A stretch of DNA of 29,670 bases, from positions 1 through 29,670 of IMG/VR virus record IMGVR_UViG_3300018083_000098; one strand, given 5' to 3'. Numbering within the stretch: the first letter of the stretch is position 1; the number at the start of each line of letters is the position of its first letter. The notes under the pieces are model-generated. The model was not told the DNA's origin. It did no database searches and saw only the letters and a list, made by a program, of their open reading frames with translations. Shown one piece after another: positions 1-29,670 of the stretch. The stretch comes from a virus. The translations under genes and the position numbers were made by a program.

Positions 1-1081
1 AAAATAAACCTATTCCTGTAGCACTTAATGCAGTTTTGGCAACTGAGCCTAATGTTTTTGTAGCTGCTGATGTAACAGTTATAGTCTCACCAAGTAAACC
101 TACTTGAGTAGTTACTGATGGAAGATATTTTAATGCCTCAATCAAGAACTTATTAAATGATTGATATACTTTTAATCCTGTCGCTACAGTAACCAATACT
201 GCTGTAACTTTTGCAAGAGTTAGAAGTGAGCTTGCCATGAAAGCAACTAGTTCTTTATTACCGGAAAGCCATTTTGCCATATCGGTTAATAATTGGACTG
301 TACCAGCAAGTGAGTTTGATAATTGTTCGCCAATTAATTCAGAAATACTTCCTATGGCGTTACTTAGTTTAGCAAATGCTCCAGCACCTTTGCCGGTTGC
401 CTCTGCCATTCCTCCAAATCTCTTTTCAATCTCAGCTAGGATAACTCCCTGAGCACCCAATAAGTCACCGCTTGCCTGCAAAGTTTTAATTAAGGTTTTC
501 TGTTCCTCTGTAAACCTAACTCCCGCCCTAGATAGTCTTGATAGTCCTTCTGCTGGATTGCTTAATGCTTTACCTAGAGCAAAAGTATTTCCTTCGAGAC
601 TTCCCATTACCGATGACATATCTGCCAATGCTCTCTGTGCTCTAGGAAAAACGGCCTTGGACATATTCTCAAAAGTAAGCAGCATGGCAGAACTTTTCTT
701 TACTGCGGTGTCTGCGAAGGTGGAATAACTTGAAATTTCTTTTGACAAATCATCTACGGACTTTGCAGTTATACCTATGGCACTGGCATTATTTTTTAAA
801 GTATTCTCAAGCTGTCTGGATATTTTATCTGCCTCTGCAAAGTCAGAAATAAAACTTTTAATGGTTAAAGTTATTCCGGTAAATGCTACACCTGCGGTTA
901 TTCCTATTTGATTTATGGCTGAATTAATCTCATCAAATTGTTTACCGATGGAAGTAGCGGCATCTGACATGGAAGTGGTAACTTCCTTTGCCATTTTTTC
1001 AACTGAATCTCCTACTGATTTAAGTTCTTTATCAAGACCTTTGGTATCACCTGATATTTTGACTACTACTTCGTCTGCCAT
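1..1081 (-). CDS. Tail tape measure protein, N-terminal part (runs off the left edge)
   Basis: The frame is open from the ATG at 1081 to the window edge, about 360 codons. The N-terminus is a Lys/Asp-rich helical segment, followed by a region typical of phage tail length tape measure proteins: a stretch reading FTEEQKTLIKTL, then AQGVILAEIEKRFGGMAEA, then hydrophobic helices near the edge. Family knowledge: the protein sets tail length and occupies the tube lumen. It starts 16 nt inside the 3' end of the frameshifted chaperone frame, the usual chaperone-to-tape-measure order. The C-terminus is outside the window, so total length, and therefore tail length, cannot be read. Confidence 0.9.
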   Translation of the reverse strand, partial: MADEVVVKISGDTKGLDKELKSVGDSVEKMAKEVTTSMSDAATSIGKQFDEINSAINQIGITAGVAFTGITLTIKSFISDFAEADKISRQLENTLKNNASAIGITAKSVDDLSKEISSYSTFADTAVKKSSAMLLTFENMSKAVFPRAQRALADMSSVMGSLEGNTFALGKALSNPAEGLSRLSRAGVRFTEEQKTLIKTLQASGDLLGAQGVILAEIEKRFGGMAEATGKGAGAFAKLSNAIGSISELIGEQLSNSLAGTVQLLTDMAKWLSGNKELVAFMASSLLTLAKVTAVLVTVATGLKVYQSFNKFLIEALKYLPSVTTQVGLLGETITVTSAATKTLGSVAKTALSATGIGLF

Positions 1082-1769
1082 ATTCTTTTCTCTATTGCTT
1101 TTTTATTCATAAGCCTAATATCTTTGCTTATCTTATCTTCTACCTCTTTTGATATTTCTACATCTTCATATTCAGGCTTTAATTGTCTGCCTGCTATAAT
1201 GCAATTTTCCCTGAACTTTTTATTATGTCTTTTATGAATTGCCTTAACTCTCCAAAATAATTCCACAAGAGTCAGGGTAAAGATTTTATCAGTGCTCCAG
1301 CTATACTCGCTGGCAAATAGGTCAAGGATATATTCCCAATCTACGGAGGCGACATCCCTTCCTGCTCTATTTGTTCTATCTTTTTTTTTACACCATCATC
1401 ATCTCCCCCGAGGGATTTATTGATGGCAAATATCATTTTTTTTATCTCTGCATATCCTGCTATGGACATCTCAAATAATTTGAATCCTCCAATCTTTTCC
1501 ATAACCACATTGCCATCATCATCGGTAGTCTCAACTTCTGTAACTTTAAATAGCATACGAGACTCTGGTGCCATTAAATCAAATGCAACTTTTGGAACAT
1601 TGGATATATTGTTTTTTAATAACGCCTCTAGGTCGCCATACTTTCTATGAAGCTCAAGTATTTTTCCTAATGTGCAGGGAGATAAATAAATTGTTTTATC
1701 AATAGTTGATAAAAAGAACTCTGAACGAGTAGGAGTTAATTTCTCAAGAGCATCTAAATTTAGCGACAT
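1066..1769 (-). CDS. Tail assembly chaperone GT fusion made by -1 ribosomal frameshift
   Basis: Reading 130 codons of the upstream frame to the AAG ending at 1380, then slipping back one base, gives an unbroken second frame to the stop at 1066, for a total near 234 residues. I followed this frame codon by codon: it contains DRTNRAGRDV, then VDWEYILDLFASEY, then VELFWRVKAIHKRH, and has no stop until QTK. The extension has no good start of its own (a GTG at 1266 lacks a ribosome-binding site). Position between tail tube and tape measure, length and frameshift direction all match lambda G-GT. Known role: the T domain recruits tail tube subunits while G coats the tape measure; the fusion is not in the virion. 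Confidence 0.85.
1341..1769 (-). CDS. Tail assembly chaperone G-like protein (unshifted product)
   Basis: This is a 142-residue protein made when the ribosome does not slip. It has a mixed alpha/beta composition with an acidic, lysine-rich tail (LGGDDDGVKKK), and ends QEGMSPP shortly after the slippery site. It lies 3 nt downstream of the tail tube stop. The Shine-Dalgarno is weak (AGATTAAA), suggesting translational coupling to the tube gene. In this family the short form is made in large excess and wraps the tape measure during tail assembly. The identity rests on gene order and the frameshift rather than on sequence I recognise. Confidence 0.8.
   Translation of the reverse strand: MSLNLDALEKLTPTRSEFFLSTIDKTIYLSPCTLGKILELHRKYGDLEALLKNNISNVPKVAFDLMAPESRMLFKVTEVETTDDDGNVVMEKIGGFKLFEMSIAGYAEIKKMIFAINKSLGGDDDGVKKKIEQIEQEGMSPP
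1380..1386 (-). promoter_or_regulatory. Slippery heptamer A AAA AAG for programmed -1 frameshift
   Basis: On the minus strand nine A residues precede a G. In the zero frame the codons are GTA AAA AAA AAG ATA, so A AAA AAG is in the correct register for tandem -1 slippage; the same heptamer is used by E. coli dnaX. The zero-frame stop follows 13 codons later at 1341. I see no strong, unambiguous downstream stem; a weak pairing of GGAAGG with CCTCC just downstream is possible. Confidence 0.82.
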
Positions 1770-1772
1770 ATT

Positions 1773-2651
1773 TTAATCTATGGATTCTATAGCGAAAACT
1801 CCATTCCTAGTTGAATCATAAAGTAGCTTGGCGGTAATCTCTGCCTCAGACCATTCTTTCTCAGTAAAGCCAATAGGTAAACCACCAGCTTGAACATTAA
1901 AGGCATCTATTTTAAACATACCTCCAGAACCTTTCTTCTGAGAATAAATGTAGCATCCAAACTTAGGAAAGATATCTGCTGAACCACCAATGGTAACATT
2001 CATTTTGGCATTAAACGGAGTAGCTACTGAGAAGGTAGCGGTATCTCCTACTACAAATGCCGGAGCACCTATACCAGTTAATTCAATACCAAATGTAGGA
2101 AGCGGATTAGCACCTACAGCTATTGCAATGGGAGCAGGATTTATTTTAAGTGAGTCATCTACCCAAGATACATCCTGCCCTCTATCAAAAGTTAGGGAGG
2201 TGGAAATATAAACATCAACTTCGGTTGCCGATACTGCTTTAATAATATAATCACCATATTTGGCATCTGGCTCACCTACTGCTGGAATGAATTGTACTGC
2301 TGAGATTCCGTTGGTGGCATTTATAACAGAAGCTCCTAAGGCATTGGCAGCTGCGGTTATTGTGGCAACTGTTGATGCAGTAGTTATTGATGTTGGTTTC
2401 TTTCCTAGGAATAATTCAAACGCCCAATCTGGATATTCTCTGGCGGTAATAGTCATTTCAGATGAAATTAAACCTACCTCGGAGTCCCAAGGATAACGAG
2501 AACTACCACCATTAAGGTCGATAAGTTCCGGGGATAATGAAAGAGTGGAGCCACCTAGAACTCTCATGGTTCCGTATATTTCTTTTGTTACTTTATTATA
2601 TGGAACTATTTCATGGATTCCAAATATAGAACGAGGTTGTGATAAGGCCAT
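1773..2651 (-). CDS. Major tail tube protein (probable)
   Basis: This 292-residue protein has many short Ala/Thr/Ile/Val beta-strand segments, as expected for a tube subunit. It begins MALSQPRSIFGIHEIVPYN, has a middle insertion of about 100 residues rich in Ala, Thr and Val that could be an Ig-like or surface domain, and ends with IGFTEKEWSEAEITAKL. It is immediately upstream of the G/GT chaperone pair, the position of lambda V. A strong GGGAGA site 6 nt before the ATG fits high expression. No sheath gene accompanies it, so a non-contractile tail is inferred. The assignment is by context and composition; an N-terminal signature I could name is lacking. Confidence 0.65.
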   Translation of the reverse strand: MALSQPRSIFGIHEIVPYNKVTKEIYGTMRVLGGSTLSLSPELIDLNGGSSRYPWDSEVGLISSEMTITAREYPDWAFELFLGKKPTSITTASTVATITAAANALGASVINATNGISAVQFIPAVGEPDAKYGDYIIKAVSATEVDVYISTSLTFDRGQDVSWVDDSLKINPAPIAIAVGANPLPTFGIELTGIGAPAFVVGDTATFSVATPFNAKMNVTIGGSADIFPKFGCYIYSQKKGSGGMFKIDAFNVQAGGLPIGFTEKEWSEAEITAKLLYDSTRNGVFAIESID

Positions 2652-2717
2652 TATTATTCTCCCTATGGGTTATATTTTCAAATTGTAGAGGCTAATCGTG
2701 TCAATATCAATAGCTAT

Positions 2718-3176
2718 TTAGAAGGGAGCAGTTATCTCAAACTCTAGTCCAATTCCCTTATGGAAATTTCCCGTATTTGAATCTTGAAATGTTATTGGGC
2801 CTGTTCCAGTAAGGTCAGGTTTAAAGGTGTCAAACTCCTTTAAGACAACTTGTTTGATTGCTCTACTATATCTGAGTAATCTCTTAGGTATGTTGTCAAC
2901 ATTCTGAGAAGAAATTGCCAGGACAATAAATAAAGAAGTCCTTGATGCGGAACTTCTCCCGGCAGATGTTATCGCTTCCGCACTAATGCCATGAATAATA
3001 TATGGGTCATAGTTTATCGTTTCATCGTTTAATTGCTGGACAAAGATGGCGGCATTATCAACATTAGCTAATACTATCCCATCGTTCTTTTCGGTGTTTA
3101 TAAGGGCAATCTCACCGCTTAAACGGGACTTTAGGGCAGCATCCATTCCATATAATATCTGCTCCACGTCAATCAT
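2718..3176 (-). CDS. Tail terminator / tail completion protein (probable)
   Basis: This protein has 152 residues and starts MIDVEQILYGM. Alternating beta-strand segments such as SLFIVLAIS and a C-terminal strand GIGLEFEITAPF are typical of small phage tail terminator folds, in the position of lambda U. It sits between the Mu-G-like tail completion gene and the tail tube. The ATG lies inside the end of the zinc-knuckle peptide upstream, and the GGAG of its ribosome site is coded by that peptide, so translation is probably coupled. Function is inferred from order and size only. Confidence 0.5.
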   Translation of the reverse strand: MIDVEQILYGMDAALKSRLSGEIALINTEKNDGIVLANVDNAAIFVQQLNDETINYDPYIIHGISAEAITSAGRSSASRTSLFIVLAISSQNVDNIPKRLLRYSRAIKQVVLKEFDTFKPDLTGTGPITFQDSNTGNFHKGIGLEFEITAPF

Positions 3177-3282
3177 TTAGCTTCTCCATTTTCTCATAAC
3201 ATTTCTTACATATCTTACATCCAAAATATGGAAATAGTTTTATTGAAACCTTATCACAGAAGTCACAATATTTTTCTACCAT
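3169..3282 (-). CDS. 37-residue cysteine-rich (zinc-knuckle-like) peptide
   Basis: ATG at 3282 opens a 37-codon frame containing CDFC near residue 6 and CKICKKC near residue 22, so two CxxC pairs 13 residues apart: a plausible single zinc site. It begins 8 nt after the previous stop and its TGA overlaps the ATG region of the next gene (3169-3176). It supplies the GGAG site for that next gene, which supports real translation. Function unknown; a similar 30-residue Cys peptide occurs at 4221-4313. Confidence 0.6.
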   Translation of the reverse strand: MVEKYCDFCDKVSIKLFPYFGCKICKKCYEKMEKLND

Positions 3283-3289
3283 TGTAAAT

Positions 3290-3781
3290 TTACGCTTTTT
3301 CTTTTTGACCACTTATTATCCAACTGACAAGAATATCCTGCCATCTTTTTATTCTTTCGTTAGTAGGTTTATCTAAAGAACTTTTAGAAAATATTTGTTC
3401 TATCCCATATACAATTAATGGCCTCTTGGCATGGAAATATTTAGCATAAGGAACTTTAGTCCCTAATATTAAAGATTGCTTACTGACTATTTGACCTATT
3501 GACTCTTGTCCTTCTGGTGGAGTTATTGACGCTAACAACCTTCCACTAAATAATGCCATCGGATAAACAAACCCTACCATTCTTTGTTTTGATATTTTAT
3601 ATTTCGGAGATAAATCTTCCCAGATAGGCGGAGGACTTCTCATAGAATAAAATGCATTGTTACCTTGGAACCATTCATCTTTAATTATTGTTAGAGGGAC
3701 AGTTAAATCACCAGTTCGTTTAAAGGCCTCATTCATTAATGCCTTAAGCCCTGTCATATCGACGCTGACCTTCATTACCAC
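3290..3781 (-). CDS. Tail completion / virion morphogenesis protein (Mu gpG / P2 gpS-like)
   Basis: This 163-residue protein has features of the phage virion morphogenesis family: WEDLSPKYKISKQ, then an LFSGRLLASI segment, then LGTKVPYAKYFHAKRP, i.e. W..L...Y...K, S-G-L-L-SI, and YA..H motifs in order. Members act at the head-tail junction or tail end during maturation. Start: a GTG at 3781 has GAGG at ideal spacing, while an ATG at 3775 forms a TAATG overlap with the upstream stop. The first is given here; the second would remove two residues. Confidence 0.7.
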   Translation of the reverse strand: MVMKVSVDMTGLKALMNEAFKRTGDLTVPLTIIKDEWFQGNNAFYSMRSPPPIWEDLSPKYKISKQRMVGFVYPMALFSGRLLASITPPEGQESIGQIVSKQSLILGTKVPYAKYFHAKRPLIVYGIEQIFSKSSLDKPTNERIKRWQDILVSWIISGQKEKA

Positions 3782-4218
3782 TGCGTTTCCTCTTTTTTAA
3801 ATACGCATTCATGTCCTTCATCACTGACATTTGAAAATACTCCACCGATGCCAGTAACTACTCCGCCTATAAGAATAGCATCTGATAATAGAAGTTCTAA
3901 TGCTACCAAGTCTTCTAAAAGTTCGTATGCCTTTTTACAATCCTCACCAACTTGGTCTTGAGTAGCAGGAGGCAAGTCTTTTACTTGGAGAGTTTTCTTT
4001 ACCCTGCAAGTTACCAACATGATTGCTATTTTTTTAACAGTCTTAAGAGATTGAGTTCCTGTTATGGGAACGGTATAAACTTTACTAAGATAAGCATCTA
4101 TAACCGCAGACTCTTGGTCGCACCATTCAGTTACAGTAGTAGATGCGATACCCGATGGAGTGTCCCATAAGATATTTTTGAATTCTATTTTAACATCAGC
4201 TTCTGTACAATACGCCAT
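3775..4218 (-). CDS. Head-tail connector, Gp36-like (DUF1320 family)
   Basis: This 147-residue protein starts MAYCTEADVKIEF, the standard opening of the Mu Gp36 / DUF1320 family, followed by a helical core (ESAVIDAYLSKVYTVPI; LKTVKKIAIMLVTCRVKK). These proteins form the adaptor ring between portal and tail. The C-terminal about 30 residues (GGVVTGIGGVFSN, then DEGHECVFKKEETQW) are Gly-rich. It starts 2 nt after the stop of the 30-residue zinc-ribbon peptide, with GAGG supplied by that peptide's end. Confidence 0.72.
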   Translation of the reverse strand: MAYCTEADVKIEFKNILWDTPSGIASTTVTEWCDQESAVIDAYLSKVYTVPITGTQSLKTVKKIAIMLVTCRVKKTLQVKDLPPATQDQVGEDCKKAYELLEDLVALELLLSDAILIGGVVTGIGGVFSNVSDEGHECVFKKEETQW

Positions 4219-4220
4219 AG

Positions 4221-4313
4221 CTATTCCTCATCCTCAAAGTCACAACAATTAAGGCAAACTAATTCTCCGCCTATCTCGATAAGAACTCCACCGCAATAAT
4301 CACAGGTGTTCAT
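4221..4313 (-). CDS. 30-residue zinc-ribbon peptide
   Basis: This is a short frame, ATG at 4313 to TAG at 4221. It has CDYC at residues 4-7 and CLNCC at residues 20-24, giving the CxxC-x12-CxxC spacing of a minimal zinc ribbon, with an acidic tail. Its ATG directly abuts the TAG of the membrane peptide upstream and its end carries the ribosome-binding site of the connector gene, so it is embedded in a coupled operon. Function unknown. Confidence 0.6.
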   Translation of the reverse strand: MNTCDYCGGVLIEIGGELVCLNCCDFEDEE

Positions 4314-4403
4314 CTAGTCATCCTTATTCCTACTTCTTATTTCCCACCAAAACATTATATGAAGGAAGATAATAAATAATAAAATCCACCAGCACCAACT
4401 CAT
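4314..4403 (-). CDS. 29-residue single-span membrane peptide
   Basis: ATG at 4403 overlaps the TGA of the preceding gene (ATGA). The peptide is Trp-rich at its start (MSWCWW), followed by LLFIIFLHIMFWW and a basic/acidic tail (RSRNKDD), consistent with one membrane span and a cytoplasmic tail. Its TAG abuts the ATG of the next peptide. Function unknown; it is unusual inside a head-tail gene block. Confidence 0.55.
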   Translation of the reverse strand: MSWCWWILLFIIFLHIMFWWEIRSRNKDD

Positions 4404-4627
4404 ATTTCTGCCCTCATGTATTCAGCGTTTTGAATGAAGTCCCAAACTTTTTGTGCTCTACCATTTAATATTAATTCTCTTGGAGAGGCATTTCCGAAAT
4501 TAGGATTAGGGCAATCCATAAAAGCTATAACTCTATTTCTATCCTTGAAATAAGTTTTATCCAAATAACTTATAAGGATAATTATTAGAAGATGTCTGTC
4601 TTTGTTTATGCCAACTAAATCTCCCAT
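4400..4627 (-). CDS. Small protein with MbcA/ParS/Xre C-terminal-like domain
   Basis: The ATG at 4627 gives 75 residues; an upstream GTG in the same frame (4663) lies inside a terminator stem and is rejected. The C-terminal half reads NPNFGNASPRELILNGRA then QKVWDFIQ, resembling the toxin-binding domain of MbcA/ParS/Xre-type antitoxins (pattern N..FG...P.ELL..G....V...L). The N-terminal half is hydrophobic (HLLIIILISYLDKTYF). No toxin of the RES type is adjacent. In phages such small domains can occur without a toxin; the role here is unknown. The start has no clear Shine-Dalgarno. Confidence 0.5.
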   Translation of the reverse strand: MGDLVGINKDRHLLIIILISYLDKTYFKDRNRVIAFMDCPNPNFGNASPRELILNGRAQKVWDFIQNAEYMRAEI

Positions 4628-4649
4628 AGCTAAATTGTAGAATGGAAAT

Positions 4650-4678
4650 AAAAAAAATCCCACTTTTTTAAGGTGGGA
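4650..4678 (-). terminator. Intrinsic terminator after the first homing endonuclease
   Basis: On the minus strand a 6-bp stem TCCCAC/GTGGGA (4673-4678 with 4658-4663) with a 9-nt loop is followed by eight U residues (4657-4650). It lies about 40 nt past the endonuclease stop. Confidence 0.8.
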
Positions 4679-4717
4679 CTTTCTATCAATTTTGGAGCAA
4701 AAAATGATTACGTAATA

Positions 4718-5170
4718 TTATGCTATCGCATTTCTTCTAGTTGCTGAAAGAGTTTTTGATATTTTTCTTTTATGTTCTTCTGTTAGCTTTCTTCCTCTAT
4801 TGGAAAGACCTACCTTTCTTCTTTCTTCTATTGGTAGATTCTTTTTAACTTCGCTCATTCTCTGTTTAGCTTTATCTGAGTGTTTATATCCGAAAGAACC
4901 ATCACCGCCACTGGTCGAGTTATATTCTGGCCTTAAGATAGCTATATAGTTTTTTTCTAATCTCTTTAGTAGTTCATAATCAAATATATTTCGATGGATA
5001 ATTTCCCACTTAAAACTATCTCTACCATATTTTTTTATTGCTCTATAAAACTTTGAGTCTTCTCTTTGTAAACTATTTAGATGCTTTGCCTTTCTTGAGG
5101 CAAGACTTTTTAAGGTTAGTCCTATGTAAGATTTATTATTAACAACATTTGTGGCTCGATAAATAATCAT
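4718..5170 (-). CDS. GIY-YIG homing endonuclease with NUMOD3 repeats
   Basis: This 150-residue protein has a GIY-YIG core at residues 2-18 (MIIYRATNVVNNKSYIGLT), the conserved R26, K29 and H30 after SRKAKH, and the downstream E (LLKRLEKNYIAIL). The C-terminal half has two NUMOD3-type DNA-binding repeats (HSDKAKQRMSEVKKN; TEEHKRKISKTLSA). Such free-standing endonucleases cut sequences lacking themselves and spread between phages. It is inserted between the capsid gene and the connector operon and is bracketed by two intrinsic terminators. The ATG directly follows the upstream terminator's U-tract, and the only Shine-Dalgarno-like AGGGG lies in that stem. Confidence 0.9.
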   Translation of the reverse strand: MIIYRATNVVNNKSYIGLTLKSLASRKAKHLNSLQREDSKFYRAIKKYGRDSFKWEIIHRNIFDYELLKRLEKNYIAILRPEYNSTSGGDGSFGYKHSDKAKQRMSEVKKNLPIEERRKVGLSNRGRKLTEEHKRKISKTLSATRRNAIA

Positions 5171-5197
5171 AAAAAAATACCCCTAGTTAAAGGGGTA
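5171..5197 (-). terminator. Intrinsic terminator after the capsid gene; stem holds the endonuclease ribosome site
   Basis: On the minus strand TACCCCT (5197-5191) pairs with AGGGGTA (5184-5178) across a 6-nt loop, followed by seven U (5177-5171) and then immediately the ATG of the endonuclease. It should cut late mRNA after the capsid gene. Its 3' arm contains AGGGG, the only ribosome-binding site for the next gene. Confidence 0.82.
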
Positions 5198-5230
5198 CTT
5201 TATATTAAAAAAGTTAATTTGGCTATTGCA

Positions 5231-6166
5231 TTAAGCTATAGCGTTCATAATTCTATAACCTGCTGAAGGCATGGTTATGAAGAACTGAAACTCATCATCG
5301 ACCAAGATTGCAGTTGTGTCTGGCGGATTTTGCACAGCGTATTTAAACACACGACGAGGTGATGTTCCAGATTTTTGCAATCTATATCCAACCGATGCTT
5401 GGAAAGGTGCCGCACTAGGTGGAGCATATCCCATGATTACATTCTTACCCCAAATAGGGACAAACACCGAAGGTTGTCCTTCCTTGGCAGAATCATAATT
5501 AGCGGTGGGAACATAGATATTCATAATATCAAATGCCATGGCGATTTCTTGTGAAGATAATCCTCCTGGCCTTGCAAAATTAAACCCTAGATTGTCTAAC
5601 AATTTTGGATGGTATTTTAAAGTATTTGCCACAGACCAATCCATAATCATAAAGTTCGGCAGCACACCTGTATTTAATTTAATTGCCATCTTGGCAGCAT
5701 TAATATCCGCAATAGGATTTGAGTTAGCATAATCATTCCATTGGTTCACACCAGCTAAGGTAGTTCCTTGGGGAATGATGGCAGGGTTAGACAACGATTG
5801 AGATAAGGAAACTTCCTTCATAATTACTAAAAGAGAAGTTAGTCCTGCGGTTAAATCTCGTTCCGCTTCGAAGGGAGCATCGTAATTTGCTCTATCTCTG
5901 GAAGAAACAAACCCCTCAAGACCGTATGAGCCGATATTATATGGAGTCATATTGGTAGTGATGGGGTTTACATTTTTATATTTACCAAGTCCTCCGGCCA
6001 CCATCATTTCTAATTTCAAATGATTGTTGCCATAAGAACCTAGCATCCCGGAATATTGAGCAGGAGATATTACGGGTAATATTAATTCACTCACAAACCC
6101 CGTTGACTGATAGGCATTGGACACATTCGATAGAAGTTTATCTACCTGTGCTTTCATTAAGCTCAT
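5231..6166 (-). CDS. Major capsid protein
   Basis: This 311-residue protein has the size and order of an HK97-fold capsid subunit: it follows protease-scaffold and decoration genes and precedes the connector. Features include an N-terminal helix (MKAQVDKLLSNVSNAYQ), the segment RANYDAPFEAERDLT, and a C-terminal beta-rich domain ending with FKYAVQ and FITMPSAGYRIMNAIA. A strong GGGAGG site lies 6 nt before the ATG, and a terminator follows, consistent with very high expression. The ATG overlaps the TGA of the 26-residue basic peptide. No long N-terminal delta domain is evident, in keeping with a separate scaffold encoded in the protease gene. Confidence 0.82.
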   Translation of the reverse strand: MSLMKAQVDKLLSNVSNAYQSTGFVSELILPVISPAQYSGMLGSYGNNHLKLEMMVAGGLGKYKNVNPITTNMTPYNIGSYGLEGFVSSRDRANYDAPFEAERDLTAGLTSLLVIMKEVSLSQSLSNPAIIPQGTTLAGVNQWNDYANSNPIADINAAKMAIKLNTGVLPNFMIMDWSVANTLKYHPKLLDNLGFNFARPGGLSSQEIAMAFDIMNIYVPTANYDSAKEGQPSVFVPIWGKNVIMGYAPPSAAPFQASVGYRLQKSGTSPRRVFKYAVQNPPDTTAILVDDEFQFFITMPSAGYRIMNAIA

Positions 6167-6243
6167 CGAGTACCTCCCTCAGTCATTTTTTTAACTGGCT
6201 TTGTTGGTTTCTTAGTGGAAAGTTTCTTTTTTGTTTTACCCAT
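6163..6243 (-). CDS. 26-residue lysine-rich peptide coupled to the capsid gene
   Basis: ATG at 6243 with AAGGA 8 nt upstream opens MGKTKKKLSTKKPTKPVKK followed by MTEGGTR; its TGA overlaps the capsid ATG (ATGA). Ten of 26 residues are lysine. It may be a leader peptide that couples capsid translation, or a small DNA- or RNA-binding virion peptide. Only the frame, ribosome site and overlap support it. Confidence 0.55.
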   Translation of the reverse strand: MGKTKKKLSTKKPTKPVKKMTEGGTR

Positions 6244-6256
6244 ATAAATTATTTCC

Positions 6257-6604
6257 TTATTTTAATAATTGAACTTCAATAATATCATTCGCTGCGGTTG
6301 ATGCTTCAAGGACAATGGCAACTGCGGTAGCTAATAAAGCAGTAGCACCTACTCCGGCCGCACCAGATTGAATAAAACTCATTACTGGAAATGCAGCACC
6401 TACTTTTAATTTAGCACCTCCACCGATAACTACTTCTTGGGATTGATTAATGGCAGTAGATTCACTATAGGTAATTCCTATAGGGAATTCACCAGCAGCA
6501 CAAATGCCAATGGAGTCATTGTCGATTAGTTTAACAAAGACATTTGCTGGAATCGCAGCATTGGAATAATATGTATAAATATTTGGTTTAGTAAATGTGG
6601 CCAT
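6257..6604 (-). CDS. Head decoration / capsid-stabilising protein (DUF2190-like)
   Basis: This 115-residue, mainly beta protein starts MATFTKPNIYTYYSNAAIPA with a segment VVIGGGAKLKVGAAF and an Ala-rich end before IIEVQLLK. This matches the small phage decoration proteins that precede the capsid gene (a repeated 'GGGAKLKVGA' then AAN.IIEV.L pattern). AAGGAG sits 6 nt before the ATG. Such trimers cap the capsid three-fold axes. It lies between the protease-scaffold gene and the capsid gene, as expected. Confidence 0.65.
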   Translation of the reverse strand: MATFTKPNIYTYYSNAAIPANVFVKLIDNDSIGICAAGEFPIGITYSESTAINQSQEVVIGGGAKLKVGAAFPVMSFIQSGAAGVGATALLATAVAIVLEASTAANDIIEVQLLK

Positions 6605-6614
6605 TTATATCTCC

Positions 6615-7109
6615 TTATTGGAATAACTCATTATATTTTTTAGATAGTGCAGGCTTTTCTTTCAGCACGTGGACTATCGCCTCAGATAAAGTAAGCTTGG
6701 CATCTTCTTTTACCTTTGCTTTAGCTAGGGAGATTACTTCGTCTTGAACATCCCCTACTTTCTCATGTCCATCATCGGTAAAGTTCGTAGACTGTGCCTG
6801 TAGATTTGGTTTAGCGATATTGGAAATAAATGCCATCATGTCATCTTTCATATAGGCATCTCTTTGTGCCTCACAAACTAATCCTGCATTAAGTTTTTCA
6901 TCAAACTCTTTTTTCTTTTCAATAGCTTTATTCTTATCCACCAGTTCAATATTCTTTTTAATCTGTACCTCTAAATCATCGGATAGTTTTTTTGATTTAG
7001 TCTCTTGCTCAGTTAGCTTGGTGGACATTTCTGTCATTTGGACTTTCATGGCATCCATATCAGTTAGAATCTTTGTTACATCAGTAGTATCTTTTACAGG
7101 TGCTGGCAT
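6615..7109 (-). CDS. Internal in-frame start giving free scaffolding protein
   Basis: Within the protease gene an ATG at 7109 is preceded by AAGGAG (7121-7116) with a 6-nt spacer, the best ribosome site in the gene. It would yield a 164-residue product starting MPAPVKDTTDVTKIL that contains only the coiled-coil scaffold. The same nested layout is known for Mu I/Z and lambda C/Nu3. The split point falls exactly after the protease-like domain. Confidence 0.72.
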   Translation of the reverse strand: MPAPVKDTTDVTKILTDMDAMKVQMTEMSTKLTEQETKSKKLSDDLEVQIKKNIELVDKNKAIEKKKEFDEKLNAGLVCEAQRDAYMKDDMMAFISNIAKPNLQAQSTNFTDDGHEKVGDVQDEVISLAKAKVKEDAKLTLSEAIVHVLKEKPALSKKYNELFQ

Positions 7110-7583
7110 ATTTATCTCCTTAAAGGTCAATGGTTTCATTTCTTTTACGAATGGTCTATTGGTTAATGCTACACCGAATAAAGTTGTTCCGTAACTTGTC
7201 CCGGTTTCATTATCGGTATACTCAAAAGCAAACTCCGCTGACAAATATCTATATTGCTTATCATTAACTGTAGTTTTACCAAGTTCATTAAATTCTATGC
7301 TTCCCCATAACTCGGTATCATCTACCAGATATAATCTTTTTATCCAGCCAAATGCCTTGCCGCCATTATTATGCCCTTCATCAAGGGCAATATCTGTCCT
7401 TCTGGCATAGCTATCAAAATTAGAAATCATTTCTCTTAAGTCATCTTGGTTGATAGTTATCTCACCAAAGGAATCATTAAATGAACCTGTCCGAAGTATT
7501 TGAACTTCACTAGGCAAATGAATCTGCGTATTATTCTGGTCATAAAATTTATGTGTCATTGGGACACTTCGGACATTCAGCAT
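6615..7583 (-). CDS. Head maturation protease with C-terminal scaffold (Mu gpI-like)
   Basis: From ATG 7583 this gives 322 residues; TTG 7589 and ATG 7559 are alternatives and none has a good ribosome site. The N-terminal about 150 residues resemble the Mu-like I protein protease: ITINQDDLREMISNFDSY, IALDEGHNNGGKAFGWIK (candidate catalytic region), YRYLSAEFAFEY, LTNRPFV. The C-terminal 160 residues are a charged coiled coil (KSKKLSDDLEVQIKKNIELV), typical of a scaffold. The protein would guide capsid assembly and then cleave the scaffold. A separate start within the gene makes the scaffold alone. Confidence 0.8.
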   Translation of the reverse strand: MLNVRSVPMTHKFYDQNNTQIHLPSEVQILRTGSFNDSFGEITINQDDLREMISNFDSYARRTDIALDEGHNNGGKAFGWIKRLYLVDDTELWGSIEFNELGKTTVNDKQYRYLSAEFAFEYTDNETGTSYGTTLFGVALTNRPFVKEMKPLTFKEINMPAPVKDTTDVTKILTDMDAMKVQMTEMSTKLTEQETKSKKLSDDLEVQIKKNIELVDKNKAIEKKKEFDEKLNAGLVCEAQRDAYMKDDMMAFISNIAKPNLQAQSTNFTDDGHEKVGDVQDEVISLAKAKVKEDAKLTLSEAIVHVLKEKPALSKKYNELFQ

Positions 7584-7617
7584 AATCAAAGATTATCAGC
7601 AAATAGATTAGTGTCAA

Positions 7618-8430
7618 TTAGAATTGTTTTTGTTGTTGGGCTTTTTCTGATAAGGAATCGAAGTCGGGCAATCCTTCAATCTCATCTTCTATTACTCTAG
7701 TCAAAGGGAGGTAGGTAGATTTGCAACCGAAGTGCAGAGGGCAAGTGTAAAATCCATACAAAGGGTCATCATAAGCAAATGTCGTACCATTTAACTCATT
7801 ACACAAATCAGTAACCGGGTCAGGATTGTAGAAAACAAATGCTTGAACCAATCCTCTATCGTTTGCCTCCTCGAACACATCATTCCTAGAATCGTTTACC
7901 AGTCCTGCCGATTGAACGAAGGCTCCCTTTCCTTTTTCAATCCCTTCAATAAAATCATCCATTGATGCATTAAGAGCGTCCTGTAGCATTTGTTTGGTTA
8001 GCATATAATTATTCTCAAGTGTTATATAAACACTCCCTTGCATATCTAGGACAATTGATTCGGTGAAGACTTGTGCCTGATGGATAATTCTTTTTTGTTG
8101 GTCGGGATTTAAATTAGCTAAAATTGCCGGGTCAAATTCAATCCTATCTGCAAAGGTAATGGTTACCCTTGTTTCAGATATTACTTCCTGATTTGATGAA
8201 TCAGTTATCTCTGCATGGGCGGCAATCATATCTGATTCAAATTGATTATATAAATCATCTGATGGAGAAATGTTACCTGCTGCTAAATATTTCTCATTCT
8301 CATTTAGGAAGTCCCAATTATTTAACACCTGATTATTTAGGTTCTTTAATATCAAATCCGAGTAGTAGGACATTACTGCTATGAGTAATTCACTTCCGGA
8401 ATCAATTATCTTTTCATATTGTTTAGCCAC
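7618..8430 (-). CDS. Minor head protein (Mu gpF / SPP1 gp7-like)
   Basis: This 270-residue protein has a helical N-terminus (LLIAVMSYYSDLILKNLNN) and a C-terminal head-morphogenesis domain: VNDSRNDVFEEANDRGLV, then DLCNELNGTTFAYDDP, then CPLHFGCKSTYLPL, with the family's D..C..L.G..F....P....P.H..C pattern. Such proteins bind the portal and a few copies may be ejected with DNA. The GTG start overlaps the endonuclease stop (GTGGCTAA) and has a poor ribosome site, so translation may depend on coupling. In the ancestral order it would follow the portal directly. Confidence 0.78.
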   Translation of the reverse strand: MAKQYEKIIDSGSELLIAVMSYYSDLILKNLNNQVLNNWDFLNENEKYLAAGNISPSDDLYNQFESDMIAAHAEITDSSNQEVISETRVTITFADRIEFDPAILANLNPDQQKRIIHQAQVFTESIVLDMQGSVYITLENNYMLTKQMLQDALNASMDDFIEGIEKGKGAFVQSAGLVNDSRNDVFEEANDRGLVQAFVFYNPDPVTDLCNELNGTTFAYDDPLYGFYTCPLHFGCKSTYLPLTRVIEDEIEGLPDFDSLSEKAQQQKQF

Positions 8431-8953
8431 GCTTTAGTTTCTTCATAGATTCTGAAATCTTTAATCTTGTTTGCTCACTAACAACGAAACCTTTTCTGGA
8501 ATTACTTTGTTTTAATTTGGACTCCTCAGTTCTTATTCTTCCAGTTAATCCCTTTGAAATCTTCTTACCTATCTCAGGTGGTCTTTTCTTACCTTTATAT
8601 TTATCACTAAATATCTTTTTGGTTCTCTCGGAAAAGGTATAACCAATCATTCCCTCCCCACCTTCTGATAAATTATAAGGAGGCTTTAATGCTGAAATCA
8701 TTTCTCTTTCAATTGTTTTAATATCTATCTCGTCATCGGATTGATAAAGGACATCCCACTCAAATGCATCTTGTCCGTATTTCTTTATCGCTTTGCTGAT
8801 TAATGATTTGCCAGTATTTCTTCTGGATATATGTTCATTCTTTCTTTTATTTAAGTCCCTAGATGAGATACCTAAGTAAAACTTTCCATTAATTTTATTT
8901 GTTGCTCTATACAGTATCAGATAAATTTCCTTTTGATTTAATACAAGCTGCAA
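8423..8953 (-). CDS. GIY-YIG homing endonuclease inserted between portal and head genes
   Basis: It shows the same family as the gene at 4718-5170: LILYRATNKINGKFYLGIS, then KRKNEHISR, IEREMISAL, and NUMOD3-like repeats (FSERTKKIFSDKYKGKK; EIGKKISKGLTG; SEQTRLKISESMKK). It overlaps the portal 3' end and the start of the next gene. The longest frame begins with a TTG at 8953. Alignment with the sister endonuclease puts the equivalent of its first Met at a CTG codon (8920), which has AAAAGG 8 nt upstream. No ATG precedes the catalytic motif, so a non-standard start is likely. Confidence 0.88.
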   Translation of the reverse strand: MQLVLNQKEIYLILYRATNKINGKFYLGISSRDLNKRKNEHISRRNTGKSLISKAIKKYGQDAFEWDVLYQSDDEIDIKTIEREMISALKPPYNLSEGGEGMIGYTFSERTKKIFSDKYKGKKRPPEIGKKISKGLTGRIRTEESKLKQSNSRKGFVVSEQTRLKISESMKKLKRG

Positions 8954-10460
8954 TAGCTCTATCTTTTTCCCACCCTTTGTTTATATGGTGAGCAATGCAT
9001 TCAGACACCTTGTCATCTACATCCAATCTTTTGTCCTTTTTAGGTTTGGGCCTATTGTCACCAGCATCTTTTTCAACACCTGCTTTTATCTTTTCACGGA
9101 ATGCTTGAATAGCTGAATCCATGAATGGCATATCTGGTTTTTTCTTATTAGGCTCTTCGCCTTTCTCTGGTAAAGCATATCTTTCTCTCAAGTATTTTTC
9201 AAGCTCCATATCAGGCACTACATTTCCTGAGTTAGTTAAGTTAGCAATTATTTGAGAGAAGTCTAAACCATAATCATCTGTCACTCCGCTGATGTACAAG
9301 CTAGGAAATTTTTTAGCGTCAGGAAAATTTAGCCTAATAAGTTCCGGGATAATAACTTTATTAAACTCGGACTCTATAATATCTATTATGTACTCCAAAG
9401 AATTTTTAAAGAACGAAGATAAGTCTGATGAAAGGGCTTGAGAGCCACCAGTTGTAATACCTAATTCTAAGAATGATGCAAGGAAAGCTTTGGCCATACG
9501 ACGGTCTTCATTATCTATTGCCACTTCTATTTTTTGCGGGTCATAGCTATTAAATTTAACATCAACGTCAAATCCTTCTGTCTTAACAATATAATTTGAC
9601 TGGTGAGTACAGAAATCACTTAATGCTTTTTCCAGGGCAACTCTGGATGTGGAGTTTTCCGCACCAAGTGGAATAGTCCCAATGGGAATCCCTATGGCAA
9701 ACTTCTCAATACCTATGGCATTTAACTTTTGATATGTTTGTTTTCTAAAATAACATCCATAGCAAGGTCTTAAAAGGGAAATCCCTTGATGGTTTTGTCC
9801 CTCTTTGTTTATGGTAAAGATAGATAAAACTTCTTTGGGAATTGGTCCGGTATGCTCCACATCCCCGTAGGCATATTGGGTAATGCCGACAAATTCCTTA
9901 TCTTTAAAATTCCAGGTCTCAATGGTCTTAGGGCTTATCCAGCGTAATTCTTTTAGACCTATATAAGATGGTAGGATGGTTCTTCCCTCCACCTCTACAG
10001 GCTCATTATAGACCTTATGGATTCTTTCCATGGCAGAGTGTCCGAAGATAACCATATCCAATATTTCATTTTTCATTTGGGATTGGGTTTGTTCCATATC
10101 ACGGAAAACTATTTCAAGGAATTTAGCTTGGTCTTCCGCCTCTGGAGTATCATCGTAAGGTCTAAACTCAAACAGCCCTGCCATGATTGGTAGCTTTACG
10201 GCTGACACCAACATCTGAACTTGGGAATCCTTTCTACGCATTTCATCAAATCTTTTTGCTGCCTCGGAATGTTTTAATTCATCAAGGTATTCTTCATCAT
10301 AATATCCTGCGTAGATTTGTGTCCCGGATGAACCTATTCCTAGGTTAATTTGCACCGGAGTTACTCCTGCCTTTGCTGCCTGATTAACTAGAGTTTCCAT
10401 AGCTATATCTTTAGGGTTATTTATTCCAACTGAACTCATCCCATCGTTTACTTCTGGCAT
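8907..10460 (-). CDS. Portal protein (Mu Gp29-like, DUF935)
   Basis: ATG 10460 is preferred because GAGG lies 8 nt upstream; an ATG at 10481 in the same frame has no site. About 517 residues. Portal family features: YDEEYLDELKHSEAAKRFDEM, DSQVQMLVSAVKLPIMAGLF, FGHSAMERIHKVY, GLKELRWISPKTIETW, then the clip/crown region SQALSSDLSSFFKNSLEYII. The portal forms the dodecameric DNA gate bound by TerL. The C-terminus has a small Cys-containing segment (VSECIAHHINKGWEKDRA). It follows TerL by 12-30 nt. Its 3' end is overlapped by the homing endonuclease. Confidence 0.88.
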   Translation of the reverse strand: MPEVNDGMSSVGINNPKDIAMETLVNQAAKAGVTPVQINLGIGSSGTQIYAGYYDEEYLDELKHSEAAKRFDEMRRKDSQVQMLVSAVKLPIMAGLFEFRPYDDTPEAEDQAKFLEIVFRDMEQTQSQMKNEILDMVIFGHSAMERIHKVYNEPVEVEGRTILPSYIGLKELRWISPKTIETWNFKDKEFVGITQYAYGDVEHTGPIPKEVLSIFTINKEGQNHQGISLLRPCYGCYFRKQTYQKLNAIGIEKFAIGIPIGTIPLGAENSTSRVALEKALSDFCTHQSNYIVKTEGFDVDVKFNSYDPQKIEVAIDNEDRRMAKAFLASFLELGITTGGSQALSSDLSSFFKNSLEYIIDIIESEFNKVIIPELIRLNFPDAKKFPSLYISGVTDDYGLDFSQIIANLTNSGNVVPDMELEKYLRERYALPEKGEEPNKKKPDMPFMDSAIQAFREKIKAGVEKDAGDNRPKPKKDKRLDVDDKVSECIAHHINKGWEKDRAIAACIKSKGNLSDTV

Positions 10461-10492
10461 ATTTATTTCCTCTAGTGCCATGTTAGTTTAGT

Positions 10493-11749
10493 TTAATAGT
10501 TATTTCCAGAATCAATTAGAATAGAACTGCTCCTGTCGATTGACTTATATGTTCCGTATGCCGGAGGAAATAATTTGCAGATGGCATAGCCCAAGGAATC
10601 TGAACTATGAGTCAGAGTTTTATCTTTGCTCTGGTCTAACTTCCCAGACCTAGACCATGTGGTTTTATTCAAGCATCTTATCAAATGTTCACACTTGGGA
10701 TTTATCAGGACTCTCCTATCTTGTAGCATTTTATTTACCGCCATTACCCGGTCAAAGACAAAAGGATTCTTGGAGGGAAGTAGAGTAAAACCTGAGTTGG
10801 CAAGTATCGCATGGTTCGATGGCCCTACTGTTGACCGATTGCCTCCAGTAGAATCAGCAATGATATTTATTTTCTTTCCATACTTACTCATTAATAAACT
10901 GGAGAACTTATATGTATCTGCGTTATCTGGAATAACTATCTCATCAAATACCATTATCTTGTTATCCACTATCTGAAAGATTACCGAGCACATAGGGCTT
11001 ACGTTAAAATCCAGGGCACAATAAATCTGAATCCCTTCCCTCATGGAAACATCAGCAACATTAAATTCTCTGGTAAAGGAAAAGTATGCTGCCTCCGCTG
11101 TGAGGTCTATAAACTCCGCCATACATTCCTGCTGGAATAGTTTATCAGGGTAAGAGTCTTTCAAGGATTGGATATATTCTTCCGGGAGAAGCTCGTTATC
11201 ATAGGTAGTCGCTGTGATAACAAAGCAATCACTAGGTGGGCGGCTGACAAAATACTCATGGACAAAATTAAATCCCTGCGGAGTAGTAGTACATCTAATC
11301 TGCGAAGGACTTTTCCTCACCCTACCAAGTGCCGTTTGAAATGCTTCAGGCTCGTAGAAAGCAAGTTCATCCATCAAAAGGAAATTTACATTTATTGCCC
11401 GAAATGCAGAATCATAATTTAGTGCCGAGAGTCCTGTGATGGTTGATTTATTTCTAAAGGTATAAGTTAGCTTGGGAGATTTTAGTCTTTGGTAATGTTT
11501 CCCCTCCTCCATACCCATGATAGATAAAACGGTTAGGATTTCTTTATCTAGTGCTTGGGTCAACTGCCCATAGTCCTTAGAGGACATGACCGAGGATGTG
11601 TTAGGATGCTCCAAGGCCTTTTTAATAAGCCATAAAGCTCCTATAAAGGTCTTTCCAAAGCCAAGACCTGCTAGGAGTAAACCGATTCTATTAGAGCGAT
11701 TAAGGAAGTCTAATTGCTTGGTGGATAGCTCTATGCACCTTTCAATCAT
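10493..11749 (-). CDS. terL: Terminase large subunit
   Basis: This 418-residue packaging motor has an ATPase domain with Walker A LAGLGFGKT (residues 26-34), Walker B FLLMDE (123-128) and a coupling segment RCTTTPQGF (152-160). The nuclease domain has acidic residues in ALDFN (D247), IIADSTGGNR (D299) and HSSDSLGY near the C-terminus. It cuts and translocates DNA into the prohead through the portal. The ATG overlaps the TerS stop (ATGA). Length is at the short end for TerL but all key motifs are present. Confidence 0.95.
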   Translation of the reverse strand: MIERCIELSTKQLDFLNRSNRIGLLLAGLGFGKTFIGALWLIKKALEHPNTSSVMSSKDYGQLTQALDKEILTVLSIMGMEEGKHYQRLKSPKLTYTFRNKSTITGLSALNYDSAFRAINVNFLLMDELAFYEPEAFQTALGRVRKSPSQIRCTTTPQGFNFVHEYFVSRPPSDCFVITATTYDNELLPEEYIQSLKDSYPDKLFQQECMAEFIDLTAEAAYFSFTREFNVADVSMREGIQIYCALDFNVSPMCSVIFQIVDNKIMVFDEIVIPDNADTYKFSSLLMSKYGKKINIIADSTGGNRSTVGPSNHAILANSGFTLLPSKNPFVFDRVMAVNKMLQDRRVLINPKCEHLIRCLNKTTWSRSGKLDQSKDKTLTHSSDSLGYAICKLFPPAYGTYKSIDRSSSILIDSGNNY

Positions 11750-12120
11750 TCCTTATTTCTTTCTTTGATTATGACATTGATAGCAGAATCAGCAGGGGAA
11801 GAAACTTCAATGCTATCTCTCCAACCATGACGGTTTGCCATGTTATATCTCCAAGCAGAGAAATTTCCTTTTCCTTTAACTGAAATAATAATTCCATTTG
11901 ACTCCCAAAATAATAAGTTAGCAGAGAGACCTTGCTTGTGAGCCTCGGAAAAGTCTGGATACTTTTTCTTCCATTCATACAACGTATCTTGATTGCATTT
12001 AATCCTTCCAGCAAAGGAGGCGAAGGAATATCCCTTGCCCATATGCTCAATCAGCATATCGCAGTATTCAGGATTATAGTCAGGTGGTCTGCCCATTTTA
12101 CTCATGATTAACTTTATCAT
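11746..12120 (-). CDS. terS: Terminase small subunit
   Basis: This protein has up to 124 residues and contains MGRPPDYNPEYCDMLIEHM followed by a helix-turn-helix (SFASFAGRIKCNQDTLYEWKK), typical of small terminase and resolvase-like DNA recognition domains, then a short oligomerisation region (ANRHGWRDS). It recognises the packaging site and regulates TerL. The start is uncertain: ATGs at 12120, 12105 and 12096 are all possible, the last two within or beside the kinase stop. Overlap with TerL is ATGA. Confidence 0.85.
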   Translation of the reverse strand: MIKLIMSKMGRPPDYNPEYCDMLIEHMGKGYSFASFAGRIKCNQDTLYEWKKKYPDFSEAHKQGLSANLLFWESNGIIISVKGKGNFSAWRYNMANRHGWRDSIEVSSPADSAINVIIKERNKE

Positions 12121-12625
12121 AGCTACAATCTTTTAGCTTTAGGAAGTTTTCCTCTATATTTGAAACGGAATCACTAAGCAGCACATAATGTGGGAAAGTG
12201 TCAATAATATTTTTAATCTTTGTTGCTCGACCTGTGACAAATGTTTTGTTTTGATTCCTGCTCTCCTGCCTTAGAGATAGAGTTTCATCGGTGATGGATA
12301 GATAAAATAATTTATAGGTAAATCCGAACTCTGAAAGTTTAGAAATCATTGTTGAGGTTATAAGTCTGTCTCCCTCTATATAGATATTTTTAATTTGTTT
12401 CTTGGCAAAAAGTAGAAACTTAAATAAATCCCTCGGTGATGCCATAGATAATCTATCTGTCCCAGAGAACTCCATATCCTCGCTATAGTCTCCTATAACC
12501 CAATAATCGCTCTCCTTATGGAACTTTATCAGACCAAACTTATAAACGGTCTTGGAGGTGATTAGCCGCTTATAAAGAGTCGTTTTACCGCTAGAGGGAA
12601 CTCCTATCAGGAGTATTAAATTCAT
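12098..12625 (-). CDS. 5-hydroxymethyl-dU DNA kinase (P-loop)
   Basis: This 175-residue P-loop kinase has Walker A GVPSSGKTT (8-16). Diagnostic of the phage 5-hmdU DNA kinase family are WVIGDY (42-47), FSGTDRLSM (53-61), IEGDRL (83-88) and the lid segment TGRATK (131-136). The family phosphorylates 5-hydroxymethyluracil in DNA, giving the activated base used by amino-acid:DNA transferases. It overlaps that transferase gene by 35 nt and TerS by 23 nt. Known of the family: experimentally shown in other phages; inferred here: same role. Compact length suggests no fused helical domain. Confidence 0.85.
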   Translation of the reverse strand: MNLILLIGVPSSGKTTLYKRLITSKTVYKFGLIKFHKESDYWVIGDYSEDMEFSGTDRLSMASPRDLFKFLLFAKKQIKNIYIEGDRLITSTMISKLSEFGFTYKLFYLSITDETLSLRQESRNQNKTFVTGRATKIKNIIDTFPHYVLLSDSVSNIEENFLKLKDCSYDKVNHE

Positions 12626-13448
12626 TTAGATATTTCCTTGAAAATGTTTCTCTGCGAAAATCCCACAGAGGTTTCCAGTTTACTCCGGAAATGCCGCTAA
12701 GTTTTAAAAGCTCAATCCTGTTTCTCTCAATGTAATATCCAACATATCTTTTTCCTTCAATCTTTTTCTTGTAGGCACATAGAGTCGTTTCAAGATTCCA
12801 GACATTGGTGGGAACATAATTTCTAACTGCCGAGAGCAGCTGCTTGAATTTTCCCTCAAGCCCAATCGCTTGGGCATCAGATATTGTTTCATTAAACTCA
12901 ATATTGAAAACATCACAAAGACCTTTTCTAACCGTAGAGGCATTTTTAACATCCAGCTTATCTGGATAAATATTTGTATTGGTAAGGACAGAGAGAAGTT
13001 CTAGGTAAATAAAGGATGAAAACCTCCCGAAGTTTTTAATGGACAGGGCAAAATCATTGAACTCCTGATAAGTTTTCAACCTGGAGAATGTGGAATGTTG
13101 GTCTAGGGAAATAAGATTCCGATATGATTGGAATGTTTCAACGAATTTATTTGCAGTTTTTATCCTTAGCCTATCGGTTTGAAATAATAGTTTGGATTTA
13201 TTTTCTTTCCACCACTTCTCCATTCGAGATACCGATGCTGTTTCAAAGTCAGGGAATTCATTATAAATATAATAGACAGTTGGTGCACAGTAACAAGTTC
13301 CAAAAAGAAATGCCAACCAATATCTTTGTTCGATGTTTAGCTCAAACCTGTCACAGATATATTTTAAACAGGGATTTTGTGGGTCAGTATCTTTTGCCTC
13401 CATCATATCAACATGGAAATTAATAAAATCAGATTTCATATATTTCAT
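12591..13448 (-). CDS. Amino-acid:DNA transferase-like protein (alpha-glutamyl/putrescinyl thymine pyrophosphorylase family)
   Basis: This 285-residue, mostly helical protein contains YWLAFLFGTCYCAPTVYYIY, NEFPDF, RMEKWWKENKSKLLFQTDR, FGRFSSFIYLELL, STVRKGLCDVF, LETTLCAYKKKIEGKRYVGYYIER and GVNWKPLWDFR. This pattern (W...FG..Y..PT....NEFPD; FGR......L; ET.LC...K......R..GYY) is what I know of the DNA-glycosylase-fold family that replaces the phosphate on 5-phosphomethyl-dU with an amino compound. Gene overlap with the 5-hmdU kinase supports the pathway. The amine it uses cannot be read. ATG 13448 or 13439 are both possible. Confidence 0.75.
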   Translation of the reverse strand: MKYMKSDFINFHVDMMEAKDTDPQNPCLKYICDRFELNIEQRYWLAFLFGTCYCAPTVYYIYNEFPDFETASVSRMEKWWKENKSKLLFQTDRLRIKTANKFVETFQSYRNLISLDQHSTFSRLKTYQEFNDFALSIKNFGRFSSFIYLELLSVLTNTNIYPDKLDVKNASTVRKGLCDVFNIEFNETISDAQAIGLEGKFKQLLSAVRNYVPTNVWNLETTLCAYKKKIEGKRYVGYYIERNRIELLKLSGISGVNWKPLWDFRRETFSRKYLNEFNTPDRSSL

Positions 13449-14010
13449 TACTCGCTATGAGGAGTCCATCAAGCCCTGACCTTTTCCCTATGTCAGAGGT
13501 GGAGTAAAATATATTGGAGTCATTTTCCTTGTGGAGATATAGGGGCCTAAAGTTATTTCTAAATGCAAATAGCTTTCCGTCCTTTAACCATACAGCAGCA
13601 ATAGTCTTACCTTTTGAAAAATCTTTGATGTCATCAATCTTACTCACCAATACCTCGGCATCATTTTCCGTGATAAGGGTAAATCCAAACTGACTCTCCA
13701 TATCCTCCTTGCTGTCTCCTGAGATAACTCCATTTAGAGCAAGAGATAGATTTCCTTTGTGGATAGGTTGAGCGTTGTCTAGGTCAACGACTCCTGAAGT
13801 CGAATACCTGTTGTGCCAAATAAATAAACTTGGATAGTCGCTAAAGAGAGAATTTATCGCATCATCAAAGTCCAAAAACTTCTTGGTGGTAAGTATTTTG
13901 TCATAATAGGAATACCCGAAGGAGTGGAGGCCTCTAACGGATGATTCCACCAATACCTTATACATAGTTTCCCGATTCATCTTTCCACTAAACCCAACGA
14001 TACCACACAT
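13429..14010 (-). CDS. Class II glutamine amidotransferase
   Basis: This 193-residue stand-alone Ntn-type glutaminase domain has the Cys2 nucleophile (MCGIVGFSG), RGLHSFGY (matching RGYDSAG of GlmS), WHNRYSTSG (HTRWATHG), NAQPIH, SLALNGVIS (VHNGIIEN) and TENDAEVL (SETDTE). It releases ammonia from glutamine; no synthase or sugar isomerase domain is attached, so the acceptor must be another protein or the DNA adduct itself. It lies between the GNAT and the transferase genes with overlaps on both sides, so it is part of the modification cassette. Confidence 0.85.
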   Translation of the reverse strand: MCGIVGFSGKMNRETMYKVLVESSVRGLHSFGYSYYDKILTTKKFLDFDDAINSLFSDYPSLFIWHNRYSTSGVVDLDNAQPIHKGNLSLALNGVISGDSKEDMESQFGFTLITENDAEVLVSKIDDIKDFSKGKTIAAVWLKDGKLFAFRNNFRPLYLHKENDSNIFYSTSDIGKRSGLDGLLIASNEIYEI

Positions 14011-14362
14011 TGAATATTTTTCCTTTTCTTGACCTTGCTGTTCCTATCTGAGTAAAACCAATCTTCTTATAGAATTTATTTGCCTCGCTATTTTCATCGG
14101 TCTTTAAAGTAATAGGAGAAGGAACTGCCTCTATCAGCTTTCTACCAATACCATTTTTCTTTTCCGCTACCGATATTTCACAGACTTCATACATCCCATC
14201 TTTTTTCCTGTAGTGAACAAATCCATCTTGACCTAGCTTTATCCAATAATGATTTTTCCTGCCAAGAGTTGCCCAGCTCCACATGAAATTACCTAGAATC
14301 TTTTCTCTGGAGAATATTTTCTTAATCCAGAGCTCATCCTCTGGTGTAACCTTTTCAATCAC
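13988..14362 (-). CDS. GNAT-family N-acetyltransferase
   Basis: This 124-residue protein has the GNAT acetyl-CoA motif A (CEISVAEKKNGIGRKLIEA, residues 61-79, with the Q/R-x-x-G-x-G/A-type KNGIGR) and motif B (SEANKFYKKIGF, 92-103). The N-terminal part has aromatic residues (FMWSWATLG; NHYWIKLG) likely forming the acceptor site. Start overlaps the dioxygenase stop and its end overlaps the amidotransferase start. By context it may acylate the amine installed on the modified base, or one of the pathway proteins. An unrelated protein-acetylation role cannot be excluded. Confidence 0.82.
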   Translation of the reverse strand: MIEKVTPEDELWIKKIFSREKILGNFMWSWATLGRKNHYWIKLGQDGFVHYRKKDGMYEVCEISVAEKKNGIGRKLIEAVPSPITLKTDENSEANKFYKKIGFTQIGTARSRKGKIFNVWYRWV

Positions 14363-15212
14363 GCTTTACTCTCGGAAGGTTCTTCAAGGTTTTCTTGTCA
14401 TAGTCCAATGCAATTTTAGTTTTGTTCTTATTGAACCTGTCCATTTCCTCTTTATAAGGTAAGCATTTTAGCATATTTCTAAGGGAATAAAAAACAATGG
14501 TATATCTGTAATAATGTTTTGATGTCGGAGTGAATTTTGTTACTCCATGAAGGTAAGTCTGGTTATCAAACATTACCAAGTCTCCATCTTCTAGTCCTTG
14601 AACCATTCCTAGTTCCGGAATATGAAGATTTCCTCCTTCGATATTTCTCTTATAGACAAGCATCGATGACCATACTCCGGGAAAATTACCAGCATCGGTA
14701 TGGTATCTCATTCTGGCATTTCTATTTACGATTCCGGAAGTGAATATTGAATCCGGCATAAGAAAATCACTTGGCAAATCCTTTTGAATCTCCAATTGCT
14801 TTTGATAAACAGCAAGGTCTATCTCTTTATATTTCTCTGAAACCTTGGTTGATAGCGGATAAAGGACTTCCTTTACTACAGGACGCTCCATCGTACACTT
14901 GGAGAGTCTGCAATAGTCTGCTCTCATGGGTACTCTGGGCAGCCAACCAAATGTTGCACTACCTGTTACTGGTATTCCTCCTGCTCGATGACCTCGGTTA
15001 TAAATCAAATCACCTCGAATCATCCGCTCGACTGTGTCGGTGTCCTTGTCAAAGTTTTTAATCATGTATCCAACAACTTTTCCATTGACTAGGAAACGGG
15101 CATCTTCATTTACGACTATTGCCTTGCTGGCATCTATCGTAGTTTTTCCCCTCAAATCCTTTTTAATTTTCTTGCTGTCAATATCCTTTACTGTAAAACT
15201 ATAATCCTTCAT
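14355..15212 (-). CDS. TET/JBP-type 2-oxoglutarate Fe(II) dioxygenase
   Basis: ATG 15212 (285 residues) is preferred over an upstream TTG at 15245 because GGTGGG lies just before it. The double-stranded beta-helix core has H171 and D173 (MRYHTDAGN), H222 (QTYLHGVT) and R236 (YYRYTIVFYS), the Fe- and 2-oxoglutarate-binding residues, with GGNLHIPEL and EDGDLVMFD between them, as in TET/JBP proteins. The family oxidises the methyl group of 5-methylcytosine or thymine in DNA. The neighbouring 5-hmdU kinase makes thymine the likely substrate; no cytosine-5 methylase is visible in this window. It overlaps the ParB-like gene by 14 nt. Confidence 0.85.
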   Translation of the reverse strand: MKDYSFTVKDIDSKKIKKDLRGKTTIDASKAIVVNEDARFLVNGKVVGYMIKNFDKDTDTVERMIRGDLIYNRGHRAGGIPVTGSATFGWLPRVPMRADYCRLSKCTMERPVVKEVLYPLSTKVSEKYKEIDLAVYQKQLEIQKDLPSDFLMPDSIFTSGIVNRNARMRYHTDAGNFPGVWSSMLVYKRNIEGGNLHIPELGMVQGLEDGDLVMFDNQTYLHGVTKFTPTSKHYYRYTIVFYSLRNMLKCLPYKEEMDRFNKNKTKIALDYDKKTLKNLPRVKRD

Positions 15213-15867
15213 ATCTTCCCACCAAAAAGACAAACAGTTTTGCAATCGTATCTATTTTTTCTTTCTCCATTATCTTCACACATCTCTCCATCGTTAGTCT
15301 AAGTTCCTCTCCTTCGAGGTTGATAAAGATTCTCCTGCTGTCATTGTTTTCATATTCCTCCCGGACATCTGGAGAGTGAGCAGGAAGTGATTCACGCTTT
15401 GTTTCACCGATGGAATCAATAATCGCTGGGTCAAAATATATTCCTAAGTCCTTTTGCAAATCCGGCATCAGCAAATCTTCATATAGACTCATATCTATAT
15501 CTTTTATTTCATCCACCAGGGCATAAAGCATATCGGTGTCAAATACTCCTCCCACCTGATGATTGTTGGCAGTTATATTTGCAGCCTTTTCCGTTTCTTC
15601 ATCCCAGTCAACAATTCTGACAGTAAACTCAAGCGGAGTTTCTCCATCATATAATTGTCCGTTTTTAATATTTAGATTTTTGTGGGTTTTCTTTAGAACA
15701 GAAATCCTTTGATGTCCTGTGACCAGATAGCCAGTTCTTTTGTTCCAAGTAATCCCAGAAATGTCACCAAACTTATCCAGAGACTTCTCCAAACCCTCCA
15801 AAGACTTTTCATTTATAATTCTTGGGTTGTAAGGTGCTGCCTTAATATCCTCTAATTTTATTTCCAA
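15199..15867 (-). CDS. ParB/Srx-like N-terminal domain protein at the head of the modification operon
   Basis: This 222-residue protein has a ParB-type domain (residues 1-110): LEDIKAAPYNPRIINEKSLE, then FGDISGITWN, GYLVTGHQRISVLKK (the GHQR motif) and TANNHQVGG. The remaining half has a helical segment (MLYALVDEIKDIDMSLYEDLL) and a C-terminal about 50-residue region. TTG start at 15867 is supported by GGAGGG with a 5-nt spacer. ParB-like domains recur in phage DNA-modification loci and are thought to bind or process DNA there. Being first in the leftward operon it is well placed to target the enzymes to DNA; this is inference. Confidence 0.8.
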   Translation of the reverse strand: MEIKLEDIKAAPYNPRIINEKSLEGLEKSLDKFGDISGITWNKRTGYLVTGHQRISVLKKTHKNLNIKNGQLYDGETPLEFTVRIVDWDEETEKAANITANNHQVGGVFDTDMLYALVDEIKDIDMSLYEDLLMPDLQKDLGIYFDPAIIDSIGETKRESLPAHSPDVREEYENNDSRRIFINLEGEELRLTMERCVKIMEKEKIDTIAKLFVFLVGRYEGL

Positions 15868-16037
15868 TCAATCCCTCCAATACTCGACCGATAGCGTTAG
15901 TAGTATATATGCCTAGCGTCTGGCCGCTCGAAGAAGATGCTCGGCATCCTAAAAATAACCCATGTCTTTCCCTATCGTCTAGGGTAAAGGTTCCCCTTCG
16001 CTAGGAATAACCCTAGCCATTTTTCTTGGAGAAGAAA
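15868..16037 (-). promoter_or_regulatory. Divergent control region with candidate leftward promoter
   Basis: This 170-nt gap separates the leftward late block from a rightward gene. On the minus strand a TATACT (15907-15902) could be a -10 box for the late operon, about 35 nt before the TTG start, but no good -35 is seen. On the plus strand a hairpin CTAGGGT/ACCCTAG (15979-15985 with 16010-16016) precedes a pyrimidine run and GGAGAAG just before the ATG at 16038. A second small stem GATGC/GCATC occurs near 15938-15950. Promoter call is weak; the hairpin is clear. Confidence 0.35.
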
Positions 16038-16544
16038 ATGAATAAGAAAGTCGAAAAAAAATCCAGCACAGAAGGATTTCTGGTTACCTACGGTAACAGT
16101 TTTTCAGTAGATTGGAGCAAGAGGACTAGAAAAGATGCAGCAGGAAATCCAGTTGAGGAAATCACAGTTGGTTTATTTAAAGTAGCAAAGCCTAGAGTTT
16201 TCAGAACAGAGGAGGAGGCAAAAGACCAATTGGAAGAATTCAAGGCAAACATCCACGCACCGAAAAATAAAATCTCATGGGGTATCAAATCGGTGAAAGA
16301 AGTCCTAAAGCGAGGCTACCGAGTAACCGGAAAGACCGAGGACGACATCGAGACAGGATTTTATCCGGTTTGGTGCTTTGACGATAGATACTTCCACCGT
16401 AACAAGGAGGACGCTATCGACTCGCTAGAATCGTTTGTCCCAGTAGAGGACGCAGAGGCAGCTCACCGATTTATGGTCGCTCTGAACCGAGCTAAATCTC
16501 TAGGAGAGGAGCTAGGGCTAGAGGTCACCTACTCCAAAAAATAG
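16038..16544 (+). CDS. Hypothetical protein, 168 residues
   Basis: Start ATG 16038 is chosen because GGAG lies 8 nt upstream (an in-frame TTG overlaps that site). I do not recognise the family. The N-terminus is basic (MNKKVEKKSS), followed by beta-rich segments (FLVTYGNSFSVDW; EEITVGLFKVAKPRVF), a middle segment WGIKSVKEVLKRGYRV, an aromatic part FYPVWCFDDRYFHRNKEDA and a C-terminal helix AAHRFMVALNRAKSLGEEL. It is the only rightward gene in an otherwise leftward neighbourhood and has a higher-GC, CTAG-rich codon mix than the late block. Possibly an early regulator; no domain supports that. Confidence 0.75.
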   Translation: MNKKVEKKSSTEGFLVTYGNSFSVDWSKRTRKDAAGNPVEEITVGLFKVAKPRVFRTEEEAKDQLEEFKANIHAPKNKISWGIKSVKEVLKRGYRVTGKTEDDIETGFYPVWCFDDRYFHRNKEDAIDSLESFVPVEDAEAAHRFMVALNRAKSLGEELGLEVTYSKK

Positions 16545-16546
16545 AC

Positions 16547-16575
16547 AAAAAAAAGGGGAGCGTTTCTGCTCCCCT
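16547..16575 (-). terminator. Strong leftward terminator between convergent genes
   Basis: A perfect 8-bp stem AGGGGAGC/GCTCCCCT (16554-16561 with 16568-16575) with a 6-nt loop is followed on the minus strand by eight U (16554-16547). On the plus strand the stem follows the 16544 stop but lacks a U-tract, so it works best for leftward transcripts of the 16602-17789 small genes. Confidence 0.85.
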
Positions 16576-16601
16576 CCTCTCACTAAAAAAATTTTTAGTT
16601 T

Positions 16602-17000
16602 CTACGACCGAGCAAATGCTAGGACTTTTTGAGCGTCCTCTTTTGCTAGGTAGTATTTCCTTCCATCGACTCCTGCTCTCCTGACTCCTGTAGAAACGTA
16701 GATGTCTAGGATGTGCGACTTGGTAAACTTCGCAACTTTTTCCGATAGAGCTGACTCTAGGATTCTCCTCTTGGGAGCTACCTTTTTCGCTGAGTAGATG
16801 ACGGACTTCCCTTCGAAAATGGCGGTGAAAATATCCACCATTTTATTCCACTCCGAGTTGGTTAGACCTTGACGGACTTTCCTTCCATCTAGCTCCATCT
16901 CTCTAGGCTCGATGCCTACCTGTGTTAGGATTCTCCTGACGTTAGCGATAGACCGATTAGATTTTTTCGCTAGCTCGTGAAAACTGTTTAGATTCTTCAT
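16602..17000 (-). CDS. Probable DNA-binding protein, 132 residues
   Basis: The N-terminus (SFHELAKKSNRSIANVRRIL then TQVGIEPRE) reads as a helix-turn-helix, and the C-terminal part (KSHILDIYVSTGVRRAGV then DGRKYYLAKEDAQKVLAF) resembles a winged-helix/MerR- or excisionase-like DNA-binding module with the DGR.YY..ED pattern. Net charge is strongly positive. It is the last gene of the leftward small-gene series, with GGAGG 7 nt before its ATG. A regulator of the early/late switch is plausible; no family name can be assigned with confidence. Confidence 0.7.
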   Translation of the reverse strand: MKNLNSFHELAKKSNRSIANVRRILTQVGIEPREMELDGRKVRQGLTNSEWNKMVDIFTAIFEGKSVIYSAKKVAPKRRILESALSEKVAKFTKSHILDIYVSTGVRRAGVDGRKYYLAKEDAQKVLAFARS

Positions 17001-17007
17001 AAAAATT

Positions 17008-17044
17008 CCTCCAAAAAAATGCCCTCGGCGTAATTGCTCTGGGC
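17008..17044 (-). terminator. Hairpin with U-tract fused to the ribosome site of the 17000 gene
   Basis: On the minus strand GCCC/GGGC (17044-17041 with 17024-17021), with a further G-C, C-G and G-U inner stem, is followed by A, then seven U (17019-17013) and immediately GGAGG (17012-17008), 7 nt before the ATG. The stem is weaker than the others in the series. Confidence 0.55.
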
Positions 17045-17056
17045 GGTTAAAAAAAA

Positions 17057-17284
17057 TTATTCCTTGCTCCCCAACTTGTAAATTATTGCTTGGTTGAGGT
17101 TTCTGATTTTCGCTCTCCAGTAAGGTCTGCTGTCTGGTCCTTCTAAATTTCTATACCAAGGGTCCAGTTGGACTCCGTTTCTTTTTTCCTTATAGACTTG
17201 GTTCCAAGCCTTGAGTTCTTTTCTTGCCTCTGAAACCATGCTGTAGAGAGTTCTGAGTTCTAAAGTTCTGTACCATTTTTTCAT
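17057..17284 (-). CDS. Hypothetical protein, 75 residues
   Basis: The true start is ATG 17284, preceded by GGAG after a hairpin; the frame can be extended upstream, but that part crosses the terminator stem. Sequence starts MKKWYRTLELRTLYSMVSEA and continues with charged helix (RKELKAWNQVYKEKRNG) and a Trp/Tyr-rich middle (DPWYRNLEG; RPYWRAKIRNLN). Basic and helical, family not recognised. It is the second to last of the leftward small-gene series. Confidence 0.65.
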   Translation of the reverse strand: MKKWYRTLELRTLYSMVSEARKELKAWNQVYKEKRNGVQLDPWYRNLEGPDSRPYWRAKIRNLNQAIIYKLGSKE

Positions 17285-17297
17285 AAAATCTTTCTCC

Positions 17298-17328
17298 AAA
17301 AAAAGACCGAGAGGAAATTCCCTCGGTC
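17298..17328 (-). terminator. Terminator whose U-tract abuts the ribosome site of the 17284 gene
   Basis: On the minus strand GACCGAG/CTCGGTC (17328-17322 with 17311-17305) forms a 7-bp stem, loop of 10 nt, followed by seven U (17304-17298) and directly GGAG (17297-17294), then 9 nt to the ATG. Confidence 0.78.
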
Positions 17329-17336
17329 GGGTTAAA

Positions 17337-17528
17337 TTACTCAACTGATTTAAAATTTAATTTTCCTAAAAATTTAGCGTAATTTTTTGAACCTTCTAGG
17401 GTGTAAAATTTCTGAATGAGCTTCCATTTTTCATTCATTCCATCAAAAAGATAAGTGTAAAATAACCCATCTTTCTTTCTGACAATTTTTAAAATCTCAA
17501 CTCCTTTGCTTTTTCCTATAATCTTCAT
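17337..17528 (-). CDS. Hypothetical protein, 63 residues
   Basis: A lysine-rich small protein: MKIIGKSKGVEILKIVRKKD, then GLFYTYLFDGMNEKWKLIQ and KNYAKFLGKL. It probably forms a small beta-sheet with a terminal helix. GGAG 7 nt before the ATG follows a terminator hairpin. Family not recognised; same series as the two genes downstream. Confidence 0.65.
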   Translation of the reverse strand: MKIIGKSKGVEILKIVRKKDGLFYTYLFDGMNEKWKLIQKFYTLEGSKNYAKFLGKLNFKSVE

Positions 17529-17539
17529 TTTCTATCTCC

Positions 17540-17572
17540 AAAAAAAATATCCCTCTCGACATTGAGAGGGAT
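17540..17572 (-). terminator. Terminator whose U-tract abuts the ribosome site of the 17528 gene
   Basis: On the minus strand a 9-bp perfect stem ATCCCTCTC/GAGAGGGAT (17572-17564 with 17557-17549), loop 6 nt, then A and eight U (17547-17540), immediately followed by GGAG (17539-17536) and the ATG at 17528. Confidence 0.85.
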
Positions 17573-17590
17573 TTGTTAAAAATTTTTTCC

Positions 17591-17789
17591 TTAAAAAAAA
17601 TAAAGTTTCTCTATTCTGTTCGCTAGTTTTTCTGGGTCTGATTCTCTCCAAAATCCACTAGCGAATTTTCCATCTTTGTTTTTTAGGACTCCGTAAAGTT
17701 CCTCTCCTTTTTGTCCTAGGAAAAGAAGTTCGACTCCGTTTTCATTGAGGCAATTGCATCCCCTTTGCTTTATGCTTTCTTTTGGTCAT
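17591..17789 (-). pseudogene. Small gene split by a one-base shift in a G run
   Basis: ATG at 17789 reads MTKRKHKAKGMQLPQ and stops after 15 codons. The +1 frame from the GGGG run (17763-17760) reads on as CNCLNENGVELLFLGQKGEE, then LYGVLKNKDGKFASGFW, then ESDPEKLANRIEKLYFF to a stop at 17591, yet has no start codon of its own. Removing one G joins both parts into a sensible 65-residue protein of the same type as its downstream neighbours. A natural frameshift mutation, a sequencing error in the homopolymer or a programmed +1 shift are all possible. The ribosome site is weak, and CCCCTTT/AAAGGGG could pair across the start. Confidence 0.55.
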
Positions 17790-17915
17790 CGCTTATTTGC
17801 CTATTAGATTGGGCCTGAAAAGGGGTTGCGATTTATCTTATTTACGATATTATTATATTTGCCAGTTCTATAGCGTTTGTATCCATGCTGAATCACACCC
17901 TTAAATAAGGTGGAA

Positions 17916-17946
17916 AATCCCATCCTAATACGATGGGATTTTTTTT
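17916..17946 (+). terminator. Rightward intrinsic terminator with no gene upstream
   Basis: A 9-bp stem AATCCCATC/GATGGGATT (17916-17924 with 17932-17940), 7-nt loop, and eight U (17939-17946). No rightward coding frame precedes it, so it either ends an untranslated RNA from within about 17790-17915 or insulates the downstream promoter. The 17790-17915 stretch holds no convincing frame on either strand. Confidence 0.8.
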
Positions 17947-17962
17947 CCCTATTTCATTGTTG

Positions 17963-17990
17963 TTGCATAGCATTTTGATTCATATATCAT
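17963..17990 (+). promoter_or_regulatory. Candidate rightward promoter after the terminator
   Basis: TTGCAT (17963-17968), a 16-nt spacer and TATCAT (17985-17990) lie about 20 nt before the AGGGGG site and ATG of the 18013 peptide. The -10 matches five of six bases; the -35 is poor. Its position just behind a terminator supports it. Confidence 0.4.
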
Positions 17991-18012
17991 TTAAACCTCA
18001 AAGGGGGTTTTT

Positions 18013-18111
18013 ATGAATATGAAGTACGATACCAAATTGTTTTCCTTTTTTAATAAGGGATTAAGTCAAGAGGGTAAATCAGTGATTGAACCGCCAAGAC
18101 CTGACTCGTAA
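18013..18111 (+). CDS. 32-residue peptide
   Basis: ATG at 18013 follows AGGGGG with a 5-nt spacer. The frame starts MNMKYDTKLFSFFNKGLSQE and ends VIEPPRPDS, a mixed charged peptide with a proline-rich end. It is the first frame after a terminator and a candidate promoter, as for an early phage peptide. Function unknown; no homologue recalled. Confidence 0.5.
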   Translation: MNMKYDTKLFSFFNKGLSQEGKSVIEPPRPDS

Positions 18112-18583
18112 ATTTTAATTTCTCGTTTCATTTTTTTCTCCTCGTTGTTGCTGTTAGTTAATTTCATTACTTAAGAATACTATACCCGACTAGGAGAGTC
18201 TAGTTTTGAGCTTGGAAATGAGCTATAAGTATCTGATATCAAAGGGCTTTTCGGACTCTAGGTTTATGACCATAGGAGTCTTTTCCCTAGGGAAGGCGGT
18301 CCAGCCCCTATACTGGACTAGGTCGTTAGAATGCTTGTAATAGGCTATTAGACCCCTCAAAAAGGACTATAGGGGATAACGAATAGGTGTACTAAGTAAC
18401 AGGGATTATGGAGTTCAACAGCTAAGGGCATTAGACGCTCTAGGAGCGTTACCACCCGATGCTCCGCTAGAAAAATATATTTTTTCGATGCTCCGGTCGT
18501 CACGTGATTTTTCGTTTCTCCTAGGGGAAGATACTAGTCCCTCGGATACCGAGGGGAAAAAATTATTACCATTGGAGAAAAAA
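18112..18583 (+). other. Non-coding, hairpin- and CTAG-rich leader before the recombination operon
   Basis: Roughly 470 nt without a convincing gene. Structures seen: palindrome TTCCCTAGGGAA (about 18283-18294), CCAG/CTGG, CCCCT/AGGGG around 18353-18375, ACGCTC/GAGCGT with a TAG loop (about 18435-18449), direct repeat CGATGCTCCG at 18457 and 18486 flanking the palindrome AAAAATATATTTTT, the 8-mer TCACGTGA, and a perfect 7-bp hairpin CCCTCGG-ATA-CCGAGGG at 18539-18555. A 40-codon frame at 18218-18340 has a poor ribosome site and is not called. Likely a long structured leader or regulatory region. Confidence 0.5.
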
Positions 18584-19027
18584 ATGTCAGAACTTTCTGT
18601 CAGAGAAAAACTATTCCTGATTATGTCCAATCTCAAAAATCCCAAGCGAGATACAGAGGGATATAATTACTCTTACGCCACACTCGACCAAGTGATGGAC
18701 TTACTCAAACCGTTTTTAAAACAGCACCGATTACTTTTAATTCAAGAACCTAGAAGTTTAGAAAAGAAAATTGGAATCATAACTTCAATTTATAATTTGG
18801 ATGTTGAAAACGAGGCGATGCATTTTGAATTTTATGCTCCTCTAATCAAGGAGGACATCCAATCAGTAGGCTCAATGATTTCCTACTTGAGAAGGTATCA
18901 CCTACTCTCCATCTTTTCACTGTGCCCGGTGGATGATGATGGAGACTCAGCTATGCCAGAACCTAAAATGAAATTTAATGAAACTAAAAACCAAGTCCCA
19001 AATAAATGGGCACCAAAAAGGAGTTAA
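18584..19027 (+). CDS. erf: ERF-family single-strand annealing protein
   Basis: Start ATG 18584 follows TTGGAG with a 6-nt spacer (a longer in-frame start at 18488 lies in the leader). 147 residues with ERF signatures: YNYSYATLDQVMDLLKPFLK, HRLLLIQEP, and DIQSVGSMISYLRRYHLLS then CPVDDDGDSA. ERF anneals complementary single strands during phage recombination; it pairs with the SSB-like protein next to it and the YqaJ exonuclease at 21988. Confidence 0.9.
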   Translation: MSELSVREKLFLIMSNLKNPKRDTEGYNYSYATLDQVMDLLKPFLKQHRLLLIQEPRSLEKKIGIITSIYNLDVENEAMHFEFYAPLIKEDIQSVGSMISYLRRYHLLSIFSLCPVDDDGDSAMPEPKMKFNETKNQVPNKWAPKRS

Positions 19028-19029
19028 TC

Positions 19030-19455
19030 GTGATAGCAGGAAAAATGAAGGCATTCCCTTTCCATTGGGGAACATCAGAAACTAAAGATGGAAAACCGTT
19101 TGTGTTTATCGACTTTGAAACCGAGCATGGAACCGTTACATGGAAAGGTTATCTAAGCAGCGAAGCAGCGGAAAAGATTACTTTCAAGGCAATAGCCTGC
19201 TGTGGATTTAAGTACATCGATTTATCCATGATGAACAATGACATTGCTCTGGACAAAACCTCTCCTGTTTCAATCGAAGTTGAGGAGGAGGAGTACAAAG
19301 GTAAAACTTACTACAAAGTTAAATGGGTCAATAAGTTTTCTAGCAATGAGAGAAAGCCTATCGAAGATTCAGAACGGTTTAGAAAGTCTCTCGGAAACGT
19401 CTTAAAAGACATGGGCATTGAAAGGTATATCGACACAACTGACATACCTTTTTAA
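19030..19455 (+). CDS. Single-stranded DNA-binding protein-like
   Basis: GTG 19030 is chosen: AAGGAG, inside the ERF stop region, lies 6-7 nt upstream. About 141 residues. Beta-rich with an OB-like region (KPFVFIDFETEHGTVTWKGY; SPVSIEVEEEEYKGKTYYK then VKWVNKF) and an acidic tail ending DTTDIPF. The terminal DIPF is the classic SSB C-terminal peptide that recruits partner proteins in bacteria. Between ERF and replication genes this is the expected place. The OB fold is inferred from pattern only. Confidence 0.7.
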   Translation: MIAGKMKAFPFHWGTSETKDGKPFVFIDFETEHGTVTWKGYLSSEAAEKITFKAIACCGFKYIDLSMMNNDIALDKTSPVSIEVEEEEYKGKTYYKVKWVNKFSSNERKPIEDSERFRKSLGNVLKDMGIERYIDTTDIPF

Positions 19456-19473
19456 AGGGGAAGGTTATCTAGG

Positions 19474-19503
19474 AGTGGGAGAAATGACTCTCCCACTTTT
19501 TTT
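19474..19503 (+). terminator. Intrinsic terminator upstream of the T5orf172-type gene
   Basis: A perfect 9-bp stem AGTGGGAGA/TCTCCCACT (19474-19482 with 19489-19497), 6-nt loop, seven U. It sits between the SSB-like gene and the ATG at 19521, with AAGGAG after it, so downstream replication genes need read-through, antitermination or another promoter. Confidence 0.85.
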
Positions 19504-19520
19504 AATTCAAGGAGAAAAAG

Positions 19521-19868
19521 ATGCTGTATTTCGTACAATTTAAAACTAGAAACAATGACACGTATATTAAAGTAGGAATAACTGGACAGATAAAAGAAAG
19601 ATTCTATGCACTTCAAAGAGGGTTACCTTTCAAACTAGAATTGCTGCATCTTTTCGATGTTCCTAAATATCAAGAGATTGAGAGGAAAATAAAAAGATTT
19701 ATAAAATCAGATTTAATAGGAGAGTGGTTCCTTTTATCAGACGATAATGCTAATTCGTTCGAAAAAATATTTGAACTTCTAAGTGGGTACAGAGTCGATG
19801 ATGCTTTGGAAATAATAGGACATGATAATGAATCAATTTCTTCATTAATAGAGGAGGAGTTGCAATGA
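19521..19868 (+). CDS. T5orf172/MUG113-type GIY-YIG nuclease-fold protein
   Basis: This 115-residue protein starts MLYFVQFKTRNNDTYIKVGI, matching the YF(V/I)...YIKVGIT pattern of the T5orf172/MUG113 branch of the GIY-YIG fold, followed by RFYALQRGLPFKLELL, the E-x-I pair (YQEIERKIKRFI) and EWFLLS. The acidic C-terminal about 35 residues are extra. Role in phages unknown, perhaps DNA recombination or defence. AAGGAG lies 8 nt before the ATG; the stop overlaps the next ATG (ATGA). Confidence 0.75.
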   Translation: MLYFVQFKTRNNDTYIKVGITGQIKERFYALQRGLPFKLELLHLFDVPKYQEIERKIKRFIKSDLIGEWFLLSDDNANSFEKIFELLSGYRVDDALEIIGHDNESISSLIEEELQ

Positions 19869-20677
19869 AAAAAGCAAATAAATTTAACTGGTATCCAATG
19901 AATTATTTCGAAATAAAATCAACTCTTGATACTTTGGGAAAGATGGTGCATGAGAAAAAATCACCTGAGTTTATTTATCTTGCAGTGAATGATTACTGTT
20001 TAAGAAAGTATAGATTAGGCGATGCTCCAAACTTTGAAATATCGAGAAATGATTTATTGAGTTTATTAAGATGCACACCATCAGGATTATTAAAATTAAT
20101 AGAATCCATAAACTCTATAGGAGCGGAGCGTTTATTTGAGGTGCGGAGCGACCTAGGGACTCAAGAGGGACTGGCTAGGGACTGGCTAGGTACTATCTAC
20201 AATCCTAATCTCTTGAAATTGCTGGGGATTGAAAACACACATTACATAACATTACATAACAATAAGAATACACCAGATGATTTTATAGAGGGAATCCAAC
20301 TAAACGAGTCAAAAGGTACAAGAAAGAAAAATAAATTCGAATCAGAAATAAAATCAGTAATTGATTACTACAACCAAGTTTCTGGAAAAAGTTTAGGTTA
20401 CGGAAACAAAGTAACCAACAAAACTATTTCAGCAAGATTGTCAGAAGGTCATTCGTTAGAAGATTTCTACAAAGTAATAGATGTTTTCTATGTCAAATGG
20501 GGCAATGACCCAAAGATGGGCACCTATTTTGTTCCTAGCACAATCTTCAATGGGAAGTTTGCTGAAAGACTTTTGATAGACAGGGAAGTATCACCGCAGG
20601 AAAAGGCAATAAAAGATTCCAATGCTAGCGAAATGATTTTTAACTTCCTGAATAATTCAGGAGCTGCAAATGTTTAG
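19865..20677 (+). CDS. Replication initiation protein (O-like, Phg_2220_C-type C-terminus)
   Basis: This 270-residue protein has an N-terminal winged-helix-like region (MNYFEIKSTLDTLGKMVHE; FEISRNDLLSLLRCTPSGLL), a linker with direct-repeat DNA, and a C-terminal domain (VIDYYNQVSGKSLGYGNK; ISARLSEGHSLEDFYKVIDV; KMGTYFVPSTIFNGKFAERL) typical of phage replisome organiser proteins of the Phg_2220_C type. It binds origin iterons and loads the helicase encoded next. A ribosome site GGAGGAG precedes the ATG by about 6 nt. The likely origin lies within its own coding sequence. Confidence 0.82.
   Translation: MKKANKFNWYPMNYFEIKSTLDTLGKMVHEKKSPEFIYLAVNDYCLRKYRLGDAPNFEISRNDLLSLLRCTPSGLLKLIESINSIGAERLFEVRSDLGTQEGLARDWLGTIYNPNLLKLLGIENTHYITLHNNKNTPDDFIEGIQLNESKGTRKKNKFESEIKSVIDYYNQVSGKSLGYGNKVTNKTISARLSEGHSLEDFYKVIDVFYVKWGNDPKMGTYFVPSTIFNGKFAERLLIDREVSPQEKAIKDSNASEMIFNFLNNSGAANV
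20145..20260 (+). repeat. Candidate replication origin: 11-bp iterons and AT-rich tandem repeats
   Basis: From 20156 a head-to-tail series of 11-mers begins GGGACTCAAGA, GGGACTGGCTA (twice, 20167-20188) and GGTACTATCTA; a weaker GGAGCGACCTA precedes them, and GCGGAGCG occurs at 20123 and 20143. About 40 nt downstream the AT-rich 10-mer ATTACATAAC is tandemly repeated (20241-20260). The period of 11 is not a multiple of three although it is inside a gene. Iterons plus an AT-rich element within an initiator gene is the lambda O arrangement. Confidence 0.65.
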
Positions 20678-21476
20678 GAATGGAGTCATATCTCATGACG
20701 AGGCAAGGGAGCTAAAGGAAACAAGGGACAGGGTTTTCTTTGAAACAAATCTCCCATTTGTTAAGCAGCACAGAGGATTTAGGCCATGTTGCATTCATGG
20801 AATCCTTGCACCAACTACAGGAGGAAAAACTACCCTTTGTAGAACAATCGTTGATGATATTCATTTCTTCCACCCGGAAAATAAAATTGGAGTCTGGCTT
20901 TCAGAGGAGTCAAAAGAGTCATATCTAACCGACCTGATGGGAGATAAGGATTCTATGGACAACAAAAGTTTGATTATATTTTCAGAGGTCGATAGCTTTG
21001 AATTGGTAAAGACACCAAAAAAAGCAAATGACTTATTGGTTTATTTTGCCAATGAAAATGATTTAGATTTTCTAATCATAGACAATACCACCACAGGTGC
21101 TTTGTTTGGACACGATTGGACAGAACATAAAAAGGCTTGCTCGACTTTGAAGTCAATTGCATTGGAGCTAAAAATCCCAGTAGTTTACTTTTGCCATTCT
21201 AGTCCAAATAAAATGCTAGGTTCCAACAGGATTATTGAAAATGAAGATATAAGGGGATTCAAGGATTTGTTAAATCTCTCTGAATATTTTTATGTGCTTC
21301 AAACATTTGTTCATGGGAATTCAAAAATATCAACAATCAGAATAACAAAGCATAGGGGTCATGACATCAACGAAATATTCTTTCGCTTAGAATATGGAGT
21401 TAGAAAATTCGTGAACTCATATCCAATAAACTTTGATTCGTTCAAGGAGGTAATTAAAAATGCTAACAAACTTTGA
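20670..21476 (+). CDS. RecA-fold replicative helicase/ATPase
   Basis: This 268-residue protein has Walker A APTTGGKTT (47-55), a sensor-like HSSPNK around residue 175 and Walker B LDFLIIDN (132-139), plus arginine-containing ITKHRGHDINE. It is a single ATPase domain without the N-terminal DnaB domain, similar to short phage RepA/DnaB-like helicases. The ATG overlaps the initiator stop, so both are co-translated. It would unwind the origin after loading by the upstream protein. Confidence 0.75.
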   Translation: MFRNGVISHDEARELKETRDRVFFETNLPFVKQHRGFRPCCIHGILAPTTGGKTTLCRTIVDDIHFFHPENKIGVWLSEESKESYLTDLMGDKDSMDNKSLIIFSEVDSFELVKTPKKANDLLVYFANENDLDFLIIDNTTTGALFGHDWTEHKKACSTLKSIALELKIPVVYFCHSSPNKMLGSNRIIENEDIRGFKDLLNLSEYFYVLQTFVHGNSKISTIRITKHRGHDINEIFFRLEYGVRKFVNSYPINFDSFKEVIKNANKL

Positions 21477-21978
21477 AAACATTAACGATGTCAATGTCAT
21501 ATTCCTCCAGGATTTCTTTGAGAAGGATGGAAAATATTTCGTTGATATAGTGGGCTACATTGAGGAAGTTGAGTTTCACACATGGCTATCTCTGAGAAAA
21601 AAGAGAGAAGATTTTAATAGGAAAATTGGAGAGGTAGGAAAATGGGAAAAGACTTCTGATAAAAAAACAGAGAGGGCGATAAGGAAAAATGAAAATAAAT
21701 TCTATGAAGTCAGTCCTAAACTTTCCCAATCCCTAGACAACCGTTCCCTCCTAGAAAAGCTTTCCGGAACTTCCCATGTGCGATTTGAAAGATTCACATT
21801 CAGGAGAAACGGAAATGGAACTGAGCAGATATTTGTAAACAATAAATCAACAGGCTGTTGGATAGACAGCAATAATAAAATTGGAAGTTATTCCAAAGGA
21901 GGACCAGATGTCACCAACTGGCTGATGTATTACGGTTACAGTTTTAAAGAGTCTATGAAAATAATTAACCAACTTTAG
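21460..21978 (+). CDS. Replication-associated protein with primase-zinc-finger-like C-terminus
   Basis: This 172-residue protein starts inside the end of the helicase gene, with AAGGAGG 8 nt upstream. The C-terminal half (RFERFTFRRNGNGTEQIFV; NKSTGCWIDSNNKIGSYSKG; GPDVTNWLMYYGYSFKESM) resembles the fold pattern of the DnaG CHC2 domain (conserved G-GD..F/W...G.S..EA...) but without the zinc cysteines. The N-terminal half is unassigned and charged. Primase accessory or degenerate primase is a hypothesis based on pattern and position. Confidence 0.45.
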   Translation: MLTNFENINDVNVIFLQDFFEKDGKYFVDIVGYIEEVEFHTWLSLRKKREDFNRKIGEVGKWEKTSDKKTERAIRKNENKFYEVSPKLSQSLDNRSLLEKLSGTSHVRFERFTFRRNGNGTEQIFVNNKSTGCWIDSNNKIGSYSKGGPDVTNWLMYYGYSFKESMKIINQL

Positions 21979-21987
21979 GAGAAAAAA

Positions 21988-22854
21988 ATGAAAAGAGTAA
22001 ATGTTGAGCAGGGTTCCAGTGATTGGATTGATTTAAGAAGGAAACATTTGGGAGCATCAGACGTTTCCTGTGTGCTTGAACTTAGTCCATGGAAAACTCC
22101 ATACCAATTATGGGAGGAAAAAACTGGCAGAGGCGATGTCGATATATCAGACAAGAAAAAATTGTTTGCTATTGGACATGAGAAAGAGGCAATAGCTAGA
22201 ACAACTTATGAATCAAAGGTCGGATACAAGATGAATCCTGCTGTCATAAAGAATCCAAAGTATAATTTCTTTCTTGCCAGTCTTGACGGATTCAATGAAG
22301 AACAAAGTGATTTGATTGAAGTGAAATATATGGGAGCAGATAAATTAAATGATTTATCCAACGGAATAATTCCAAATTATTATTACACTCAACTCCAAAT
22401 GCAAATGTTGATGACAGGTCTTGATGAAATGAAACTGATTGGAGTCGGAGCGAACAATGAAATGATAGTTCAGATTGTTCAATTCAACGGAAGCATGGCA
22501 AACCAAATGGTCAGCAAATGTTTGGAGTTCTGGGATTTTGTTAAAAAAGATTCGCCTCCAAAGCTAACCGAAAAAGATTTCAGAGAAATCGAAGACGCAG
22601 CGACTCAAAGAGACATCGAGGAGTATCTCGGAGTCGTAACGCAAATAGAAATACTAACCAGCATGAAGGATGACCTCAGGAAACGCATCCAGAAGTCCAC
22701 AAATGGGCATAGGAGTCGTTATAAGAACATGACCATACAAACGATAAGGGTCAAGGGTCGAATCGATTATAGCTCAATTAAAGAGCTTGAAAGTATCGAC
22801 TTGGAGCAATACAGAAAACCAGACACAGAAGTTTTTAGAATTAATATTGACTAA
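21988..22854 (+). CDS. YqaJ/lambda-type viral exonuclease
   Basis: This 288-residue protein starts MKRVNVEQGSSDWIDLRRKH then LGASDVSCVLELSPWKTPY, the standard N-terminus of YqaJ recombinases. The PD-(D/E)XK catalytic residues are D100 (FLASLDGF), E111 and K113 (DLIEVKY). It degrades one strand of dsDNA ends, making single strands for ERF. AGGAG precedes the ATG by 6 nt. The C-terminal part (SMKDDLRKRIQKSTNGHR; GRIDYSSIKELE) is a typical extension. Confidence 0.88.
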   Translation: MKRVNVEQGSSDWIDLRRKHLGASDVSCVLELSPWKTPYQLWEEKTGRGDVDISDKKKLFAIGHEKEAIARTTYESKVGYKMNPAVIKNPKYNFFLASLDGFNEEQSDLIEVKYMGADKLNDLSNGIIPNYYYTQLQMQMLMTGLDEMKLIGVGANNEMIVQIVQFNGSMANQMVSKCLEFWDFVKKDSPPKLTEKDFREIEDAATQRDIEEYLGVVTQIEILTSMKDDLRKRIQKSTNGHRSRYKNMTIQTIRVKGRIDYSSIKELESIDLEQYRKPDTEVFRINID

Positions 22855-22862
22855 GAAAAAAA

Positions 22863-22904
22863 TGGCCAGAGAGAAATCCCTCTCCCTCTGGTCAGTTTTT
22901 TTTT
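22863..22904 (+). terminator. Terminator after the exonuclease gene, U-tract fused to GGAG
   Basis: A 9-bp stem TGGCCAGAG/CTCTGGTCA (22863-22871 with 22886-22894, one G-U pair), then G and nine U (22896-22904), followed immediately by GGAG at 22905. Confidence 0.8.
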
Positions 22905-22920
22905 GGAGAAAAAAACGTAA
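22905..22920 (+). other. Orphan ribosome-binding site with ACG in place of ATG
   Basis: GGAG, six A, then ACG and TAA: the same leader as in the neighbouring genes (GGAG-A6-ATG at 22960-22973), but with C instead of T in the start codon and a stop right after it. Looks like the remains of a lost small gene or a duplicated leader. Confidence 0.4.
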
Positions 22921-22970
22921 TCTAAACTTATCAGGTATTTAAAAATTGTAAAGTTAATTTGGAGAAAAAA

Positions 22971-23303
22971 ATGAAAAAGCCTAATGAAATTAGAGTGATT
23001 GTTATTGATTCAGAAAATCAAATGATAGTCGAAAGAGTGATTCGCAATGAGCTAAAGGAGTTTCAAAACTTAGTCGGAGGTCTTATAGACGCTGTGAGAT
23101 TGGATGAAAAAAATATTCTCTGGGTAAATGATGAAGGTTTACTAAGAAGTGAGAATTATTTTTTCAGATGGAACGGCAGACTACTAGCAGGGAGCGGTGT
23201 TATCGCCAGTGATGACGGCAAGGGAGAAACTGTCTCAACTACAATGACTGAATCTGAGGCGAAATCTAAAATTGATTTCTGTGGGATTTTAAAAATTAAC
23301 TAA
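22971..23303 (+). CDS. DUF3846-like small protein
   Basis: ATG 22971 (110 residues) follows GGAG-A6; an in-frame TTG at 22959 overlaps the site. The sequence VIDSENQMIVERVIRNELKE, FQNLVGGLIDAVRL and ILWVNDEGLL then LAGSGVIASDD fits the DUF3846 pattern seen in many phage and plasmid accessory proteins (a VGG.IE.V..... NEEG.L ... G..v). Molecular function unknown; such genes often occur in phage early accessory blocks. Confidence 0.6.
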   Translation: MKKPNEIRVIVIDSENQMIVERVIRNELKEFQNLVGGLIDAVRLDEKNILWVNDEGLLRSENYFFRWNGRLLAGSGVIASDDGKGETVSTTMTESEAKSKIDFCGILKIN

Positions 23304-23314
23304 GGAGAAAAAAA

Positions 23315-23716
23315 ATGACCGAGATTTCATTGGATGAAAATGGAAATGAATTGAAGTTTAGCAACGAAACATATTCTCTGACTCTAGCAAATCAAATGCG
23401 AATAAGAAAGATTGCTGAGGTCAAAGAGAAGGATTCAATTTTCTATTTGGTTTGCAGGAGAAAATATTCCGAACATTATTTTGTAAGTGCTGATTCCTGG
23501 GGATTCAATTATTGCATGATTGTTGATTTCGAGGACAAGCACCCAAAAGGAAAGGTTATAGTAATTTCAGAGGTAGGAAGATTTATGACAGACATTTCTA
23601 CGATACTGGATGAAGGGAAGTTTCTGCACTTCAAGGAAAGTGGTTTCGAGAGACAAATTTTTTTACATAATAGTTTATTTAAGAAAAAGGAGAATGAAAG
23701 TGAAGCCAGAAGTTGA
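23315..23716 (+). CDS. Hypothetical protein, 133 residues
   Basis: ATG follows AAGGAG by 7 nt. Segments: MTEISLDENGNELKFSNETY, a beta-rich middle (SIFYLVCRRKYSEHYFVSAD; NYCMIVDFEDKHP; KVIVISEVGRFMTD) and a charged C-terminus (KKKENESEARS). Probably one small alpha/beta domain. Family not recognised. Its last codons overlap the start of the next gene. Confidence 0.65.
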   Translation: MTEISLDENGNELKFSNETYSLTLANQMRIRKIAEVKEKDSIFYLVCRRKYSEHYFVSADSWGFNYCMIVDFEDKHPKGKVIVISEVGRFMTDISTILDEGKFLHFKESGFERQIFLHNSLFKKKENESEARS

Positions 23717-23951
23717 GTTGGAGATTAGTATCTCTGAAAGCATGATGAAGTATTTTAAAATTTATGATAACCCTCACGCCACTCCAAAAGATATTCACTA
23801 TGCAATGGCGAATGCAGGAGTGTCATTGGGCCATGCTCTTGGTATTTTAATAAGCACATTAGATGCTGAAAGTGCGGAGGCTGCACTGGATTCGATTACG
23901 AAATACGCTCTTGAAATAAGAAAGGATATTTTAACAAAGGAGAAAAAATGA
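23700..23951 (+). CDS. Hypothetical helical protein, 83 residues
   Basis: GTG 23700 is preferred: AAGGAG ends 7 nt upstream, while an ATG at 23694 lies only 1 nt from it. The protein is mostly helical (VELEISISESMMKYFKIYDN; HATPKDIHYAMANAGVSLGH; SAEAALDSITKYALEIRKD). Family not recognised. Its end overlaps the next ATG (ATGA). Confidence 0.65.
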   Translation: MKPEVELEISISESMMKYFKIYDNPHATPKDIHYAMANAGVSLGHALGILISTLDAESAEAALDSITKYALEIRKDILTKEKK

Positions 23952-24181
23952 ATTCTGATTTTAAAAAAGAGATTGCTAAAATGAAAAGTTTCATGAGTCC
24001 TAACGACATTAATCTTTACGCATCACTGATAGTTACAGGAGCAGATGGGCATGATTTGGATGTGTTGCTAACTTCTATTTGGCTTTCTGGAAAAGGAGAA
24101 GGAGTAAAAATTTCTATGGACACTATAAAGGAGTATTGCAATGAGAATAATATTAATATTGAAAAAAAAGTTTCTATTTAA
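23948..24181 (+). CDS. Hypothetical protein, 77 residues
   Basis: AAAGGAG 6 nt before the ATG; the start overlaps the upstream stop as ATGA. Helical with an amphipathic pattern: DFKKEIAKMKSFMSPNDIN, LYASLIVTGADGHDLDVLL, SIWLSGKGEGVKISMDTIKE. Not recognised. A second, overlapping frame begins within its last 41 nt (24141). Confidence 0.65.
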   Translation: MNSDFKKEIAKMKSFMSPNDINLYASLIVTGADGHDLDVLLTSIWLSGKGEGVKISMDTIKEYCNENNINIEKKVSI

Positions 24182-24248
24182 ATTTAAGCGGCACGAAAAG
24201 ACAGGCTCTATTGGCAATTTATTATTAGCAAGGAGATACTGGTCATGA
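24141..24248 (+). CDS. 35-residue basic peptide in an overlapping frame
   Basis: ATG 24141 with AAGGAG 7 nt upstream (both inside the 23948 gene) reads MRIILILKKKFLFKFKRHEK and ends LLLARRYWS; its TGA overlaps the next ATG. The strong site and the coupling to the next peptide support it. Basic and amphipathic; function unknown. Confidence 0.45.
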   Translation: MRIILILKKKFLFKFKRHEKTGSIGNLLLARRYWS

Positions 24249-24388
24249 GTTTATTTTGGAGCATTTGGTTCTTTAATTTTAAAGTAGCTTATTGTATTAA
24301 TAACTTTCCATTTACGATAATTGAATTTGATTATTATCAGAAGAAAGAAATTTGCATAGCTCAAACATTAACAAAGGAGAGAAAGTGA
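24245..24388 (+). CDS. 47-residue aromatic peptide
   Basis: ATG 24245 overlaps the stop of the previous peptide; AAGGAG is 9 nt upstream. Starts MSLFWSIWFFNFKVAYCINN and continues FPFTIIEFDYYQKKE; Phe/Trp/Tyr-rich and possibly membrane-associated. Its TGA overlaps the GTG of the next gene (GTGA). Confidence 0.5.
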   Translation: MSLFWSIWFFNFKVAYCINNFPFTIIEFDYYQKKEICIAQTLTKERK

Positions 24389-24591
24389 AAACACAGATTA
24401 ATGTAACTCAGTTAACAAAAGGATTTACAGTGGAAATCAAGAATCAAAAAGGATTGCTTAGTGCGTATGTTTTTGAAACATCTGAGTCAATGGGAAAGTT
24501 CTTTCAGGATTATTTTGATAAACCAGTAAAGACAAAGGTTATCAGAAGACCTAAAGTTTTAGTAAAATATCCTGAATCTGTGCAACAATAG
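24385..24591 (+). CDS. Hypothetical protein, 68 residues
   Basis: GTG 24385 with AAAGGAG 5-6 nt upstream; an in-frame TTG further upstream is ignored. Begins MKTQINVTQLTKGFTVEIKN, then GLLSAYVFETSESMGKFFQD and a basic C-terminus (KTKVIRRPKVLVKYPE). Small beta protein, not recognised. Confidence 0.6.
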   Translation: MKTQINVTQLTKGFTVEIKNQKGLLSAYVFETSESMGKFFQDYFDKPVKTKVIRRPKVLVKYPESVQQ

Positions 24592-24648
24592 AAATCACAA
24601 GGATGTTGATAGTGCCTCAAGGAGGAGGCAATTAAATCTGGAGGTACT

Positions 24649-24756
24649 GTGAAAATATTAGGTGATATATTAACTGGTCTGACTTGGGGAATTGGCTTCT
24701 GGCTTGCATACATTCTATTAAAGGTATTGGGTAAATATCTTAATTTTAGTTTATAA
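24649..24756 (+). CDS. 35-residue single-span membrane peptide
   Basis: GTG 24649 with GGAGG 4 nt upstream. Sequence MKILGDILTGLTWGIGFWLA then YILLKVLGKYLNFSL: one hydrophobic helix with Gly/Trp, typical of a small phage membrane protein. Function unknown. A 10-codon frame (24604-24636) with a weak site precedes it and could be a leader. Confidence 0.5.
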   Translation: MKILGDILTGLTWGIGFWLAYILLKVLGKYLNFSL

Positions 24757-24815
24757 TCTTATTTTAATATCTTATCCCGATTAAGTTTGTTGCATATTAT
24801 TCCGATAGGTCTATT

Positions 24816-25082
24816 ATGAATATTAGAGAACTTTTTAATAAGATTTTCAATAAGGAAACTAAAATGAAAGACAGAACATTATTTGATTATCTAAGCGATT
24901 CCGTAAAGGAAGGGAAAAGTAATTTCACTTTGTCGGCAATTATGGAAGGTAAAAAATTAAATTTATCTTTGAGGAAATATCCAGCAGTACAAGGGGATGT
25001 GGCATTTGAAATATCTATAGATAAGAAAGATTCCCTTGAGGCAATAAAAGCTGATGTGGTTGAACCTAAGGAATGTGATTAA
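24816..25082 (+). CDS. Hypothetical protein, 88 residues
   Basis: ATG 24816 has only a weak AGG upstream; an ATG at 24864 (MKDRTLF) has AAGGAA 6 nt upstream and may be the real start. C-terminal beta region: FTLSAIMEGKKLNLSLRKY and VAFEISIDKKDSLEAIKAD. Not recognised. It is the last rightward gene and converges on the leftward block; no terminator is seen between them. Confidence 0.6.
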   Translation: MNIRELFNKIFNKETKMKDRTLFDYLSDSVKEGKSNFTLSAIMEGKKLNLSLRKYPAVQGDVAFEISIDKKDSLEAIKADVVEPKECD

Positions 25083-25089
25083 TATATTG

Positions 25090-25401
25090 TTATTTTTCAT
25101 CCTTTAAAAGTTTGTCTAACTCAGCCTCAATTGATTTTCTAGCCTCTTTGTTGGCATCTAGTTGGTCGTATAAATTAGGATTGAGTGCTACTTTAAGGCT
25201 TTGTAATTTCCTACGTTCGTTACTATTTTTTCTTAATTCTTTAATTAAGCTAGCTTTATCTTTTTTAAACTCAGATTTACTTCTTGGTTGTTTACCGCCA
25301 TCTTTTTTATAACTTCCACGAGTATCGCCCGGATTAGGACCTGAGCCCGGACCACCTAACTTCACAAGTTGATTAATTTTTATCTTTTTAATTTCTTTCA
25401 T
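25090..25401 (-). CDS. Small coiled-coil protein with GGPGSGPN motif (paralogue 1)
   Basis: This 103-residue protein has at residues 15-29 LGGPGSGPNPGDTRG, then a polar basic linker (SYKKDGGKQPRSKSE) and a charged helix (LIKELRKNSNERRKLQSLK; KEARKSIEAELDKLLKDE). The GGxGSG peptide is a motif I know from linker regions of MuF-type head and related phage proteins. The gene next upstream shares the same beginning. Possibly a virion-associated or DNA-delivered protein; unproven. Confidence 0.65.
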   Translation of the reverse strand: MKEIKKIKINQLVKLGGPGSGPNPGDTRGSYKKDGGKQPRSKSEFKKDKASLIKELRKNSNERRKLQSLKVALNPNLYDQLDANKEARKSIEAELDKLLKDEK

Positions 25402-25412
25402 ATAAATCCTCT

Positions 25413-25787
25413 TTAATCTCCATATTTTATGTAATCTAGCTTAGCACCTGTAGCTATATCGCCCTTCTGCATCTCAGATACTGCTTTTTCGAAATCAGAC
25501 TTTCTTTTTATTTTTTCTGAGTCTAATAATTTCTTTTCAAGTTTATCCAAATCCTTATATAAGGCTTCAGTTACGAACATTCCGTTCAACGGGTTAGCAA
25601 TTTGGGTTTTTATGATTTCAATTTCCCTTTTGACTGCTTCTGTTTCTTTAGGAGTCATCTGTCTTTGTCTACTAGGCCTATCTTTTTTAGAGCTACCTTT
25701 TGTGTTATAGTTACCTCTAGTGTCTCCTTCATTGGGGCCTGAACCGGGTCCACCTAGCTTAATAGTTCCACCTTTAATTTCCTTCAT
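25413..25787 (-). CDS. Small coiled-coil protein with GGPGSGPN motif (paralogue 2)
   Basis: This 124-residue protein opens MKEIK like its neighbour, with LGGPGSGPNEGDTRG at residues 11-25, then a Ser/Lys linker and a long charged helix (EAVKREIEIIKTQIANPLNG; DLDKLEKKLLDSEKIKRK). AGGAG lies 6 nt before the ATG. The two genes are adjacent and most similar in the motif region, so a tandem duplication with diverged tails is likely. Confidence 0.65.
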   Translation of the reverse strand: MKEIKGGTIKLGGPGSGPNEGDTRGNYNTKGSSKKDRPSRQRQMTPKETEAVKREIEIIKTQIANPLNGMFVTEALYKDLDKLEKKLLDSEKIKRKSDFEKAVSEMQKGDIATGAKLDYIKYGD

Positions 25788-25821
25788 ATCACTCTCCTGT
25801 TAAAAGTATATATCATATTTT

Positions 25822-26193
25822 TTAATTTATAAGCTGTTTAACTTCTTCTAAGGAGCAAACAAACTCTGCCACATTACCAGTTAGCCTTATGTCGTTGACC
25901 TCTTCTATCTGGCTTTTGTAGCGTTTAAGGGTAACATTATTTGAACTAAACCCACCTTCTAGTAATCTCTCTTTGTGCTTTAGGATAAATTCTTTTTCGC
26001 TAGCAGTCTTAACCTCGAAAAAGTATGCCTGTGATTTATAAAGGAATAGGATGTCCAAGTAGGTCTTGTTTTTTTTGACTACTCGACCTCTAATTAATAA
26101 ACCTTGCCCATCGAGACGGATAGTTTTTGAGTTAGGGATATCTTTCAGATAGTCCATAATTTCACCCTGAATTTCTGATTCGCTTTTTGGCAT
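25822..26193 (-). CDS. VRR-NUC-type nuclease
   Basis: Start ATG 26193 (123 residues) is chosen for its TAGGG site; an upstream in-frame ATG (26211) has none. Features: SESEIQGEIMDYLK, then a strand-rich core with D (KTYLDILFLY) and E-x-K (AYFFEVKTASEKE), the PD-(D/E)XK catalytic pair of VRR-NUC domains, ending LTGNVAEFVCSLEEVKQL. Such small phage nucleases often act on branched or damaged DNA. Usual length for the family is similar. Confidence 0.75.
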   Translation of the reverse strand: MPKSESEIQGEIMDYLKDIPNSKTIRLDGQGLLIRGRVVKKNKTYLDILFLYKSQAYFFEVKTASEKEFILKHKERLLEGGFSSNNVTLKRYKSQIEEVNDIRLTGNVAEFVCSLEEVKQLIN

Positions 26194-26317
26194 ATTTAAT
26201 AACCCTACCATAAACAGGAACTCTTATTCCGTAATATCGACCTCTGGTACTTTTCGGCAATACGATTGATTTAAATATCTTAAATCTTTTTTTGCAAGTC
26301 CTGACTACTCTTCGCAT
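26162..26317 (-). CDS. 51-residue strongly basic peptide (overlaps two neighbours)
   Basis: ATG 26317, TGA 26164-26162. Reads MRRVVRTCKKRFKIFKSIVL, then PKSTRGRYYGIRVPVYGRV and IKYAKKRIRNSG: nearly a third Lys/Arg. It overlaps the end of the 26499 gene and the start of the nuclease gene, and fills what would otherwise be a 111-nt gap. AGGGA precedes the ATG by 4-5 nt. Likely nucleic-acid binding; not recognised. Confidence 0.5.
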   Translation of the reverse strand: MRRVVRTCKKRFKIFKSIVLPKSTRGRYYGIRVPVYGRVIKYAKKRIRNSG

Positions 26318-26499
26318 AAGTTCCCTATGTAAAATGATATCTCCAGGAATGCTCTATCGGTGGTAAATAAATATTTCTGACCATTGAAAACAGTAAGGAT
26401 AGCGTATGGGATTTCTTCATCTGCCATACGCCATTTAGTGACGATTAGATAGATGGCGTTGTGAGATGGAATGTAATAGATTTCACCAGAATTGGTCAT
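26305..26499 (-). CDS. Hypothetical protein, 64 residues, probably leaderless mRNA
   Basis: The sequence starts MTNSGEIYYIPSHNAIYLIV then TKWRMADEEIPYAILTVF and FTTDRAFLEISFYIGNLCEE; a small beta-rich protein, not recognised. No Shine-Dalgarno precedes the ATG; instead a perfect extended -10 promoter lies 5 nt upstream, placing the transcription start at or next to the ATG. Confidence 0.6.
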   Translation of the reverse strand: MTNSGEIYYIPSHNAIYLIVTKWRMADEEIPYAILTVFNGQKYLFTTDRAFLEISFYIGNLCEE

Positions 26500-26504
26500 A
26501 ACTT

Positions 26505-26513
26505 ATTATAACA
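26505..26513 (-). promoter_or_regulatory. Extended -10 promoter TGTTATAAT
   Basis: On the minus strand TGT then TATAAT (26510-26505) is followed by AAGTT and the ATG at 26499. This perfect -10 with TGn does not need a -35; none is obvious. It sits right after an eight-U run. Confidence 0.65.
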
Positions 26514-26520
26514 AAAAAAA

Positions 26521-26594
26521 CCCTGCACTTGAGAAATGACCTAAAAATGTTATCTGGGAGGATTGCATTATGAAAGAAATTTACCAGTGCAGGG
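26521..26594. repeat. 9-bp perfect inverted repeat with U-tract on the leftward side
   Basis: CCCTGCACT (26521-26529) and AGTGCAGGG (26586-26594) are 56 nt apart. Leftward RNA would have eight U directly after the stem, as in a terminator with an overlong loop. The loop holds GGGAGG and an ATG of a rightward 29-codon frame. Confidence 0.6.
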
Positions 26595-26659
26595 AAAAAC
26601 AGTCGGTAGTAAACGGATTTAATGAAAACACCCGACTATTTTTTTTAATTATTTTCTAA
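26570..26659 (+). CDS. 29-residue peptide inside the hairpin loop (tentative)
   Basis: ATG 26570 has a strong GGGAGG 8 nt upstream. Reads MKEIYQCREKQSVVNGFNEN then TRLFFLIIF. It is the only rightward frame among leftward genes here, and its 3' part crosses a terminator stem. Only the ribosome site argues for it. Confidence 0.3.
   Translation: MKEIYQCREKQSVVNGFNENTRLFFLIIF
26601..26646. terminator. Possible bidirectional terminator after the secreted-protein gene
   Basis: AGTCGG (26601-26606) pairs with CCGACT (26632-26637) across a 25-nt loop. Rightward it is followed by eight U (26639-26646), leftward by G and five U. It lies just past the 26649 stop. Confidence 0.5.
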
Positions 26660-27182
26660 TAGGTATCGGATGCCATTCTGAACTCATCGGTTTTCCGTCC
26701 ATATAGTTTTCAACTCCGCATAGTTTTTTGCTACGTCCAGTTTCAACTACAGTTAGGATTTTTTCATTATGAATTGTCTCAGCTAGCACAGATAACTGAC
26801 AAAATTTATTAACGGATTCCATTGCTAGGATTTGGTCACAGGTAACAGAGAATTCCATCTCAACAGTTTTGCAGACTTCTTTTACACCGCCACATTGCAT
26901 ATCAGTATCTGGCCAATCACATTTCTCAGCTACCTGAGGTGCAGCTACGTTTGGCTTACTTGTTACAGCACTAGAGGATACTGTTCTTCGGTTATGAAAA
27001 GTAGCATCATCATGTCCAGCAGGGACCCACTCATATCTCTCATCCTTGCAAGTGATTTTAATATCAGTTGGTGGCAATTGATTATGAAATGCTCCTGGGT
27101 CTTTACAGGCCAGTTTAAGGTCAGCGATTCCATCATCAGCTTGTACAGAAAAAACAAATAAGAATAATAGTAAAAATTTCAT
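26649..27182 (-). CDS. Secreted cysteine-rich protein, 177 residues
   Basis: An N-terminal signal peptide is clear: MKFLLLFLFVFSVQADDG with cleavage probably after VQA. The mature part has eight Cys, e.g. LACKDP, KITCKDER, EKCDWPD, MQCGG, EVCKT, VTCDQ, KFCQL and KLCGV, which could form disulphides in the periplasm or outside. Two similar beginnings (AF/TFHN..., CKD) suggest a short internal repeat. GGAGG precedes the ATG. Not a recognised family; perhaps a periplasmic exclusion or host-interaction protein of a Gram-negative host. Confidence 0.7.
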   Translation of the reverse strand: MKFLLLFLFVFSVQADDGIADLKLACKDPGAFHNQLPPTDIKITCKDERYEWVPAGHDDATFHNRRTVSSSAVTSKPNVAAPQVAEKCDWPDTDMQCGGVKEVCKTVEMEFSVTCDQILAMESVNKFCQLSVLAETIHNEKILTVVETGRSKKLCGVENYMDGKPMSSEWHPIPIRK

Positions 27183-27236
27183 TAGAAAACCTCCATGTTA
27201 GTTTATTCAGATTCTAAATTACATAGAGGTGATTGG

Positions 27237-27320
27237 CTATTTTCTCTTTTTAAATGCTAAAGCTATTGCTCCTGCCGCAGCTATGATTACTATGCTGGTT
27301 AGAATTATAGCTACACTCAC
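27237..27320 (-). CDS. 27-residue single-span membrane peptide
   Basis: GTG 27320 overlaps the upstream stop (GTGA) and has AAAGG 7 nt before it. Sequence MSVAIILTSIVIIAAAGAIA then LAFKKRK: one transmembrane helix with a basic cytoplasmic end. Could be a holin-like or envelope peptide; too short to assign. Confidence 0.55.
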   Translation of the reverse strand: MSVAIILTSIVIIAAAGAIALAFKKRK

Positions 27321-27544
27321 AGAATATCCTTTACCGACTCTTTCACTTTATTAAGTTTATGTCCTATCTTTGTAAACTGTCTGCATTGAGAGTACTTTCT
27401 ACCACTCATATCAGTTCCTATAAACGCCCAGCCTTCAATACAGACTAGCTGAGGACAATGCTTAAGACTACATGGCCATTGAGGACTACCGCTTGTATAA
27501 GGACTAAAAAGCACCAATAGAGATAATATAGATAGAAAATCCAT
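27317..27544 (-). CDS. Exported Cys-rich small protein, 75 residues
   Basis: It starts MDFLSILSLLVLFSPYTSGS, a signal peptide or membrane anchor, followed by PCSLKHCPQLVC, then a second part GWAFIGTDMSGRKYSQCRQF and a charged C-terminal helix. Four cysteines. ATG overlaps the TAA of the preceding gene (TAATG). Family not recognised; located in a string of tiny membrane or exported proteins. Confidence 0.6.
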   Translation of the reverse strand: MDFLSILSLLVLFSPYTSGSPQWPCSLKHCPQLVCIEGWAFIGTDMSGRKYSQCRQFTKIGHKLNKVKESVKDIL

Positions 27545-27660
27545 TATTCTTCTTCCTTCTTGTGTTCTTTTTTAGCTTTCATTCTTTTCCATAAGTCTCT
27601 GGCGGAAAACCCGCCAGCTACTACAATAACAACAGCGACAAATATTTCTACTACTCCCAT
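27544..27660 (-). CDS. 38-residue membrane peptide with charged tail
   Basis: ATG 27660 overlaps the upstream TAA (TAATG) and its own TAA overlaps the next ATG in the same way. MGVVEIFVAVVIVVAGGFSA is a transmembrane helix, then DLWKRMKAKKEHKKEEE is a charged tail: holin-like topology. A perfect 7-bp hairpin CTGGCGG/CCGCCAG lies within the gene. Function as holin or antiholin is a guess. Confidence 0.55.
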   Translation of the reverse strand: MGVVEIFVAVVIVVAGGFSARDLWKRMKAKKEHKKEEE

Positions 27661-28160
27661 TATTCAGCAGGCTCATCTGCTGGAGGTGCTTCTACAGCAT
27701 CTACTCCACCACTTAAAGTAACGGTAGTTGCTAAAGGAATAGTCAGGCCGTCACCAGTGAATGATACCATATTATCGGCATATTCTAAATTCCATGAATC
27801 AGTAACTGCTTGTACAGTAAGTAAGCCATCGAAAATTAAGGCAATACTATTTCCAATCACTCCTGCGGTTACTGCTGTAAAAACATTTGGACCTAGGGTA
27901 GCTGTAGCTGCAACTGCTTCTGATGGAACAACTGGTGGTATTAAATCATCTTTAGTTAATACTACAGATACAAGATGCCCTTCTGGCTCTAAAGACATAT
28001 AAGATATTTCAATAGTTCCATCGGAGTTTATTTTAAGTCCTACGATAGTACCTGTTGCTCCTTTGTATGAAAATTGACTTCCTACTTTAAGGTCGTCAGC
28101 AGGAATCTTGGCTGTCATAACTGTTGGTTTTTTAACTACTGGTTTTTTTGAGTGTGTCAT
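27660..28160 (-). CDS. Virion-like protein with repeated beta/Ig-like domain, 166 residues
   Basis: The N-terminus is basic (MTHSKKPVVKKPTVMTAKIP), then a small SH3-like beta segment (VGSQFSYKGATGTIVGLKI), then a C-terminal domain TATLGPNVFTAVTAGVIGNS, IALIFDGLLTV, TVTLSGGVDAVE. The GPN..FTA..AG..GNSI....LSGG pattern is common in phage structural proteins (tail and appendage domains). AAGGAG precedes the ATG by 6 nt. Probably a minor tail or fibre-associated protein. Confidence 0.6.
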   Translation of the reverse strand: MTHSKKPVVKKPTVMTAKIPADDLKVGSQFSYKGATGTIVGLKINSDGTIEISYMSLEPEGHLVSVVLTKDDLIPPVVPSEAVAATATLGPNVFTAVTAGVIGNSIALIFDGLLTVQAVTDSWNLEYADNMVSFTGDGLTIPLATTVTLSGGVDAVEAPPADEPAE

Positions 28161-28170
28161 ATTATCTCCT

Positions 28171-28368
28171 TTAAAAATGTATTATTTGCCAATCATCTTC
28201 TGGTTCGCAGTTCATGTCTATTAGTTTAGCATCTGGGTCATTTATATCCTGTGCTAAATAAGTATTGCCATCTTCTTCCATAAATACATGGACAGTTACT
28301 GGTCGCCAGTTTTTACGGCGAACTTTATGTCCTTCAACTAATTTTTCAATGGCATCAAGTTTATTTAT
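28171..28368 (-). CDS. Tad2/DUF2829-like protein, no canonical start codon
   Basis: The frame closes with TAA at 28171 and reads KLDAIEKLVEGHKVRRKNWR, then VTVHVFMEEDGNTYLAQDI and EPEDDWQIIHF. This fits the Thoeris anti-defence 2-like domain (EA...L..GK.VRR..W .... D......DW.I). There is no ATG, GTG or TTG before it in frame; an ATA at 28368 lies 7 nt after GGAG and gives 65 residues, overlapping the fibre stop by 8 nt. Known of the family: Tad2 sequesters a cyclic signalling nucleotide of the Thoeris defence. The remote, shorter sequence leaves room for doubt. Confidence 0.6.
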   Translation of the reverse strand: MNKLDAIEKLVEGHKVRRKNWRPVTVHVFMEEDGNTYLAQDINDPDAKLIDMNCEPEDDWQIIHF

Positions 28369-29670
28369 TTGCTCTCTCCAATTTCCTCATTCTTCCAAGT
28401 AAATCAGCAATTTGTTTACTTAGCTTGCTGATAGTTTTTTTCTGGGATTCTACTTCTGCTGACATTAGTAGCACGTCATTACCCCACGATAAAACACCTG
28501 CTCCGTTAGTTTTTAACACTTGGCCATTACCGCCAAATCCCGGATTAGTGCTACTTATAATTGCAGTTCTTCCAGCATTAAATTCTGTAGTGGTTACCTT
28601 TCCTTGATATTCCCAAGTCGTACCATTTGAAATATAGGTAGCTACCCATCCTGTAGGCACAGACTGATTAATTCCTGGGTGATTAGTTCTATCTCCACCA
28701 ACAGCAGTTCCCCAAGTAGATTCAACATAGACATAAAATGCACTACCGTTTGCTCTAATGGCAGGAGTGTAAACACAGCATCCGTTACCACCAGCGAAGT
28801 TGGCATTAGCTTGGCGAATACCATTGTTGCCTGCCGGAAGTGCTGATGGGTTATTTCCTGCACCTGCCTGTCCACCATAATACCAAACAGGAGTGTTATG
28901 CATTCTAAATGATTCTTGTCCTAGTCTATTTAAATTACCGTTACCGATAATATCGACTCCGCCGGGGCCTGCGACTAAAGTGTCAGCAACATTTACAGTT
29001 CCAGACTCGTTAACCCAAAATTTATTTGTAAGAGTTATTATTCCGCCAGCAGTTGGATTAGGGTCTGTCGTTAAAATTAAATCAGTAGCAGTTTTTTGCC
29101 ATCTGAAGGCAGAACTTGTATTAGAGCCTCTTATATTATTACCACCAGCACCAGTCCCATCAGGGCCATAATAACAATCCCAGCAATCCCAGATATTATC
29201 ATGTGTCCAATTTAAAAAATGTCTCTGCGGATAAACGTCTGAATCAGTATTCCATGATTGATGAGGCCCACCAGCATTTCCATTAGGCCCTGTTAAAGTT
29301 ATTCTTGCAACACCAGTATTAGCTGCTGCGGCAGCTGCTTGAACAGTTCCAAAAATAGCATCTCCATTTACATGAAGATAAGTTTGCGGAGTATTGGTAT
29401 TTATCCCTAGCCTTCCTCTAGCGGTTAATCTCATTACTTCTTTAGTGTTCCAAAGAGAATTTCCCCAAGTTGTCCATAATATATCAGCGTTGTTTGCCAT
29501 AGCAGGCTTAGTGGTAAGGTGTGATGATTCAACAGCTTTAATTTCTACTTTCATTCCTGCAAATGCATTGGCAAAAGAATTTCCACTTACGTGTCCGATA
29601 GCTCTTGTGCCAACTTCAGCGACATTATGTTGGGAATTATTTGCATGAAAGGAAGTTATAATATTCCCAT
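28361..29670 (-). CDS. Tail fibre / receptor-binding protein (5' end beyond window)
   Basis: The frame is open from the right edge to TAA at 28361, about 436 codons; an internal ATG at 29554 is not needed as a start. It contains repeats of the trimeric appendage type (RGRLGINTNTPQTYLHVNGDA), Gly/Asn-rich beta segments (GGAGAGNNPSALPAGNNGIR-like stretches) and a C-terminal coiled coil (AEVESQKKTISKLSKQIADL then LGRMRKLERANK). Typical for a distal fibre that recognises the host. No S74 peptidase signature is seen. The small anti-defence-like gene overlaps its stop. Confidence 0.75.
   Translation of the reverse strand, partial: GNIITSFHANNSQHNVAEVGTRAIGHVSGNSFANAFAGMKVEIKAVESSHLTTKPAMANNADILWTTWGNSLWNTKEVMRLTARGRLGINTNTPQTYLHVNGDAIFGTVQAAAAAANTGVARITLTGPNGNAGGPHQSWNTDSDVYPQRHFLNWTHDNIWDCWDCYYGPDGTGAGGNNIRGSNTSSAFRWQKTATDLILTTDPNPTAGGIITLTNKFWVNESGTVNVADTLVAGPGGVDIIGNGNLNRLGQESFRMHNTPVWYYGGQAGAGNNPSALPAGNNGIRQANANFAGGNGCCVYTPAIRANGSAFYVYVESTWGTAVGGDRTNHPGINQSVPTGWVATYISNGTTWEYQGKVTTTEFNAGRTAIISSTNPGFGGNGQVLKTNGAGVLSWGNDVLLMSAEVESQKKTISKLSKQIADLLGRMRKLERANK

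Follow-up and report, generated by a model that had tools for sequence, protein, structure and literature searches.

Which chemistry is encoded by the six leftward genes that lie directly upstream of the terminase genes of an environmental virus, and on which DNA base would it act? In the window, the stretch of 29,670 nucleotides that was analyzed (IMG/VR virus record IMGVR_UViG_3300018083_000098), all six ORFs were present on the minus strand, intact and in order. They encode a ParB-like protein of the ParB/sulfiredoxin fold (15199..15867), a TET/JBP-family 2OG-Fe(II) dioxygenase (14355..15245), a GNAT N-acyltransferase (13988..14362), a stand-alone class-II (Ntn, Cys2) glutamine amidotransferase of the PurF/GlmS type (GATase, 13429..14010), an amino acid:DNA transferase (ADDT/AADT, 12591..13448) and a P-loop kinase of the Ploopntkinase3 group (12098..12625). 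The genes for the terminase small subunit (11746..12120; phrog_309, 2.5e-15) and large subunit (10493..11749; PF03237, 1e-19) come next on the same strand; they are conserved neighbors that lie outside the proposed chemistry. The original prediction of six intact genes with named motifs, placed directly upstream of terminase, was thus borne out, since ORFs, motifs and family matches were all found again and both terminase genes follow in conserved synteny. Scanning the window for Rfam families and tRNAs gave no matches.

The cassette synteny was kept in more than 100 environmental viral contigs, some of them near-copies; in 89 of 121 loci, a large terminase gene followed the cassette at a distance of no more than 2.5 kb. 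A TET gene was present in 50 of the 52 ADDT loci with enough flanking sequence, and of the two loci lacking it one lies on a truncated contig. Families, folds and this conserved synteny support the earlier proposal of a DNA hypermodification cassette. On balance, we consider it probable that the cassette encodes a post-replicative thymine hypermodification pathway in which the TET dioxygenase, the kinase, the ADDT with ammonia from the GATase, and the GNAT act in turn.

The dioxygenase matched Tet_JBP (PF12851) at 2e-12 (47.1 bits against a cut-off of 34.9). Its HTD...LHG...R motif is intact, and the Fe/2OG residues H182, D184, H233 and R247 were invariant in 36 relatives. The top Foldseek matches of its AlphaFold2 model (pLDDT 87.5) were NgTET1, CcTet, TET2 and CMD1 (E 1.6e-12 and weaker). 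With a Pfam score above the cut-off, the iron site, the 2OG arginine and the fold, the protein belongs to the TET/JBP family. A relative, L003, aligns from the methionine encoded by the ATG at 15212, so this codon, and not the TTG at 15245, is probably the start; the overlap with the ParB-like gene would then be 14 bases. A close search of viral contigs with the single TET sequence gave no matches, and alignment queries were needed to find relatives. The H+5 residue after HxD was dropped as a discriminator between thymine and 5-methylcytosine (5mC), as Asn and Asp both occur and neither is diagnostic.

From gene content, we infer that the target of the dioxygenase is thymine in DNA. The ThyA-like family PF00303 was found in all eight ADDT phages without TET (Maynard, Vibrio 144E46.1, phiA8-29, LysYB2, PaMx11, M6, Vi01 and phiW-14). 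It was found in none of 47 cassette records (about 1.66 Mb) including the window, whose record may be incomplete. The contigs surveyed were mostly fragments, so absent genes may sit off-contig; in the complete TET+ADDT genomes of CloverMinnie, JAMaL and MO526, neither PF00303 nor a C5-methyltransferase was found. This pattern fits the idea, already raised in the original prediction, that the dioxygenase replaces the nucleotide-level route to 5-hmU. Caulobacter phage Cr30, which has TET and ADDT plus a strong ThyA match, counts against such a swap; its ThyA is probably the canonical enzyme.

The same data bear on cytosine as the substrate, with TET turning 5mC, supplied by a methyltransferase of the host or by one encoded off-contig, into 5hmC that is then phosphorylated and aminated. 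The top structural matches of the dioxygenase are 5mC dioxygenases, and the Melnitz phages carry TET, the same kinase type and an HhaI-like C5-methyltransferase, so that some relatives may act on 5mC. However, C5-methyltransferases occurred in just two of the 47 cassette records (about 1.66 Mb), both as weak partial matches, and are lacking from the three complete genomes above, and the enzyme that the ADDT matches by fold takes its name from 5-phosphomethyl-dU. We therefore regard modification of cytosine as unlikely, and thymine remains our preferred substrate.

The ADDT (285 aa) was identified concordantly by Pfam (PF18724, 1.6e-16, 61.2 bits against a cut-off of 26.2), PDB sequence search and fold. 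The structure-based search against AADT families that had been suggested as a check was run with a model of pLDDT 93.6, and its top Foldseek match was 8z2m, the 5-PmdU glycinyltransferase gp46 of PaMx11 (E 4.5e-4, probability 1.00, TM about 0.6). This was the sole convincing PDB fold match, and it is a DNA-base transferase; apart from fold, the similarity to gp46 was marginal by sequence. A weak scan of genome contigs for the ADDT, with two peptide patterns only, found no cellular relatives.

The kinase retains its Walker A motif (GVPSSGKT) together with GTDRLSM and EGDRL. Its Pfam match to Ploopntkinase3 was weak (22.4 bits, under the cut-off of 27), and the family was matched by 22 of 44 kinase relatives, the best at 2.4e-20. 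Profile comparison with the kinase of CloverMinnie gave a match (probability 98.8, E 1e-16), and its match to PaMx11 gp49 was limited to the P-loop. It matched Ploopntkinase3 and general P-loop models, and neither of the HMUDK models (PF18748 HMUDK_HMUD1, PF18723 HMUDK_hel). It may nevertheless work like a 5-hmdU DNA kinase, and we predict it to be a 5-hydroxymethyl-pyrimidine DNA kinase.

The GATase matched GATase_6 (PF13522, 1.1e-6), purF (TIGR01134, 8.7e-9) and PurF/GlmS entries in the PDB (down to about 4e-10). The catalytic set is conserved, with MCGI carrying the C2 nucleophile, the Gln-binding R68, N93-G94 of the oxyanion hole, and D117, and by these residues the protein is a class-II (Ntn) glutamine amidotransferase. 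It is predicted to be the ammonia donor of the cassette. The gene was found in 107 of 119 TET+ADDT+kinase loci, and GATase-linked ADDTs grouped on the tree (2 changes against 13.4 when shuffled). This linkage suggests ammonia as the nucleophile of the ADDT.

An FAD enzyme homologous to PaMx11 gp47 (1.1e-13) occurred in only three cassette loci, L118, L122 and L125. L118 has no GATase, and the GATases of L122 and L125 have lost the NG, Asp and RGxH residues that are kept in every other GATase covering those positions. The sole GATases with a ruined active site are thus the two adjoining a PaMx11-type FAD enzyme, and the best reading is that the GATase takes the place of this enzyme in the cassette. 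The switch is seen in only three related loci and in the cultured phage MO526; a direct search gave no match between the FAD enzyme of MO526 and that of L122.

The GATase might instead act on an amino acid. As happens in PaMx11, M6 and ViI, the ADDT would load a free amino acid, whose carboxylate the GATase would then amidate to give an amino-acid-amide thymine, possibly tailored further by the GNAT or an amidoligase. Published ADDT donors are reportedly amino acids, an amidoligase accompanies the GATase in nine loci, and GATase, amidoligase and ATP-grasp occur together in unrelated phage tf clusters. However, neither an amidoligase nor another evident carboxylate-activating enzyme is present in 98 of the 107 GATase loci, and the GATase alternates with the FAD enzyme at the amine-making position of PaMx11. 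Such an amide, with or without the tailoring, seems improbable to us, and we retain ammonia as the preferred donor.

The ParB-like protein has an intact TGHQR motif and a TTG start preceded by a GGAGGG ribosome-binding site, and it matched PHROG ParB-like families (2.9e-32 to 2.6e-24) as well as phrog_498, which covers the N-terminal region of DNA methyltransferases from phages (4.6e-22). Its gene was present in 39 of 52 well-covered loci, and it is likely a DNA-loading or targeting partner. The GNAT (PF13508/PF13673, 6e-6) has an intact NGIGRK motif and in a two-sequence comparison was 27% identical to the PaMx11 acetyltransferase gp48 (E 3e-8); it is predicted to acylate the installed amine. 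A target outside the genomic bases, for example RNA, cofactors or surface metabolites, is highly improbable, as is a counter-defense island of genes that are no more than co-transcribed. The GNAT and GATase families are generic, and PADLOC gave a single weak match apiece for the kinase and the ADDT. However, the TET+ADDT+kinase synteny is kept in more than 100 loci as well as in cultured actinophages, the only convincing ADDT fold match acts on a DNA base, and the ParB-like domain is also found at the head of DNA methyltransferases from phages. A defense-system reading was rejected, the PADLOC matches being weak only.

In the preferred thymine pathway, the ParB-like protein would help position the enzymes on phage DNA, and the dioxygenase would oxidize thymine of finished DNA at its 5-methyl group, giving 5-hydroxymethyl-dU and so taking over the role of the ThyA-like dUMP hydroxymethylase of M6, ViI, phiW-14 and PaMx11. 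The kinase, judging from its family context, would phosphorylate the hydroxymethyl group, and the ADDT would swap the phosphate for an amine. Glutamine-derived ammonia fed by the co-inherited GATase would yield 5-aminomethyl-dU in one step, standing in for the glycine addition and FAD enzyme of PaMx11. This resembles the logic of PurF, in which pyrophosphate is displaced by GATase-derived ammonia. The GNAT would finally acylate the amine, and the modified base may protect the genome from host nucleases. The predicted order from T through hmU and phospho-hmU to an aminated base agrees with the PaMx11 cassette. The operon that would make the modified base does sit just ahead of terminase, as claimed; for the accompanying claim that it runs just before packaging, gene order is the sole basis. 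More tentatively, and with somewhat less than even confidence, we suggest that a widespread lineage makes 5-aminomethyl-dU and its N-acyl form wholly on finished DNA, through TET action on plain thymine and glutamine-derived ammonia that a dedicated Ntn amidotransferase passes to a DNA-base transferase, thereby converging on the PaMx11 product with a different enzyme set.

Pseudomonas phage PaMx11, whose 5-NmdU pathway is reportedly the subject of Wen et al. 2024 (cited in PMC11946847), encodes an ADDT, an FAD enzyme, a GNAT, a P-loop kinase, HMUDK_hel and a ThyA-like protein in gp46-gp51. Structures are available for this system (PDB 8z2m/8z2n). Both clusters combine ADDT, GNAT and P-loop kinase and share the ADDT fold. 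PaMx11 lacks TET and GATase, both of which the window encodes, and differs further in its hydroxymethylase of the ThyA-like type, its protein with an HMUDK helical domain and its FAD oxidoreductase. PF00303 is lacking from the window. The cassette thus resembles that of PaMx11 gene for gene, with TET for the hydroxymethylase and GATase for the FAD enzyme. In kinetoplastids, the TET/JBP-family enzymes JBP1/2 hydroxylate T in DNA as the first step toward base J, the same opening as proposed here; base J synthesis continues by glucosylation, whereas we propose phosphorylation and amination. M6, ViI and phiW-14 build amine-decorated T on 5-hmdU via a kinase and a transferase (PMC6449724). Unlike the window, they make 5-hmdU at the nucleotide level with a ThyA-like enzyme and have neither TET nor GATase. 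PF00303 is present in all four characterized phages (M6, ViI, phiW-14, PaMx11), and the window stands apart from them in this respect.

The claim that the combination is undescribed proved only partly right, because TET-derived hypermodification had already been predicted and a putative system in Rhodococcus phage Tonitrus came earlier. The available description of this five-gene putative thymidine hypermodification system places ParB-like, tet-like, aGPT-Pplase2 and 5-hmU DNA kinase genes among the first five genes of Tonitrus, and as described it differs from the window in naming no GATase or GNAT (PMC11955845). TET, ADDT and kinase also adjoin terminase in Gordonia phage CloverMinnie, Mycobacterium phage JAMaL and Microbacterium phage MO526, with a ParB-like gene leading the cluster in the first two. 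Unlike the window, these three phages have no match to its GATase family, and MO526 has an FAD oxidoreductase in its stead. The GATase-containing form, which was not found among the annotated phages examined, is the part of the claim that stands.

These results offer a concrete route for phage thymine hypermodification that leaves the nucleotide pool alone, and indicate a modular build of the known pathway, in which two steps have been exchanged independently. They bear on the substrates of phage TET/JBP enzymes and provide candidate enzymes to aminate T in ordinary DNA, with uses in labeling and restriction-proof DNA. If the proposal is true, the cassette would represent a prokaryotic-virus counterpart of the opening step of base J synthesis, and its GATase would be an amidotransferase that serves to modify a base in DNA.

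The window is a linear IMG/VR record of 29,670 bases, in which the six cassette ORFs run on the minus strand from 15867 down to 12098, directly upstream of the genes for the small and then the large terminase subunit. In order of transcription they encode a ParB-like protein, a TET/JBP dioxygenase, a GNAT, a class-II glutamine amidotransferase (GATase), an ADDT and a P-loop kinase, and every motif named in the original prediction was found in them. The ParB-like gene begins with TTG, preceded by a GGAGGG site; for the dioxygenase, ATG 15212 is the probable start, since its relative in locus L003 begins at that position. Elsewhere in the window, two GIY-YIG/NUMOD3 homing-type endonuclease genes (8423-8953 and 4718-5170) lie within the Mu-like head module, a T5orf172/MUG113 gene (19521-19868) lies in the early region, and a 435-aa open frame with no Pfam match (28361-29668) runs off the right end.

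The dioxygenase scored 47.1 bits against Pfam Tet_JBP (curated cut-off 34.9). Across 36 relatives, each of which also matched this family, the Fe/2OG residues H182, D184, H233 and R247 did not vary. The top structural matches of its model (pLDDT 87.5) were NgTET1, CcTet, TET2 and CMD1. The 285-aa ADDT matched PF18724 at 61.2 bits (cut-off 26.2), and the sole convincing PDB fold for its model (pLDDT 93.6) was the 5-phosphomethyl-dU glycinyltransferase gp46 of Pseudomonas phage PaMx11 (E 4.5e-4, probability 1.00, TM about 0.6). The original prediction had been staked on such a structural comparison, which for this protein found kinship with a DNA-modifying family. In the GATase, which is similar to PurF and GlmS, both the nucleophile and the residues that bind glutamine are retained. 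The kinase falls in the Ploopntkinase3 group; it gave no direct match to 5-hmdU kinase models, and its alignment with PaMx11 gp49 was confined to the P-loop, so its activity on hmdU is a prediction.

PaMx11 gp46-gp51 encode, in order, an ADDT, an FAD oxidoreductase, an acetyltransferase, a P-loop kinase, an HMUDK helical-domain protein and a ThyA-like enzyme. Given this gene set and the similarity of the window GNAT to gp48 (27% identity, E 3e-8, two-sequence comparison), the window cassette resembles the PaMx11 set after two substitutions, with TET in place of the ThyA-like enzyme and the GATase in place of the FAD enzyme.

Relatives were collected from viral contigs by alignment queries (139 for the ADDT, 477 for the kinase), with the best 80 of each kept. 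The loci include many near-copies, and clustering at 80% identity left 56 ADDT representatives, isolates included. All six genes were present in 38 of 173 loci. Among the 119 loci with TET, ADDT and kinase, 107 had an intact GATase, 44 the window-type GNAT, 32 a second GNAT family (Pfam Acetyltransf_1) and nine an amidoligase. A large terminase gene lay at most 2.5 kb downstream in 89/121 loci, with best scores to three different terminase seeds. The 'terminase small subunit' annotation of JAMaL gp4 (L177, 2834-3460), Cr30 gp114 (L176, 17725-18270) and phrog_800, which match the cassette kinase model, is probably an error due to the adjoining large terminase. In one subgroup of loci the cassette kinase is swapped for another P-loop kinase. 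L040, L043, L046 and about 12 similar loci lack the GTDRLSM kinase and carry a different P-loop kinase (MKCYYLVGYHGCGKTTQ) between ParB and GATase, likely a non-orthologous replacement.

In the known pathway, a ThyA-like enzyme produces 5-hmdU at the nucleotide level. PaMx11, M6, Vi01 and phiW-14, the characterised phages, all encode PF00303 and no TET; the same holds for four further phages with an ADDT (Maynard, Vibrio 144E46.1, phiA8-29 and LysYB2). Of the 52 ADDT loci whose contigs extend 3.5 kb or more upstream and 2 kb or more downstream, 50 had TET; of the remaining two, L151 is a truncated contig and L004 a real exception. PF00303 was found in none of 47 cassette records drawn from the longest ones; together these span about 1.66 Mb, and one is a contig of 305,782 bases. 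A TET acting on 5-methylcytosine would be expected to come with a C5-methyltransferase, which gave weak partial matches in two of these 47 records; the complete genomes of the cultured actinophages CloverMinnie, JAMaL and MO526, with TET and ADDT, encode neither PF00303 nor a C5-methyltransferase. There are two exceptions: Caulobacter phage Cr30 also has a strong ThyA match, probably a canonical one, and Melnitz, in which no ADDT was recognised, has a C5-methyltransferase alongside TET and kinase. These data are most simply read as the dioxygenase converting thymine in DNA to 5-hmdU, for which gene content is strong but not conclusive evidence, because the contigs are fragments. L002 and L004 combine ADDT, GATase, amidoligase, a low-molecular-weight-phosphatase-like protein (fused to the kinase in L002) and kinase; neither locus has a TET close by, and PF00303 was not found in either record. 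L126 (IMGVR_UViG_3300033498_000048, 305,782 bases) carries TET, ADDT and kinase at 7418-10540 on a jumbo-sized contig in which neither PF00303 nor a C5-methyltransferase was found. A 2021 survey reported TET/JBP enzymes to be absent from jumbo phages (PMC7824862).

For the second substitution, a related FAD enzyme occurs in three cassette loci, L118, L122 (1.1e-13 against PaMx11 gp47) and L125. L118 has no GATase, and L122 and L125 keep a remnant that has lost the NG, Asp and RGxH residues retained in every other GATase covering those positions. On the tree, GATase-linked ADDTs cluster (2 label changes versus 13.4 in shuffles), and FAD-linked ADDTs fall with MO526 and CloverMinnie. This switch, seen in few, related loci, suggests that the two enzymes are alternative ways to the final aminomethyl group. 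In L131, L133 and L099, a protein of 245 aa fills the place of the absent GATase between TET and ADDT; it has an EYFAGVG motif, matches nothing significantly in Pfam and is possibly a SAM-dependent enzyme yielding another product.

Iyer et al. (2013) reportedly predicted that phage hypermodification would start from hydroxymethyl pyrimidines made by TET enzymes. The combination had been thought undescribed, which does not hold for ParB, tet-like, aGPT-Pplase2 and 5-hmU kinase genes: these were already reported in Rhodococcus phage Tonitrus, as a putative system for thymidine hypermodification (PMC11955845). For the GATase-containing form, searchable literature yielded no prior description of the form itself, its link to an ADDT subset, its exchange with the FAD enzyme or its abundance in environmental phages. 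The window GATase family was found in 0/18 annotated phage genomes, tblastn hits were confined to other phage GATases with no more than about 33% identity, and the one neighbourhood inspected, in phage tf, is an amidoligase/ATP-grasp cluster.

In the pathway we propose, TET would oxidise thymine in DNA to 5-hmdU, and the GATase would deliver ammonia directly to give an aminomethyl group, whereas PaMx11 adds glycine and then trims it. Ammonia as donor is suggested by analogy with PurF, in which ammonia displaces pyrophosphate. The GNAT, presumably by N-acylation, or an amidoligase in some loci would then work on the amine. The operon position suggests that the cassette acts before packaging, and the resulting modification may protect the phage DNA from restriction.

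Follow-up and report, generated by a model that had tools for sequence, protein, structure and literature searches.

A stand-alone glutaminase that recurs beside an amino acid:DNA transferase in uncultivated phages, and its predicted part in making a hypermodified thymine

Why would a virus place a glutaminase domain among genes for the modification of its DNA? The question is raised by the window analysed here, a complete IMG/VR virus record of 29,670 bases, whose minus strand carries six overlapping genes in the order ParB-like protein (15199..15867, the operon head), TET/JBP 2OG-Fe(II) dioxygenase (14355..15245), GNAT acyltransferase (13988..14362, 124 aa, GTG start), class II glutaminase (GAT-II, 13429..14010, 193 aa), amino acid:DNA transferase (AADT or ADDT, 12591..13448, 285 aa) and P-loop kinase (12098..12625), followed by the small and large terminase subunits. 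A sequence-only reading had put the glutaminase and the GNAT between the dioxygenase and the transferase, overlapping both. Its coordinates for the two genes were exact, both ORFs lie on the minus strand with family assignments above the Pfam cut-offs, and the overlaps amount to 8 nt (GNAT/dioxygenase), 23 nt (glutaminase/GNAT) and 20 nt (AADT/glutaminase, counting the AADT from its first ATG). The arrangement was seen again in more than 100 other viral contigs, and such recurrence puts it far beyond chance. We propose, with moderate confidence, that the cluster makes a hypermodified thymine: glutaminase and AADT would together give 5-aminomethyl-dU, which the GNAT would then N-acylate. The base, the complex and the ammonia transfer are all predictions from sequence, structural models and analogy.

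The window glutaminase matches PF13522 (29.2 bits, cut-off 27) and is a glutaminase domain alone. Against the full-length equivalog models of PurF (TIGR01134) and GlmS (TIGR01135), which include a synthase domain, it scores far below cut-off (35 bits against 350 and 25 against 418), the matches covering the glutaminase part only. A scan for close relatives with the single sequence gave no matches, and an alignment-based query was required. C2, R68, N93, G94 and D117 are invariant in an alignment of 35 diverged relatives; from the alignment with PurF and GlmS, we take the first to be the nucleophile and the other four to be glutamine-site residues. They are retained even in two glutaminases (L003 and L064) where the loop from N93-G94 to D117 is shortened. 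The AF2 model (pLDDT 95) has its best solved-structure matches in PurF (Z 21.3), GlmS (Z 19.7) and EgtC (Z 18.1). The first of these is the glutamine PRPP amidotransferase, which displaces pyrophosphate using glutamine-derived ammonia; it shares with the window protein the glutaminase fold and the glutamine-site residues, and differs in carrying its transferase, unrelated to AADT, in the same chain. The third is a class II fold that stands alone and, with no synthase to serve, hydrolyses a gamma-glutamyl amide. EgtC brings to mind a different scheme: AADT would attach glutamine by the amide nitrogen of its side chain, and the gamma-glutamyl amide so formed on DNA would be hydrolysed by the glutaminase-fold protein to leave 5-aminomethyl-dU. 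We hold this to be quite unlikely, because amide nitrogens are weak nucleophiles, the fold matches to PurF and GlmS are better than that to EgtC, and we found no evidence of a site for a DNA-sized substrate.

Gene context points to AADT as the partner of the glutaminase. Viral contigs were scanned by AADT and, independently, by glutaminase, with search patterns that made the selection of loci independent of the partner gene, and the loci were then read with profile HMMs. A glutaminase lies upstream of AADT in all 125 testable loci, i.e., those with sequence present upstream of AADT, and in all 33 AADT clusters defined at 70% identity. It is directly upstream in 67 of these loci, across a GNAT in 57 and across a GIY-YIG-like gene in one. 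Starting from the glutaminase, the scan met AADT at every locus but three, all at contig ends, and a later amidoligase-based scan found two contigs (L202 and L205) holding both genes in one cluster, three genes apart. No fused glutaminase-AADT ORF was seen. Since the kinase adjoins AADT in 85 loci and the TET/JBP gene in 21, the glutaminase is the most constant partner of AADT, and the other genes change places around a glutaminase-AADT core that stays the same. Within six genes of AADT, we found the ParB-like gene in 108 of the 125 loci, the kinase family in 90 and a GNAT in 66. The description of the glutaminase as lacking any synthase partner is thus true of the domain itself but misleading for the locus, given so constant a companion. 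Linkage does not of itself give the ammonia acceptor, and the partnership is one we read from gene context.

In the loci examined, the association is confined to one group of AADTs. Among 39 other AADT-type loci, many of them near-copies from Ackermannviridae, none had a glutaminase in the sequence read around AADT, which mostly reached 7-8 kb in either direction. Four of these controls carry TET/JBP, AADT and kinase genes like the window: Mycobacterium phage Fortunato, Caulobacter phage Cr30 and two environmental contigs (L198 and L199). The same three genes lie near each other in Rhodococcus phage Tonitrus (PMC11955845), which, like Fortunato, also has a ParB-like gene. Fortunato and Cr30 differ from the window in that no glutaminase or GNAT was found within about 8 kb. 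In the tree, from which three long-branch rows were removed, the glutaminase-linked AADTs form one side of a single branch with 100/100 support. A first tree had placed the AADT of Lysinibacillus phage LysYB1 inside this clade on a branch of 5.6, which we took as a long-branch effect and left out. That protein (L111, 6893-8818; 641 aa) has a long C-terminal extension and sits on a very long branch of the tree. Between AADT and glutaminase, pairwise distances are correlated (r 0.90, partial 0.67), the tightest association among the pairs of four genes compared, as would follow from either closer linkage or interaction.

These controls bear on another use of the enzyme, in which the glutaminase would supply glutamate or another amino donor, AADT would add that amino acid as in the alpha-glutamylthymine of phage SP10, and the GNAT would acylate a different site. 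The window AADT does match the alpha-glutamyl/putrescinyl thymine pyrophosphorylase family, weakly and below cut-off. Yet the AADT phages among the 39 controls do without a glutaminase, and cells hold ample glutamate, so that a dedicated glutaminase is not needed to supply it. We judge this explanation very unlikely.

All members of the glutaminase-linked clade come from uncultivated viruses. The 50,697 isolate phage records searched contained only distant AADTs, of about 30% identity or less, BLASTN of the window cluster against isolate phages gave no match, and no AADT relatives were found in bacterial and archaeal genomes. The window AADT scores 61.2 bits against PF18724 (cut-off 26.2), deviating from its relatives at the AESCRNG motif. 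It is homologous to the ViI-type AADTs of Ackermannviridae (PF18724; profile-profile probability 99.8, E 1.2e-27), from which it differs in identity (26%), in length (about 290 aa against mostly 379-416) and in that these have no glutaminase in reach. Its AF2 model (pLDDT 94) matches the fold of gp46 from Pseudomonas phage PaMx11 (8z2m; Z 19.8, rmsd 3.1, 248 of 285 residues), and the next matches are DNA glycosylases at Z 9.6 and below. This link comes from the fold search alone: a search of solved-structure sequences with AADT profiles gave no match, the two proteins are only about 13% identical, and their profiles match weakly (probability 7), so that glycine-site residues could not be mapped that way. 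The name of gp46, 5-phosphomethyl-dU (5-PmdU) glycinyltransferase, implies that an amine is placed on phosphorylated 5-hmdU. We predict for the window AADT the transfer of an amino acid or ammonia to phosphorylated 5-hmdU, with displacement of the phosphate; ammonia as the nucleophile is our proposal, drawn from sequence and models. PurF carries out the equivalent displacement on PRPP and AADT has the fold of a 5-PmdU glycinyltransferase, which is why we propose that ammonia could displace phosphate here.

The pathway would then run as follows. The TET/JBP enzyme, which scores 47.1 bits against PF12851 (cut-off 34.9) and shows the iron-binding HTD...H...R residues in its sequence, would by family oxidise DNA thymine to 5-hydroxymethyl-dU. 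The P-loop kinase would phosphorylate the hydroxymethyl group, as weak kinase matches and the known pathway suggest; its P-loop is present, and it reaches 22.4 bits against Ploopntkinase3 (cut-off 27), a score below cut-off like that for AAA_33. It matches PaMx11 gp49 weakly, and the family is also found in Cr30 near TET/JBP and AADT. In the step that we newly propose, AADT and the stand-alone glutaminase would form a two-subunit amidotransferase: the glutaminase would hydrolyse glutamine, the ammonia would pass to the AADT active site, and AADT would swap phosphate for ammonia to give 5-aminomethyl-dU directly. Where a GNAT is present, it may finally acylate the amine with acyl-CoA as donor, the acyl group being most likely acetyl.

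The closest known parallel is the gp46-gp49 cluster of PaMx11, which encodes the glycinyltransferase, an FAD oxidase, an acetyltransferase and a kinase, the oxidase and acetyltransferase genes coming right after gp46. It shares with the window the AADT fold and probably a P-loop kinase; its acetyltransferase is one that the window GNAT may resemble, and the end product of both is plausibly 5-aminomethyl-dU, free or acetylated. In PaMx11, glycine is reportedly added and then oxidised, leaving 5-aminomethyl-dU (Wen et al. 2024; Lee et al. 2021). The two clusters differ in how they might obtain the amine: PaMx11 has the FAD oxidase and no glutaminase match in the stretch read, whereas the window has the glutaminase and no FAD oxidase that we could find. 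The oxidase family (PF01266) gave no match in the window or in any of 18 related records, while it was detected in PaMx11 as a positive control; PF01593, also tried as a probe, was not a useful family (PaMx11 was not among the sequences scanned). A thymidylate-synthase-like gene, gp51, also stands beside the PaMx11 cluster in place of TET/JBP. The glutaminase would thus stand in for the glycine and FAD-oxidase route and reach the same base in one step. The sequence-only reading found no characterised phage base to match its predicted product, but 5-aminomethyluracil is a reported natural phage base (PMC11550810), and PaMx11 pairs a transferase with an acetyltransferase.

That same reading had offered two destinations for the ammonia, the activated base or a carboxylate of the adduct. 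The first gains support from the linkage to AADT, which in most loci comes without an ATP-dependent amide ligase, and from PurF as the nearest fold. The second would have AADT attach an amino acid as in ViI or PaMx11, with the ammonia amidating a carboxylate of the adduct or of a free precursor. Amide ligases are commonly served by glutaminases, an Amidoligase_2 protein is encoded in the same cluster in six other contigs of the clade, and a ligase resembling asparagine synthetase, which works on a phage base, has been predicted to draw its ammonia from glutamine (PMC12783734). Carboxylate amidation requires ATP activation, and in the window ORFs scanned we found no amidoligase, ATP-grasp, adenylating, PLP or radical SAM family, which makes amidation the less likely outcome in the window. 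Moreover, an amidoligase of this type is near AADT in just three of the 125 loci, and the constant partner is AADT itself. We regard amidation as an unlikely explanation. In the six amidoligase-bearing contigs, a carboxylate may be amidated, or the amidoligase may acylate the amine. Amidation fits better in L202 and L205, where an amidated or aminoacylated base is possible. In these two contigs the glutaminase adjoins the amidoligase, and ORFs of about 140 and 260 aa precede AADT. In amidoligase-bearing L002 (71-571) and L004 (4826-5326), the gene immediately upstream of the glutaminase encodes a predicted phage metallopeptidase (PF18894).

Acylation of an amine, the other step suggested from sequence, agrees with the GNAT data. 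The window protein matches PF13673 (24.8 bits, cut-off 23.6), and its profile gives PaMx11 gp48 44.2 bits, where no GNAT in the PDB scores above 34.0; GNATs being very diverse, this similarity could be general GNAT likeness. We see the GNAT as an optional tailoring step outside the glutaminase-AADT core, predicted to N-acylate the aminomethyl base, with acyl donor and acceptor both inferred. Tailoring would vary among loci around the constant core: some lack a GNAT, and others encode an amidoligase, a radical SAM enzyme or a GNAT-like protein of another kind. A 212-aa GNAT-like protein replaces the usual GNAT upstream of the glutaminase in L052 (2773-3411), and an ORF of the same length and position occurs in L055, L066, L072, L073 and L075. 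Radical SAM-like proteins lie near the glutaminase-AADT pair, with no TET/JBP in view, in L004 (3119-4546), L128 (10293-11552), L147 (6235-7524) and L149 (9752-11368); the call is over the Pfam cut-off for L149, weak for L128 and made by eye for L004 and L147. Further tailoring by these proteins is possible.

Glutaminases also occur in phage modules with an amidoligase and an ATP-grasp enzyme (discussed in PMC10580990), present in BA6 and RIO-1, and the glutaminase and GNAT of the window might belong to such a module, with a putative role in making peptides or modifying the cell envelope, and might just lie near DNA-modification genes. The module glutaminases of BA6 and RIO-1 are parts of 420-450 aa proteins, neither the amidoligase nor the ATP-grasp gene was found in the window, and the linkage to AADT extends to every testable locus. 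We find this origin highly improbable.

Our results suggest, from gene content, that throughout this phage branch the group hung on the base may come from ammonia and not from an amino acid, often with an acyl cap added afterwards. Evenly balanced, in our judgement, is the stronger claim that the AADT clade gave up an amino acid for ammonia as its nucleophile and now works obligately as a DNA amidotransferase of two subunits, one of them a glutaminase dedicated to it, making 5-aminomethyl-dU in one step, with the free amine capped by GNAT, amidoligase or other enzymes. If true, this would be a glutamine-dependent amidotransferase acting on DNA, and a second, shorter route to the base that PaMx11 reportedly derives from glycine by means of an FAD oxidase. 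It would account for a gene that turns up in more than 100 contigs of uncultivated phages and that we saw next to AADT in none of the isolate phages examined. The glutaminase-AADT pair is a concrete one to express, and DNA that bears an aminomethyl base offers a chemical handle by which to label it. Such clusters were reportedly surveyed by Iyer et al. 2013 and Lee et al. 2021, who may already mention the glutaminase gene.

Several neighbouring genes deserve comment. The best PHROG of the window kinase and the Cr30 record of its relative (L113, 13020-13658) both name the protein 'terminase small subunit', which is probably a mis-annotation carried along; the true small terminase gene is likely the next one, at 11746-12120. 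The ParB-like protein matches both phrog_620 (ParB-like, 2.6e-24) and phrog_498 (DNA methyltransferase, 4.6e-22). The GIY-YIG-like ORF between glutaminase and AADT (L067, 326-889), recognised by eye, is the sole interruption by a gene other than GNAT among the 125 loci. The window itself has three GIY-YIG/T5orf172-type endonuclease genes (4718-5170, 8423-8953 and 19521-19868), two of them within the head-gene module.
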